Positions 1 through 57,636 of a stretch of DNA of 57,636 nt are shown here, piece by piece; the stretch's first letter is position 1, and the number at the start of each line of letters is the position of its first letter. The DNA lies in assembly GCA_003151975.1 (NCBI GenBank), contig PLZD01000030.1, positions 207 through 57,842 of the forward strand, written 5' to 3'. The notes under the pieces are model-generated. The model searched no databases, was not told the origin of the DNA, and saw nothing but the letters and a program-made list of their open reading frames with translations. Position numbers and translations under genes: made by a program. This stretch comes from Elusimicrobiota bacterium. GTDB taxonomy: Bacteria > Elusimicrobiota > Elusimicrobia > UBA1565 > UBA9628.

Positions 1-995
<995 letters not shown>

Positions 996-1164
996 GACTG
1001 TCTCCTATTAACAGTGTGCGTCCCTAAATATGCGGATTGAGGCTCCGTCCATTTTACATTTTTTGAAAGGGCAAGGGGGATTTAGACCTTTACCGATAGT
1101 TTAACCTGCCGAAATAACTTTCCCTGCCCCCGGAGCTATGCTTTTAGGGCAGGATGGAGGCTGT
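996..1164. promoter_or_regulatory. Divergent intergenic region between clpC and a secreted-protein gene
   Basis: This is a 169-base AT-richer spacer between divergent genes. On the plus strand a TATGCT -10-like box lies at 1137-1142, about 22 bases before the ATG at 1165, which has its own GGAGG Shine-Dalgarno. On the minus strand a TAAAAT box near 1060 could serve clpC. I see no recognisable CIRCE or CtsR operator. The promoter calls are tentative. Confidence 0.35.
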
Positions 1165-1776
1165 ATGTCAAAGAAGCTCTGCCTGGTCTTGAGCGCCCTC
1201 TCCCTGATCCCCTCGCAAGTGTTCGGTTACGGCGGTTATTATGGAAACGGCAGCCGCGCGACCTCCTCCACGCGCTCGCGGTCCAGCCACAGCTCGATCT
1301 CGCAGGCAAGACCGCTTTCCGGCTCCCACGGCTCACGCGGCTTCTCGGGCGGCGGCGGCCGCGGCGGGGGCTTCAGCTCTTTTGGCTCGGCCAGCACTCC
1401 CCAAGCCACGGGCACGATCACGACGGCCGAAGGGGCGCTCGTGCGCAGCCCCGAGATGTTCACGCTCAAACAACCCAGCGGCCAGCCCCAGCAGTGGTTC
1501 TCGGGCACGCCGTTCTCGGGCATCGCCATGGAAGACAGCCACGCCCAGGCCTTGGGCGGCGCCGGCGTTTTCATGGGGAAGCCAGACCTGGCGCCGGGCG
1601 CCAATCCCAACCAGGGCCCGAGCAGCGCCGCAGGCTCCGGCGGGTACGGAACCTTCTTCTCGAACACGAGCGGCAGCGGCGCCAACACCGGCAATCAGAC
1701 CGCGAGCAACACGAACCTGGGCGTCAACGCGCAGAACACCGGCAATCAGAACGCTCCCAGCTTGTCGGGCAACTGA
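1165..1776 (+). CDS. Secreted Gly/Ser-rich, Asn-rich protein of unknown function
   Basis: A 203-residue protein with a clear Sec signal peptide (residues 1-21, cleavage near QVFG-YGG). ATG at 1165 is chosen because GGAGG sits just upstream; an in-frame start at 1138 lacks one. The mature part begins with Tyr/Gly and Ser/Arg-rich sequence, then a Gly-rich tract near residues 55-70. The last 40 residues are rich in Asn, Gly, Ser and Thr and contain two NTGNQ repeats. No enzyme motif is visible. The composition suggests an extracellular or surface structural protein. Function is unknown and I recognise no family. Confidence 0.75.
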   Translation: MSKKLCLVLSALSLIPSQVFGYGGYYGNGSRATSSTRSRSSHSSISQARPLSGSHGSRGFSGGGGRGGGFSSFGSASTPQATGTITTAEGALVRSPEMFTLKQPSGQPQQWFSGTPFSGIAMEDSHAQALGGAGVFMGKPDLAPGANPNQGPSSAAGSGGYGTFFSNTSGSGANTGNQTASNTNLGVNAQNTGNQNAPSLSGN

Positions 1777-1783
1777 GCGCCGA

Positions 1784-1810
1784 TTGATTTTGCAGCGGCG
1801 TTGGTATAAC
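1784..1810 (+). promoter_or_regulatory. Promoter for the double ATP-grasp gene
   Basis: TTGATT (1784-1789) and TATAAC (1805-1810) are separated by 15 bases. Transcription would start about 1817, almost on the GTG at 1819. No Shine-Dalgarno is present, so the message is probably leaderless. Confidence 0.5.
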
Positions 1811-1818
1811 ATATCTGG

Positions 1819-4269
1819 GTGAGCCACGCCGAGACGCACGCGCCCGCCGCCGCCGGGGCGCATGACCTGAAGGGAAAATCCCTCCTGCTGATCAGTTCGC
1901 CCGCGCCCGAGAAGCGCTTCATCTTCCAGCGCCTAAAATCCCTCGGGCCGCGGTTGACTTTACTTTCCTCCGAGAGCTCGTGGGCCGCGCGCTACGCCGA
2001 CGCTTTCCTTGAAGTCCCCACTTTCGACACCGCGGAAGCGCTCGCCAAGGTCGAGGAGTACGTCAAGGAAAACAAGATCGACGGCGCGCTGACTTTCTGG
2101 GAAAATGCGGTGCCGCTGTGCGCGACGCTTTGCGAGCGCTTCGGCTGGCCTGGCCACTCGGTGCAGTCGGCGCTCAACGCGCGCAACAAGATTTTGACGC
2201 GCAAGGTGCTCGAAGCCGCGCGTTTGTTCAAGTACTCTCCCGAGTGGGCGCAGCTGCGCTCGGTGCAGGATCTCGAGCGCGAAGCCAAGCGCATCGGATT
2301 TCCGCTGGTGCTCAAACCCGCCTGGGGCGTCAAGAGCCAGTTCGTCGTGCGGCTCGACAATCTCACCGAGGCCAAAAACGCTTTCGAGTACATCAAGGCC
2401 AACATGACCCCGTCGTTCGACTCGATCTACGCGTCGGGCACCGAAGTTCTGGCCGAAGGGTATCTTGACGGCGCCGAGATCGACGTCGACATGCTCGTGC
2501 AGAACGGAGACATCAAGTTTCACAGCTTTTGCGACAATTTCCCGACCAAAGAGCCGTTCTTCGTCGAGACCGGCGACGCGATGCCCTCGCGCCACGAGGA
2601 TTCGGACTTGGACGCCGTGTTCAAGATGTCCAAGGAAATCGTCAAGGCGCTGGGCCTTTCCAACGGCGCTTTGCATCTCGAGGCCAAGATCGGCGCCTCG
2701 GGCCCGAAGCTCGTCGAGCTCAACGCGCGCATGGGCGGCGACTACCTGCACGATTGGATCGAGACCGCCTGGGGCGTAGATTTTATCGCCGAGGCGGCAA
2801 AAATCGCCGCCGGCATTCCTTGCGAGCCGAAAAAACCCAAGGAAGCCAAGGTGCATCTCGTCAGCAAGTACCTCATCGCGCCCCACTCCGGCGTGATCGC
2901 GGGACTCTCGGTGCCCGCTAAGCTCGAAAAAGACAAGGTCCACGACATCACTTTACAGAAAGAGCCCGGCGACGCGGCGCTCGTTCCGCCCGAGGGTTTC
3001 GAGTCGATCGGCTGGGTCGTGGGCCAGGGCAACACTTACGCCGAGGCCGAAGAGAACCTCGACCAGGCGCTGACCGGCATCACGATGCAGATCGCGCGGT
3101 TTGATTCCACCTCTTCGGTCGGCAAAACGCGGCGCAAAAACAAGTTCGGCGCGGCTCAGGTCGCCCGACGGCGCATCATGCAGTCCGCCCGCATCGAGAA
3201 AGTCCGCGGCCTCGATCCCAAGGCGGCAAAAAGCCTGCACGTCGGCATCTTGTGCAATATTTTCAGCGACGCCGCCGGCGAAGAAACCGTCGTCCACGCC
3301 GACCTGACCTCGGTCGGCCTCAACATCCAGAAAGCCGTCGAGTCTAAGGGCCACCGCGTGACCTTCTTCGACATGAACGAAACGCCGCTTCCCTTTAATA
3401 AGATCGCCGAGAGCAATGTCGACGTCATTTTCAACGTCTGCGAGCGCATCAATAACTCGTCCTTGCTCGAGCCTCACGCCGCCGCCATACTCGACTGCCT
3501 CGGCACGCCTTACACGGGCAGTAATCCGCTGACGCTGGCGCTGTGCATCGACAAAGTCAAAGTGAAGAAGCTGCTCGAGCACGCGGGCCTGCCTACGCCG
3601 CGCTTCGACTACGTGTTCTCGAAAGACGAGCCGATCCGCGAGGACCTGCGCTACCCGCTGATGGTCAAGCTCGCCAACACCGACAACTCGATCGGCATCA
3701 GCAACGATTCGGTCGTCACTTCGCTCAAGCAGCTCAAAGACCAGGTCGCGATGCTTTTGGAAAAATATAACCGGCCGGTCTTGATCGAGGAATACATCGA
3801 GGGCGACGAGGTCGATGTCTCAATCATGGGCAACGAGGAACGCGTGAAGGTTTTGCCGCTCTCGCGCTCGGTCTTCGACGAGCTTCCCAAGGGAACCTGG
3901 GGCATCTATCCGTTCCAGGCAAAATGGGACAACAACTCGGTCTACGAGAAGATCCGCGTCGAGCGGCCGGCGAAGTACTCGCAGAAGTTAAGCGCGCTGA
4001 TCTCGGAGATTTGCCTGGACGCCTACAACATCCTCGACTGCCACGACTACGCGCGGGTTGAGGTGCGCGTCGACAAGCACGGCAATCCGTTCATTCTTGA
4101 AGTCAATCCGAACCCGTCCATCAACATGGGCGACTGCGTGCCCAACTGCGCGGAGATGACGGGCTTGAAGTACGAGGATTTCATCGAGGAGATCCTCCGG
4201 GAAGCCATTTCCCGTTACCGCGCGCGGCCGCCGTACTACCACCTGCAGAGCGCGCTGGCCGCCCTTTAG
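1819..4269 (+). CDS. Two-domain ATP-grasp ligase (peptide-ligase-like half fused to D-Ala-D-Ala-ligase-like half)
   Basis: An 816-residue fusion of two complete ATP-grasp ligases. Residues about 20-430 resemble the carboxylate-amine/peptide ligases (BacD or carnosine-synthase type): a pre-ATP-grasp Rossmann half, FPLVLKPAWG in the nucleotide-binding lobe, and the metal-binding KLVELNARMGGD. A basic linker of about 40 residues follows. Residues about 474-816 resemble Ddl: VDVIFNVCER, an IPYTGS-like loop (TPYTGSNPL), YPLMVKLAN, and the Mg-binding ILEVNPNPSIN. Family knowledge predicts acyl-phosphate formation and attack by an amine, so two amide bonds could be made by one protein. Substrates cannot be read from the sequence. 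GTG is taken as start because it lies directly behind a promoter; it has no Shine-Dalgarno. The flanking genes encode exported proteins. Confidence 0.85.
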   Translation: MSHAETHAPAAAGAHDLKGKSLLLISSPAPEKRFIFQRLKSLGPRLTLLSSESSWAARYADAFLEVPTFDTAEALAKVEEYVKENKIDGALTFWENAVPLCATLCERFGWPGHSVQSALNARNKILTRKVLEAARLFKYSPEWAQLRSVQDLEREAKRIGFPLVLKPAWGVKSQFVVRLDNLTEAKNAFEYIKANMTPSFDSIYASGTEVLAEGYLDGAEIDVDMLVQNGDIKFHSFCDNFPTKEPFFVETGDAMPSRHEDSDLDAVFKMSKEIVKALGLSNGALHLEAKIGASGPKLVELNARMGGDYLHDWIETAWGVDFIAEAAKIAAGIPCEPKKPKEAKVHLVSKYLIAPHSGVIAGLSVPAKLEKDKVHDITLQKEPGDAALVPPEGFESIGWVVGQGNTYAEAEENLDQALTGITMQIARFDSTSSVGKTRRKNKFGAAQVARRRIMQSARIEKVRGLDPKAAKSLHVGILCNIFSDAAGEETVVHADLTSVGLNIQKAVESKGHRVTFFDMNETPLPFNKIAESNVDVIFNVCERINNSSLLEPHAAAILDCLGTPYTGSNPLTLALCIDKVKVKKLLEHAGLPTPRFDYVFSKDEPIREDLRYPLMVKLANTDNSIGISNDSVVTSLKQLKDQVAMLLEKYNRPVLIEEYIEGDEVDVSIMGNEERVKVLPLSRSVFDELPKGTWGIYPFQAKWDNNSVYEKIRVERPAKYSQKLSALISEICLDAYNILDCHDYARVEVRVDKHGNPFILEVNPNPSINMGDCVPNCAEMTGLKYEDFIEEILREAISRYRARPPYYHLQSALAAL

Positions 4270-4342
4270 TCCCACGCGGCGCTGGGCCGATTGCTCGTCA
4301 GAAATGTCCTCTTAGTCCCACGCCCATTTTCGTCGAGAGCGG

Positions 4343-4348
4343 TAGAAT
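4343..4348 (+). promoter_or_regulatory. -10 box for the secreted protein at 4355
   Basis: TAGAAT lies six bases before the GTG start at 4355, placing the predicted transcript start on the start codon. No convincing -35 box or Shine-Dalgarno is visible. Upstream, TTAGTCCCACGC occurs twice (4266-4277 and 4312-4323). Confidence 0.4.
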
Positions 4349-4354
4349 GGAATC

Positions 4355-5185
4355 GTGAAGATTGTCTTCGCGCTTCTTCTTTGCGCCTCGGCGCACGCCG
4401 CCAGCATTCCCGATTTGGAGCTGCTGCGCGGCATCGCGGCCGACCAGGGCGTCGTGCTCGCCGATATTCCAGCGGCCCCCAAAGTGAAAGCCGTCCCCGT
4501 CGAAAAAACTTTCGAGGGCATCATCTCCGTCGTCAAGAAATCCCCCGCGTGGCGCCGCCCGCATGAAGCTCTCAAAGACCGCGCCGTCGTCCCCGATGGC
4601 GAGAAGAAAACCGCCTGGATCAAGGCCACCTCTCTCGGCCGCTCGCTGACCGTCGGCTCTCAAGCCTGGATCAAAGGCAACTTCTCCGATCCCGCGCAAG
4701 ACAAATTCCAACTCAACAGCCGCATGCTCGACGTCATCGACGCGACCGTCTTCCCGAAAAATCTGGGCGTAAAATCAGACAGCAACGATCTCTCGGCCGA
4801 AATGGCGACGGTCTCGCCCTGGTGCGACCACATGCCGATGATCGGATCCAACGAGCGCCGCCAATACCTCGTCATCGAAACCAAGCTCACCAACAAATCC
4901 GACAAGCCCCTCATCATCACGCTCAAGAAAACCTTCTTGTCCTTCGATCCGAAATCCCCGGGCGCTCCCGTCGAAGGACTCACGCTACGCGCGGCCAACG
5001 GTCGTCCCAGCGGCCTGGCCGCGCAGACTTTAGACGCAGGTTCTACCATCAAGCTCCAGTTCCGCGGCGACGGCCTCTACCCCGAAGGCCGCCACGGCCA
5101 GAAGCTCTACGCCACGCTCGAGCTCGAAGCCGGCGGGCAAACTCTTTTCATCCGCGGCTCGGGCGAAGTCCTCGCCACGCAATAA
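4355..5185 (+). CDS. Secreted protein of unknown function
   Basis: A 276-residue protein with a short Sec signal peptide (residues 1-15, ending ASAHA-A). The GTG start is supported by the signal peptide beginning there and by the -10 box six bases upstream. The mature protein is soluble-looking, with mixed beta-prone segments in the C-terminal half such as RQYLVIETKLTNKSDKP, which resembles an extracellular beta-sandwich strand pattern. No catalytic motif or family is recognised. It precedes a second small exported protein by 39 bases and may be co-expressed with it. It is probably periplasmic. Confidence 0.75.
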   Translation: MKIVFALLLCASAHAASIPDLELLRGIAADQGVVLADIPAAPKVKAVPVEKTFEGIISVVKKSPAWRRPHEALKDRAVVPDGEKKTAWIKATSLGRSLTVGSQAWIKGNFSDPAQDKFQLNSRMLDVIDATVFPKNLGVKSDSNDLSAEMATVSPWCDHMPMIGSNERRQYLVIETKLTNKSDKPLIITLKKTFLSFDPKSPGAPVEGLTLRAANGRPSGLAAQTLDAGSTIKLQFRGDGLYPEGRHGQKLYATLELEAGGQTLFIRGSGEVLATQ

Positions 5186-5206
5186 TCCCCACAAATGTGC
5201 TAGTTT

Positions 5207-5224
5207 AGGGCCATTGGAGGCCCT
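5207..5224 (+). promoter_or_regulatory. Inverted repeat around the ribosome-binding site of the PepSY-like gene
   Basis: AGGGCC (5207-5212) and GGCCCT (5219-5224) are perfect complements around the loop ATTGGA and abut the ATG at 5225. The Shine-Dalgarno GGAGG (5216-5220) falls in the loop and 3' arm, so the hairpin could mask it. A TG-C-TAGTTT extended -10 at 5198-5206 would start RNA near 5213, in which case the full hairpin would not be in that transcript. Confidence 0.35.
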
Positions 5225-5662
5225 ATGAAAATTTTGATGCTGTTGTTGTGCGCGTCACTGGCGCACTCCGCCGAAACGAAGGTCAAGCTCGCCGATCTGC
5301 CGCCCGCGGTCCAGAAAACGATCAAGGAAAAAACCCAAGGCGCCAAGCTCAAGCACATCGTCAAGGACACCTCCAAGGACGCCCCGACTTACGAGGCCGA
5401 GATGTTCGTCGCCGGCAAAGAAAAGACCGTGACCGTCGACGCGACCGGCGGCGTCGTCGAGATCGAGGAGACCGTGGCGCTCGCGTCTCTGCCTGCGCGC
5501 GCGCAGGGCGCCATCATGAAGGCCGCCGAGGGCGGCAAGGTGCTTAAAGTCGAGTCGGTCAGCCACGGCGGCGCCGTGGAGATTTACGAGGCGCTCATCA
5601 AAAAGGCCGGCAAGAAGAAAGAATTCGCCGTCGATCCCGACGGCAAGCCCGTCGCCGACTAA
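5225..5662 (+). CDS. Secreted PepSY-like domain protein
   Basis: A 145-residue protein with a signal peptide (residues 1-16, ending LAHSA-E). The mature part is two copies of a PepSY-like fold: residues about 21-80 (LADLPPAVQKTIKE, then a beta strand containing TYEAEMFVAGKEKTV and the turn DATGGVVEIEE) and about 84-145 (LASLPARAQGAIMK, then VEIYEALIKKAGKKKEF and DPDGKPV). Proteins of this type are small periplasmic modules thought to bind peptides or inhibit proteases. ATG has GGAGG four bases upstream. It is followed six bases later by a tiny membrane-protein gene. Confidence 0.8.
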   Translation: MKILMLLLCASLAHSAETKVKLADLPPAVQKTIKEKTQGAKLKHIVKDTSKDAPTYEAEMFVAGKEKTVTVDATGGVVEIEETVALASLPARAQGAIMKAAEGGKVLKVESVSHGGAVEIYEALIKKAGKKKEFAVDPDGKPVAD

Positions 5663-5668
5663 ACCCTG

Positions 5669-5848
5669 ATGGAAACTTCTCTGGCCGAGTTCGTCCTGCT
5701 CGGCGCGGCCGTTGCCCTCATCTATTTTCTGCTGCGGCCCGTGCAGGCCTGGATCGAGTCGCTCCTACTCAAGTTTCTCAATCCAAAAGAGCGCGGCATC
5801 ACCGACGCCGAGATCGTTCCCGATCAGAAGAAAAAACGCAAGGAGTGA
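5669..5848 (+). CDS. Small single-pass membrane protein (59 aa)
   Basis: A 59-residue reading frame running from ATG 5669 to TGA 5848. Residues about 6-23 form a hydrophobic membrane helix (FVLLGAAVALIYFLLRP). A short amphipathic segment follows, with a charged tail ending KKKRKE. The gene sits between the PepSY-like gene and the SPFH gene with six- and two-base spacings, and the SPFH Shine-Dalgarno lies in its last codons. That arrangement argues for a real, translationally coupled gene. It may be a partner of the SPFH protein, but no family is recognised. Confidence 0.6.
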   Translation: METSLAEFVLLGAAVALIYFLLRPVQAWIESLLLKFLNPKERGITDAEIVPDQKKKRKE

Positions 5849-5850
5849 AC

Positions 5851-6762
5851 ATGGTCAACCTACCCGAAGATTTCGGCGCCTCCAAGGGCCTCGCCTGGCT
5901 CGGCAGCCGCATCGCAACACTTGCCATCGCGATACTCGCCCTGACGGCCGTCCTGAGCTCCTACACGATCGTGGCTCCCGGCTACACCGGCGTCGTCTTC
6001 AACATCGCCACCGGCACGCTGCGCACGGTCGGCCAGGGCCTGGTCGTGCGCATACCTTGGATCACGCGCGTGCAAAGCTATCCGACCGCGCTGCGCACCT
6101 ACACCATGGTCCAGCGCATCGGCGAAGGCTCCTCCCAATCCGACGACTCCATCGACCTGCCGACCATGGAAGGTCAGCACATCCGCCAGGACATCTCGGT
6201 GACCTACAACACCTCCCAAGACAAGGCCGACAAAGTCTTCGCCTCATTCCGCGGCGCGGACGTCTCTGAGATCGAGGAGACCTTCATCCGCCGCACGATC
6301 ATCACCGTCGCGCAGAACATGGCCGGCCAGATGTCGCTCTCCGAGATCATCTCGACGCGGCGCTCCGAGCTGCAGGAGTCCATCACCAAGGAGCTCATCG
6401 TCGAGCTCAACAAGATGGGCTTCAACCTCGACAAGGTCAATCTCGGCGCAAGCCACCTCCCTCCGGCCATCGAGGCCCAGATGCAGCAGAAAATGGCGGC
6501 CCAGCAGATGGCGCTCCAAGCCGAGTACGAGCTGCAAAAGCAGACGACCTTGGCGAAGGCGGCTGTCGCGCAAGCCCAGGGCGAGGCCCAGTCCACTCTG
6601 GTCAAGGCCGAGGCGCAAGCCAAGGCCAACCACTTGCTCGAGGTGTCGATCACCCCGACCTTGGTCCAGTACAAGTCGGTCGAGAAGTGGAACGGCGTTC
6701 TGCCCGAGGTCACGGGCGGCAACACGCCGTTCATCGACTTGCGCAAGAGCGGAAAAGAATAG
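5851..6762 (+). CDS. SPFH/Band 7 domain membrane protein (prohibitin/HflC-like)
   Basis: A 303-residue protein with one N-terminal membrane helix (residues about 22-45). A Band 7 domain follows (VAPGYTGVVFN, then LRTVGQGLVVRIPW and the strand pattern typical of prohibitins). The C-terminal half is a coiled coil rich in Ala, Gln, Lys and Glu (residues about 205-265), as in SPFH oligomers. Such proteins form membrane rings that scaffold proteases or organise microdomains. ATG 5851 is chosen over GTG 5845 because AGGAG lies five bases before it. No NfeD gene adjoins it; the nfeD homologue is at 12085-13410. Confidence 0.9.
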   Translation: MVNLPEDFGASKGLAWLGSRIATLAIAILALTAVLSSYTIVAPGYTGVVFNIATGTLRTVGQGLVVRIPWITRVQSYPTALRTYTMVQRIGEGSSQSDDSIDLPTMEGQHIRQDISVTYNTSQDKADKVFASFRGADVSEIEETFIRRTIITVAQNMAGQMSLSEIISTRRSELQESITKELIVELNKMGFNLDKVNLGASHLPPAIEAQMQQKMAAQQMALQAEYELQKQTTLAKAAVAQAQGEAQSTLVKAEAQAKANHLLEVSITPTLVQYKSVEKWNGVLPEVTGGNTPFIDLRKSGKE

Positions 6763-6772
6763 GGCGCGGCGT

Positions 6773-7171
6773 TTAGCGCTCGACGCGGAAATCCAACCCG
6801 CGGCTTTGGGCCGCGTCAGAGATCTGCGCGATCACATCTTCCTCGGGCCACGAGTAGCCTTGCCCCGCGGGGCAAGTCCACACGACGGATTCCCCCTTTG
6901 GGAGGCGCGCCATGACTTGAGCCGTCTTCTGAACGCCGCGCAGGGTGATCTTGGTCCAGCCGTGGTCGTCGACGACGCCGGTCGCGGCGGAGACTTCTTC
7001 AAAGGTCTTGGGCCGGTTGGTGCCGGTGATCAAGGTATAGTTCCAGTCCGTGCCGACCTTCCAGCTGTAGAGCTCGTAGCCCTTCATGGAATGCGGAAAA
7101 TCCTCGCGCGAGCCAGAGCAGGCGGTGCACAAAACCAAGAAAAGGCACGCCACAACCCGCCAAGCGTTCAT
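6773..7171 (-). CDS. Small predicted lipoprotein
   Basis: A 132-residue protein with a lipoprotein signal: an n-region, the hydrophobic core VVACLFLVL, then the lipobox LCTAC with the modifiable cysteine at residue 18. The mature part is about 115 residues, likely beta-rich, with no recognised family. It is convergent with the SPFH gene, with a ten-base gap. The ATG lies six bases after an extended -10 box (TGCTAATAT on the minus strand), so the message is predicted leaderless. It probably sits in the inner or outer membrane facing the periplasm. Confidence 0.75.
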   Translation of the reverse strand: MNAWRVVACLFLVLCTACSGSREDFPHSMKGYELYSWKVGTDWNYTLITGTNRPKTFEEVSAATGVVDDHGWTKITLRGVQKTAQVMARLPKGESVVWTCPAGQGYSWPEEDVIAQISDAAQSRGLDFRVER

Positions 7172-7177
7172 GCGCCC

Positions 7178-7186
7178 ATATTAGCA
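7178..7186 (-). promoter_or_regulatory. Extended -10 promoter of the lipoprotein gene
   Basis: On the minus strand this reads TG-C-TAATAT, a TGnTAnnnT extended -10. The ATG at 7171 is six bases downstream, at the expected transcript start. No -35 box is obvious, which is tolerated for extended -10 promoters. Confidence 0.55.
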
Positions 7187-7206
7187 AACGCCGCAATGCG
7201 CGGGTA

Positions 7207-7235
7207 TTGACAATCCGCGGGCCCGGGTCTACACT
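7207..7235 (+). promoter_or_regulatory. Sigma-70-type promoter
   Basis: A perfect TTGACA (7207-7212), a 17-base spacer and TACACT (7230-7235). It drives the small membrane protein at 7259, leaving a leader of about 17 bases that contains the GGAGG Shine-Dalgarno. It lies back to back with the lipoprotein promoter. Confidence 0.75.
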
Positions 7236-7258
7236 CCCGATTGGATTACGGAGGCCTT

Positions 7259-7576
7259 ATGAACAACCGCCTTTTCGCGCGCGTCCTGCCCGCCTTTTAC
7301 GTCGGCTTTCTCTTTTGGTCCTGGGGCGGCGCCGCCGGCTGGCGCACTTTGCAGATGCAGGGCATGGCGCCCTACTCGCGCGTGATCACAAAACCCGACG
7401 CGGCAAAGCAAAAGGCCGCTCCGACTCAGCGCGAGAAGCTCGCCTTGACCCGGCGCGTGGCCGATGCCATCAAGGACCCGTCCAGGCTCACCAACGCCGA
7501 CATCGCGGCGGCCAAGACGACCTGGGGCTCGGATTCCGCCAAGATGCTCCAAATTCTCAAGGACTCCTCCCAGTAG
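7259..7576 (+). CDS. Small N-terminally anchored protein of unknown function
   Basis: A 105-residue protein. ATG 7259 is preceded by GGAGG at five bases; an in-frame TTG at 7241 is disfavoured. Residues about 8-27 are a hydrophobic anchor or signal (VLPAFYVGFLFWSWGGAAG). The rest is a charged, Lys/Ala-rich helical domain. No motif is recognised. It lies 33 bases before the GT2 gene, which however has its own predicted promoter overlapping this stop codon. Confidence 0.65.
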   Translation: MNNRLFARVLPAFYVGFLFWSWGGAAGWRTLQMQGMAPYSRVITKPDAAKQKAAPTQREKLALTRRVADAIKDPSRLTNADIAAAKTTWGSDSAKMLQILKDSSQ

Positions 7577-7602
7577 ACGCATGCTGGCCCCTTTGATATC
7601 AT
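7574..7602 (+). promoter_or_regulatory. Promoter of the GT2 gene
   Basis: TAGACG (7574-7579), a 17-base spacer and an extended -10 TG-A-TATCAT (-10 hexamer 7597-7602). The ATG at 7610 follows after seven bases, so the transcript should begin at or next to the start codon. Confidence 0.5.
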
Positions 7603-7609
7603 CCCACAA

Positions 7610-8542
7610 ATGACCAAGGGGCAAAAGATCGGCGTCATCGTGCCGATCTACAACGAAGAAGAAAATCTTCCCGAGCTCAAGCGCCGCCTGTCTTTGGTGC
7701 TGGATTCCACCGGCCTCGACTACGAAGTCATCCTCGTCGACGACGGCTCCAAGGACGGCTCGCTCAATCTTATGCGCGAGTACAACGCCAAGGACCCGCG
7801 TTGGAAAGCGTTGTCGCTCTCGCGTAATTTCAGCCATGGCTCCGCCTGCACGGCGGGGCTGGACTACATCGACGCCGACGCCGTCGTGTTCGTCGACGCG
7901 GACCTGCAGGACCCGCCCGAGCTGATCCCGGAATTCATCAAAAAATGGCGCGAGGGCTACGAGGTCGTCTTCGGCGCTCGCACCGGACGGCCCGAGTCGT
8001 TTCTGCGCCAGGCAGTCACCGGAGTTTTTTACCGCCTGCTCAACTCGATGAGCGCGACACCCTTGCCGCTGGACGCCGGCATTTTTTCTCTTTTAGACAG
8101 ATCGGCGGCCGACAGCCTCAAGAAATTGCCCGAGCGGCACCGCTACCTCACGGGCCTGCGCGCCTGGGTCGGTTATAAACAGATCAGCGTTCCGTACGAG
8201 CGCCAGTCGCGCCATGCCTCCGAACCAAAGCAAAGCGTCGCCAAGCTCGTTTCGCTCGCCTTTGACGCGATCTTCGGCTTCTCGAGCACGCCGCTGCGCG
8301 CGGCGACCTTGCTCGGCCTTGTGATGGCCGCGGGCTCGTTCTTGTTCTCGCTGGATGTCTTCTACGACAAGTTCTTCACGGACAAGCCGATCATCGGCTG
8401 GAGCTCGACGATGGTGCTGATCTCGTGGACGGGCGGCATGATCCTGTTCACGCTTGGAATCATCGGGGAATACATAGGCCGCATCTACGACGAGATCAAG
8501 CAGCGTCCGATCTACCTGATCAAAGAAAGAATAGGAATCTAA
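7610..8542 (+). CDS. GT2 family glycosyltransferase with C-terminal membrane anchor (GtrB/DPM-like)
   Basis: A 310-residue protein. The N-terminal GT-A domain shows VIVPIYNEEENLPEL, the nucleotide-binding VDDGSKDGS and the metal-binding FVDADLQDPPELI, followed by the acceptor-region LPLDAGIFSLLDR. Two membrane helices at residues about 228-250 and 263-290 and the GEYIGRIYDEIK tail are typical of polyprenyl-phosphate glycosyltransferases. The expected reaction is transfer of a sugar from a nucleotide donor to undecaprenyl phosphate on the cytoplasmic face of the inner membrane. The stop overlaps the stop of the convergent membrane gene by four bases, and that gene is a plausible user of lipid-linked sugars. 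Confidence 0.9.
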   Translation: MTKGQKIGVIVPIYNEEENLPELKRRLSLVLDSTGLDYEVILVDDGSKDGSLNLMREYNAKDPRWKALSLSRNFSHGSACTAGLDYIDADAVVFVDADLQDPPELIPEFIKKWREGYEVVFGARTGRPESFLRQAVTGVFYRLLNSMSATPLPLDAGIFSLLDRSAADSLKKLPERHRYLTGLRAWVGYKQISVPYERQSRHASEPKQSVAKLVSLAFDAIFGFSSTPLRAATLLGLVMAAGSFLFSLDVFYDKFFTDKPIIGWSSTMVLISWTGGMILFTLGIIGEYIGRIYDEIKQRPIYLIKERIGI

Positions 8543-10287
8543 GGAAGTTTGTAGATCGTCGCCGCGTCGTTCTCGAAAACCCTGGCGCCCTTCGGCAGGC
8601 CCGCGCCGCCGATCAAGCTCTTCTCAAACTTTCCGACCCATAGATAATCGGCCTTAAAATCCTCGACGGGCTGGGCCGCGGCGTCGCGCACGAGTTGTGT
8701 GGCGCGCTCAAGGCCCAGCGCGCAGAAATAAATCCGGAACGCGCCGTCGCGCTCGCGCCCCTGCTGGTCGGGCTCGCCGTTCCAGAGTTCATCTTCCCAG
8801 CGCCGCGAGTTGTCCGTCGCCAAGCGTAGGAAATCCTCGGCCCCGACATGATAGAGCGAAAGCGCGTAGATGATGCGCCGTGCGTTTTCCTCGAGCGGTA
8901 TGTCCGACACGAGGTGGAACAAGAACGAAATCGCGGTGAAATCGTGCGTGTGCGCGGCGATGCGGAAATTGGTCTGCGGGCTCAACGCCGCGACGACCGC
9001 GCCCTCGGGCGTGTTGTGATCGAGCCACTCGTAAGCCTTCTGCTCGGCCGCGGGCAAGGCGTAGATCTTGTAGTGCAGCACCGAGTAGCTGATCAGGCGC
9101 GGTAGACAGACGAGAAAAGTCAGCACGGTGAGCCACCGCCAATCGGTCTCGCTGATCTTTGGGAGCTTCTGCGACGCCCAAGTCCCCACGACGAGCAGAA
9201 GGAATGTGTTGCCCAAGAAAAACCAATGACCTTGCGCCAGAATCTCGCCCGTGAACAGCGGCGTGTTGCAGGCGAGAAACATCGACATCAAAAGCCCCGC
9301 GCACCACTGCGGCATTCCTTCGCGCGGGAATTTTTTCCAGCAGAAGACGGCCCCCGCCAAAAACACGAGCGACCCCCACATGAACTGCCTTCCTTTAATA
9401 ACGCCCAGCAGAACGATTTGCTCGTGCGTCGGCCGGCAAAACAGAAGCCACGGTATGCTTACCGCAATCGCGATGCCCACCATCAAGGCGGGCCGAAGCG
9501 ACCGGCGTGCGGCCGCGTACAAAACTCCCGCGCCAAGAAACGCGCAGAAGACATCGGAATGAACATAGGCCAGCGCGCCGCCGAATAAACCAGCCGCGGC
9601 GACCCACACCGAATCCTTGGTTTTGTCGGCGCGCACAAACGCGAGCGCGGCGACGAACAAGCAGGGGAACGTCAACAACGGCCCCGTGATGCGCGTGGGC
9701 CCCAGAAAATAATGGTACGAGCCCAATAGCCAGACCGCGTACTGGACCGCCGATTGCAAAACCTGGAGCGGATGAAAATCGCGGAAGATCACCAACACGC
9801 GCGCAAGATCGGCGTACAAAGTCGAGAGTACGGCAAGAAACAACGCAGGACCGCGGACTGCACCTAGAGACAGGCACACCGCGTAGATCAACGGGACCCA
9901 CAGCAGCGAAAAAAGAAACTGCGAGAGCATCCAGGCCGCGCGCGGCTCTCCGGCCAGGCGCCAAATCGCCGCGAAGGCGCTCCAAGTCAATTTATCGCTG
10001 AGCTCGACGCTCGGGCTGCGGTCGCCCTTGGCGTAAGGATCGGCCTGGGAGCCGGCGGCCGCGCGGCGGATGCGCGCGGCGTAGTAATAGTTGTCGTCGG
10101 CCAGCGTAGAGAAGCTGTCGATCGTCGAAAAATCGCCGTTGTTGGTCCACTGCGCGAAGGCTTCCGGGAAATGGTTCTGGTAGAAGGCGCGCTGGCGGCC
10201 CATCAACGCGTTGGGCAGGCAGACCCAGGCGGCCGCAAGAACGGCGCAAATCAGCGCCCAGCGGTGCTCCTTGAGGAGGCGGGTCAT
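8539..10287 (-). CDS. Multi-pass membrane protein, possible GT-C-type glycosyltransferase
   Basis: A 582-residue protein with about ten to twelve predicted membrane helices and a soluble C-terminal part from about residue 410. After the first helix comes a loop with DNNYYYAARIR, resembling the acidic first periplasmic loop of GT-C enzymes. The C-terminal region contains WLDHNTPEGAVVAALS, a pattern seen in membrane glycosyltransferases of this class. I cannot identify a family with certainty. Convergence with the GT2 gene suggests envelope glycan work. The ATG at 10287 lies nine bases after the -10 half of a palindromic promoter shared with the FkbM gene. Confidence 0.7.
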   Translation of the reverse strand: MTRLLKEHRWALICAVLAAAWVCLPNALMGRQRAFYQNHFPEAFAQWTNNGDFSTIDSFSTLADDNYYYAARIRRAAAGSQADPYAKGDRSPSVELSDKLTWSAFAAIWRLAGEPRAAWMLSQFLFSLLWVPLIYAVCLSLGAVRGPALFLAVLSTLYADLARVLVIFRDFHPLQVLQSAVQYAVWLLGSYHYFLGPTRITGPLLTFPCLFVAALAFVRADKTKDSVWVAAAGLFGGALAYVHSDVFCAFLGAGVLYAAARRSLRPALMVGIAIAVSIPWLLFCRPTHEQIVLLGVIKGRQFMWGSLVFLAGAVFCWKKFPREGMPQWCAGLLMSMFLACNTPLFTGEILAQGHWFFLGNTFLLLVVGTWASQKLPKISETDWRWLTVLTFLVCLPRLISYSVLHYKIYALPAAEQKAYEWLDHNTPEGAVVAALSPQTNFRIAAHTHDFTAISFLFHLVSDIPLEENARRIIYALSLYHVGAEDFLRLATDNSRRWEDELWNGEPDQQGRERDGAFRIYFCALGLERATQLVRDAAAQPVEDFKADYLWVGKFEKSLIGGAGLPKGARVFENDAATIYKLP

Positions 10288-10295
10288 GTGAGCAA

Positions 10296-10307
10296 TAGTA
10301 TATACTA
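10296..10307. promoter_or_regulatory. Palindromic bidirectional -10 element
   Basis: TAGTATATACTA is a perfect 12-base palindrome. It supplies TATACT on the plus strand (10301-10306; FkbM start at 10321) and TATACT on the minus strand (10302-10297; membrane-protein start at 10287). The two -10 boxes overlap, so polymerase can bind in only one direction at a time. No strong -35 boxes are visible. Confidence 0.6.
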
Positions 10308-10320
10308 CCGAGAAGAACGC

Positions 10321-11316
10321 ATGCCAACGCTCGAAGATCTCTCCCCGAAGCGCGCAAAGTTGCTGGCGCTGGCCGCCAAGATACCCGAGAGATGCCGCCT
10401 CGTCGAGAAAAGCCCCGGCGCCTCGCTCATTCGTAAAGTCCGCAAGCTCGGCGCGTTCGGACCGCGCTACCTGACCTGGGCGCTCAATAAAAAGGGCTGG
10501 CTCAAGAGCGCGGAGGTTTCCTTCCCTCTATTTTTCGGCAGGTCCTTGCGCCTTCCTTTTAAGATGGAGGACGATTTCATCACGCTCTATCTGACCGGCG
10601 CGCTCGGAGGCCCCGAGTTCAAGCTCACGAACTTCTTTATCAAGAACCTCAAGGCCGACGACATCTTCTACGACGTCGGCGCAAGCTACGGCTTCTACAG
10701 CTTCCTGGCCGCCGAGTTCGTGGGCGCCGAGCGCGTCCACGCCTTCGAGCCTTTGCCTGAGATTTTCGCGACGCTCAAGACCAACGCCGAAGGCCCCGAG
10801 CACTTCAACAACATCGCGCTCTGGGACAAGGCCGGGCGCTCCGAGATCAACATGCATCACCTAGGGCACGGGTTTTCCACGCTCTCGCCGGAGATGGTCG
10901 CCATCGACCCCCCGCGCGCCGGCCGAAAGCTCGCAGTCGAAACGACCACGCTCGACGAGTATGTCAAAAACCACGCGGCGCCCACGATGATGAAGGTCGA
11001 CATCGAAGGCGCGGAGGAAAAATTCGTCGCCGGCGGCGCCCGCTGTCTCTCGGAGTCCGGTCCCGTCGTGTCGATGGAAGTCATCGCGGGCGACGCGGCC
11101 GAGCGTCTCTCGCTCAAGGCGCTCGACAAAATGCTCGCGCTCGGCTATTCCGCCTTCGCGCTGACCGACGGGGGCGATCTGCGCGGGCCCTTATCCTCAT
11201 CCGAGTGGGCCGACCGTCTCCAAAAAATGGCGCGGGGCAACGCCGCCGACCAAATCAGCTGGGATAACGTGATCTTCCAGAAGGGCTCGTGGAAGATCGC
11301 GCCGCTCAAGGGCTGA
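10321..11316 (+). CDS. FkbM family methyltransferase
   Basis: A 331-residue protein. The class I SAM-binding motif is DIFYDVGASYGFYS (residues about 115-128), followed by VHAFEPLPEIFATL, both characteristic of FkbM proteins. The later motifs TTTLDEYV and MMKVDIEGAEE complete the family pattern. Members O-methylate sugars or other small acceptors. The ATG at 10321 is preferred: the upstream in-frame region runs through the divergent promoter. The second methyltransferase follows after a one-base gap, so the two probably form an operon for decorating a glycan or lipid. Confidence 0.9.
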   Translation: MPTLEDLSPKRAKLLALAAKIPERCRLVEKSPGASLIRKVRKLGAFGPRYLTWALNKKGWLKSAEVSFPLFFGRSLRLPFKMEDDFITLYLTGALGGPEFKLTNFFIKNLKADDIFYDVGASYGFYSFLAAEFVGAERVHAFEPLPEIFATLKTNAEGPEHFNNIALWDKAGRSEINMHHLGHGFSTLSPEMVAIDPPRAGRKLAVETTTLDEYVKNHAAPTMMKVDIEGAEEKFVAGGARCLSESGPVVSMEVIAGDAAERLSLKALDKMLALGYSAFALTDGGDLRGPLSSSEWADRLQKMARGNAADQISWDNVIFQKGSWKIAPLKG

Positions 11317-11317
11317 C

Positions 11318-12088
11318 ATGGCCTTCATGCCCGCGGCGCACCTGGCCGAGCTCGACGAACTCGCGCGCGATTATTGGTGGCACGCGCACCGCGCGCAGAC
11401 CGTGGCGGCGTTGGTCGCGCGCTTCTCGACCTCAACGGTCTTGTCGAGCTACATCGACGTCGGCTGCGGTCCCGGAGCCACGACGCGCATCATCTCGGAT
11501 TATCTGTCCGCCGCGGGCCGCCTAGCCAAGGACGCCGAGGTCGCCGGCCTCGACTTCGATCCGAGTCTCGCCGAGCCCTGCGCCAAGCACGGCGTCAAAT
11601 TTTCGGTCTGCGATCTCAACGCCGGCGCCGTGCCGCCCTTGGCGCGGCGCTACGAGCTGTTCACCGCTCTCGACGTCCTCGAACACCTCAAGACGCCGGA
11701 GCGCCTGCTGGGCGCGCTGCGGCCGCAATTGACCGACAAGGCGCTCGGCGTCATCGCGGTGCCCGCCTTCCAGTGGCTGTTCTCGGATTGGGACCGCGCC
11801 GCCGGCCACGAGCGGCGCTACGACGAAAAATCTCTGCGCGAACTCCTTCAAAAGTCCCGTTTCGAGGTGGTTTGGCAAAGCTATCTCTATTCCTTCGCGA
11901 TGCCGCCGGCCATGCTTCGTCGCAAGGTTCTCAAGACAGTCGACGCCGAGAAGAAGCTTGAATTTCCGAAGGTGCCGGGGTGGCTCAATGCGGCGCTTTC
12001 CGCCGCGGGTTCTATCGAGCGGCTCTGGCTCAAAGGGCTGCCGCTGCCTTTCGGCACCACCGCTTTAGCGGTAGTCCGGCCCGTCTAG
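11318..12088 (+). CDS. Class I SAM-dependent methyltransferase
   Basis: A 256-residue protein with motif I YIDVGCGPGATTR (residues about 45-57), an acidic post-I motif GLDFDPS, and LFTALDVLEHLKTPERLL, the usual motif of small-molecule methyltransferases with an internal DVLEH. A second half with FQWLFSDWDRAAGHERRYD resembles the substrate lid of the UbiE/Methyltransf_11/23 group. The ATG starts one base after the FkbM stop. The substrate is unknown; context suggests a surface glycan or lipid. The stop overlaps the nfeD stop by four bases. Confidence 0.85.
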   Translation: MAFMPAAHLAELDELARDYWWHAHRAQTVAALVARFSTSTVLSSYIDVGCGPGATTRIISDYLSAAGRLAKDAEVAGLDFDPSLAEPCAKHGVKFSVCDLNAGAVPPLARRYELFTALDVLEHLKTPERLLGALRPQLTDKALGVIAVPAFQWLFSDWDRAAGHERRYDEKSLRELLQKSRFEVVWQSYLYSFAMPPAMLRRKVLKTVDAEKKLEFPKVPGWLNAALSAAGSIERLWLKGLPLPFGTTALAVVRPV

Positions 12089-13410
12089 TTTTTCTTCTTG
12101 ACCTTGAGGGTCAGGCCGTCGACCTCGACGACCAAGACTTCCGCCCCTTCCGGAATGTCTCCCGCGACCGACACGGCGCGCCAGAGCTCGGAGCCGAGGC
12201 TCACCGTGCCCTTGGGCGCGAGCGCGGTCGTCGCCGTGCCCTTGGCGCCCTTGAGCCCCTCGGCTCCCGTCCTCGGCTTGCCGCGCAGGACTTTGCGCAC
12301 GAGATAAAGGAGTCCGAACAAGAAAGCCAGAAGCGGTACGATGGTCGCTACGATCGTGACCTTTGAGATCGCAAGGCCGCCGCTGGCGTCGCGAAAGAGC
12401 ATCAGCGAGCCGAAAAGAATCGACGCCGTGCCGCTTAGAGTCAGCAGGCCAAAGCTGTGGACTTTAAATTCCAGCACGAACAACAGAAAGCCGAGCGCGA
12501 TCAGGAGCAGGCCCGCGAAGCTCGCCGACAAAGTCTGAAAAGAGTAGAAGGCCGTGATCAACGAGACCGCGCCGACGATTCCCGGGAGGATCAGGCCCGG
12601 GCTGTAGAGCTCGATCATAATCCCGGCCACGCCGACGCTCATGAGGACCATCGCGACGTTGGGATCGACGACGGAGGCGAGAATCTTCTGGCGCTGCGTC
12701 ATCTCGAAGCGCGTGATCTGCGCGTGCTTCGTGGCCAACGGATCACGCCCCTGAATTTTTCGGCCGTCTATTTTCTCCAACAGTGCAGTCAAGTCCTCGG
12801 CCTCGAGGTCGACGACGCCCTCGCGCACGGCCTCTCCGGAAGGAACCGAAGTGCTCTTGTTGACGACCAAGGACGCCCAGTCCGCGTTGCGGCCGCGCCG
12901 GCGGGCGATCGATTGGAGGTATGCGGTTGCGTCGTTGGTGACCTTGGCCTCCATGATTTCGCTTTGGCCGCCTTTTTCCTCTTTGCCGCCCGAAGTACTC
13001 GCATTGCCAAGTTCAATAGGGTGCGCCGCGCCGATGTTGGTTCCGGGAGTCATGGCCGCGACATCGGAGGCCATGGCGATGAAGACGCCCGCCGAGGCCG
13101 CGCGCGCTCCGGCGGGCGTGACGTAAACGATGACTGGAACTCTGGACGCAAGCTCCGCCTTTACGATGTCGCGCATCGAAAGGTCGAGGCCGCCCGGCGT
13201 GTCGAGTTGGATTACGATCGCCTGGTATTCCTCTTCGTTTGCCCTCAGAATCGCCGCGGTCATGTACTCGCCCGCGATGGGGCTGATCACCCCGGCGTAG
13301 GTCGCGACTAGAACTTTATCGCTGAAGGGTCCCGCAAGCGTTCTATCCCCCGCGTTCGCGATGGCGAACGCGACGGCGCAAATCCCCGCGATGAGCAGGG
13401 GTGCTCGCAT
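12085..13410 (-). CDS. NfeD-family membrane-bound serine protease (long form)
   Basis: A 441-residue protein. A signal peptide or anchor (residues 1-20) precedes a ClpP/crotonase-fold protease domain (about 30-220) with LDTPGGLDLSMRDIV, the nucleophile Ser106 in RAASAG, and Lys156, which corresponds to the Ser-Lys dyad of archaeal 1510-N. Four membrane helices follow (about 245-365), then an OB-fold NfeD domain at the C-terminus (about 375-441). Such proteases cleave stomatin/SPFH partners. It starts directly after the lepB stop and closes the long minus-strand PTS-lepA-lepB run. Confidence 0.9.
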   Translation of the reverse strand: MRAPLLIAGICAVAFAIANAGDRTLAGPFSDKVLVATYAGVISPIAGEYMTAAILRANEEEYQAIVIQLDTPGGLDLSMRDIVKAELASRVPVIVYVTPAGARAASAGVFIAMASDVAAMTPGTNIGAAHPIELGNASTSGGKEEKGGQSEIMEAKVTNDATAYLQSIARRRGRNADWASLVVNKSTSVPSGEAVREGVVDLEAEDLTALLEKIDGRKIQGRDPLATKHAQITRFEMTQRQKILASVVDPNVAMVLMSVGVAGIMIELYSPGLILPGIVGAVSLITAFYSFQTLSASFAGLLLIALGFLLFVLEFKVHSFGLLTLSGTASILFGSLMLFRDASGGLAISKVTIVATIVPLLAFLFGLLYLVRKVLRGKPRTGAEGLKGAKGTATTALAPKGTVSLGSELWRAVSVAGDIPEGAEVLVVEVDGLTLKVKKKN

Positions 13411-14427
13411 CTAGCGGACTATCCTCATGCGATTCGGCGGCCAATAGATGAACCACGCCTTGCCCTTGATGAACTTGGACTCGACGGGGCCCCAGTAGCG
13501 CGAGTCGCAGGACTTGTCGCGGTTGTCGCCCATCGCGAAATACGCCTTCGGCGGGACCACGACGGGCCCGAAGAAATCGCGCGGGCCGTAGGCGTAGCGC
13601 TCGACCTCTTCCAGTTCGCGGTCGAGCTGATGAGTCTGCCAGACATCCTGGTAAGTCGCGGGCTCGGGAACATGCTCGGGCTGCGGATAGCGCGACTTGC
13701 CGTCGAGATACTGCGTGTAGGGCTCTTCGCCGACGGGCTGGCCGTTGCGGTAGAGCTGTCCTCCCACGACCTGCATGATGTCGCCGGGAACGCCGATGAC
13801 GCGCTTAATGAAGTCCTTGCGGTACTGCAGCGAGCCGCAATGCAGGTGCTGGGGATCGTCGTCGGGAAATTCAAAGACGATGACGTCGCCGCGCTCGATG
13901 GGGCGGAGCTCGAAGAGCCGCTTGCCCGTCAGCGGGATGCGCAGGCCGTAGATGAACTTATTGACGAAGAGATGGTCGCCGATGAGCAAGGTGCTCTCCA
14001 TCGAGGACGAGGGGATCTTGAAGGCCTGGATCACGAAGTACATGAGCAGGGAGGCCAGCAGAACCGCGGAGAAAACCGTGTCGGCCCATTCCGTGTCCTC
14101 GGCCAAAAAGTAAGATTTGGTTTCAGGCTTGTCCCAGGAAGCGCGCCCGCGCCAAAAGCCGATGAGGCCGCAGACGACGGCGGCCGCGAGGCTCGAGTAG
14201 AGCTCCGTGGCGGAAACGACGTCGATGGCAATCGAGACGAATTTCGAGCGCGTGTCCATGGACATGACCAGGACCAAAGTGATCGAGAATCCCGCCAGCG
14301 CGCAGAAGGCCGCGTGCCAGAGGCCGGCCTTGTTGGCCGTGTCCAGCGAGTTCTCCTTCTTGAAGCGTCTTGAGAGCCCGGCGTAGCCGGCCATCAGCAG
14401 GCCGATGAAAAAGAGTCTTGTTTCCAT
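13411..14427 (-). CDS. lepB: Signal peptidase I with extended N-terminal membrane region
   Basis: A 338-residue signal peptidase that removes Sec signal peptides at the outer face of the inner membrane. The nucleophile Ser142 lies in IPSSSMESTLLIGD, the general base Lys208 in KDFIKRVIGVPGD, and the box E signature is MGDNRDKSCDSRYWG. A basic start and about three hydrophobic segments (residues 1-18, 36-56 and 72-93) precede the usual anchor at 116-136, more membrane sequence than in the E. coli enzyme. It starts ten bases after the lepA stop, so the two are probably co-transcribed, as in many bacteria. Confidence 0.95.
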   Translation of the reverse strand: METRLFFIGLLMAGYAGLSRRFKKENSLDTANKAGLWHAAFCALAGFSITLVLVMSMDTRSKFVSIAIDVVSATELYSSLAAAVVCGLIGFWRGRASWDKPETKSYFLAEDTEWADTVFSAVLLASLLMYFVIQAFKIPSSSMESTLLIGDHLFVNKFIYGLRIPLTGKRLFELRPIERGDVIVFEFPDDDPQHLHCGSLQYRKDFIKRVIGVPGDIMQVVGGQLYRNGQPVGEEPYTQYLDGKSRYPQPEHVPEPATYQDVWQTHQLDRELEEVERYAYGPRDFFGPVVVPPKAYFAMGDNRDKSCDSRYWGPVESKFIKGKAWFIYWPPNRMRIVR

Positions 14428-14436
14428 TGTTCCGTC

Positions 14437-16245
<1,809 letters not shown>

Positions 16246-16251
16246 TTTCCT

Positions 16252-17976
16252 CTAGAGACCTTGGTCCGCGAGGAGCTTGCGGATCTGCTCGGAGTCGGCG
16301 CAGTTGAGGGCTTCCTTGACGAGCTTGGACATGACGCCGTGTTTGAGCGACCGCACGGCCTGCTTGATGCGCAGGAACATGCGCGGCGAAATCGACAAGG
16401 AATCGACGCCGAGTCCCACGAGGAGCGGAACCGCGTGCGGGTCCGATGTCATCTCGCCGCAAACGCCGACCCACTTGCCTTTCTTGTGCGCGGCCTGCAC
16501 GACCATATCGAGCAGGCGAATGATCGCGGGATGATACGGATCATAAAGGTGCGTGACGTGCTCGTTGATGCGGTCGACGGCCAAGGTGTATTGAATGAGG
16601 TCGTTGGTTCCGATCGAAACGAAGTCGATCAGCGGCAACAGGCTGTCGAGGATGAGGGCCGCGGCCGGAATCTCGACCATGATGCCGAGCTCGACCTTCT
16701 TGGGTTCCTCGAGACCCTCGGCCTGAAGTTCGGCCTGGGCTTGATTGAGCAGGCGCCGCACGCCGTTGATCTCGCCGACGGAGGATACCATCGGGATCAA
16801 GATGCGGGCATGACTTTTTAAAGACGCCCGGAGGATCGCGCGCAGCTGGGTCTTAAAGAGATCCGTGTGGCGCAGGAAGAGCCTCACGCCGCGCAGGCCC
16901 ATGAACGGGTTGGTCTCGCTCTTGGGCCCCTCGATGCCGAGCTGCGAGAGCCGGTCGCCGCCGATGTCGGCCGTGCGGATGACGACGGGCCGCGGATCCA
17001 TCGCTTTCATGACGGCCGCGTAGACTTTGGCCTGCTCCTCTTCGGTCGGCGGCGAGGGCCGGTTGAGGAAAAGATACTCGGTGCGAAAGAGCCCGATGCC
17101 CTCCGCTTGCAGGCCCACGATGGCCTTGATCTCCTCGGGGCTGTCGAGATTGGCTTCCAGCCGGAAGGTCTTGCCGTCGATCGTGGCCGACGGCAGGCCG
17201 CGCAAGCTCTCGAGGGCCTTCTCGTCGGCGACCGCTTTGAGCTGGACCCGCTGGTACTTGGCGATCGTTTCGGGGCCGGGGCCGATGATGACCATTCCCT
17301 GCTCGCCGTCGATGATGACGGTATCTCCCGTCTTCACGCGCCGCGAGACGTCGGAGAGTCCCACGACTGCTGGGATTTCCAAACTTTGAGCAAGGATCGC
17401 GGTGTGCGAGGTCTTGCCGCCGAGATCGGTGGCAAAGCCTAAAATCTTCGTGTCATGCAGACCCAGCGTGTCGGAGGGCAGCAGGTTGCGCGCGATCAAG
17501 AGGCAATCCTCTTTGATGTCGGCGAGATTCTTCTTGCTTTGCTTCAAGAGATGCGAGAGCAGCCTCTTGCCGACGTCGAAGAGGTCGTGGCGCCGCTCGC
17601 GGAAGAACTCGTCTTCCATCTTCTCGAACTGCTGGTTGACGGCCTCGAGCGCTTCTGAAAGAGCGAATTCCGCGTTCACGCCCTCGGCCAAGATGCGCTT
17701 GGGCACATCCTGCGTGATCAAAGAGTCTCTCAAGATGAGGCGGTGGGCGTCGATGAGCTTGGCGTGCTGGCGGCCGAGGACCTTGAGCACCTTGGCCTCG
17801 GCGGCGTCGAGGTCGCGGTGGGTGGCCTTGTAGGCCGTCTTGAAGCGCTTGACCTCGGCGCGCAGCAGCTCGCGCGGCAGCTCGATGCGGTTGACGACGA
17901 TCTCCTCGTCCTCCATGACGTACGCCTTGCCGATGGCGATGCCGGGGCTGGCCGCGATGCCTTTGATAACGATCAC
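16252..17976 (-). CDS. ptsI: PTS enzyme I (phosphoenolpyruvate-protein phosphotransferase)
   Basis: A 574-residue enzyme I of standard length. The HPr-binding helical part is followed by the phosphohistidine loop GGKTSHTAILA, with the active His191. The PEP-binding barrel includes LFRTEYLFLNR, the metal site VEIPAAALI and VGVCGEM with the catalytic cysteine. It transfers phosphate from PEP to HPr in the cytoplasm. The gene lies three bases after HPr in the same run as the EIIA/B/C/D genes. There is no GAF domain, so this is the sugar-PTS form rather than PtsP. Confidence 0.97.
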   Translation of the reverse strand: MIVIKGIAASPGIAIGKAYVMEDEEIVVNRIELPRELLRAEVKRFKTAYKATHRDLDAAEAKVLKVLGRQHAKLIDAHRLILRDSLITQDVPKRILAEGVNAEFALSEALEAVNQQFEKMEDEFFRERRHDLFDVGKRLLSHLLKQSKKNLADIKEDCLLIARNLLPSDTLGLHDTKILGFATDLGGKTSHTAILAQSLEIPAVVGLSDVSRRVKTGDTVIIDGEQGMVIIGPGPETIAKYQRVQLKAVADEKALESLRGLPSATIDGKTFRLEANLDSPEEIKAIVGLQAEGIGLFRTEYLFLNRPSPPTEEEQAKVYAAVMKAMDPRPVVIRTADIGGDRLSQLGIEGPKSETNPFMGLRGVRLFLRHTDLFKTQLRAILRASLKSHARILIPMVSSVGEINGVRRLLNQAQAELQAEGLEEPKKVELGIMVEIPAAALILDSLLPLIDFVSIGTNDLIQYTLAVDRINEHVTHLYDPYHPAIIRLLDMVVQAAHKKGKWVGVCGEMTSDPHAVPLLVGLGVDSLSISPRMFLRIKQAVRSLKHGVMSKLVKEALNCADSEQIRKLLADQGL

Positions 17977-17979
17977 GCG

Positions 17980-18246
17980 TTATTCCTCACCGAATTTTTC
18001 CGCGAAGAGTTTGGCGATCGCGTCCATGGCCTGCTTTTCGTCGGGACCGTTGACCTTGACGGTCAGGGTCGCTCCGCACTCGGCCGCCAGCAGCATGAGG
18101 CCCATGAGGCTCTTGCCGTTGATCTCTAGGCCGTCTTTGGCGACTAAAACGGAACTCTTGAATTTGCCGGCCTCATTGACAAGTCCCGCCGCGGGGCGCG
18201 CGTGCATCCCAAGCTTCTGCAGAACTTTAAATTCTCGCTGGATCAT
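17980..18246 (-). CDS. ptsH: Phosphocarrier protein HPr
   Basis: An 88-residue HPr. The PEP-dependent phosphorylation site is His15 in GMHARPA. Ser46 lies exactly at the HPr-kinase site, in NGKSLMGLM. Both sites being present, together with hprK in the same run, means HPr can act in phosphotransfer and as a target of HprK control. It starts one base after the EIID stop and ends three bases before ptsI. Confidence 0.97.
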   Translation of the reverse strand: MIQREFKVLQKLGMHARPAAGLVNEAGKFKSSVLVAKDGLEINGKSLMGLMLLAAECGATLTVKVNGPDEKQAMDAIAKLFAEKFGEE

Positions 18247-18247
18247 C

Positions 18248-19036
18248 TCAAAGCCACCCCGCCAAAGACGCGGCCGCGCCCAAGACGCCGGCTCCCGCGT
18301 AAAGCCTCACCGGCGAGACGGCCTTGAGCGTCACGCGGTCGGCGATGAGGCACAAAAGCAGCGCCAGAAACGCCACGGCGCGCTCGCCGCGGCCGATGAT
18401 GAACACGGAAATCAGAGGAACCGCGGCCAAAACGGTGCCGCCAAGGCGCAGCCGTTTGATCCAGGCCTGCCACGGATAGCCCTTGAGGTTCGTCGCAATC
18501 CGCTCGCGCCACTCATAGCCGAGACGCAAGCCGCGCCAGCGCAGGGTCCAAGCGGCCATGTTATAGACTAGCAGATAGCACGACGCCATGCCGACCAGCG
18601 CCGCGGCAAGGCCCGCGAGCTTCCACAGGCAAAGCGCCGCGGTGATTGCCCCCGCCGCGCAAAAAGGCCGAAGGGTCTGCCAAAAGAGAGCGTCGCCCAG
18701 GCCCGCCAACGGCGGTGCGGAGGCCTTCTTGAGGGCGCTTATGCGCGCGAGCTTCTCCTGGCGGGCGTCCTCGGGCAGTCCGGCCGCTTCTTCTTCCAAA
18801 GCGCAGACCATGCCCATGATCAAGGGCGCGGTATAGGGATTGGTGTTGAAGAAATCCTGGTGGCGGGACAACGCGGCCAGGCGCGCGCCGGGCTCCGGAT
18901 AGAGCCGGCGCAGCCACGGCTCGAGAGCGTAAGCCAGCCCCAAGTTCTGCATGCGCTCGAAGTTCCAACACGACTGCAGCAGCAGCGAGCGCGCCCAGAG
19001 CGAGCGCCGCATCGGGAGATCCATCGAGTTGGTCAC
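18248..19036 (-). CDS. PTS mannose-family EIID component
   Basis: A 262-residue membrane protein. The N-terminal half has the family features RSLLLQSCWNFERMQNLG (residues about 16-33) and FFNTNPYTAPLIMGMVCALEEE. The C-terminal half carries hydrophobic helices. EIID pairs with EIIC to form the sugar channel of mannose/sorbose-type permeases. The start overlaps the EIIC stop by four bases (ATGA), indicating translational coupling. The transported sugar cannot be inferred. Confidence 0.9.
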   Translation of the reverse strand: MTNSMDLPMRRSLWARSLLLQSCWNFERMQNLGLAYALEPWLRRLYPEPGARLAALSRHQDFFNTNPYTAPLIMGMVCALEEEAAGLPEDARQEKLARISALKKASAPPLAGLGDALFWQTLRPFCAAGAITAALCLWKLAGLAAALVGMASCYLLVYNMAAWTLRWRGLRLGYEWRERIATNLKGYPWQAWIKRLRLGGTVLAAVPLISVFIIGRGERAVAFLALLLCLIADRVTLKAVSPVRLYAGAGVLGAAASLAGWL

Positions 19037-19647
19037 GAGACCACCTTAAACGACCGGATCAGCGACCAAAGCCCGAGCACGGGCGAGACGCCGAGGCCGA
19101 AATGAAGGCCTGCGCGCAACGCATTGGGAGACGCCCTCCAACCGCTGCTCAAGAGCTTTGCGCCGCACATGAACACAAGAAGCAGGGTGAGGTTTGCCGC
19201 GGCCTGGGTCGCGAGCTCGCCCAGCGCCAGAGACCCGAGCCGGGGCTCTTGTCCCGCCTTGAGCCGCGTCTCGACGACCGCGTTGAGCCCCCCGCGCCGG
19301 CGCCGAAGAAACGACTCGAGCTTGGCGTGCGTCCAGCCCGCAAGAAGTCCCGCCGGGAGGGCGGCTTCGGGCGCCGCGGGAATGGGGCCAGCGGCGAGCA
19401 GGACTGCAGTCGCGGCCGCCATGGTCGCGTTGAGCGGCAAGCAGCCGCCGACGGGCAGTTCCTCGAGGCAAAATAGTTCGCAGACGACGCCCAGGCCCGC
19501 GCCCAAAACGATTTGGCCGAGTGCTGCTCCCAAGAGAGGGCCCAGCACGATCGGGCGGCAGATCATGAATTGGCACGCCGCCGCATTGTCGAGCTCGGCG
19601 ACGGCGGCAAGCCCCGCCGCGAAAAACCAAGCGTTGTAAGGGCTCAC
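19033..19647 (-). CDS. PTS mannose-family EIIC component
   Basis: A 204-residue multi-pass membrane protein. GTG at 19647 is chosen because it overlaps the EIIB stop in a GTGA arrangement and gives the expected N-terminus VSPYNAWFFAAGLAAVAEL; longer in-frame starts would overlap EIIB by over 100 bases. PIVLGPLLGAALGQIVLGAGLGVVCELF-type helices (residues about 30-60) and a VGGCLPLNATMAA turn are typical of EII-Sor/Man C. It forms the channel with EIID. At 204 residues it is somewhat shorter than the usual 250-270. Confidence 0.85.
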   Translation of the reverse strand: MSPYNAWFFAAGLAAVAELDNAAACQFMICRPIVLGPLLGAALGQIVLGAGLGVVCELFCLEELPVGGCLPLNATMAAATAVLLAAGPIPAAPEAALPAGLLAGWTHAKLESFLRRRRGGLNAVVETRLKAGQEPRLGSLALGELATQAAANLTLLLVFMCGAKLLSSGWRASPNALRAGLHFGLGVSPVLGLWSLIRSFKVVS

Positions 19648-20147
19648 GCGGCCTGCACCCCTGTTCCGATCATATCCAGAATGTCGAGCTCGCGATCGCC
19701 CGGCAAGGCGCGGCCCTCGAGCTTGACGCCGCGCCCGCTGATCTCGCGCAAGGAGCATTTGTCTCCCTCGCTCAGGAAAATCGCCTTGCCCAACTGAACC
19801 CGCCCGGCTGTGTAGTGAAGACCCCCGACGTTGACGCGGTCGAACTTGGCGCCGTGTTCCAAGAGCTCGAGCGCCTCCTGCGGGCCCGGCACCAGCACCA
19901 AAACCCTCTTCGGGAAATCCGGCTTCATCGCCGGATGCGCCGCGGCCTTGGCCACCGGCAGGACCTCGAGTCCCACCGCGTCGGGCAGGGCCAGGCGCAT
20001 GAGCGTTCCCTGAATCTCATCGGCCGCCGCGGCGTCGGAGGCCACCAGAACGAATTCGGCGCGCAGGTTCGGGATCCAGCCGGCCACGACCTGGCCGTGC
20101 ACGAGGCGGTCGTCGATGCGCACCAGGCAGAGGGGCATCGCGCTCAC
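19644..20147 (-). CDS. PTS mannose/sorbose-family EIIB component
   Basis: A 167-residue EIIB. The phosphorylated His17 lies in RIDDRLVHGQVV, a signature of the family, and the later FDRVNVGGLHY motif matches the substrate-facing loop. It accepts phosphate from EIIA and passes it to the incoming sugar at EIIC/EIID. It begins in a four-base overlap with the EIIA gene and ends overlapping EIIC by four bases. Confidence 0.93.
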   Translation of the reverse strand: MSAMPLCLVRIDDRLVHGQVVAGWIPNLRAEFVLVASDAAAADEIQGTLMRLALPDAVGLEVLPVAKAAAHPAMKPDFPKRVLVLVPGPQEALELLEHGAKFDRVNVGGLHYTAGRVQLGKAIFLSEGDKCSLREISGRGVKLEGRALPGDRELDILDMIGTGVQAA

Positions 20148-20566
20148 CTCGCCTTGGCCGCGCCGGTCACGAACATCTTGCGGATGTCGCGCACGGCGCG
20201 CTGGCCGTCGGTCATGAGTTTTTCGACGAGCTGCTCGAGCGTCATGTCCTCGCGATGGCTGAACGCGCAGACCAGCATGTTGAGGTTCACGCCGCTGATC
20301 ATTTCGACTTTCGACTCGTCCTTGATCAACGGGAAAGCGATGTTGCTTGGGGTGCCGCCCGGCATGTCGGTCAGCAGGATGAGCCCGTCGGGGCCGCGAA
20401 GGTCCTTGACCGCCTTGGCGATCCGCTCTCGGATCTCGGGCACGCTCAGCCGCGAAGAGATCGAGATCACGCGCAAACCCTTGGCCTGCTGGCCGGCGAT
20501 CGATTCGGCCGCCTCGACCAGATAGGCCCCGAACTCGCCGTGCGTGACGATGAGAAAATTGACCAC
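20144..20566 (-). CDS. PTS mannose-family EIIA component
   Basis: A 140-residue EIIA with the active His9 in LIVTHGEFG and the motif LTDMPGGTPSN in the dimer core. It takes phosphate from HPr and passes it to EIIB. In related bacteria that carry only EIIA and HPr the protein is regulatory. Here EIIB, EIIC and EIID follow, so transport is likely. It starts three bases after the rapZ stop. Confidence 0.93.
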   Translation of the reverse strand: MVNFLIVTHGEFGAYLVEAAESIAGQQAKGLRVISISSRLSVPEIRERIAKAVKDLRGPDGLILLTDMPGGTPSNIAFPLIKDESKVEMISGVNLNMLVCAFSHREDMTLEQLVEKLMTDGQRAVRDIRKMFVTGAAKAR

Positions 20567-20569
20567 GCC

Positions 20570-21427
20570 CTAATGGCCCACGTCCCGGTGGAATTCCTGG
20601 ACCGGATAGCCGCTGCTGCTCAGCGTCTTGGCCAGGTAGTGCGTGATGCAGACGCTGCGGTGGCGTCCTCCGGTGCAGCCGATGGCGATGGTCAGGTAAG
20701 ACTTGCCCTCGTGCACGTAGTGGGGCAGGAGTGTGGTGATCATCTTCAAGTAATCCTTCAGAAAGCGGCGCGTGGCGGGCTGAGCCATGACGAAGCGCCG
20801 CACGCCGTCGTGCAGCCCCGTGAAGCGGCGCAGCCGGGGGACGTAATTTGGGTTGGGCAGGAAGCGCACGTCCATGACGATGTCGGCGTCCATCGGAATG
20901 CCGTACTTGTAGCCGAAGGAGACGATCGAAAGCGTCATCTCGCGCGTGCCGGTCAGCTCGAGCGTCTGAGAAATGGCCTCTTTGAGCTCTCCCAAGGTCA
21001 TCGCGGAGGTGTCGATGACTTTGTCGGCGATCTCCTTTATCGGCAGAAGGCGCCGCCGCTCCTCTTTGATCGCGTCGGCGATCTTGAGGCCGAGCGGATG
21101 TCGGTGCCGGGTTTCGGAGAATCTATGAATGACCGCGGCATCCGAGGCCTCGAGAAACAGGATGCGCGGCTTAAATCCCCGCTCGCGCAGGCGTTTGAGC
21201 ACGATCGGCAGGCCCGAGAGCAGCTTGCCCTCGCGGATGTCCATGCCGAGAGCGACACGTTTGTGGCGCGAGCGCAGCAGGTGGTCGGCGAACTGCTCGA
21301 GGAGTGCTAGCGGAAGATTGTCGACGCAGAAGAAGCCGAGATCCTCGAAGCTTTTGAGGGCTTGGCTTTTCCCGGCGCCGGAGATGCCCGAGATGATGTA
21401 GACCCGTCGCTCGCTGGCCGCGCTCAC
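20570..21427 (-). CDS. rapZ: RapZ/YvcJ-family nucleotide-binding protein
   Basis: A 285-residue P-loop protein with Walker A GISGAGKS (residues 14-21), the DLGFFCVDNLP segment and a C-terminal domain with IAIGCTGGRHRSV. E. coli RapZ is an adaptor that presents GlmZ RNA to RNase E; in other phyla the role is less clear. Its place between hprK and the PTS EIIA is a conserved association with PTS regulation. It starts seven bases after the hprK stop. Confidence 0.93.
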   Translation of the reverse strand: MSAASERRVYIISGISGAGKSQALKSFEDLGFFCVDNLPLALLEQFADHLLRSRHKRVALGMDIREGKLLSGLPIVLKRLRERGFKPRILFLEASDAAVIHRFSETRHRHPLGLKIADAIKEERRRLLPIKEIADKVIDTSAMTLGELKEAISQTLELTGTREMTLSIVSFGYKYGIPMDADIVMDVRFLPNPNYVPRLRRFTGLHDGVRRFVMAQPATRRFLKDYLKMITTLLPHYVHEGKSYLTIAIGCTGGRHRSVCITHYLAKTLSSSGYPVQEFHRDVGH

Positions 21428-21434
21428 GCTCGCC

Positions 21435-22376
21435 TCACTTCGCCTTCATTCGCTCGATGAGCTTCTGGTTGAATGACTCCGCCGAGAAGTAGCCTTTCGA
21501 GCGCAGGCGTTGGTTGAGGGCCGCGACCTCGATGAGCACCGCGAGATTTCTACCCGGGCTGACCGGGATGCGGATCAAAGGGACTGAAACGTCGAGGATC
21601 TCGGCGTGCTCTGAGTCGAGGCCCGTGCGCTCGTAGTGGGTCCCGCCGGCCCAGGGCTCAAGCCGAATGGCGAGTTCGACGCGGGTGCGGTCGAGGATCG
21701 ATCCGATGCCAAAAAGAAGCTTGATATCGATGACGCCTAGGCCGCGCACTTCCATGTAGTGCTTGAGGGGCTCCGGGCAGTAGCCGCGCAGGATGCCGCC
21801 GCGGCGGTGCTGAATCTCGACGGCGTCATCCGACACGAGAATATGCCCGCGCTTGAGCAGCTCGAGCGCGCACTCGGACTTGCCGATACCGGCCTCGCCT
21901 TGAATCAGAACGCCCAAACCGTAGACATCGACGAGCACTCCATGCACCGTCGTGCGCGGAGCAAGCCTTGATTCGAGAAACTCGCTGAGCTCGCCGGTCA
22001 AGGTCGCGGTATCGAGGCTGGAGCGCAGCAGGGGCACGCCGAACTTTCGGCAGGCCGCGATCAGGGCGGTCGGGGTCTTGGTCTTGACGTTGTGCGACAA
22101 GATCAGGCAGGGCAGGCCGGGAAACGAGAGCATCGTGGCCAGCGATTCGGCCAGCTCCTTGGCGGGCGCGCGCGACGCGCAGTAGGCCTGCTCGCCGACG
22201 CCGATGATCTGGATGCGCTCGGCGCGAAATCCATCGGAGAAACCGATCAGGGCCAAGCCCGGCCGATTGAGCTCGGAGACCTTGATCTCGCGGCCCAGGC
22301 TCTTCTCGCCGGTGACGAGCTCGAGCTTGAGCTGGTCCGCCTGCTCCTTGAGGAGGCTGCCGACGGTTAGGATCAC
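21435..22376 (-). CDS. hprK: HPr kinase/phosphorylase
   Basis: A 313-residue bifunctional enzyme that phosphorylates and dephosphorylates HPr at Ser46. The C-terminal kinase domain has Walker A GEAGIGKS (residues 160-167), the conserved His145 in TTVHGVLVD, LVSDDAVEI and the family signature EVRGLGVIDI. The N-terminal DRTGG-type domain covers about residues 1-130. Co-location with HPr carrying Ser46 supports a working switch. Confidence 0.95.
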   Translation of the reverse strand: MILTVGSLLKEQADQLKLELVTGEKSLGREIKVSELNRPGLALIGFSDGFRAERIQIIGVGEQAYCASRAPAKELAESLATMLSFPGLPCLILSHNVKTKTPTALIAACRKFGVPLLRSSLDTATLTGELSEFLESRLAPRTTVHGVLVDVYGLGVLIQGEAGIGKSECALELLKRGHILVSDDAVEIQHRRGGILRGYCPEPLKHYMEVRGLGVIDIKLLFGIGSILDRTRVELAIRLEPWAGGTHYERTGLDSEHAEILDVSVPLIRIPVSPGRNLAVLIEVAALNQRLRSKGYFSAESFNQKLIERMKAK

Positions 22377-22388
22377 GGGGGGCAGCCC

Positions 22389-22925
22389 TTAACGGCCGCT
22401 CTTCTTGACCGGCTGGAGGATCTTATAAGTTTCATCGTCGCCGCGATACACGAGATGAATCTGCTGTGACGTGCGGTCCTGGAAAAGACGGAAGCTGTGC
22501 CCCAAGCGCTCCATATCCTCGACAGCTTCCGCGGCGCTCATGGGAGATACGGGCTGCTTGATGACGTCGATGCGCAAGGGCGCGCCGGCCGGCACGGGAA
22601 CGGCGGCCTCGACCTCCGCCGACGAGGCGCGGCCCTTATGGCGGCTCTTGATGCGCTCCTTGAATTTCTTAAGTTGGGCGTCCATCTTATCGGTGGCGAG
22701 GTCGACCGCGGAGTAAAGGTCAGCGGCGACGGCCAAGGCCCTAAAGGTCTGACCTGGAGCATGGATAACGATCTCCGCGTTGTGGGCGCGCTTCTCGATG
22801 AACAGAAAGACCTGCCCCCAAACGATGTGGTCGAAATACTTCTGGGACTTCTCGACCTTCTCTTGGACGTAGGCTCGGATGGCCGGAGTCACTTTAAGCT
22901 GTTTTGCCGTCAGTTGGATTTCCAT
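22389..22925 (-). CDS. hpf: Ribosome hibernation promoting factor, long form
   Basis: A 178-residue protein. The N-terminal RaiA/Hpf domain (MEIQLTAKQLKVTPAIRAY) binds the 30S decoding centre. The C-terminal domain (about 120-178: EAVEDMERLGHSFRLFQD, then VVYRGDDETYKI-like) dimerises ribosomes into 100S particles, so this is the long type. ATG 22925 is preferred over an in-frame ATG at 22961 because homologues start with MEIQ-type sequence and a promoter lies between 22972 and 22944. It is the first gene of the PTS run. Confidence 0.93.
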   Translation of the reverse strand: MEIQLTAKQLKVTPAIRAYVQEKVEKSQKYFDHIVWGQVFLFIEKRAHNAEIVIHAPGQTFRALAVAADLYSAVDLATDKMDAQLKKFKERIKSRHKGRASSAEVEAAVPVPAGAPLRIDVIKQPVSPMSAAEAVEDMERLGHSFRLFQDRTSQQIHLVYRGDDETYKILQPVKKSGR

Positions 22926-22943
22926 GGGTTGCCTCGCACGCGT

Positions 22944-22972
22944 ATTGAAGCACTTTGGCAAGACAGTGTCAA
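22944..22972 (-). promoter_or_regulatory. Promoter of the hpf-hprK-rapZ-PTS run
   Basis: On the minus strand: a perfect TTGACA (22972-22967), a 17-base spacer and TTCAAT (22949-22944). The predicted start is near 22937, giving a leader of about 12 bases with a weak GAGG. The downstream genes are packed without obvious terminators, so this may serve up to twelve genes. Confidence 0.65.
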
Positions 22973-23014
22973 TTTTGGGCTTTCGCCCATACCATATAGA
23001 ATGCCCGCCGGCGT

Positions 23015-23043
23015 TTGACTCACCGTGATAAATTAGGTACTAT
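23015..23043 (+). promoter_or_regulatory. Promoter of dnaA
   Basis: TTGACT (23015-23020), a 17-base spacer and TACTAT (23038-23043). The predicted start near 23050 leaves a leader of about 147 bases that crosses the AT-rich tract and a DnaA box, which would allow autoregulation by DnaA. Confidence 0.65.
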
Positions 23044-23099
23044 GCGGGAGTTGAATTTGGACGCGTCTAGCGGCGCAACAAGTTTGTAATTCGAGCGCG

Positions 23100-23196
23100 G
23101 CCGCGACGTCGGAATCGCGTTTTATATTTTTAAATTACTATTATTTTTTAATATCAATTTAACGACTTCTTGGTTATACACACCGGTGGACAATCT
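23100..23196. other. Candidate origin segment upstream of dnaA (AT-rich tract plus DnaA box)
   Basis: Positions 23120-23162 are almost pure A/T, with two C residues in 43 bases, in a region otherwise GC-rich. TTATACACA at 23174-23182 matches the DnaA box consensus TTATNCACA. Their closeness to the dnaA start fits a duplex-unwinding element. A second set of DnaA-box-like sites lies after dnaA. The origin call is inference. Confidence 0.55.
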
Positions 23197-24549
23197 GTGA
23201 ACAACATCTCTGCCCAAGAGTTGTGGACACGGGCTGTCGATGCGATCCGCGGCGAGATCGGCGAAGAACAATCCGAGCTCTGGCTGCGGCCCGTCGAAGC
23301 GCTCAAGCTCGACGAACAAATCCTGCTCGTGCGGGTCCCTAATAAATACTTCGCCGACGGCATCAAGAAGAATTTTCAAAAGCGCTTGTCCCTAATTCTC
23401 AAAGACATCACCAGCCGCGAGATTGGGCTCGACTACGAGATCTCGCGCGACCTCAAGGACGTGCTGCCCGCAAACGATCCCATCTCGGATCCGAGCCCTC
23501 AATCAGACTTCCCCTTGAGCGAGCTCAACCCGCGCTACACGTTCGGCTCGTTCGTTCTCGGCGACTCCAACCGCTTCGCGGCCGCGACTGCCGAGGCGGT
23601 ATCAAAGAGCCCCGGGACTCAATACAATCCTTATTTTATTTACGGCGGCGTGGGCCTCGGCAAGACGCATCTCATGCACGCCATCGGCAATGAGATGCGG
23701 CGTCTGCGCCCCCGCGCGCGGGTCCTCTACACGACGAGCGAGCGGTTTGTCAATGAGTATATCACCTGCATCCAGCATAACCGGCCCGACGATTTCCGCT
23801 CGAAGTTCCGCAATCTTGATTGCCTTTTGATCGACGACATCCAATTCCTGATCGGCAAGGATCGCTCGGAGCAGGAGTTTTTCCACACGTTCAACGACCT
23901 CTTCGCCGCCAAGAAGCAGGTCGTGATGTCCTCAGACCGCTCCCCTAAAGAAATGTCCCCGTCCGAGCAGCGCCTGATCTCGCGCTTCGAGTGGGGCGTG
24001 GTCGCCGACATCAAGCCGCCGGACCTCGAGACGCGCATCGCCATCCTGCGCAAGAAAGCCGACACCGAAGGCTTCTATGTTCCCGACGACGTGATCTTGT
24101 TCGTGGCCTCCAACGTCAAGACCAACATCCGCGCGTTGGAGGGCGCCTTGATCCGGCTGAAAGCCTTCGCGTCGATGACCGGAAGCGCGCTCACCGTCGA
24201 TGACGCCAAGGACATACTGAAGGACGCGCTGACCTCGGAGTCTTCCTCTCCCGTGAGGATGGAAACCATCCAACGGATCGTCGCTTTCAAGTATTCCGTC
24301 GAAGTCAGGGATCTAAAAGGGCATCAGCGGACCGCCGCCATCGCCATGCCGCGGCAGGTCGCCATGTATTTGGCTTGCGTTATGACCGATCTGTCGCTTA
24401 AGGAGATAGGGCGTTCCTTCGGCGGCAAAGACCACACGACCGTGCTTCACGCGCGCGAGAAAATTAGGAAGTTGGTCGACGCGGACCCTTTCTTCCTGCC
24501 GCTGATCAATAAGCTCGAGGCCGATATTCGCGCTGTGGAAAACCAATGA
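23197..24549 (+). CDS. dnaA: Chromosomal replication initiator DnaA
   Basis: A 450-residue DnaA. Domain I spans about 1-85, a linker about 85-110, and the AAA+ domain about 110-330 with Walker A GGVGLGKT (150-157) and Walker B LLIDDIQFL. The C-terminal DNA-binding domain carries KDHTTVLHAREK, the DnaA-box reading helix. GTG 23197 is chosen because GGTGGA lies six bases upstream and homologues begin about here; an earlier in-frame TTG at 23170 would place codons over the DnaA box. It heads a plus-strand run of replication genes. Confidence 0.97.
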   Translation: MNNISAQELWTRAVDAIRGEIGEEQSELWLRPVEALKLDEQILLVRVPNKYFADGIKKNFQKRLSLILKDITSREIGLDYEISRDLKDVLPANDPISDPSPQSDFPLSELNPRYTFGSFVLGDSNRFAAATAEAVSKSPGTQYNPYFIYGGVGLGKTHLMHAIGNEMRRLRPRARVLYTTSERFVNEYITCIQHNRPDDFRSKFRNLDCLLIDDIQFLIGKDRSEQEFFHTFNDLFAAKKQVVMSSDRSPKEMSPSEQRLISRFEWGVVADIKPPDLETRIAILRKKADTEGFYVPDDVILFVASNVKTNIRALEGALIRLKAFASMTGSALTVDDAKDILKDALTSESSSPVRMETIQRIVAFKYSVEVRDLKGHQRTAAIAMPRQVAMYLACVMTDLSLKEIGRSFGGKDHTTVLHAREKIRKLVDADPFFLPLINKLEADIRAVENQ

Positions 24550-24696
24550 AAAATAAGGAAAATAGGTGGGTAATTTTTAAAGCTGTGGACGGAGTGGATA
24601 ATGTTCCCGAATTATCCCCAAACTCGTTGGGTGGATTCACGACGGAAAAGCGATCCATCCACAACTTCTAATGCTTGATTAAGGTGAGGATGATTG
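24550..24696. other. dnaA-dnaN intergenic region with DnaA-box-like sites
   Basis: A 147-base, A/T-richer spacer. TTATCCACT occurs inverted at 24593-24601 (one mismatch to the perfect box). TTATCCCCA is at 24612-24620 (one mismatch). CCATCCACA is at 24655-24663 (two mismatches), and a weaker inverted site lies at 24584-24592. Such clusters between dnaA and dnaN commonly form part of oriC. The dnaN Shine-Dalgarno GAGGA is at 24686-24690. Confidence 0.55.
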
Positions 24697-25811
24697 ATGA
24701 AAATACACTGTAGTAAAGAAGAATTGGCACAAGGTGTCCAAACCATCCAATCCGCTTTGTCCGCCCGAACGACTCTTCCTATACTTTTAAATTTTCTCCT
24801 GGAGACCGAGAGCTCCAAGGTTAAGGTTGTTTCCACCGATCTCGAGATGGGCGTAAAGCATTACATCGGCGCCGAGGTTGAAAGCGACGGCTCTATTACA
24901 ATACCCGCAAAAAAATTCTCAGACATATTACACAGCCTTCCCGACGGCCATGAGGTGGAGCTTTCCGTTGACGCCGGCGGCAAGGTTCAGCTTAAATGCG
25001 GGCGTTCGCGCTTCGGCATTATAGGAGCTCCAAAATCCGAATACCCGATACTGCCTGAGTTTAATAAGCAAAACGCTTTTGAGATGCAATCCGGCATGCT
25101 TGGGGAGATGGTTAAAAAAACCATTTTCGCCGCCTCCACCGATGAAACAAGGCACGTTCTTAACGGAGTTTTTTGGTCCGCGAAGAAGGGCGTCCTTGAA
25201 ATGGTCGCGACCGATGGGCGGCGTCTCGCTGTCACCGCGCAGAAGGCGGCTCCGAAAGATAAAGATTTTCATGTCATCGTTCCCACAAAAATCTTATCCG
25301 AATTTTTGCGTCTTTTAAGCCATTACGACGTCAAGGCGGACTCCACCGAGAAGATACTCGTCGGTGTGACGGATAATCAAATAGCCTTCCAATTTAAAGA
25401 GACAACCCTGCTTTCGAGGCTCGTCGGCGGAAGCTTCCCTCATTACGAGCAGGTGATTCCGACCAAGAAAGACATCTCGGTGATCGTCGACACTAAAGAG
25501 TTTCTCGCCGTCACTAAGCGCGCGGCGCTTTGTGCCGTGGACCGCGGGGGGTCGGTTAAGTGCGCGTTGGCTAAGGGCGCGCTTCAAGTCACCGCGTCAA
25601 GCCAGAACCTTGAGTTCTCCGACGAGATCGCCATCGACTATTCGGGCGGCGATTTTCAGGTCGCGTTTAACCCGCAGTTCGTCATGGACGCCCTCAAGCA
25701 TATTGATTCAGAGAAGACTTCCATCGGTCTAACGACCCCGGTCAACCCCGCGCTTTTTGAGCCCGTGGGTTCCGGAGAATACCGTTTCGTCGTCATGCCG
25801 ATGAGAATCTA

Positions 25812-25812
<1 letters not shown>
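24697..25812 (+). CDS. dnaN: DNA polymerase III beta sliding clamp
   Basis: A 371-residue clamp of usual length, made of three repeated domains (about 1-120, 125-245, 250-371). Recognisable parts include TLPILLNFLLE, LEMVATDGRRLAV and the C-terminal hydrophobic end YRFVVMPMRI, part of the partner-binding region. ATG 24697 has GAGGA six bases upstream. Codon use, especially in the first two thirds, is A/T-richer than its neighbours. The stop overlaps the dciA start by one base. Confidence 0.97.
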
Positions 25813-28731
<2,919 letters not shown>

Positions 28732-28732
<1 letters not shown>

Positions 28733-29535
28733 TGCGCATCAGAAACGTCCTGCTTGCCGCCGCCCTGACAGCGGCCCTGGCCACCGGGGCCTCCGCCGAG
28801 ACTTTTCACATGAAGGACGGCAGCCGCTTTGAAGGAACCATCGTCGGCGTTCATCCCGACGACCTCGACGTCTCGATCGCGGGAAAGACTTTGTTGATCC
28901 GCAAGGACAGCATCGGCTGGATTAACTACGAGCCCGTTTGGGACGGCAAGACGTCCCGCGCGGGCGAGTGGCTCTTGAAGGTCGGCGTCGGCGGTGCTTT
29001 GCCGACGCAGGCGGGCGCCTTCAACAATATCGCGCGCCCCGGGCTCGCGACCGACCTTGAAATTCTGCTCAACGTTAAATCGCGCTGGGCGTTCGGTTTG
29101 CGCAACGACGACTTTTTGTACACGACTGCCTACCCCTCCAACGAGCAATCGCGCGGCAAGTCCGTGGTCCAAGGCAGCGCTTTGTACGTCGAGGGGCGGT
29201 GGCTGGCCCTGCCTGAGACACGGCTGTCCCCGTTCGTCGTCGCGGGGCTTGGGTTTAATACATATTCCGAAGAGCTCGAGGTCACGCCCAAACCGGGCTT
29301 TAAGTGGTCGGACACCGGCACCATCGAGACGCGCGAGTTCGAAAACACCGCGACGGGCGCGGCCCTCATGACTGGCTTCGGCGCGCAGTACTTGATGGGA
29401 CGCAGCTTCGTCGGCTCGGTGGAAGCCGCGTGGCATTACTGGAGCATCGACGCGACCAAATTTGGCAGTTTTTATCAGCTGTCCAGCTACGTTCAGACCG
29501 TCTCGCTCAACGCCAGCATCGGAGCGAGATTTTGA
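28732..29535 (+). CDS. Outer-membrane beta-barrel protein between gyrB and gyrA
   Basis: A 267-residue protein with a Sec signal peptide (residues 1-22, ATGASA-E). Residues 23-62 look like a small LSm/SH3-type beta module (MKDGSRFEGTIVGVHPDD). From about residue 80 alternating hydrophobic strands with Trp/Tyr girdles run to a C-terminal phenylalanine in LNASIGARF, the sorting signal of outer-membrane barrels. The ATG overlaps the gyrB stop (TAATG), so translation is coupled to gyrB. Function is unknown. It shows that the organism is diderm. Confidence 0.8.
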
Positions 29536-29570
29536 TTTTGCGATGAGGCAACCCCAACGGAGATAAAACG

Positions 29571-32084
29571 ATGAGCACGCCCAAGCAGCCGGACTTGACC
29601 CCCGAGCCCATGAGCAGCAACATTATCCTGCGCGATCTCGGCGCGGAGATGAAATCCTCCTACATCGATTATTCCATGTCGGTCATCGTCGGCCGCGCCC
29701 TGCCCGACATCCGCGACGGCCTCAAGCCCGTGCACCGGCGCATCATGTACGCGATGCACGACGAGGGTCTGGCCTCGAACAAGAAGTACTCCAAGTGCGC
29801 CGGCGTCGTCGGCGAGGTGCTCAAGAAATACCATCCGCACGGCGACTCGGCCGTCTATGACGCGATGGTCCGCATGGTCCAGAATTTCTCGCTTCTGCAT
29901 CCTCTCATCGACGGGCAAGGCAACTTCGGCTCCGTCGACGGCGATCCCGCGGCGGCATACCGCTACACCGAGTGCCGGCTCTCCAAGTTCGGCGAGGAGC
30001 TTCTGGCCGACATCGACCAGGACACGGTCGATTTCACGCCCAACTTCGACGGCACGACTTCCGAGCCCGCGGTGCTGCCCGCGCGCGCGCCCAACCTGCT
30101 CGTCAACGGCTCGTCCGGCATCGCGGTCGGCATGGCGACCAACGTCCCCCCTCACAACCTCGCCGAGACCTGCGACGCCGCCATGGCCTTGATCAGCGAT
30201 CCTAAGATCGAAAACAAAGAGCTCATGAAGGTCATCAAGGGCCCGGATTTTCCCACCGGCGGCATCATTCGCGGCAAGACCGGCATCAAGGACTACTTCG
30301 ACAACGGGCGGGGCTCGGTGCGGGTCCAAGCGCGCACGGAGATTGAGGACATCAAGGGCAACCGCCAGGCGATCATCGTCACGGAGCTCCCGTACCAAGT
30401 CAACAAAGCCACGCTGCTTGAGACGATCGCCGATCTCGTGCGCGACAAGAAGATTCCCGATATCTCCGATATTCGCGACGAGTCCGACCGCAAGGGCATG
30501 CGCATGGTCATCGAGATCAAGCGCGACGGCAACGCCAACGTGGTGCTCAACCAGCTCTACAAGCACACGCAGATGGAGACCACTTTCGGCGTGATCCTGC
30601 TTTCTCTCGTCGACGGCCGGCCCCGCGTGCTCGGCGTGCGGGACATTCTGGGCCACTTTATCCAGCACCGCAAGGTCGTCGTCGTGCGCCGCACCAAATT
30701 CCAGCTCAAGAAGGCGGTCGATCGCGCGCACATCTTGGAGGGCCTGATTGTCGCCGTCAAGAACATCGACAAGGTCGTCAAGATCATCCGCGGCGCCTCG
30801 GACACCGACAACGCGCGCACCGAGCTCATGAAGGAGTTTGAGCTCTCCAAGATTCAGGCCCAGGCGATTCTCGACATGCGGCTGGCTCAGCTCACCAAGC
30901 TCTCCGTCGGCGAGCTGCAGGACGAGTTCGACGCGCTCAAGAAGAAGATCGCCGAGCTCAAGGCCATCCTGGCCGACGTCAAGAGAGTCATGGCCATCAT
31001 CGTCAAGGAACTCGAGGCCGTTAAAGAGCAATTCGGAAAAAAGCGTCAGACGGAAATCACGACCGAGGCCGCCGAGATGACTCTCGAGGACCTCATCGCC
31101 AAGGAAGACGTCGTCATCTCGCTCTCCAACACCGGCTACGTCAAGCGCATCCCCGTGGCGACCTACCAGGCCCAGGGCCGCGGCGGCAAGGGCATCACCG
31201 GCGCCGAGGTCAAGGAAGAGGACTGGATCGAGCACTTCTTCATCACGGACACCCATGCCACGCTCTTGTTCTTCACCAACCGCGGGCGCGTGTTCGCGCT
31301 CAAGGCCTACGAAGTGCCGGAAGGCAATCGCACCTCGCGCGGCAAGGCCGTCGTGAACCTCTTGGCGTTGACCGGAGAAGAGAAGGTCACCTCCGCCATC
31401 GCGATCCGTTCGTTCGAGGAGAAGAAGGGACAAGAGACCTTCCTCGCCATGTGCACTCGCAACGGCACGGCGAAGAAGACGCCGCTTTCCGACTTCGAGA
31501 ACATCCGGCGCTCGGGCATCATCGCGATCACGCTCGACGAGGGCGACGTGCTCGTCGAAGTGCAGCACACCTCGGGCAAGGATGAGCTTCTCATCGCGAG
31601 CAACCTGGGCATGGCCATCCGGTTTCCGGAATCCGATATTCGCTCCATGGGCCGCGCGGCCGCCGGCGTTAAGGGCATGCGTCTCGACAAGGGCGACCAG
31701 GTCGTCGGCATGGAGGTCTTCCCGCCTCATTCGAAAAAGACCCTGCTGACCGTCTGCGAGCACGGCCACGGCAAGCGCACGGAGCTTGGAGAGTACCGCG
31801 GCCAGCACCGCGGCGGCGGCGGCGTGATCACGATCAAGGGGACCGACGGCCGCAACGGAGCCGTCATCGGCGTCAAACTCGTGACCGACGACGAAGACCT
31901 GATGGTGATGACCGAGAAGGGCAAGGCTATCCGCCTGCGCTGCAAGGAGATCAAGACGATCTCGCGCAACACGCAGGGCGTGCGGCTCGTCAAGCTCGAC
32001 GAGGGCGACAAGGTCGCGCGCGTAGCTCCGATCGCCGTCGAGCCTCCGGTTAGTCCCGAGCTTCCGCTGCCCGATGGCAAATAA
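29571..32084 (+). CDS. gyrA: DNA gyrase subunit A
   Basis: An 837-residue GyrA. The catalytic tyrosine is Tyr132 in AAAYRYTE. The quinolone-resistance region reads [15 protein letters not shown] with Ser93 and Asp97, the usual sensitive-type residues. The C-terminal beta-pinwheel has the GyrA box QGRGGKG, which marks gyrase rather than topoisomerase IV. Coiled-coil and tower regions are of normal size. ATG 29571 has GGAGAT upstream. The end overlaps the next gene by eleven bases. Confidence 0.97.
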
Positions 32085-32610
32085 GCTGCTGCTCGCAGCA
32101 CTGCTGCTGCCGCTCGTGAGCGCCGGCGCGCGCGCCGAGATCGAGCTGCAGGGCGTGCAGTGGCAGCTCGTGCAGCGCGAGCCCGGCAAGGCGCTCAAGC
32201 CTCCGACGGCGGAGAATCTCGACGCCTTGATCGTGGAGGCCGGCGGCAAGCTCAAAGGACGGCTGTGGGCCAAGCTCAGGCTAATCAACCGGGGGCCGGC
32301 GCTCGAGGCGATCTTGCTCCGGTACTCGGTCTCTGCGAAGATCGCGCCGCTCGACAACCGCGAGACCTCGAGCTGGGCCCTTCCCTTCGTGCTCGGCGAC
32401 CGGCGCTTGCCCAAGGTCGGGGCCAACGCCCCGCTCGAGGTCGCGCTAGACCCGTCCGATGACGTGGGGCTTTACCTTAAAAATATTTTTCGCGAGGGCT
32501 ACTGGCCCGACGAGCTCAAGATCGAAGTCATGGTCCAGCCGCGCCGTGACCAGAAGACGACGCTCAAGGTCCTCGAGTCGACCTTGACCATCAAGGCGCC
32601 GCAGAAATGA
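32074..32610 (+). CDS. Secreted protein of unknown function between gyrA and serS
   Basis: A 178-residue protein with a signal peptide (residues 1-21, SAGARA-E). The mature part looks like one beta-sandwich domain: alternating strands such as [21 protein letters not shown] and [11 protein letters not shown]. It overlaps gyrA by eleven bases and serS by four (ATGA), so it is translated within the same unit. No family is recognised. It is likely periplasmic. Confidence 0.7.
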
Positions 32611-33908
32611 TCGATCCGGCGCTGCTCCGCAAAGACCCCGACCTCGTACGGGCGGGCTTGAAGAATCGAAACCCCAAGTACCTGCCCGCGATCGACGAGC
32701 TGCTGAAACTCGACGCCGAGCATCGCGAGAAGCTCCGGGTCGTCGAGGACCTGCGCGCCAAGCGCAACGCGTCCTCCTCGCTCATCGGCAAAGCCAAGGC
32801 ATCAAAGAACGAGGAAGAGGCCGCGCGCTTGATGGCAGAGGTCTCCGGCCTCAAGGACCAGATGGCCAAGCTCGAAGCGGAACTCTCTCCCCTCGCGGAA
32901 AAGACGCGGCTTGCAGCGCTCGGCCTTCCCAACCTCCCTCATGAATCGGTGCCCGTCGGCCACTCGGAGGCCGACAACAAGGTCGCGCGCGAAGGCCTTA
33001 AAGCCCGGACTTTCGATTTCAAGCCGCTCGACCACCAAACCGTGGGCGAGAAGCTCGGCATACTTGATCTCGCGGCCGCGGCCAAGCTCTCGGGCTCGCG
33101 CTTCGCGTTGTGGAAAGGGGCCGGCGCCAAGCTTTTGCGCGCGATCATCAACTTCCAACTCGACTTGCACTTGAAAGCCGGCTACCAGGAATTCTGGCCG
33201 CCCTATCTCGTCCGGCCCGAGATTCTAGAAGGCACGGGCCAACTACCTAAGTTCGAGGCCGACCTCTACAAGACGAAGAACGCCGAGGGCGATAAAGCCA
33301 ACGACCTTTATTTGATCCCGACGGCCGAGGTGCCGCTGACCAACCTCGTGCGTGAAGAAATTCTCTCGGCCGACAAGCTGCCGATGAAGCTAACGGCGTA
33401 CACGCCGTGCTTTCGGCAAGAAGCCGGCTCGTACGGCAAGGACGTGCGCGGGGTCATCCGCAACCACCAGTTCGACAAGGTCGAGCTCGTGCGCATCACT
33501 AGGCCCGAGGACTCGCTGGCGGCGCTCGAAGAGCTGACCGCCGACGCCGAGAGGGTCCTGACCACACTGGAGCTTCCCCACCGCGTGCTCTCTCTCTGCA
33601 CGGGAGACATCGGCCCGGCCTCGCGCAAGACTTACGATCTCGAGGTGTGGATGCCCTCCGAGAGCAAATACCGGGAGATTTCTTCCTGCTCGGACTGCGG
33701 CGACTATCAAGCCCGCCGCATGAACGCGCGCTTCCGCCGCGACGCCAAGGCCGCGCCCGAGTTCGTGCACACGCTCAACGGCAGCGGCGTCGCGGTGGGC
33801 CGGCTTGCCGCCGCCCTGCTCGAAAACGGCCAACAACAAGACGGCACGGTCTCCATCCCCAAGGCGCTGCAGCCGTACTTCGGCGCGGACGCGATCAATC
33901 CCGCCTAG
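32607..33908 (+). CDS. serS: Seryl-tRNA synthetase
   Basis: A 433-residue class II synthetase of standard length. The N-terminal coiled-coil arm (residues about 30-110) binds tRNA-Ser. Motif 2 is FRQEAGSYGKDVRGVIRNHQFDKVE and motif 3 includes LNGSGVAVGRLAAALLENGQ; both are diagnostic, and SSCSDCGDYQARRMN precedes motif 3. It charges tRNA-Ser, and tRNA-Sec if present. It starts in a four-base overlap with the secreted-protein gene. Confidence 0.97.
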   Translation: MIDPALLRKDPDLVRAGLKNRNPKYLPAIDELLKLDAEHREKLRVVEDLRAKRNASSSLIGKAKASKNEEEAARLMAEVSGLKDQMAKLEAELSPLAEKTRLAALGLPNLPHESVPVGHSEADNKVAREGLKARTFDFKPLDHQTVGEKLGILDLAAAAKLSGSRFALWKGAGAKLLRAIINFQLDLHLKAGYQEFWPPYLVRPEILEGTGQLPKFEADLYKTKNAEGDKANDLYLIPTAEVPLTNLVREEILSADKLPMKLTAYTPCFRQEAGSYGKDVRGVIRNHQFDKVELVRITRPEDSLAALEELTADAERVLTTLELPHRVLSLCTGDIGPASRKTYDLEVWMPSESKYREISSCSDCGDYQARRMNARFRRDAKAAPEFVHTLNGSGVAVGRLAAALLENGQQQDGTVSIPKALQPYFGADAINPA

Positions 33909-33910
33909 CG

Positions 33911-34405
33911 ATGCCGTTGTCGCCAAGGGGCACCTTCGAAAGCCGCGACTTGTACCTGTCGCCGTGCGCCTCTTTCGGCGCCCCGATCGAGTGGCCGAGC
34001 GCTCCTTATTTCCGGCTACTGATCGTCGCCGATCAGGGCCAGATCGACGCCGCCGAGTTAAAAGCGCTGGCCGAGACGGCGGTGGCCAAGGGCGCCCACT
34101 CAACCCTGGCCTTCGGCAGCGCGGCCGACGACGTCGAGACGTCCTTCGACCAAGCCATCATCACCGGGAACTACGAGACCGCCGGGCGGACCTACCTAAC
34201 GGCCGTCAATCGGGACGATGATGTGGCGGAGGCATTGTGGGACGCCTTCTACACGATGAGCGGCGATGAAGACATTGAGCACGACGTCCCCCCCATCTTG
34301 ATCCTGATCCGAAATGGAGACCTGCGGCTGCCGCGCATCGAGGAGGTCCTTGCGGACATGGACACGGAGTTCACGAAGCTCCTGGACAAGGAGGAAAAAG
34401 CGTGA
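33911..34405 (+). CDS. Small soluble protein of unknown function
   Basis: A 164-residue protein. The ATG lies two bases after the serS stop; longer in-frame starts would run through serS. The sequence is a mixed alpha/beta domain with PYFRLLIVADQGQID, a central LAFGSAADDVETSFDQAI and an acidic second half (DDDVAEALWDAFY, SGDEDIEHD). No signal peptide, membrane segment or catalytic motif is seen and I do not recognise the family with confidence. It overlaps the mazG-type gene by four bases. Confidence 0.65.
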   Translation: MPLSPRGTFESRDLYLSPCASFGAPIEWPSAPYFRLLIVADQGQIDAAELKALAETAVAKGAHSTLAFGSAADDVETSFDQAIITGNYETAGRTYLTAVNRDDDVAEALWDAFYTMSGDEDIEHDVPPILILIRNGDLRLPRIEEVLADMDTEFTKLLDKEEKA

Positions 34406-34821
34406 GGAAAGCCACAGAGCTGGACCGCCTCGTCGCCGTGGTGGCCCACCTGCGCTCGCCGAAGGGCTGTCCCTGGGACCGCAAGCAGACGCACCGCTCG
34501 TTGATCAAATACCTGCGCGAGGAAGCGCGCGAGGTCGAGGGCGCGATTAAGAAGGGGACATGGCACGAGATCGAAGACGAGCTCGGGGATCTCATGCTTC
34601 AGGTCCTGCTGCACTCCCAGATCGCCAAGGACAACGACCGCTTCGACATTCAGGATGTCGCGAAGAGCCAGCGTCTTAAGCTCGAGCGGCGGCATCCGCA
34701 CGTCTTCGGAAGCCGAAAGTTCAAGACCGCCGAGGAAGTCCTGCAGCACTGGGATGAGATCAAGAAGGCGGAAAAGATCCTGCGAAAAAAAGACGTCGCT
34801 CGGCGCTCTAAGCGCGCTTAA
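34402..34821 (+). CDS. Single-domain MazG-type nucleoside triphosphate pyrophosphohydrolase
   Basis: A 139-residue protein with GCPWDRKQTHRSL, the metal-binding EEAREVEGAI and the second acidic motif EIEDELGDLMLQVLLH, which together form the ExxE-ExxD site of MazG. It ends after the first MazG domain (RRHPHVFG) plus a basic tail, so it is about half the length of E. coli MazG. It should hydrolyse NTPs to NMP and PPi, a housecleaning role. GTG start overlaps the previous stop. Its 3' end overlaps asd by 14 bases. Confidence 0.88.
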   Translation: MRKATELDRLVAVVAHLRSPKGCPWDRKQTHRSLIKYLREEAREVEGAIKKGTWHEIEDELGDLMLQVLLHSQIAKDNDRFDIQDVAKSQRLKLERRHPHVFGSRKFKTAEEVLQHWDEIKKAEKILRKKDVARRSKRA

Positions 34822-35857
34822 GCCAGCCGCGCCGCAGCAGCTCTTCGGCGATCTGTACCGAATTAAGCGCCGCGCCCTTAAGCAGGTTGTCCGAGACAAT
34901 CCAGAGGCACAGCTCGCGCGCATGCGCGCCCTGCCGCAGGCGTCCCGCGTAGACGGGATGCTTTCCCCCCGCCGAGAGCGGCGTCGGGTAGCTGCCGTTT
35001 TCCGAGAAGACGAGGCCGGGAGTTTTCTTGAGCGCCGCGCGGGCCTGTGCGACCGAAACGGGGCGCGCGAACTCAAGCCAGGCGGCCAAGCTGTGGCCGC
35101 GCGAGACCGGTACGCGGACCGCGGTCACGCTGGCGGAGAGCTTCGGCGCGTCCCAGATTTTCTTAAGCTCGGCTGCCACCTTATTCTCCTCGGAGGTGTT
35201 GCCGAGCGCGTCGAAGCCGCCGACTTGCGGGATCACGTTGCCTGAGATCGGCGCCGGCAGGACGCGATGCGCGGGCAGACTCATGATCGGCGCGCGGCCG
35301 TCTTCAAGTTTATGCTGCCGGGCGTGATGCCGTGACTGTGAGAAAAACTCCTCGAGTGCCGCGCGCCCCGCGCCCGAAACGGCCTGGTAGGAGGCAACGC
35401 GCGCGGCGACGCACTTGAAGCGCTCGTGCAGCAGCGATCCTGCCACGGCCAGTCCCGTCATCGTGCAGTTGGGGCCGGCGATGAGTCGACTGTTCCTGGA
35501 AAGCGCGCCGGCGTTCACCTCGGGTATGACCAACGGGACCGAGGCGGTGAGCCGAAAAGCCGCGCTGTCGTCGATGACCCAGACGCCGGCGGCCGCAAGC
35601 CGCGGGGCGAACTCCTCGGAGACCTCGTCGGCGCTGACGAAAAAAACCAGGTCGCAGGATGCCAGAGCCTTCAGGTCGACGGCGGGAGCGGGAACCGAGC
35701 GCCCTTGAAAGCGCACGGCCTTCTTGGCCGCGCCCGATGAGAACGCAAGAAGCTCGGAAACCGGGAAGCGCCGGTCCTCGAGGCAGCGCAGCAGCTCCGC
35801 GCCGACCATGCCGGTCGCCCCAACGACACCTATCTTGAGGTTCCTAGCGTGGGGCAT
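34808..35857 (-). CDS. asd: Aspartate-semialdehyde dehydrogenase
   Basis: A 349-residue enzyme. The NADP-binding N-terminus has GVVGATGMVGAELL, the phosphate site follows, and the nucleophilic cysteine lies in GPNCTMTG. QAVSGAGRAALEEF and GHSLAAWLEF (for the catalytic H/R region) match the family. It converts aspartyl phosphate to aspartate semialdehyde for lysine/diaminopimelate, threonine and methionine. ATG 35857 gives the expected N-terminus and overlaps the upstream gene by 14 bases. It is the last gene of the parA-parB run. Confidence 0.95.
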   Translation of the reverse strand: MPHARNLKIGVVGATGMVGAELLRCLEDRRFPVSELLAFSSGAAKKAVRFQGRSVPAPAVDLKALASCDLVFFVSADEVSEEFAPRLAAAGVWVIDDSAAFRLTASVPLVIPEVNAGALSRNSRLIAGPNCTMTGLAVAGSLLHERFKCVAARVASYQAVSGAGRAALEEFFSQSRHHARQHKLEDGRAPIMSLPAHRVLPAPISGNVIPQVGGFDALGNTSEENKVAAELKKIWDAPKLSASVTAVRVPVSRGHSLAAWLEFARPVSVAQARAALKKTPGLVFSENGSYPTPLSAGGKHPVYAGRLRQGAHARELCLWIVSDNLLKGAALNSVQIAEELLRRGWLKRA

Positions 35858-36842
35858 ACGGGATCGAGACGGGCTCGCTGTAGCCGCGGTTTCCGCCGGA
35901 ATCCATCGCAGCACCCCGCAGGTAGGTGCCCGGCGCGGCCTTATCTGAACTGAGCGTGAAAATGTAAGGAGGCTGGCGCCTGATCTTCGAGATGCGCGAC
36001 CAATCGAGCTGGTCGCGCGAGGTCTCGACCCAGGCCTCAAGCACGTTGTCCCCCCCGACGGCAAACTGGGCGATCTGTCCCTTGGCGCCGCGCGTCAGGG
36101 AGAAGTCGGCGACGGAGAGCTCGTCGTCGTTGGGCGGCACGAGCTTGATGGCGAGGGCCGGATAGATGTTGTTGAGCGGCGTCTCAAGCGAGGTGGCCGT
36201 CGAGCGCGGCGGCACGCCCGTGATCGAGTGATTGTTCCACGCGCGGGTCTCCGGAGATGCGCCGGCGTCGTCGGCGGAGGCCGCGGCGAGAATCGGGGAG
36301 GCCGCGGCTTGCACGAAAGCCTTGCTTGGCGACCAGATGATCAGGAAGTTGGGGCGCGCGTAGCTGACCGCCGAGACCGGGACCTCGGCCCAGAACCACT
36401 GCCCCTCGCCGACGCCGTCGACGAAGGTCTGGGGGTCGGGCTCGACGGGCATGTCGGGCGAGGCCGCCAAAAAATAGCTTTGCTCGGAGGAGAACGACGG
36501 GTTTTGGGAGAGCGCCATGTAGACTTTCCCTTCAATAAGTTCCCGGAGCCACGGCTTGTTGGTGTTGGGCCGAGTCTTGGCGCGGCCAAGCTTTGCGCCG
36601 ATAAAGGCGTGCGTGTACTCGCCCATCGGAGCGGCCGGCAGCTTGACGATCCAGGCGTTATTAAAACCGATGTACCAATTACTGTCGGGCCCGCCGCTGG
36701 CGAAGCGGTTGAAGTCGTTGATGTTGGGCGAGAGCGAAAGATAGATCGGCAGGGCCGTCATTGAAGAGGAACCGATCGCTGGGTCTTGCGCCCGAGCTTG
36801 CGAGAGACTTATAATGAGCAGAATAAAATATGGAAAAATCAT
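35844..36842 (-). CDS. Secreted protein of unknown function downstream of parB
   Basis: A 332-residue protein with a signal peptide (residues 1-18, SQARA-Q). It is rich in Pro, Ser, Asn and aromatic residues, with YIGFNNAWIVKLP and FLIIWSPSKAF suggesting beta structure, and a C-terminal part resembling fibronectin/Ig-type domains (QPPYIFTLSSDKAAPGTYLRGAA). The ATG overlaps the parB stop in TAATG. It probably resides in the periplasm or at the surface. No function can be assigned. Confidence 0.7.
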   Translation of the reverse strand: MIFPYFILLIISLSQARAQDPAIGSSSMTALPIYLSLSPNINDFNRFASGGPDSNWYIGFNNAWIVKLPAAPMGEYTHAFIGAKLGRAKTRPNTNKPWLRELIEGKVYMALSQNPSFSSEQSYFLAASPDMPVEPDPQTFVDGVGEGQWFWAEVPVSAVSYARPNFLIIWSPSKAFVQAAASPILAAASADDAGASPETRAWNNHSITGVPPRSTATSLETPLNNIYPALAIKLVPPNDDELSVADFSLTRGAKGQIAQFAVGGDNVLEAWVETSRDQLDWSRISKIRRQPPYIFTLSSDKAAPGTYLRGAAMDSGGNRGYSEPVSIPYAPR

Positions 36843-37723
36843 TATTTTTGCAGCACTTTTATTATTTTATCAAAGTCGCTCAGCGAGAAAAAATGGATCG
36901 TGATGGTGCCCTTTGTCGGATCTTTTTTCGTCTTGATGTCTACCTTGGTCCCGAGCGAATGCTGCAGATTATTCTCGATGGCCCGGATGTCGGCCGACTT
37001 CTTGAGCGCCGGTCTGCCGACTTTTTTTTCGTCCGATTCCGCGCGGCCCATGTTGGCCTCGCGCGCGAGGTCCTCGGTCTGGCGGACGGAGAGTTTCTGC
37101 GCCATAACCAAAGCAAAGACGCGCTTGCGCTGGATTGAGTCCTCGATCATCAGCAGAGCGCGACCGTGGCCTTCGGTGAGTTGACCGAACTCGATGGTCT
37201 TTTGCATCTCGTCCGGCAGTTCGAGCAGGCGCAGGGTGTTCGAGATCGCCGATTTTGATTTTCCGACGACCTCTCCAAGATCCGTCTGCGAGATGTGGAA
37301 CTCTTTCATAAGGCGAAGATAGCCTAGCGCGCTTTCCAGCGGGTTTAGGTCCTCGCGCTGCAGATTTTCTATTAACGCCAAGGCAAGACGGCTCTTGTCG
37401 GACTCGGGCGTCTTGACGATCGCCTGGACCTCGCGAAGACCGGCGAGCTCGGAGGCGCGCAAGCGGCGCTCGCCGGCGATCAACTCATAGGTGTCGGAGG
37501 CGGCGTCGTAAGACACGAGTATGGGCTGAGCAAGGCCATGGGTCTTGATCGAGGAGGCAAGCTCCGAGAGCTTCTCGGGGTCGAAGAACTTGCGCGGCTG
37601 CAGGCGGTTGGGCCGGATCTTCTCTAGAGGCAGAGTCAGCACCGCGGCCGACTTGCCGCCTTCTTGGGCGGGCGGTGCAGTCGGGATTAGGGCGTCAAGT
37701 CCTCGTCCAAGAGCGCGTCTCAT
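36842..37723 (-). CDS. parB: Chromosome-partitioning protein ParB
   Basis: A 293-residue ParB/Spo0J. The N-terminus has the ParA-interacting RRALGRGLDALIP. The ParB/CTPase domain shows PNRLQPRKFFDPE and IAGERRLRASELAG. The helix-turn-helix ISQTDLGEVVGKSKSAISN binds parS. A C-terminal dimerisation segment follows. It overlaps parA by four bases (ATGA) upstream and the secreted-protein gene by one base downstream. It lies 14 kb from dnaA, as is usual for origin-proximal parAB. Confidence 0.96.
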   Translation of the reverse strand: MRRALGRGLDALIPTAPPAQEGGKSAAVLTLPLEKIRPNRLQPRKFFDPEKLSELASSIKTHGLAQPILVSYDAASDTYELIAGERRLRASELAGLREVQAIVKTPESDKSRLALALIENLQREDLNPLESALGYLRLMKEFHISQTDLGEVVGKSKSAISNTLRLLELPDEMQKTIEFGQLTEGHGRALLMIEDSIQRKRVFALVMAQKLSVRQTEDLAREANMGRAESDEKKVGRPALKKSADIRAIENNLQHSLGTKVDIKTKKDPTKGTITIHFFSLSDFDKIIKVLQK

Positions 37724-38535
37724 GATTTGTTCTCCATGGTCACGGCGGGCGTCTGCACGGGCGCTGCCGCCGGAGTGCGGCGGGCTAGCAGCTCCTGGGC
37801 CAGTGTTAAATAGGCTTCAGCGCCCTTCGATTTGTGATCGTACTGAAAAATGCTCTGACCGAAGCCTGGGGCTTCCGCCATTCTAATGTTTCTGGGGATA
37901 ACTGTGTTGAAAAGACTTTGGCCGAAAAACTTAGTGACCTCTTCCTTGACCTGATTCGATAGGACCATGCGCGAATCGAACATTGTCAAAACTCCCCCCT
38001 CCACTGTCAGTTTCGGGTTCAGGGATTGGCGCACCCGGTTGACCGCATCTGTAAACTGGGCCAGGCCTTCCATAGCGTAGTACTCGCCCTGAATCGGGAT
38101 GATGATTCTGTCGGCCGCATTGAGCGCGTTGAGCGTCAAAAGACCAAGAGAGGGCGGGCAATCGATGATAATGAAAGAAAAGCGTGATTTGACCGCGGAA
38201 ATGGCTCCTTTCAGCCGGCTTTCGCGCGCCAAAGCGGCTACAAGCTCGATTTCGGCGCCCGCGAGGTTGGAGTTTGCGCCCGCAACCGATAGTTTTGGGA
38301 TGGTGGATGCTTTGATGGTCTTTTCCAGCGGCAGCAGGTCGACCAAAACGTTGTAAAGGTTGGGCGAGAAGTCTTTTTTGTCGAAGCCGAGGCCGGAGGT
38401 TGCGTTGCCTTGCGGATCAGTGTCGATCAACAGGGTCTCATGGCCGAGTTGGGCGAGCGCTGCCGCCAAATTGACGGCGGTTGTGGTTTTTCCCACCCCC
38501 CCTTTCTGGTTTGCAATGGCGATTATTTCGGTCAT
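37720..38535 (-). CDS. parA: Chromosome-partitioning ATPase ParA (Soj)
   Basis: A 271-residue MinD/ParA ATPase. The deviant Walker A KGGVGKTT occupies residues 11-18, Walker A' is LLIDTDPQGNATSGLG and Walker B is FIIIDCPPSLGLLTLN. It lacks a long N-terminal HTH, so it is the chromosomal Soj type. It drives origin segregation with ParB. A good promoter lies 57-85 bases upstream. Confidence 0.96.
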   Translation of the reverse strand: MTEIIAIANQKGGVGKTTTAVNLAAALAQLGHETLLIDTDPQGNATSGLGFDKKDFSPNLYNVLVDLLPLEKTIKASTIPKLSVAGANSNLAGAEIELVAALARESRLKGAISAVKSRFSFIIIDCPPSLGLLTLNALNAADRIIIPIQGEYYAMEGLAQFTDAVNRVRQSLNPKLTVEGGVLTMFDSRMVLSNQVKEEVTKFFGQSLFNTVIPRNIRMAEAPGFGQSIFQYDHKSKGAEAYLTLAQELLARRTPAAAPVQTPAVTMENKS

Positions 38536-38538
38536 GAG

Positions 38539-38556
38539 AGTTCAAACGTGAAAACT
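38539..38556. promoter_or_regulatory. ParS-like imperfect palindrome at the parA start
   Basis: The site reads AGTT-CAA-ACGT-GAA-AACT, with palindromic ends and centre. It shares the ACGTGAAA half with the parS consensus TGTTTCACGTGAAACA but not the other half. It lies 4-21 bases upstream of the parA ATG. The assignment is weak. Confidence 0.25.
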
Positions 38557-38591
38557 GGGCGTCCAGCCCTAATATCCTCGGCGGAAATAGA

Positions 38592-38620
38592 ATCTTACCA
38601 GAACAATAAAACACTGTCAA
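38592..38620 (-). promoter_or_regulatory. Promoter of parA-parB
   Basis: On the minus strand: a perfect TTGACA (38620-38615), a 17-base spacer and TAAGAT (38597-38592). The predicted start is near 38585, so the leader is about 50 bases. Confidence 0.7.
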
Positions 38621-38720
38621 GACCTATTTGAGATTCCAAAACAAGTTATTACTGCGTGTTTGTTATCTTTTATTATCTAATATTATTATATATTTGTATA
38701 TTAGACCGTCTTTTGTGTTG

Positions 38721-38750
38721 TTGAAACCATCGAACGATTTCATTTACAAT
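38721..38750 (+). promoter_or_regulatory. Promoter of the glutamine-synthetase-like gene
   Basis: TTGAAA (38721-38726), an 18-base spacer and TACAAT (38745-38750). The ATG at 38757 lies exactly where transcription should begin, and no Shine-Dalgarno precedes it. An A/T-rich stretch at about 38640-38712 lies just upstream and may act as an UP-type element. Confidence 0.65.
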
Positions 38751-38756
38751 GACAGC

Positions 38757-40121
38757 ATGTCCTCCCAAAAATTGACGCCCAACCTCAGCGCGCTCTTGCG
38801 CGACATCAACTCCGGCAAGGTCCACACGGTCGTCCTTGTCTTTCCCGACATGCAGGGCCGCTGGATGGGCAAGCGAGCGACGGGCCGGCACTTCGCAGGC
38901 ACCGTCGCGCGCCACGGCACGCACGCTTGCGCGTACCTGCTGACCGTCGACATGGAGATGGACCCGGTGCCCGGCTATGATCTAACCTCGTGGTCGAAGG
39001 GCTATCAAGATTTTCACATGGTGCCGGACTTTTCGAGCATCTATCGTCCGGCGTGGGAGCCGGGGGCCGCGATCGTCGTCTGCGATCTGCACGGCATGGA
39101 TCACAAGCCCATCGAAGTCGCGCCAAGACAAATCCTTAGGGCGCAGCTCGCCAAGGCCGCCGCCTCGGGCTTCTCGGTGAAGATGGCGTCTGAGCTTGAG
39201 TTTTATTTATTCCGCGAGACTTACGAGTCGGCGCAGAAGAAAGCCTTCCACAACCTCGAGCATTACGGCTCGTACATCGAGGACTACCACATCCTGCAGG
39301 GCGCTAAAGAAGAATTTGTCGTCGGAGAAATCAGAAATCTGATGGAGAAGACGGGCATTCCCGTCGAGACTTCGAAGGGCGAGTGGGGCCCGGGCCAGCA
39401 CGAAATCAATCTGGGATATTCCGACGCGCTCACGATGGCCGACTGGCACACGGTCTACAAGCACGGCGCCAAAGAGATCGCAATCTCCAAGGGCGTGAGC
39501 ATGACCTTCATGGCCAAGTTCGACTCGAAGCTCGCGGGCTCCTCCTGCCATATTCATACGAGCTTGTGGGACAAGGCGGGCAAGAAGCCTTTGTTCTGGG
39601 AGGGGGGGAAGCCCTCGAAAAATTTCCGTTGGTTCCTCGGCGGGCAGATGGCGCTGGCGCGCGAGTTGGCCTACTTCTTCGCGCCGACGATCAATTCGTA
39701 CAAGCGCTATCAATCGGCGACGTTCGCGCCGACGAGGATCGCCTGGGCGCACGACAACCGAACTTGTGGCTTTCGCGTCGTCGGCGAGGGGGGCGGCTTC
39801 CGCATCGAGAACCGCTTGCCCGGCGCCGACGCCAATCCGTACTTGGCTTTTGCGGCGACGATCGGCGCGGGCCTCTACGGCATCCAGAACAAAATCGAGC
39901 CGCCCTCGGAGCTGCACGGCAACGCCTACGAGTCTCATGTCGCGCCCGTGCCGAAGACTCTGTACGAGGCGATAGCGCTTCTTGAGAAGTCAAAGGCCGC
40001 GCGCGAGATTTTCGGCGAAACCGCCTACAAGCACTACCTGCACACGGCCAAAGCCGAGCAGGCGGCGTTCGACCGGGCCGTGACCTGTTGGGAGCGCGAA
40101 CGAAACTTCGAGCGCATCTAG
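38757..40121 (+). CDS. Glutamine synthetase-family ligase (possibly gamma-glutamylpolyamine synthetase)
   Basis: A 454-residue GS-family enzyme. The metal site ASELEFYLF, GPGQHEINLGYSDAL, the ATP/metal loop SSCHIHTSLWD and NSYKRYQSATFAPTRIAWAHDNRT are all present. The length and these variants (CHIH instead of MHVH, QSATFAPT instead of VPGYEAPV) fit the GlnA3/PuuA-like branch that glutamylates amines better than housekeeping GlnA. A role with polyamines is suggested by the agmatine/putrescine genes downstream but is not proven. ATG 38757 is chosen from the promoter; an in-frame TTG at 38628 would add a low-quality hydrophobic leader. Confidence 0.82.
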   Translation: MSSQKLTPNLSALLRDINSGKVHTVVLVFPDMQGRWMGKRATGRHFAGTVARHGTHACAYLLTVDMEMDPVPGYDLTSWSKGYQDFHMVPDFSSIYRPAWEPGAAIVVCDLHGMDHKPIEVAPRQILRAQLAKAAASGFSVKMASELEFYLFRETYESAQKKAFHNLEHYGSYIEDYHILQGAKEEFVVGEIRNLMEKTGIPVETSKGEWGPGQHEINLGYSDALTMADWHTVYKHGAKEIAISKGVSMTFMAKFDSKLAGSSCHIHTSLWDKAGKKPLFWEGGKPSKNFRWFLGGQMALARELAYFFAPTINSYKRYQSATFAPTRIAWAHDNRTCGFRVVGEGGGFRIENRLPGADANPYLAFAATIGAGLYGIQNKIEPPSELHGNAYESHVAPVPKTLYEAIALLEKSKAAREIFGETAYKHYLHTAKAEQAAFDRAVTCWERERNFERI

Positions 40122-41785
40122 GTTGGGCCGGCTGGCCCGCGCTGGCGCTTGTTCCCATGCTCGTCGGGGCCGTCCTGCGCTGTCAGCAGGCCTACGTTTC
40201 GTACCGCGTTTTCGGCCCGCACTATTCGCCGGACGAGGGCTATTATGAGGCTGGGGTCACCTTCCTGGGGGACAAGGTCTTTACGCCCGACATCGCGAGC
40301 CTTAAAGTCATCCCGTGGCGGGGGCCGCTATATCCGAGCTTCATCGCGCTCGTCGAGAATCTTTTTTCTCGACCGTGGCCGGGGCATGTGCTGGCCGCCC
40401 AAGCGCTGCTCTCCTGCCTGACCGTCGGCGCCGTTTTTCTTTTGGCGCGGAGCTTGGTCTCGCCCTTGGCGGGAGTCGTCGCGGCGCTCTTGTTGGCGCT
40501 GGATCTGGATCAAATCATGACGGTCGGCAGCATGAACATCCATGGGTTTTATGGAACGTGTCTGTTGGCCGTGGCGATCGTCGCCGCTCGTTGGGCGCGT
40601 GAGCCCAGCCTTCGTTCAAGCGCGCTCCTGGGCGCGGTCTTGGGGGCGACTTTACTCTGCCGCACCGCGCATTTTCTATTGCCGTTTCTTTTCATCGCCG
40701 CAGCGATTGCGTGGTGGGGTTCGGTCAAAGGGGGGAAAAGGGCGGCCGTCGTCATGGGGGCGGCGGTCGTCGTCATGCTGCCGCTTTTGATCCGAAACGG
40801 CGTGCGGTTGGGCAAGCCGGCGTATATCGACCAAGGCCTGGGCTCCTACAACCTGTTGGCGGGTGCTGCTGGAGTGGATTGGGGGCTGACGATAGAGAAA
40901 GCGGTCAACCTGGCGGAGGTCCTCGAGCCTGGATTTAAAAAGGCGCATGCAGGCGAAGACCGGGGCGCGCTGGAGTCGAGTCTCACGCGCCTTGCGGTCG
41001 CGACGATAGAGGCCCACCCGCTCTCTTTTGCCGGGGGCATCTTGCGGCGGTTCGCGATTTTCTGGGGACGCGTGCTGCCGTATGCCTTGCTGGCCCTGCT
41101 TGCGCCGTGGCTCTGTCGGCGAGACCGCGGCGTGCAAGCCGTCTTTCTGGTTGCGGCTTCTTTGTCGGGAAACGCGGCGGTGGGCCTCGGGCATTTCTAC
41201 CACCTTTCGGTCGTGCCGGTGCTCTGCGTGCTTTCCGGCTGCGCGCTGGGCGCTTTCGCGTCCCGCGCCGCGGGGGACGGCCGCGGTCTGGCGCGACTGG
41301 CTTGGGCGGGGGGAGGCTTCGTCCTTGCGGTCTATGTCGTATTCCTTTGCTTACTGAGTCGCGAGGCCATGGCCTTGGGTTGGTCCGGGAAAGCGGATGT
41401 GACGGGATATGAATCGCATGACTCTCGCGTGATCGCGATGCTGGAAGATGGTTCGGCCGCCAGCGGCGGCCGATGGGACAAGTCTTGCGACCGGGAGGGG
41501 CTTCATTCGTGGCGGTTCAAGTCCCGCGGAATCAAGGACTTCCTGAGCGGCGACAAGCGGGCGGCCTTGGCGGATTTTCAGGCCGCAGCGAAGATGGCGC
41601 CGCATGACCCGGAGATCCAGATTTCCCTTGGCTCGATATACGCCGGACTTGGGCTTCGCGCTTGGGCGCTGAGATCCTATGATCTTGCCGTTAAATTGGC
41701 GGCAAACGACGCGCGGTATCAAAAGCTTCGGGCCGACGCGCTTTCGTCTCGAGCGTCGTTGGCTCCGGCCGCGAAAAAGAATTAG
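40088..41785 (+). CDS. GT-C/GT39-like membrane protein with C-terminal TPR-like tail
   Basis: About 565 residues if the overlapping TTG at 40088 is used; ATG 40157 is another possibility, so the start is uncertain. The first loop contains SPDEGYYEAG, the acidic motif of GT39/PMT-type glycosyltransferases that use polyprenyl-linked sugars. About ten membrane helices follow to residue about 440. The last 70 residues (RAALADFQAAAKMAPHDPE, then SLGSIYAGLGLRAWAL) look like two TPR-type repeats. It partly overlaps the GS-like gene and converges on sorB with a 20-base gap. The sugar acceptor is unknown. Confidence 0.7.
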   Translation: MGARTKLRAHLGWAGWPALALVPMLVGAVLRCQQAYVSYRVFGPHYSPDEGYYEAGVTFLGDKVFTPDIASLKVIPWRGPLYPSFIALVENLFSRPWPGHVLAAQALLSCLTVGAVFLLARSLVSPLAGVVAALLLALDLDQIMTVGSMNIHGFYGTCLLAVAIVAARWAREPSLRSSALLGAVLGATLLCRTAHFLLPFLFIAAAIAWWGSVKGGKRAAVVMGAAVVVMLPLLIRNGVRLGKPAYIDQGLGSYNLLAGAAGVDWGLTIEKAVNLAEVLEPGFKKAHAGEDRGALESSLTRLAVATIEAHPLSFAGGILRRFAIFWGRVLPYALLALLAPWLCRRDRGVQAVFLVAASLSGNAAVGLGHFYHLSVVPVLCVLSGCALGAFASRAAGDGRGLARLAWAGGGFVLAVYVVFLCLLSREAMALGWSGKADVTGYESHDSRVIAMLEDGSAASGGRWDKSCDREGLHSWRFKSRGIKDFLSGDKRAALADFQAAAKMAPHDPEIQISLGSIYAGLGLRAWALRSYDLAVKLAANDARYQKLRADALSSRASLAPAAKKN

Positions 41786-41805
41786 TTTGGCTGTTGCGGC
41801 GTTGG

Positions 41806-42402
41806 CTAGGGATTTTGCTGCAGGATCCAGTCGGTCAAAGCCTCGACATAGGGCTTTGGGATCTTCGGAAACGGCGGCATCGGCTTGGTGCCCCACTGAC
41901 CGCCGCCGCCTCGCCTAATCTGACGGGCAATGCGGACGCGGCCATCAGCCTTACCGTGGTACTTCGCGGCCACGTCGCGAAAAGCGGGACCGACCTTTCT
42001 CTTCTGCGTGTCGTGGCAGGAGAAACAGCCGTAGTGGAAGGCGATCTCGTCGGGATTGTGCGCGACGGGTGCCGCGGCCGCGGGCGTCTGCGACGACGAT
42101 TTCTCCATCCCATAAAACTGAGCGAGATAGGCCGCCAGCGCGTCGACGTCCTCGGGGGGAAGCTCAGCGCCGTATTTGTCGCGCATTTTCTCGACCTCGC
42201 CCTTCCAAAAGGCCAGCGGCATGGGCGGCTGGGTCGCGACGTAATCGGCGGAATGGCAAGCGAGGCAGCGCGCGTTGGCCAATTCCGCGCCCGGCCCCGG
42301 CTTGAAGGTCGCGGTCTCGCGCGGGAGCTCGTACGGAGCTCTCGTGGCAAGCGCCGCGCCGCCGCAGCCGAGCAGAGCCAGCGCCAAGAGAGTCTTTCTC
42401 AT
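41806..42402 (-). CDS. Diheme cytochrome c, SorB-like
   Basis: A 198-residue protein with a signal peptide (residues 1-19). Two class I heme sites are visible: CLACH at about residue 45 and CFSCH at about residue 125, each with a later Met candidate (PPMPL and KPMPPFP). Its start overlaps the molybdopterin gene stop by four bases (ATGA). In SorAB sulfite dehydrogenases SorB is the electron acceptor and usually has one heme; a two-heme form is unusual. It would pass electrons from the molybdenum subunit to the respiratory chain in the periplasm. Confidence 0.85.
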   Translation of the reverse strand: MRKTLLALALLGCGGAALATRAPYELPRETATFKPGPGAELANARCLACHSADYVATQPPMPLAFWKGEVEKMRDKYGAELPPEDVDALAAYLAQFYGMEKSSSQTPAAAAPVAHNPDEIAFHYGCFSCHDTQKRKVGPAFRDVAAKYHGKADGRVRIARQIRRGGGGQWGTKPMPPFPKIPKPYVEALTDWILQQNP

Positions 42403-43619
42403 GAGGCCTTGACCGTGATCGTCTCGACGACGTTGCGCATGTAGCCGGTGGGATTCCAGAGCGGCTTCAGGGGCTGGGTTTCGCCGGCATTCGAAGTCGC
42501 GCGGCAAAGAAGTTTCTGTTCGCCGCGGGCCGGCGTAAACGCCGCGGTCCATTCGCGAAACGAATAGCGCCCCAAATTTTTCCCAAGGTCCGCGTCCACC
42601 CAGTTGTTCCCGCCGTCGGTGGAAAAAGCCACGCTCTTGATCCCGGCGCCGCCGTCGAAGGCGATGCCGCCCACGCGCAGTTCTTTGCGCGCGGCGACGC
42701 GCGCGCCGTCCTCAAGGCTTGTGATGAAGGAGCGGGCATTGAGCTTGCCGATCGGCCGCGTCTTTTCAGTTTTGGTCCCTTCGGGCACGCAGGCGCAGTC
42801 GTTATCCGGGATCCGGTAGGCCGTCTTGATCCAATAGCCGTCGAACTCATGATCAAGAACCTCGATCGAATTCAAATGCTTGACCCAGTAGGTCCCGTAA
42901 TAGCCCGGGACGACCAGGCGCAGGGGATAGCCGTTCAGGAACGGAAGGTCCTCGCCGTTCATCGCATAGGCGAGCATGACCTCGCCGTCTCGCGCGTGGT
43001 CGAGAGCAAGCGCCTTCGCAAAGCCGGGCGTCTTTTCGGACAAGGGGCGGTCGAGGCCTTGGAAGGATACCTGAAGCGCGCCGGACAAGACTCCCGCCGC
43101 TTCGAGAACGTCCTTGAGACGCGCGCCCGTCCAGCGGGCGTTGCCCATCGCCCCGTTGCCCATTTGTCCGCCGCCGACGCGGGGGGAGAAGAACCCGCGG
43201 CCGTTGCCCGAGCATTGATTGACCGCCACTGTCTCAACGGGCTTAAACTTCTTCTTTAAATCATCGATTGAGAATTCGACGGAGTCTTTGACGCGGCCCG
43301 AGACTTTTAGATGGAAGGTCTCGGCGTCGATATCCAGCGGCAACTCGGAGAGGTGGTAGCGCACGAAGAAAGCGTCGTTGGGCGTCAGTACGCTCTCATT
43401 GAATACGGCGAAAGGAGTCTCGAGCTGGGGCGGGCGTGTCGTCAGACGGATCAACGGACGCTTTTGCGGGTATTTCACGAGCGGACGATTCCCGTTGGCA
43501 AACGGCAGGTTGACCGCGGCGGCGAGCGCCGTCAAGGGTCGGCTGGCCAGCGCCGTCAACCCAAGGCGGGCGGCGCCGCGCAAAAATTCACGACGACTGA
43601 GCGTGGATTCCAGACTCAC
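42399..43619 (-). CDS. Sulfite oxidase-family molybdopterin subunit, SorA-like
   Basis: A 406-residue protein with a Tat signal (SRREFLRGAARLGLTAL, residues 8-24). The molybdenum-binding cysteine lies in VNQCSGNGRGF, and the GARLKDVLEAAGV and GYPLRLVVPGYYGTYWVKHL motifs mark the sulfite oxidase/SorA fold. A C-terminal Mo-co dimerisation domain follows. It should oxidise sulfite or a related substrate in the periplasm and pass electrons to the cytochrome c encoded next. GTG start directly follows the agmatine deiminase stop. Confidence 0.88.
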   Translation of the reverse strand: MSLESTLSRREFLRGAARLGLTALASRPLTALAAAVNLPFANGNRPLVKYPQKRPLIRLTTRPPQLETPFAVFNESVLTPNDAFFVRYHLSELPLDIDAETFHLKVSGRVKDSVEFSIDDLKKKFKPVETVAVNQCSGNGRGFFSPRVGGGQMGNGAMGNARWTGARLKDVLEAAGVLSGALQVSFQGLDRPLSEKTPGFAKALALDHARDGEVMLAYAMNGEDLPFLNGYPLRLVVPGYYGTYWVKHLNSIEVLDHEFDGYWIKTAYRIPDNDCACVPEGTKTEKTRPIGKLNARSFITSLEDGARVAARKELRVGGIAFDGGAGIKSVAFSTDGGNNWVDADLGKNLGRYSFREWTAAFTPARGEQKLLCRATSNAGETQPLKPLWNPTGYMRNVVETITVKAS

Positions 43620-44678
43620 TTATTTCTTGGTGCGCGGCTGCTGCTGCGAGCCGCAATGCACGGTGCCAAGGCCGGCGACCCACTCGCGGCAAGGAATCGG
43701 CGCGATCCGTCGGCCCGGAAAGCAGGTCTCTAGAATTTTAAGGGCCGCATCGTCCTGATCGCACCCGAAGACGGGTGCCAGCACCACGCCGTTTCCGATG
43801 TAGAAATTGGCATAGCTCGCGGGCAGGCGACGACCGCCGTCGGCCTCGACGGGCGAGGGCATCGGAAGCCGGATGATCTCGAAAGGCTTGCTGTCTTGGT
43901 CCTTGGCTTTCTCGAGAGCCTCAAAGCATTCCTTGAGAGGTTCGTAATTGGCGTCCAACTTGTTTTCCTCGACGGCGCAGACTACGCGCGTGGGCCCCAC
44001 GAAGCGCGCGATGTCGTCGATGTGTCCGTCCGTATCGTCGCCGACGATGCCCTCGTTGAGCCAAACGATGTTCGAGACGCCAAGATTGTCCTTGAGCGCT
44101 TTCTCGATCTGCGCGCGGGTCATCGAGGGGTTGCGGTTTTTGTTGAGCAGGCACTGCTTGGTGGTCAGCACCGTTCCTTGGCCGTTGACCTCGATCGAGC
44201 CGCCCTCCATGACGATGCCTGGCTTGAAGGTCTTGAAGCGGGATTTTGGGAACATCTGGTCAGGGATGCGCGTGTCGCCCATCAGCTCCTTGTATTTCCC
44301 GCCCCAGGCGTTGAAGATCCAGTGGACCATGGCGATCTTGGGCTCGCGCCTGCGCACCACGAAGGTCGGGCCGTAGTCTCGGATCCAGACGTCGGCGTAG
44401 GAGAAGCCGTGAAAGCGGACCTTGGTGAGATCGGCGCCGGCGCGGTCGATGAATGAGGAAGCGCGCTTCTGCATGGCCGGGTCGGTCACGAAGAGCTCGA
44501 CGCCCTCGGTCTTGTGAATTTCCTTAATAAGGGTCGCGTAGGCCTGCTCGACCTTGGACAGGCCCTTGCCGAACGATTCGGGATCGTGCGGCCAGGACAG
44601 CCAGATCGCGTCGTGCGGCACCCACTCCGCGGGCATCTTGTAGCCGAGCGAAGCCGGCGTCTCTTTTCGGGCCTTCAC
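43620..44678 (-). CDS. aguA: Agmatine deiminase
   Basis: A 352-residue enzyme converting agmatine to N-carbamoylputrescine and ammonia. The family motifs are HDAIWLSWPHDPESF (residues about 22-36), DVWIRDYGPTFV, the EGGSIEVNGQGT segment, GDDTDGHIDD and the nucleophilic cysteine in GTVHCGSQQQP near the C-terminus. It overlaps the aguB gene by four bases. This is the second step of the arginine decarboxylase route to putrescine. Confidence 0.95.
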   Translation of the reverse strand: MKARKETPASLGYKMPAEWVPHDAIWLSWPHDPESFGKGLSKVEQAYATLIKEIHKTEGVELFVTDPAMQKRASSFIDRAGADLTKVRFHGFSYADVWIRDYGPTFVVRRREPKIAMVHWIFNAWGGKYKELMGDTRIPDQMFPKSRFKTFKPGIVMEGGSIEVNGQGTVLTTKQCLLNKNRNPSMTRAQIEKALKDNLGVSNIVWLNEGIVGDDTDGHIDDIARFVGPTRVVCAVEENKLDANYEPLKECFEALEKAKDQDSKPFEIIRLPMPSPVEADGGRRLPASYANFYIGNGVVLAPVFGCDQDDAALKILETCFPGRRIAPIPCREWVAGLGTVHCGSQQQPRTKK

Positions 44679-45538
44679 TTTGCGACGGGAGCGAGCAAGG
44701 ATTTGTAGCTGTCCGGACGGCGGTTGCGCATGAAGCCCCAGCCGTCTCCAACCGACTTGTTCGTCGCGAGATCAACCGTGGCGACGAGAACCTCTTCCTT
44801 CTGAGCGCCGGCGAGCTTTACGATGTTGCCGAAAGCATCCGCGATGAAAGACGAGCCCCAGAACTTGAGCTCACCCTCGCCGCCGACGCGGTTGACCGCG
44901 GCGACATGCACCGAGTTCGCGATCGCGTGGCTTCTCTGGATCGTCGTCCAGGCCTCGCGCCAGTCGCCTTCAGGCGCTTTGTAGCCGCGCACAAAACCAA
45001 TGGCCGTCGGGTAGAAGAGAATTTCCGCGCCGGCCAGACGGCAGGCGCGCGCGGCCTCGGGAAACCACTGGTCGTAGCAGATCAGCACCGAGAAATTACC
45101 GTAGCGCGTGCGGAACACCTTGAAGCCGCGATTTCCCGGCTCGAAGTAGCTCTTCTCATAGAACAATGGATCATGCGGGATGTGGATCTTGCGGTAGGTG
45201 TCGAGCAGTTTGCCGTCGGCATCGATAACGGCGACGGAGTTGTAGAAGCGCGCGCCGTCCCGCTCAAAAAGCGGGACCGCTATAACAACTCCCAATTCAC
45301 GAGCCAACGCGGAGAACGCGCGCGTCGACTCTCCCGGGATGGTCTCCGAGAATTTGGCGGCCTTGACCTTGTCGGACTGGGGGAAATATCGCGAGCGGTA
45401 AAGCTCAGGCAGACAGATGATCTGCGCGCCCTTGGCGGCGGCTTTGCGCACGAGAGCCAGGCTGTGCTCGAGGTTCTTGAAAAAATCCTCGGCCGGAGTG
45501 GACTGGATGAGGCCGATGACGACTTTACGCGTCTTCAT
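44675..45538 (-). CDS. aguB: N-carbamoylputrescine amidohydrolase
   Basis: A 287-residue nitrilase-superfamily enzyme. The Glu-Lys-Cys triad is visible: Glu in LPELYRSRYF, Lys in RKIHIPHDPLFYEK and Cys in LICYDQWFPE. It hydrolyses N-carbamoylputrescine to putrescine, CO2 and ammonia. The closeness to aguA and length support this member of the family. ATG 45538 lies six bases after a TAAAAT box, so it has its own predicted leaderless promoter. Confidence 0.95.
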   Translation of the reverse strand: MKTRKVVIGLIQSTPAEDFFKNLEHSLALVRKAAAKGAQIICLPELYRSRYFPQSDKVKAAKFSETIPGESTRAFSALARELGVVIAVPLFERDGARFYNSVAVIDADGKLLDTYRKIHIPHDPLFYEKSYFEPGNRGFKVFRTRYGNFSVLICYDQWFPEAARACRLAGAEILFYPTAIGFVRGYKAPEGDWREAWTTIQRSHAIANSVHVAAVNRVGGEGELKFWGSSFIADAFGNIVKLAGAQKEEVLVATVDLATNKSVGDGWGFMRNRRPDSYKSLLAPVAK

Positions 45539-45544
45539 GGAACG

Positions 45545-45573
45545 ATTTTACTTTTTTCTGGCCGCGGCCTCAA
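45545..45573 (-). promoter_or_regulatory. Promoter of aguB-aguA
   Basis: On the minus strand: TTGAGG (45573-45568), a 17-base spacer and TAAAAT (45550-45545). Six bases separate it from the ATG at 45538, so the transcript should start at the start codon. The -35 half lies inside the last codons of the upstream amidohydrolase gene. Confidence 0.6.
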
Positions 45574-46427
45574 AGGAAGAAGCCGTCGAGAAAGTGCTCG
45601 ATGAGCAAAGGCATGTCGGTGCTGTAGCCGCCCTCCAAGACCGCGAAGCGCTTGAGCTTGGTCTGGGCGATCAGCGAGCCGATGTGCCGGTAGGTTTTCT
45701 TGTCGAGCTTGAGCTGCGCGATAGGATCTTCCTTGTAGGTGTCGAAGCCGGCTGAGACCGCCAGCAATTCGGGCTTGAAGGCCAGAAGCTCGTCGAGCGC
45801 TTTGTCCAACTCCTTAAGATAAAAGGCTTCGCCCGTGAAAGGGGGGAGCGGGATGTTGATGCAGTTGTCGTGGGATTTGAGTCCCGTGCCTGGATAGAGC
45901 GGGACCTGATGCAAAGAGCAGAACAGCACGCCCTCGCGCTTGGTCATGAGCTCGTCGGTGCCGTCGCCGTGGTGGACGTCGATGTCGAGTATGGCGATCC
46001 TCGCGGCCTTCTTGTCGGCCTGAAGCCTCGCGCAGGCAAGAGCGAGATTGTTGAAATAACAAAAGCCGCGGACCGAATCGCGTCCCGCGTGATGTCCGGG
46101 CGGGCGCATCAGCGAGAAGGCGGGCGAGCCTTCAGCCGCGCTGTGCGCGGCTGACAACGCGCCGGAAAGGCTAATCATTGCTATGCCGGCGATTCCTTCA
46201 TAAGCCGGCGTGTCCGCATCGGAGAAATCGCCGGATGAGACGCGCTTGAAATGCCCGGGTCCGTGCAGGAGCGCCACGTCGGAGGAGGAGGCGACGACCG
46301 TCGGCTTGTCTAGCGTGTGCCCGGCGGCGTAGAGCCGCGCGTGGCTCTCTTTTACGCGAAACGGCGCCTCGGGATGGCCCGGGACGCCGTACTCAAGCGT
46401 TTTAAGGTCGCTGAAGACCTTGCTCAA
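45570..46427 (-). CDS. Histone deacetylase-fold amidohydrolase (acetylpolyamine deacetylase type)
   Basis: A 285-residue zinc hydrolase. The catalytic histidine pair is in RPPGHHAG, the zinc ligands in ILDIDVHHGDGT and SAGFDTYKEDP, and the tail has VLEGGYS. Bacterial members remove acetyl groups from acetylpolyamines or acetyl-lysine. Its place between a deoxyhypusine-synthase-like gene and aguBA favours acetylpolyamines, but this is inference. The start is TTG, directly after the upstream stop (TAATTG), so it probably depends on coupling for translation. Confidence 0.85.
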   Translation of the reverse strand: MSKVFSDLKTLEYGVPGHPEAPFRVKESHARLYAAGHTLDKPTVVASSSDVALLHGPGHFKRVSSGDFSDADTPAYEGIAGIAMISLSGALSAAHSAAEGSPAFSLMRPPGHHAGRDSVRGFCYFNNLALACARLQADKKAARIAILDIDVHHGDGTDELMTKREGVLFCSLHQVPLYPGTGLKSHDNCINIPLPPFTGEAFYLKELDKALDELLAFKPELLAVSAGFDTYKEDPIAQLKLDKKTYRHIGSLIAQTKLKRFAVLEGGYSTDMPLLIEHFLDGFFL

Positions 46428-47540
46428 TTATCTCAGCGCGGCTGGAACCGGAGCTTTCTCGTCGTTGAGCAGCGCGTTCCACTTGCGGGCGGCGCGCTTC
46501 TTCCAGTTGCCCTTGTGGTAGCCGTAGGAGGCGAGCAGCGGCATGGCGAGCGTGGCCTCCGAGAAGACCATCTGCTCATGGGTCGTGTCGACCTTGCCCC
46601 AGGAGCAGGCCTCGCGCAAAGTCGAGCCCGAGAGCGCGCCGTCGCGTTCGTCGGCGACCGTGATCTGGATGGCGTACTTGTGCATGTTCGTGTCGAGGCC
46701 GAGCATCTCGGCGCCGACGGTGACGTCCTGGGCGAAGTTCTTGGGAACGCCGCCGCCGATCATCAAGAGGCCGGTCTCCTTGGCCTCGAGCTTGCAGCGC
46801 ACGAGCTCGCGGAAGTCCTTTGCTGAGTCGATGGAGGCGTGCGAGTCGGGGTTGTGCCACTGGTGGTGCAGGAAGCCAAATCCGGCCGAGCAGTCCGAGA
46901 AGGCCGGAATAAATATGGGCACCTGCTTCTTGTAGGACGCGAGCACGATGGAATCCTTGACCTTGCAGTTCTTGCCCTGGGCCAGGTACTTGCCCATCTC
47001 CTCGACGATCTCGCGCGAGGAGTATGCCTTGGGCTTCAGGGTGCCCACGATCTCGGAGATCGTGTTGTCGCAATCGCCCAGCTCGTCCTCGTCGATGAAC
47101 GTGTCGTAGATCCGGTCGACGCGCGCGGCGCGCATCGCGTGGTCGTCGACCCACTTCGTTCCTCTGTAGTGCTTGAAGCCGAGGCTTTCAAAAAAGTCTT
47201 GGTCGACGATGTTGGCGCCGGTGGAGACGATCGCGTCGACCATGTTGTTGTTGACCATGTCGAAGACGACGCGCTTGAGGCCCGCCGAGAACAACGATCC
47301 CGCCAGGCACAGGATGACCGAGCAGTCCTTGTCGGCAAGCATCTTGTCGTAGATATCGCTGGCCCGAGCCAAGTCGCGCGCCGAGAAAGCCATCTTCGAG
47401 AATGACTCGATAATCGGCACGGCGTTGTGCTTGGTGATGTCGAAGTGCTCGATTGGCTCCTTCAACAGATCGGCTTTCTTTGCATTGCCCATGGATTCCT
47501 CGTCGACCAGCTCGATTTTTTTAAAACGCTGCTCGGACAT
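46428..47540 (-). CDS. Deoxyhypusine synthase-like protein (possible homospermidine/spermidine-forming enzyme)
   Basis: A 370-residue DHS-family protein (PF01916 type). Visible features are VILCLAGSLFSAGLK, DAIVSTGANIVDQD, the catalytic lysine in GGGVPKNFAQD and the NAD/substrate loop GALSGSTLREACSWGKV. Bacteria lack eIF5A, and bacterial DHS homologues are reported or proposed to make homospermidine or related polyamines from putrescine/spermidine. That agrees with the putrescine enzymes behind it. Start choice between ATG 47540 and ATG 47564 is uncertain; 47540 is used because it lies close behind a -10-like box. Confidence 0.88.
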   Translation of the reverse strand: MSEQRFKKIELVDEESMGNAKKADLLKEPIEHFDITKHNAVPIIESFSKMAFSARDLARASDIYDKMLADKDCSVILCLAGSLFSAGLKRVVFDMVNNNMVDAIVSTGANIVDQDFFESLGFKHYRGTKWVDDHAMRAARVDRIYDTFIDEDELGDCDNTISEIVGTLKPKAYSSREIVEEMGKYLAQGKNCKVKDSIVLASYKKQVPIFIPAFSDCSAGFGFLHHQWHNPDSHASIDSAKDFRELVRCKLEAKETGLLMIGGGVPKNFAQDVTVGAEMLGLDTNMHKYAIQITVADERDGALSGSTLREACSWGKVDTTHEQMVFSEATLAMPLLASYGYHKGNWKKRAARKWNALLNDEKAPVPAALR

Positions 47541-47565
47541 ATATTTTATAACATAAAGCCTCATT
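47541..47565. promoter_or_regulatory. 25-base divergent promoter between the DHS-like and HAD-like genes
   Basis: Only 25 A/T-rich bases separate the starts. Plus strand: TATAAC (47547-47552), 13 bases before GTG 47566. Minus strand: TATGTT (47555-47550) or TATAAA (47550-47545), 9 or 4 bases before ATG 47540. The -10 boxes overlap at the palindrome TTATAA (47546-47551). No Shine-Dalgarno is visible on either side. Confidence 0.5.
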
Positions 47566-48651
47566 GTGACACGGATTGTCTTCGCGATTTTTATTTTTCT
47601 TGCGGCCGCGCCGGCCCGCGCTTATCGTCCGGCGAAAAACCCGCACTACAAGCGCAAGCCGTCCGGCGCGTTCGGCGTGTCGGCGTCGACTCAACCGTTA
47701 GTGGACGCCATCGACCGGCTGGATTCGGGGCGCTGGGACCCGCAGGTTAAATTTCAGCTGGAGCTCTTCGCCGCCGAGCACGGCAAGACCTCGGAGGGCT
47801 ACGATCCGGCGGCGCCTCCGGTGGCCGTGGTGGGCTTCGACGACGCGGCGATCTGGGGGGACCTGGGCGAGTTCGTCTTCGAGAGCCTCGTCGAGCACGC
47901 CGCGTTCAAGTTCGACGAGGATTGGTGGAAGCTTGTGCCGCTTGCCTACGGCCGCCAGAGGATCCGCGCGGCGCAAGAGCAATTCATCGATCTGCCGCCG
48001 ACGGTTTGGGACGCCCAGCCCGCGTATCATCAATTCTGGAAGTACATGCTTAAGAGTTATCAAGACTCCTGCAAAACCGTCGACCGCAAGGATTGCCGCA
48101 TCTACATCGCGCGCCTGCTCAAGGGATTCTCGCGCGACGAGGCCGCGGCTTACGCGCGCAAGGTTTTCGAGGAGGAGGAGATCGCCCCGCTGGGAACACG
48201 CGAGATCCGCGAATCCTCCGAGGACCAGCATCCCGTGCGTTTCCGCCGCGGGCTGCGCGAACTCCCCGAGCTCAAGGACCTTTGTGTTCTTCTTCTGAAA
48301 GCCGGCTTCGAGGTGTGGGCGGTCGATCTTGACGCTCAGCCGCTGCTCGCGTCTTACGCCGCGACCTACGGCATCAACCCGGCCAAGACCGCGGGCATCC
48401 GCCTGCCGGTGTTCCGCGAAAAATTCACGGGCAAAACGGAGGAGCCCATCCCCTGGCGCGTGGGAAAGGTCGACGCGGTCGTGGCCGCGTTGGGACGGCC
48501 CCCGGCTTTGGTCGTGGGCGCATCGGATGGAGATCGCGAGCTTCTCGATTACAGCGGCGGATTGCGCCTGCTGCTCGATCGCGGAAACAAGCCCCTGCGC
48601 GCCTACGCGGAAAAGCGCGGCTGGCTGATCCAGCCCTCATTCAAGCCGTGA
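47566..48651 (+). CDS. Secreted HAD-fold protein with degenerate catalytic motifs
   Basis: A 361-residue protein with a signal peptide (residues 1-19, APARA-Y). The order of elements matches PSPase-like HAD phosphatases (PF12710 type): motif I region VAVVGFDDAAIWGDLGE at 86-102, motif II region VWAVDLDAQPL at 250-260, lysine 301 in RVGKVDAV and motif IV region VVGASDGDREL at 316-326. Key residues are altered: motif I lacks the DxDxT pattern, the motif II Ser/Thr is Asp254, and the first motif IV aspartate is Ala319. It is likely an inactive binding protein or has changed chemistry. GTG start, no Shine-Dalgarno. Confidence 0.7.
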   Translation: MTRIVFAIFIFLAAAPARAYRPAKNPHYKRKPSGAFGVSASTQPLVDAIDRLDSGRWDPQVKFQLELFAAEHGKTSEGYDPAAPPVAVVGFDDAAIWGDLGEFVFESLVEHAAFKFDEDWWKLVPLAYGRQRIRAAQEQFIDLPPTVWDAQPAYHQFWKYMLKSYQDSCKTVDRKDCRIYIARLLKGFSRDEAAAYARKVFEEEEIAPLGTREIRESSEDQHPVRFRRGLRELPELKDLCVLLLKAGFEVWAVDLDAQPLLASYAATYGINPAKTAGIRLPVFREKFTGKTEEPIPWRVGKVDAVVAALGRPPALVVGASDGDRELLDYSGGLRLLLDRGNKPLRAYAEKRGWLIQPSFKP

Positions 48652-48725
48652 GTTTGATTTGACTTCCCTTGCCGGGTCCATTTTTGTAATATCCAGAATC
48701 CTCCGCCGAGAAAAAGGGGGGTCAC

Positions 48726-49037
48726 ATGCCCGCGAAGCCTAAGAAAAAAGTCGAAGTCGAAGTCGGGGACCTGTTCGTGACGGAAAGCGCCGTCACGGTG
48801 AAGCTGTTGCCCAGCAAGAAGAGCGGAAGCCGTCCCATCCGCTGGTTTGCGGGCGGCGAGGTCAGCAACATCCACCTGGCCGCCAAGGACATCGCGTATC
48901 TGGTCGGCAAGGTCCAGGGGCGCACGCGCGTCGTGCGCGCTCTGACCGTTATGACCGACCGCGGCGCGGGCTTTGATCTGGCCAAGACCGGCCTGCCCAA
49001 GGCCATCGAGAAGGCCGGCTTCGAAATATTGAGATGA
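48726..49037 (+). CDS. Small basic protein of unknown function
   Basis: A 103-residue protein. The Lys-rich N-terminus (PAKPKKKVEVEVGD) precedes a compact alpha/beta domain with SAVTVKLLPSKKSGSRPIRWF and a helical IHLAAKDIAYLVGKVQG. No family is recognised. The ATG has an AGGGGGG Shine-Dalgarno, and a TAATAT box lies at 48687-48692. It overlaps the SDR gene by four bases, so it belongs to the SDR-ALDH operon and may modify or bind a partner there. Confidence 0.65.
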   Translation: MPAKPKKKVEVEVGDLFVTESAVTVKLLPSKKSGSRPIRWFAGGEVSNIHLAAKDIAYLVGKVQGRTRVVRALTVMTDRGAGFDLAKTGLPKAIEKAGFEILR

Positions 49038-49777
49038 GCGGCCGCCTCTCGGGCAAGGTTTGCCTGATCACGGGCGCCGGCTCCGGCATGGGTCTTGCCG
49101 CCGTCAAGCGGTTCCTCGCCGAGGGCGCCAAGGTCGCGGCTCTCGACCTCAAGTTCAAGGAATCGGTCAAGGGCGCGCTGGTCATCGAGGCCGACGTGAC
49201 CAAGGAAGAGCAGGTTAAAGCCGCGGTCGCCAAGGCGGCGGGCGAACTCGGCGGCCTGCACGTCCTCTACAACAACGCGGGCGTCTTCCCGGAGAAAGAC
49301 CACTCGGTCGTCGATACCGAGGAGAAGATTTGGGACTTCGTCTACGCGGTCAACGTCAAAGGCGTGGCCTGGGTCTGCAAGTACGGAATACCCGAATTGC
49401 TCAAGGCAGGCGGCGGCTCGGTCATTAATATCGCCTCGTTCGTGGCGCTGGTCGGGTGCTCGGTGCCGCAGGACGCCTACACGGCTTCGAAGGGCGCGGT
49501 CATCGCGCTGACAAAATCCTTGGCCGTGCAGTTCGGCCCGAAGGGCGTGCGCGCAAACGCCATCTGCCCCGGCCCCATCGAGACGCCGCTCTTGATGGAG
49601 TGGCTCTTCAAGGAGCCCAAAGAAAAAGCCAAGCGCCTCAACCGCATCCCCATGGGCCGCTTCGGCAAGCCCGAGGACATCGTCAACCTCGCCCTTTACC
49701 TGGCCTCCGACGAGTCGTCGTGGACCAACGGAGCCGCGCTCGTCGCCGACGGCGGCATCACCTCGAACTACTTCTAA
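49034..49777 (+). CDS. Short-chain dehydrogenase/reductase
   Basis: A 247-residue classical SDR. The cofactor motif TGAGSGMG is at residues about 13-20, the structural NNAG at about 80, and the catalytic Ser-Tyr-Lys set in NIASFVALVGC and YTASKGA. The Asp in LDLKF after the second strand favours NAD over NADP. It should oxidise a secondary or primary alcohol; the aldehyde dehydrogenase next to it suggests an alcohol-to-acid pathway. The substrate is not readable. Confidence 0.9.
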   Translation: MSGRLSGKVCLITGAGSGMGLAAVKRFLAEGAKVAALDLKFKESVKGALVIEADVTKEEQVKAAVAKAAGELGGLHVLYNNAGVFPEKDHSVVDTEEKIWDFVYAVNVKGVAWVCKYGIPELLKAGGGSVINIASFVALVGCSVPQDAYTASKGAVIALTKSLAVQFGPKGVRANAICPGPIETPLLMEWLFKEPKEKAKRLNRIPMGRFGKPEDIVNLALYLASDESSWTNGAALVADGGITSNYF

Positions 49778-49787
49778 GGAGGCAAGG

Positions 49788-51251
49788 ATGCCGACCGCGA
49801 CCAAGACCTCAACAAAATCCCTTTGGATCGGCGGCAAGCGGTGCTCGGCCAAGTCAGGCCGGACCTTCGAGACGGTCAATCCTGCCACGGGCGAGGTCAT
49901 CGCCAAAGTCGCGGAAGGCGGCCCCGAAGACATCGACGCCGCGGTCAAGGCCGCGGCCAAAGCCGCCGCCGGACCGTGGAGCAAGATGAGCGCGCGCGCG
50001 CGCGGCGCCGTGCTGTTTGCCGCGGCGCGCATCATACGCGACCGAGTCAACGACCTCGGGTTGGTCGAGAGCAGGGACTCGGGCAAGCCTCTGGCCGCCG
50101 CCAAGGGCGAGATTTTGTACGTCGCCGACGTGCTCGAGTATTACGGCGGGGCGGCAAGCAAGCACTTCGGAGAGACGATTCCGGTCGGCAATCCTGGAAT
50201 CGAGCTCACCTTGCGCGAGCCCGTCGGCATCTGCGGCCTTATCGTGCCGTGGAATTTCCCCGCGGTCATCGCGTCTTGGAAGCTTGGGCCCGCCTTGGCT
50301 TGCGGCAACACGGTCGTGCTCAAGCCCGCCGCCGAGACGCCGCTCTCCGCCTTAATTCTCGGCGAGATCTTCGCCGAGGCCGGTCTGCCCGAGGGCGTGC
50401 TCAATGTCGTGCCGGGGCCGGGCGTGGGCTGCGGCGACGCGCTGGCCGCGCATCCCTTGGTGCGCAAAGTTTCGTTTACGGGCTCCACAAAAACCGGCTC
50501 GTCCATCATGACGGCGGCGGCGCGGGACATCAAGCGCGTCTCGCTCGAGCTTGGAGGAAAGTCGGCCAACGTCGTCTTCGACGACGTCGCGGACTTGGAT
50601 CTCTGCGTAGAGAAGTCGCTGTGGTCGGTTTTCGATAACGCCGGGCAAGATTGCTGCGCGCGTTCGCGCTTCCTGCTTCAGGAAAAGATCTATGAGCGCT
50701 TTCTCGACAAACTGGTCGCGCGCGCCAAGAGGATCGTCGTCGGCGATCCTCTCGACAAAGCGACGCAGATGGGTCCGCTGATCTCGGCCAAGCAGCGCGA
50801 AAAGGTCTCGGGATATGTCGCGGCGGGAGAGGCCGACGGCTGCGAGCGCCTTTGCGGAGGAGGAGCGCCGAAGGCGCGCGGGCTCTCCAATGGCTTTTAC
50901 CTCGAGCCTTGCGTCCTGGCCGGCGCGACCGCCCGCATGAGCGTGTTCCGTGAGGAGATTTTTGGGCCCGTCGTCTGCGCTACCCCATTCAAGAACGAGG
51001 ACGAGGCCGTCGCCCTGGCCAACGATTCCGCCTATGGCCTCTCGGGCTCGGTTTGGACGCGCGACTTGGGACGCGGGATGCGCATGGCCAAGGCCCTGCA
51101 GACCGGCGCGCTCTCGATCAACTCGTCATCAAGCGTTTATCTTGAGGCTCCGTTCGGCGGCTACAAATCATCGGGCCTGGGCCGCGAGCTCGGCATGAAG
51201 GCCATGGACCTCTACACCGAGGTCAAGAGCGTCTTCATTTCCGCGGCGTAA
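49788..51251 (+). CDS. Aldehyde dehydrogenase (betaine/aminobutyraldehyde dehydrogenase-like)
   Basis: A 487-residue ALDH. The catalytic glutamate is in LELGGKSANVVFDD and the nucleophilic cysteine in NAGQDCCARSR; FGGYKSSGLGRELG is the C-terminal signature of the betaine and gamma-aminobutyraldehyde group. NAD-dependent oxidation of an aldehyde to an acid is expected. A polyamine-derived aminoaldehyde is possible in view of the nearby polyamine genes. ATG 49788 has AAGGAGG upstream, ten bases after the SDR stop. It overlaps the convergent membrane gene by 17 bases. Confidence 0.9.
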   Translation: MPTATKTSTKSLWIGGKRCSAKSGRTFETVNPATGEVIAKVAEGGPEDIDAAVKAAAKAAAGPWSKMSARARGAVLFAAARIIRDRVNDLGLVESRDSGKPLAAAKGEILYVADVLEYYGGAASKHFGETIPVGNPGIELTLREPVGICGLIVPWNFPAVIASWKLGPALACGNTVVLKPAAETPLSALILGEIFAEAGLPEGVLNVVPGPGVGCGDALAAHPLVRKVSFTGSTKTGSSIMTAAARDIKRVSLELGGKSANVVFDDVADLDLCVEKSLWSVFDNAGQDCCARSRFLLQEKIYERFLDKLVARAKRIVVGDPLDKATQMGPLISAKQREKVSGYVAAGEADGCERLCGGGAPKARGLSNGFYLEPCVLAGATARMSVFREEIFGPVVCATPFKNEDEAVALANDSAYGLSGSVWTRDLGRGMRMAKALQTGALSINSSSSVYLEAPFGGYKSSGLGRELGMKAMDLYTEVKSVFISAA

Positions 51252-52890
51252 AAGCCGGCTTGAGGCCGTAGAGATAGACGAAGCCCTCCGGGCGCGCCAG
51301 CGGCGAACGATAAGGAAAGCGCGCGATCGGCTTGAAGCTCTCCATCGGCGGCTTGTCGGAGAACGAAGTGATCATGAGAACCTTGTTTCCCTCCATCCAG
51401 TCCCAGAGGCCGATCTCTCGGGCGGGCTTTAAAGCCAGGAGCCTGGCCATGTTCGGCTCCATCGTGTACTGGCCGTCCCAGTCGAAACCGTTTTCGATCT
51501 GCTCGGGCCGCAGCCCCAAGCTCACGCCGTAGCGGCCGGCTTCCCAGCGCGCGCGATTCCAGGAGAAGTAATCCCGCAGGCCGGCCGCCGAGACGGCGGC
51601 CAGGAGCAGGCAGCCGGCGGCGCTGGCCCAGGCGCGAGGGCGGCGCTCGGCGCGCAGCAGGAGCGCTGCGATCAAGAATGGCAGCGCTCCGAGCAAGTAG
51701 CGGTCGTAGTTGAGCGAGCGGTTTAGAATGTCTATCAGCGCGAGGGTCGTCAGGTAGGGAGGCAAGCCGAACCATAGGAGCGCCGCGGCGGCATCGGATC
51801 TTTCGCGGTCGCCTTCCTTGCCGAGGAGGAGCAGGGCGAGTTGCGCCGAGCACAGCACGCAGAAAGCGTCGATCAGGCGCCAAAGCGCTCCGGAGCTCCA
51901 CAGACCGGCCGCTTTGCTCTCGGGGGCCGTCAGAGTGATGACTCCGAGGCCGCGGGAGCTTAAGGTGTTTCCGAGCAGCGGCATTCGCCCGCCGTTAAGC
52001 CAGCATGCGATCGCGAGCGCGCAAACGCCGGCCGCGGCGACGGCCGCCGCGCGGCCGGACTTGGTCCATCTTCCGCGACGCGCCAGGCCGAATGCCAGGG
52101 GGCAAAGGAAGAGCGCCGCCGTTTGCGCCGCGGCGTTGAGGTTTTGCGCCACGCGCAGCCATTCAGAAGGGGACGCCAGCGCCGAAAAGCCGGATGGCGA
52201 CAGCTGCGTCTGCCACGCCCAGGGCAGGGCGGGCAAGCTGTGCAGCCAAAGCCAAAAGCCGCAGACGGCGGTCCCGAGCGGCGCCAGCAGCGCCAGCGCG
52301 GTCCGTGGCGAGAGCATCCTTCTGCGCCAGAGCAAATAGGCCGCGCCGACAACCGAGACCGCCGCGGTTTGGCGCGTCAAATAGCCGAGGCCCAGCAGCG
52401 CCGAGCACAGCGCCAGCCGCCGCGCGGAGCCCTCGCGCAGCGCGGACCAGAAAGCCCACGCCGCCAAGATTTGCAGCGCGGTCGCGGTGACATCGACATG
52501 AAAACTCGCGCTCATCGTGAGATAGACGGGGTTAAAGGCGAGGACCGCGGCGCCGACCGTGGCCGGGACGGGGTCGACCTTTAAGTCGCGTAGGAAAAAA
52601 TAAAAGATGAGCGCAGTCGCGAGTCCGACGCCGAGCATGAGCAGGCGCAGGTGCCAGTTGTCGGGTGGCACGAAGCACGCCGCCAGGCGGCCCAGGGCGA
52701 GATGCGTCACGCTGCTCGCGAAGCCCCATTGGGACGGCGTCAGTCCCGACCCGTGCGCCCAACGTCGGACCGCCTCCGCGTATTGGAAATCATCGTTGAG
52801 GGGAAAATCTCCGCGTGGGTCTATGTAAAGGAAGAGCGCTGTCCACGACGCGGAAAGGATTGCGACGGCGGACGCGTCGCCGCGCCTCAT
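51235..52890 (-). CDS. GT39-like multi-pass membrane glycosyltransferase
   Basis: A 551-residue protein. ATG 52890 overlaps the tatD stop by four bases; a longer frame upstream is only tatD read in another frame. The first periplasmic loop has GDFPLNDDFQYAEAV, the acidic motif of PMT/ArnT-like enzymes. About twelve helices follow, and the soluble tail ends in YGLKPAFTPRK. It probably transfers a lipid-linked sugar to an envelope acceptor. Its weak similarity in layout to the proteins at 8539-10287 and 40088-41785 makes it the third such protein in the window. Confidence 0.75.
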   Translation of the reverse strand: MRRGDASAVAILSASWTALFLYIDPRGDFPLNDDFQYAEAVRRWAHGSGLTPSQWGFASSVTHLALGRLAACFVPPDNWHLRLLMLGVGLATALIFYFFLRDLKVDPVPATVGAAVLAFNPVYLTMSASFHVDVTATALQILAAWAFWSALREGSARRLALCSALLGLGYLTRQTAAVSVVGAAYLLWRRRMLSPRTALALLAPLGTAVCGFWLWLHSLPALPWAWQTQLSPSGFSALASPSEWLRVAQNLNAAAQTAALFLCPLAFGLARRGRWTKSGRAAAVAAAGVCALAIACWLNGGRMPLLGNTLSSRGLGVITLTAPESKAAGLWSSGALWRLIDAFCVLCSAQLALLLLGKEGDRERSDAAAALLWFGLPPYLTTLALIDILNRSLNYDRYLLGALPFLIAALLLRAERRPRAWASAAGCLLLAAVSAAGLRDYFSWNRARWEAGRYGVSLGLRPEQIENGFDWDGQYTMEPNMARLLALKPAREIGLWDWMEGNKVLMITSFSDKPPMESFKPIARFPYRSPLARPEGFVYLYGLKPAFTPRK

Positions 52891-53681
52891 TGGTCCAGCC
52901 GGTAGAGCTCGCGGGCGTTCTTGGTCGTGGCCGCGGCCAGCGACTCGGGAGAGAGGCCCAAGGTCTTCGCTAGAGCCGCGCCGATCTCGGGGATCGAGGC
53001 GGGCTCGTTGCGCTTGCCGCGGATGCTTTGCGGCGGCAGGTAGGGGCTGTCCGTCTCGAGCACCAGGCATTGCTCTCCAGCGAGAGCCAGAGCCTGGCGC
53101 AGAGCGTCGTTCTTGGGATAAGTCACGGGGCCGTCGACGCCCAAAGCGAAGCCCAGGTCTCGGCAGAACAGCGCGTCTTCCGCGGTCCCTGAGAAGCAAT
53201 GCACGACGCCCCAAAATCTATTTGGCCTCATCTTGCCGCGATAGATCCGTTCCAAGACGCCGCGCAGATCGTCGTAGGCCCCGCGGCAATGAACGACCGC
53301 GGGCGTTGCGTGATCGCGGCAGAACGCGAGCAGCCGCTCGAGCGCGGCCAGCTGGACTTCTTTGGGAAGCTGAGTCTTGACGTAGTCGAGGCCGATCTCG
53401 CCGACGGCGACGACCTCCGGCAGCCCGATCATCTTCTCGAGCCGCGCGACGAGCTCGTCCGTGAATTGATCCGCGTAATAAGGATGCAGGCCGAGCGCGC
53501 AGCGCACCAACTCGGGGCGGGCGCGGCTCAAGGCAAGCGCCTTGTCCCAGTCGGCGGGCGAGTCGGCGATTTCGACGATCCTGCCGACTCCGCAGGCTTG
53601 CGCGCGTTTGAGTACCGCCTCGCGGTCTTCCGCGAAATGGTCGTCGCTCAGATGCGCGTGCGTATCGAACCAGGGCATCAT
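52887..53681 (-). CDS. tatD: TatD-family metal-dependent DNase
   Basis: A 264-residue TIM-barrel hydrolase of normal length. Metal-binding residues are visible in FDTHAHLSDDHF, VGEIGLDY, VVHCRGAYDDL and LVLETDSPYLPP. Family members are 3'-5' exonucleases or related nucleases in the cytoplasm. The ATG overlaps the upstream TPR gene stop (TGATG) and the stop overlaps the membrane gene start, so the three are translated together. Confidence 0.93.
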   Translation of the reverse strand: MMPWFDTHAHLSDDHFAEDREAVLKRAQACGVGRIVEIADSPADWDKALALSRARPELVRCALGLHPYYADQFTDELVARLEKMIGLPEVVAVGEIGLDYVKTQLPKEVQLAALERLLAFCRDHATPAVVHCRGAYDDLRGVLERIYRGKMRPNRFWGVVHCFSGTAEDALFCRDLGFALGVDGPVTYPKNDALRQALALAGEQCLVLETDSPYLPPQSIRGKRNEPASIPEIGAALAKTLGLSPESLAAATTKNARELYRLDQ

Positions 53682-55186
53682 CAGGATTTCCCCATGCGCG
53701 CGTAGAGCGCCAGCACCGCCGGGTCCTTCTCTCGCGCCAAATACTTGTCTCGCACCTCGCGCGCCGCTTCGAGGTTCTTGTAATAATGATCGAACACCAT
53801 CGTCTTGGTGAGGAAGCGCACCGCGGGATCGGGGTCATTCAGCGCGGCTTCGACCGCGGGGAAGGTTTCGGCGGTCTGAAGATCGGCGAAGAGGTTGAGC
53901 GCGCGCGTGCGCAGCAGGGGGCGAGGGCTCCTCAGCCAGGCGTCCTTGCGTTCCCGGACGGATTCCGGCCGGGAGGAGGCGATCTGGTACAGCGCGTAGT
54001 CGGCGTTGTGCCGCACCATGTCGACGTCGTCGTCGAGCAGTTCCGCCAGCGCGTCGATCCACTGCTCGTCTTTGGCCGCGCCCGCTCGGGCGCAGGCTTC
54101 GGCGCGCAGCGAACCGTCGTCCGAGGACAGGAACCGAGAAAGACTTTCCTCCACGGCCCGCCCCAGCACGGCCTTGCGGCGGGCGTCGAGAATCTCCGCG
54201 ATCCTGTGCTCAAGGGGCTCGGCTGGGTCGCCGCGATAGAGCGCGATATAATAAGGAAGGGCGGCTTCCGGGTCGCCGCGTTCGCGGTCGTAAAGCCGGG
54301 CGAGCTGCTCGGCGCTGTACAGATCGTCCGGGTTTTTGTCCCAGGCCGCCGAGAATTCCTTGACGGCCCTGTCCGCGTCGCCGTCGGAGCGCGCGATCAT
54401 GCCGTCCACCATCAAGGCGCCCGCGTGCGCGGGGTCTTTGCGCAGGGCCTCGTTGACGAGCGCTTTGGCGGCGCTGAGTTCCCCGCGGTTCCACGCCGCG
54501 GTCGCAAGGGAAGCGAAAACCAGCGGTTCCTTGGGTTGGGCCTTGAAGAGTTCCTGCAGGGCTTCCTGGGCCAGGCGCCCCGCCTCGATCTGCGGGTCCG
54601 AGTCTTTCTTTTGAGCGAGCTTGGCCAAAGTTCCGAGCGCGCGCTTGGCCTCAAATGAGTCTGGCGCGGAGTTGGCCAGCCGCGCGTAGAGCGGGATGGC
54701 CCCCATGAGATCGGTTCTGGCCGTGAGATCCGCCTTGAGCAGGAGCAGCGAGGGGTCCGTCGGGCGCTCGGCGAGAAGCGAATCGATCTTGGCCCCGTCG
54801 CCGGAATCGAGGCCCGCCTCCGCTTGCGCCGCCACCGAGTCCTTGCGCAGGATCACTCGCTCGTGGGCACGGCGGAAATCCTCTTCCCCGAAGAACTCGC
54901 GGGTCTCCTTAATTACGTAGAAGGCGTCGACCCTGCGCCCGACGCCGTAAAGCGCCTCGGCCAGCCGAAGATGGCTCACGGGATCGAGGTAGCCTTCGCG
55001 AAAACGCGCTCGCGCCGCGGCCAGGGCTTCGGGCGGAGGCGTGGGCGCGCGAGGGGAGAAGGGAGCCGCGGTCGTGTCGTTTCCAAGCCACCGCAAAAAA
55101 AGGAGGCAATACGCGGCGAGCGATCCCGCGATCATGAGCACGGCGATCGCCAGCAGAAGCTTGTGCCGTTCGGTGCGAGTCTTCAT
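53681..55186 (-). CDS. Membrane-anchored TPR and HEAT repeat protein
   Basis: A 501-residue protein. A single N-terminal helix (residues about 9-33) anchors it. TPR-like helix pairs run from about 45 to 330 (VSHLRLAEALYGVGRRVDAFYV and the EPLVFASLATAAWNRGEL region). The last 150 residues look like HEAT-type repeats (LAELLDDDVDMVRHNADYAL; FPAVEAALNDPDPAVRFLT). It is likely a periplasmic or cytoplasmic scaffold at the membrane. The ATG lies eight bases after a TATAAT box, so leaderless. Confidence 0.78.
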   Translation of the reverse strand: MKTRTERHKLLLAIAVLMIAGSLAAYCLLFLRWLGNDTTAAPFSPRAPTPPPEALAAARARFREGYLDPVSHLRLAEALYGVGRRVDAFYVIKETREFFGEEDFRRAHERVILRKDSVAAQAEAGLDSGDGAKIDSLLAERPTDPSLLLLKADLTARTDLMGAIPLYARLANSAPDSFEAKRALGTLAKLAQKKDSDPQIEAGRLAQEALQELFKAQPKEPLVFASLATAAWNRGELSAAKALVNEALRKDPAHAGALMVDGMIARSDGDADRAVKEFSAAWDKNPDDLYSAEQLARLYDRERGDPEAALPYYIALYRGDPAEPLEHRIAEILDARRKAVLGRAVEESLSRFLSSDDGSLRAEACARAGAAKDEQWIDALAELLDDDVDMVRHNADYALYQIASSRPESVRERKDAWLRSPRPLLRTRALNLFADLQTAETFPAVEAALNDPDPAVRFLTKTMVFDHYYKNLEAAREVRDKYLAREKDPAVLALYARMGKS

Positions 55187-55194
55187 TCTGGAAA

Positions 55195-55200
55195 ATTATA
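55195..55200 (-). promoter_or_regulatory. -10 box of the TPR-tatD-GT operon
   Basis: A perfect TATAAT on the minus strand (55200-55195). The ATG at 55186 follows after eight bases with no Shine-Dalgarno. A -35 box is not clear. Confidence 0.55.
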
Positions 55201-55227
55201 CATCACCGACCTCGATGAAAAAGGAAA

Positions 55228-55264
55228 AAGCCCGCCCCGAGCATGCGGCGCTCGGGACGGGCTT
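55228..55264 (-). terminator. Rho-independent terminator of the small basic-protein gene
   Basis: A 15-base stem with a single mismatch (AAGCCCG-c-CCCGAGC against GCTCGGG-a-CGGGCTT) and a seven-base loop. On the minus strand it is followed by a T-rich run, with only two C interruptions. It lies 14 bases after the stop at 55278 and before the promoter of the TPR gene. Confidence 0.75.
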
Positions 55265-55277
55265 TTGTCGTTGCGGC

Positions 55278-55553
55278 TTATTTCGAGAAATACTTCCAGC
55301 GGCGCTCGGAGTCCTGTTCCTGCAGGCCTTTGGACAAAAGATGCTCCTCGACCCCGGTCCAATGGTCCTCGTCTTTCGACTGGGGTGCTACGGTCATGCT
55401 CAGCCAGGTCTGCTCGCTGCGGCGCTGGCGCGCGGCGTCGACCTCCAAAGAGACGACCTCTGCGGTCGTGATTTCCGGAGCAAGTTTTATCTTCTTGACG
55501 GCTTTCCGCCGGGCGATGGGCTTTGCTGCGCGAGCGCGCTTGGTCTTGAGCAA
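55278..55553 (-). CDS. Small basic protein of unknown function
   Basis: A 91-residue protein if started at TTG 55553, eight bases after GGAGG; an ATG at 55619 in the same frame would add 22 residues but lacks a Shine-Dalgarno. The first 25 residues are strongly basic (KTKRARAAKPIARRKAVKK), like a nucleic-acid-binding tail. The second half is acidic to neutral and contains DEDHWTGVEEHLLSKG. The well-formed terminator immediately downstream supports a real gene. No family is recognised. Confidence 0.5.
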   Translation of the reverse strand: MLKTKRARAAKPIARRKAVKKIKLAPEITTAEVVSLEVDAARQRRSEQTWLSMTVAPQSKDEDHWTGVEEHLLSKGLQEQDSERRWKYFSK

Positions 55554-55628
55554 GATGGACACCTCCGTCAGGGATTGTTGCGGCCCATCGAGTGTAGCCC
55601 CTGTTCTGGAAAATTTCAAGACCTATTT

Positions 55629-56375
55629 TTAGATTTCGGAATTGGCGTCGCGCAGGCTGTTGAGGATGTCGCGGAAGGTGTCGTTGTCTTCTCCCGTCAT
55701 GAAGTAGTACAGGACCTTGTCGCCCAGGATGAAGGCTTCGATCCGGGCCTTGGGAAGCTCGTAGTTGACCTGGATGCCCCGCATCGAAGAGATGGTGATG
55801 TTCTTCACTGTGAGTTTTTCGCCGCGCGAGGCGGCGCGCGAGGAGACGGTATTGGTCAGAGCCGCCAGGCCGTCCAGGTCGTTGGGGAATTCGCTGGGCG
55901 AAGCCTGCAGGCGCACGATCCCCAACTGCCCATAGAGCCCCTCGTCGAGGAACTGCGTCGGATCGGTCCCGGATTTGCAGAAGTAGACGAGTTCTATCGT
56001 CTTCTGGTCGTCCTTGAACCTCTGAACGGCCACGTAATCCTTGGGCAGCCTTACGACGTAGCCGTAGTGCCCGATGTAGCCGCTTTCCTCGGGCGAGGGA
56101 ATTGGCGCCGGCGCGGGAGGGGGTTCCTCGGGCTTGCGGCTCAGCGAGACAAGTGCGGCCACCGCGACGGCGGCCAGGCCCCCCGCGAGGAAGATTTTGC
56201 CGGCCAGGCTCGACTTGCGTTTGGGCGCGGCGGCCTCTTTCTGGGCCGCCTTGAGCGCCTCGTCGAAATCCGCGGCGCCGACGCCTTCCTCTTTCAGCTG
56301 GTCGCGCAAAGCCTCGACGGAGAACTTTTTTAAGTTCTCGACGAGGTAGGCCACGACTTCGGGCTTGGCCGCCAT
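55629..56375 (-). CDS. Membrane-anchored protein of unknown function
   Basis: A 248-residue protein. The N-terminal 50 residues form a small helical domain (VAYLVENLKKFSVEALRDQL, resembling a short regulatory helix bundle). A membrane helix follows at about 57-78, then a Pro-rich linker (EEPPPAPAPIPSPEE) and a folded C-terminal domain with IGHYGYVVRLPKDYVAVQ and VNYELPKARIEAFI. The topology suggests a cytoplasmic sensor linked to a periplasmic domain. No family is recognised. Confidence 0.65.
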   Translation of the reverse strand: MAAKPEVVAYLVENLKKFSVEALRDQLKEEGVGAADFDEALKAAQKEAAAPKRKSSLAGKIFLAGGLAAVAVAALVSLSRKPEEPPPAPAPIPSPEESGYIGHYGYVVRLPKDYVAVQRFKDDQKTIELVYFCKSGTDPTQFLDEGLYGQLGIVRLQASPSEFPNDLDGLAALTNTVSSRAASRGEKLTVKNITISSMRGIQVNYELPKARIEAFILGDKVLYYFMTGEDNDTFRDILNSLRDANSEI

Positions 56376-56380
56376 GGTTT

Positions 56381-56386
56381 AGGATA
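56381..56386 (-). promoter_or_regulatory. -10 box of the anchored-protein gene
   Basis: TATCCT on the minus strand, five bases before the ATG at 56375. No Shine-Dalgarno and no clear -35 box are present. It lies between the tRNA and the gene, so read-through from the tRNA is also possible. Confidence 0.35.
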
Positions 56387-56428
56387 GCGCTAATCGACCT
56401 GCTTCGCCAGTTTAGCGGTGAAAAAATC

Positions 56429-56502
56429 TGCGCCCGGCTGGACTTGAACCAGCGACCCTTCGGTTATGAGCCGAGTGCTCTGACCAACTGAGCTACGGGC
56501 GC
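56429..56502 (-). tRNA. tRNA-Met (CAT anticodon)
   Basis: A 74-base cloverleaf on the minus strand. The acceptor stem GCGCCCG pairs with CGGGCGC, followed by discriminator A; the D arm has GCTCAGTTGGTCAGAGC; the anticodon stem-loop CTCGGCTCATAACCGAG carries CAT (plus-strand 56466-56468); the T arm has GGTTCAAGTCC. CCA is not encoded. The G1-C72 pair rules out initiator tRNA, so it is elongator Met, or possibly Ile2 with a modified C34. Confidence 0.93.
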
Positions 56503-56570
56503 GTCGCGTTATTCTACAACACTTGGCACGCGCGCCCAAGACCGTCCTTCCCGAGGCCCCCGACGGCGCC

Positions 56571-56586
56571 TGGGTCTTTGGACCCA
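56571..56586. repeat. Inverted repeat upstream of the promoter at 56589
   Basis: TGGGTC and GACCCA form a perfect six-base stem with the loop TTTG, two bases before the -35 box. A related palindrome, CTGGGCCCAG, lies at 56625-56634 after the -10 box. They could be operator half-sites or hairpins. No regulator gene adjoins them. Confidence 0.35.
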
Positions 56587-56588
56587 TG

Positions 56589-56618
56589 TTGACATAGGAC
56601 TTTTGCTTATGCTACCCT
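56589..56618 (+). promoter_or_regulatory. Promoter of the secreted protein at 56668
   Basis: A perfect TTGACA (56589-56594), an 18-base spacer and TACCCT (56613-56618) with an upstream TG (TGC-TACCCT). The predicted start near 56625 falls on the palindrome CTGGGCCCAG, so the leader of about 43 bases begins with it. Confidence 0.6.
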
Positions 56619-56667
56619 AGGTCTCTGGGCCCAGGATCGATATTTGATTAGGGGCCAAACTAAAACC

Positions 56668-57066
56668 ATGACGCGCATGATTCGCCGGCAGCACCGCAAG
56701 ATCGCGATCGCCTTGCTTTTGCTCAACGTGAGCGGGGCGCGGGCGATCACCGTCAGCGATCCATGCGACAACGGCCGCGTGTTCTTCTCCGCGAGCTTGG
56801 GCTTCAAGGCGATCACCAAGACCGTGCTGCACCAGGACTGGAAGAAGGATTCCAGCCAGCATGCATTGGGCGAGCGCACCAAGCGCTTTACCGCCAACGA
56901 TATGGCCACCATCCGCCGCGCCGTAAGCCTCGGCGCCGTCGACGTCCAGCGGGCGACGAGCGTCACGCTCTCGAGCGCGGCTCCCCGAATCGCTCAGTTG
57001 TACGCGTCAATCTCGTTGCATGGCGCGAGTCCCGGCCAGCAGACGCATCCGCAGATCAACGTTTGA
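56668..57066 (+). CDS. Small secreted protein of unknown function
   Basis: A 132-residue protein with a basic n-region and the signal core IAIALLLLNVSGARA. The mature part has two cysteine-poor helical stretches and VFFSASLGFKAITKTV. ATG 56668 is used; an in-frame ATG nine bases later is also possible, and the Shine-Dalgarno AGGGG is too far upstream to decide. No family is recognised. The next gene also encodes a secreted protein. Confidence 0.6.
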   Translation: MTRMIRRQHRKIAIALLLLNVSGARAITVSDPCDNGRVFFSASLGFKAITKTVLHQDWKKDSSQHALGERTKRFTANDMATIRRAVSLGAVDVQRATSVTLSSAAPRIAQLYASISLHGASPGQQTHPQINV

Positions 57067-57188
57067 TCCCCGCCTCCACTCGGGCTTCCTGAGCCCGCCC
57101 TAAAAACCGTTCGCTTTCACATCCGTGCGCCCGCTGACCCTCGCGGCTCGCGGAAAGCCGAAAAAACTAAAGACGAGAGGACAACACG
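57067..57188. other. Intergenic region with a short hairpin
   Basis: This 122-base spacer contains CGGGCT-TCCTG-AGCCCG near 57080, a six-base stem without a clear T-run, so it is a weak terminator candidate at best. A GAGAGG Shine-Dalgarno precedes the ATG at 57189. No promoter is convincing. Confidence 0.3.
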
Positions 57189-57636
57189 ATGAAAAAGGCG
57201 CAACCCATAGCCGTACTTCTGGCCGCAGCGCTGCTGCAGACGTCGGTGGCAGCCTGGGCGCAGAACTTCACTGCAATCGAGAACATGTCGGCGACCGAGC
57301 TCGAGCAGAGCACCAAGCCGGCGTTGAAGGACACGAAGCTGCAGCTCAAGCCCGCGTTCAAGCTCGATGCGGATTCGGAGAGCGATTTCAAAATCGAGGC
57401 CGTTTCGGCGCCGCGTCCCAGCGGCGGTGGTGGAGGCGGCGGTGGCGGTAGCCGCCCGTCGGGTGGAGGAGGCGGAGGAGGCGGTGGTGGTAGCCGCCCG
57501 TCAGGCGGCGGCGGCGGCGGTGGCGGCGGCGGCGGTTCACGCCCCGCGCCGGCGCCTCAGCCCCGGCCTCAGCCCGCGCCTCAGCCTCGGCCCCAGCCGG
57601 CGCCTCAGCCCCGGCCCCAGCCGGCGCCTCAGCCCC
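57189..57636 (+). CDS. Secreted protein with Gly-rich and Pro/Gln repeat regions, 3' end missing
   Basis: The reading frame stays open from ATG 57189 to the window edge (149 codons). A signal peptide covers residues 1-25 (VAAWA-Q). About 50 residues of ordinary charged sequence follow. Three blocks of the form RPSG(G)n-S then appear, with eight to twelve glycines each, and after them a QPRPQPAP tract that continues beyond the edge. Such Gly loops and Pro/Gln stalks are found in surface or cell-wall-spanning proteins that carry a folded domain further on. The C-terminal domain lies outside the window. Confidence 0.75.
   Translation, partial: MKKAQPIAVLLAAALLQTSVAAWAQNFTAIENMSATELEQSTKPALKDTKLQLKPAFKLDADSESDFKIEAVSAPRPSGGGGGGGGGSRPSGGGGGGGGGGSRPSGGGGGGGGGGGSRPAPAPQPRPQPAPQPRPQPAPQPRPQPAPQP
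57417..57636 (+). repeat. Codon-level tandem repeats (poly-Gly blocks, then Pro/Gln units)
   Basis: GGC/GGT/GGA runs encode three glycine blocks separated by Ser-Arg-Pro-Ser. From about 57541 a roughly 24-base unit encoding PAPQPRPQ repeats to the edge. The two repeat types are in frame and form part of the secreted protein. They are prone to slippage and length change. Confidence 0.85.

Follow-up and report, generated by a model that had tools for sequence, protein, structure and literature searches.

The fusion gene, its product and its surroundings

Within the window (the whole 57,636-nucleotide stretch of DNA analysed), a gene with a GTG start at 1819..4269 on the + strand encodes a protein of 816 residues, whose full length is kept in relatives. 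The earlier note had read two complete ATP-grasp ligases in this one protein, and the open reading frame, the Pfam domains and both folds in a structural model agree with that reading. The N half (residues 17-427; 1867..3099, +) is an ATP-grasp ligase of the L-amino acid ligase (LAL) type, with Pfam matches to ATPgrasp_N (40-112), ATP-grasp_4 (159-308, 8e-24) and LAL_C2 (351-425), all above cut-off, and its closest solved relative by sequence is L-amino acid ligase BL00235 (chain 3vot, 1e-28). The C half (residues 471-804; 3229..4230, +) is a Ddl-fold ATP-grasp ligase, matched by Dala_Dala_lig_C (586-793, 4e-36), with Ddl enzymes as the closest solved relatives (2e-23). A Pfam match of the protein to CPSase_L_D2 is only weak. 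No GCS domain was found with Pfam at the N-terminus, where the fusion carries an ATP-grasp LAL, unlike the bifunctional glutathione synthase GshF with its N-terminal glutamate-cysteine ligase domain.

The fusion was modelled with AlphaFold2 from an alignment of 26 family sequences (the mean pLDDT is 73; confidence is low at 241-257, in the 683-720 loop and in the linker). Residues 14-427 of the model align to BL00235 (3vot) with Z 35.6, and residues 472-804 to Ddl 3r23 with Z 29.6. As the structural alignment runs over both full halves, each half is complete, with its own N-terminal substrate-side lobe plus an ATP-grasp core; modelling of both halves, as had been proposed, thus returned two complete folds. 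Between them lies a linker (residues 428-470; 3100..3228, +) that belongs to neither the LAL nor the Ddl family. It is basic, is strongly conserved in the family alignment (DSTSS-GKTRR--RF-AA--ARRRI-QSAR-E--RG), and forms a helix at 445-464 in the model.

The gene sits between clpC and a block of nfeD - signal peptidase - lepA - ptsI, which is nearby in many relatives. The neighbours were listed as the earlier note had suggested: the conserved flanks (ClpC, NfeD, signal peptidase, LepA and PTS enzyme I) have housekeeping roles with no relation to the fusion, whereas its closest neighbours differ from relative to relative, and an assignment of function from gene neighbours was therefore rejected. 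No biosynthetic cluster was recognised around the fusion. The earlier note had also offered the joining of a dipeptide to a carrier, and no carrier-protein gene adjoining the fusion was recognised in the window. The flanking genes at 1138-1776 (+) and 4355-5662 (+) encode small secreted-looking proteins with no Pfam match, which are not kept beside the fusion in relatives. A -10-like box is present ~6-12 bp before the start codon in several relatives; scanning the window for promoter consensus sequences gave no match, so the box is taken as a hint.

Active sites of the two halves

In the L-amino acid ligase BacD, E311 and E324 are Mg ligands, R328 is the catalytic Arg and W332 is a pocket residue. 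The first three are matched in the fusion N half by E288, E300 and R304, which are invariant. In the alignment K124, K166, H286, E288, E300, N302 and R304 are all conserved in the fusions and are common to the Elusimicrobiota LAL paralogs. The ELNAR motif (residues 300-304; 2716..2730, +) aligns to BacD E324/R328; its E300 and N302, which like R304 are also found in the LAL paralogs, are presumably Mg ligands, and R304 is presumably catalytic. The loop at 247-264 (FFVETGDAMPSRHEDSDL; 2557..2610, +), by contrast with these shared residues, is strongly conserved in the fusions but for the most part not shared by the phylum's LAL paralogs, and is proposed as the acceptor-site loop of the N half. 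D308 (2740..2742, +), at the position of BacD W332, is invariant in the fusions, while 11 paralogs vary at this site and none of them has Asp. Fusion N halves are distinguished from the LAL paralogs by D308, V348, Y351 and W399 and by most of loop 247-264. No invariant cysteine was found in the N half across the family.

The C half was aligned with E. coli DdlB from MG1655, and its catalytic residues are kept (K579, K617, E657, E664, R746, E748, E761 and N763). DdlB K97, K144, E180, E187, R255, E270 and N272 are thus all retained on a Ddl fold, and one metal ligand, D257, is conservatively replaced by Glu (E748), a point that weighs against the two-step reading given below. The EVNPN motif (residues 761-765; 4099..4113, +) holds the Mg ligands E761 and N763, aligned to DdlB E270/N272. 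The alignments therefore uphold the view of two intact, different ATP-grasp ligases: each half keeps its key ATP and Mg ligands and has lost none of them, the equivalent of D257 being Glu. As these residues are invariant, both sites are predicted to be probably active.

The residues for substrate are different. In Ddl, E15, S150, Y216 and S281 bind and orient the two D-alanines. The C half has none of the four: they are replaced by V492, N623, W703 and D772, which are invariant across 22 fusions except for one V-to-I change. N620-G626 (NTDNSIG; 3676..3696, +) replaces the Ddl REGSSVG loop in the alignment, with S150 becoming N623, and D772 (4132..4134, +), invariant in the fusions, takes the place of S281, which in DdlB belongs to the second D-Ala site. 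DdlB L62, H63 and G64 are likewise replaced by C541, E542 and R543, again invariant in the fusions. The C half also scores under the NCBIfam cut-offs for D-Ala-D-Ala ligase (175 bits against 243, and 146 against 246). By its pocket residues, then, the C half is something other than a D-Ala-D-Ala ligase; with ATP/Mg residues kept and Ddl substrate residues replaced, it is expected to work as a ligase on another substrate. An intact Ddl with all four substrate residues is encoded separately in the genome, on another contig and not beside mur genes, and the candidate role of the C half as the housekeeping Ddl was rejected on these two grounds. The earlier note had reached the same conclusion from the absence of mur genes; the intact Ddl and the lost substrate residues are better grounds, since the genome's own Ddl is also away from mur. 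A third PF07478 match in the genome (463 aa), which sits on a very long branch in the tree and has a sequence resembling biotin carboxylase, was set aside as no close relative of the C half. Six cysteines of the C half (479, 541, 560, 576, 741 and 773) are kept in all or almost all family members, and some are near the expected substrate pocket.

Distribution, descent and related ligase arrangements

A search for homologues with the same domain order found the fusion, at 59-79% identity, in ~31 of 341 Elusimicrobiota genomes, from seven families of one class; a related LAL without the fusion is found in 11 further genomes of the 341. Relatives of the window's genome have the protein at full length with 63-77% identity. 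A genome scan with patterns specific to the fusion family returned 29 fusion loci, in MAGs named only Elusimicrobia/Elusimicrobiota or 'bacterium', so that no other named phylum was among them; the 29 include CP096137.1. The full-length fusion is present in about 20 independent MAGs and in the latter, a single-contig 3.8-Mb chromosome, which excludes a chance or assembly join; an assembly or frameshift artefact was accordingly rejected, and the sequencing error that had been raised as a concern is not seen. In the Elusimicrobiota set, split copies occur only at contig ends or in one frame-broken row, and architecture and linker are otherwise constant. The fusion is thus real and conserved, and is put together from known enzyme families. 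The literature searched, which consisted mostly of papers accessible without subscription, gave no account of a LAL-Ddl fusion.

In loci holding both genes, mean pairwise identity is 81% for the C half and 66% for the N half, compared with 73% for LepA; where the two halves are set against each other, the means are 79% and 63%. Fusion identity closely tracks that of this housekeeping protein (r=0.93-0.95), indicating vertical inheritance under strong constraint. In the C-half tree, 12 of 12 fusions tested form one clade with full support (100/100). This clade adjoins rhizobial Ddl-like ligases and an Elusimicrobiota Ddl-Ddl protein, apart from true Ddls (support 100/99), with an exact sister group that is unsure because some tree branches are long.

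A related ARRANGEMENTS is found on plasmids of Sinorhizobium terangae and S. meliloti, where a Ddl-like gene comes after a LAL gene on the same strand, matching the order of the halves in the fusion. The Ddl-like product is 34-35% identical to the fusion C half over ~250 residues and groups with it in the tree, outside true Ddls; the rhizobial LALs are ~23-26% identical to the N half. Judged by these identities, the Sinorhizobium neighbours are a two-gene form of the same domain order, with LALs that are only distantly alike. By analogy, such adjacent genes are the classic two-gene counterpart of a fusion, and would count in favour of a joint pathway.

LAL and Ddl-family genes lie side by side in three rhizobial plasmid loci (L090:6352-20612, L089:10001-12388 and L091:8423-15720). 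An ectB-like aminotransferase is near the pair in two of the three, and in S. meliloti an aspartate-semialdehyde dehydrogenase and another LAL are present as well, a gene content that looks like an unstudied diaminobutyrate peptide pathway. In R. leguminosarum, the LAL neighbour is an ordinary Ddl. No ectB-like gene was seen near the fusion, and for both these reasons a diaminobutyrate link was not carried over from rhizobia.

Several other ligase arrangements were seen. An Elusimicrobiota protein of ~680 aa has two Ddl-like ligase modules in tandem (L079:5242-7287 (+), L086 and L080), and a Peptidase_S58 gene adjoins it in L079; as a further chain with two ligase modules in the phylum, it counts in favour of the two-step reading. 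Very large ORFs, of ~1600-1700 aa and more, are present at L081:5794-10848 (-), L073:1447-6405 (+), L076:5679-10439 (-) and L078 (a 5940-aa ORF); that of L081 belongs to the window's own genome. Their order is a membrane-transporter-like region, a conserved Pfam-less region with ATP-grasp-like motifs, and a LAL domain. In such Elusimicrobiota proteins, the LAL follows a conserved region with VVKPSG and EINDHDSGG, often behind the membrane-transporter-like region. The VVKPSG/EINDHDSGG region has no confident match to solved structures, and so is labelled ATP-grasp only putatively; the region ahead is a candidate transporter from reading of its residues. Finally, proteins at L082:4729-8589 (+), L084:4582-6372 (+), L048:4862-8413 (+) and L047:560-2941 (+) have a secretion-signal-like N-terminus and then a Pro/Ala-rich stretch, followed by what look like cytosolic enzymes (LAL ligases, HAD-like regions) or by transporter-like regions. 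It is puzzling that a ligase needing ATP should come after a secretion signal.

Possible function and comparison with known systems

The fusion is best read as a bifunctional cytosolic ATP-dependent amide ligase, in which two working, chemically different sites, both making acyl phosphates, would form two amide bonds in sequence (probability about 0.6). A tripeptide or modified peptide made in two steps, as in the earlier note, is the most likely form of this. The LAL half would turn the carboxylate of an amino acid into an acyl phosphate and couple this to an amine acceptor. A second coupling by the Ddl-like half would follow, in which the first product is lengthened or linked to a third unit, so that a single polypeptide would carry out both steps towards a small peptide-like metabolite. 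We infer that both halves belong to one pathway because the fusion is constant, and infer likewise the order of steps and the nature of the product; with no informative neighbours, the case for cooperation of the halves comes from the fusion itself. As a guess from their charge, the invariant acidic residues D308 and D772, at acceptor positions, may hint at positively charged acceptors.

The halves could instead be two independent ligases with different reactions, joined so as to be expressed together or to form a complex. As this would allow, there is no gene cluster that places them in one pathway, and the N half has changed faster than the C half; however, the constant architecture and linker of the Elusimicrobiota set, where split copies are confined to contig ends or one frame-broken row, and the recurrence of LAL and Ddl-like adjacency in rhizobia make it unlikely. 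A CPSase-like or regulated enzyme, with one site for the chemistry and the other for intermediate phosphorylation or regulation, is less likely again: the CPSase large subunit is also a two-ATP-grasp match in the fold search, but the fusion halves come from different ATP-grasp families rather than a duplication, each has its own substrate-side lobe, and there is no Pfam match to a CPSase oligomerisation or MGS domain. Some ATP-grasp families modify peptides or proteins (PMC4431377, PMC8939145). A RimK- or graspetide-like ligase acting on the end or side chain of a peptide, for which the basic conserved linker might bind a macromolecule, has a rather low probability, given that the closest families are small-molecule ligases, that the RimK family score is far under its cut-off (63 against 143 bits), and that no precursor-peptide gene was recognised among the conserved neighbours (genes of at least 70 aa).

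Two specific products can also be weighed. A search restricted to the GCS2 family found no glutamate-cysteine ligase of that family in the genome, leaving room for a glutathione-like thiol tripeptide synthase in place of GshA/GshB; neither pocket, however, has a known Cys-specific feature, and this reading is very improbable. MysC and MysD of the mycosporine type are also ATP-grasp ligases of one pathway (PMC7826186; PMC11983340). Their combined activity is hardly to be expected here: as a candidate for the DDG synthase (MysA) of that pathway, the genome offers just one gene of the DHQ-synthase family, on another contig, and this is presumably AroB.

For the sequential amide ligase, long retention in many uncultured Elusimicrobiota suggests that a two-step route to some small peptide-like molecule has been conserved. 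A ligase of specialised metabolism would not usually be more conserved than LepA, which points to a core small molecule in a poorly known, mostly uncultured phylum. Tentatively, the fusion may be dedicated to a peptide-like metabolite that is undescribed and housekeeping in level, confined to one Elusimicrobiota class, with two different ATP-grasp sites in one chain and possibly transfer of an intermediate along the basic linker. With both steps on one protein, a single gene and its enzyme would be convenient to test, and the fusion gives a clue to a possible joint role of the neighbouring LAL and Ddl-like genes in rhizobia.

Compared with known LALs (BL00235/3vot, BacD-YwfE, RizA), the N half has the same fold, LAL_C2 domain and catalytic residues, but differs in its putative acceptor loop (247-264), in D308 at the site of BacD W332, and in the second ligase attached to it. 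The C half shares the fold and the ATP/Mg residues of Ddl, but has V(I)/N/W/D for E15, S150, Y216 and S281, and the true Ddl is separate in the genome. The Ddl-like ligases that group with the C half (the rhizobial plasmid gene and the Elusimicrobiota Ddl-Ddl tandem) are separate genes or paired Ddl-like modules, whereas the fusion joins a LAL and a Ddl-like ligase in one chain. In phosphonoalamide biosynthesis, the separate ATP-grasp ligases PnaC, which makes a dipeptide, and PnaB, which adds phosphonoalanine, build a tripeptide (PMC11867202). These are likewise two ATP-grasp ligases, and their successive action to a tripeptide is what is proposed for the fusion; PnaC and PnaB are however separate proteins from a gene cluster in Streptomyces, and both are described as L-amino acid ligases (PMC11867202).
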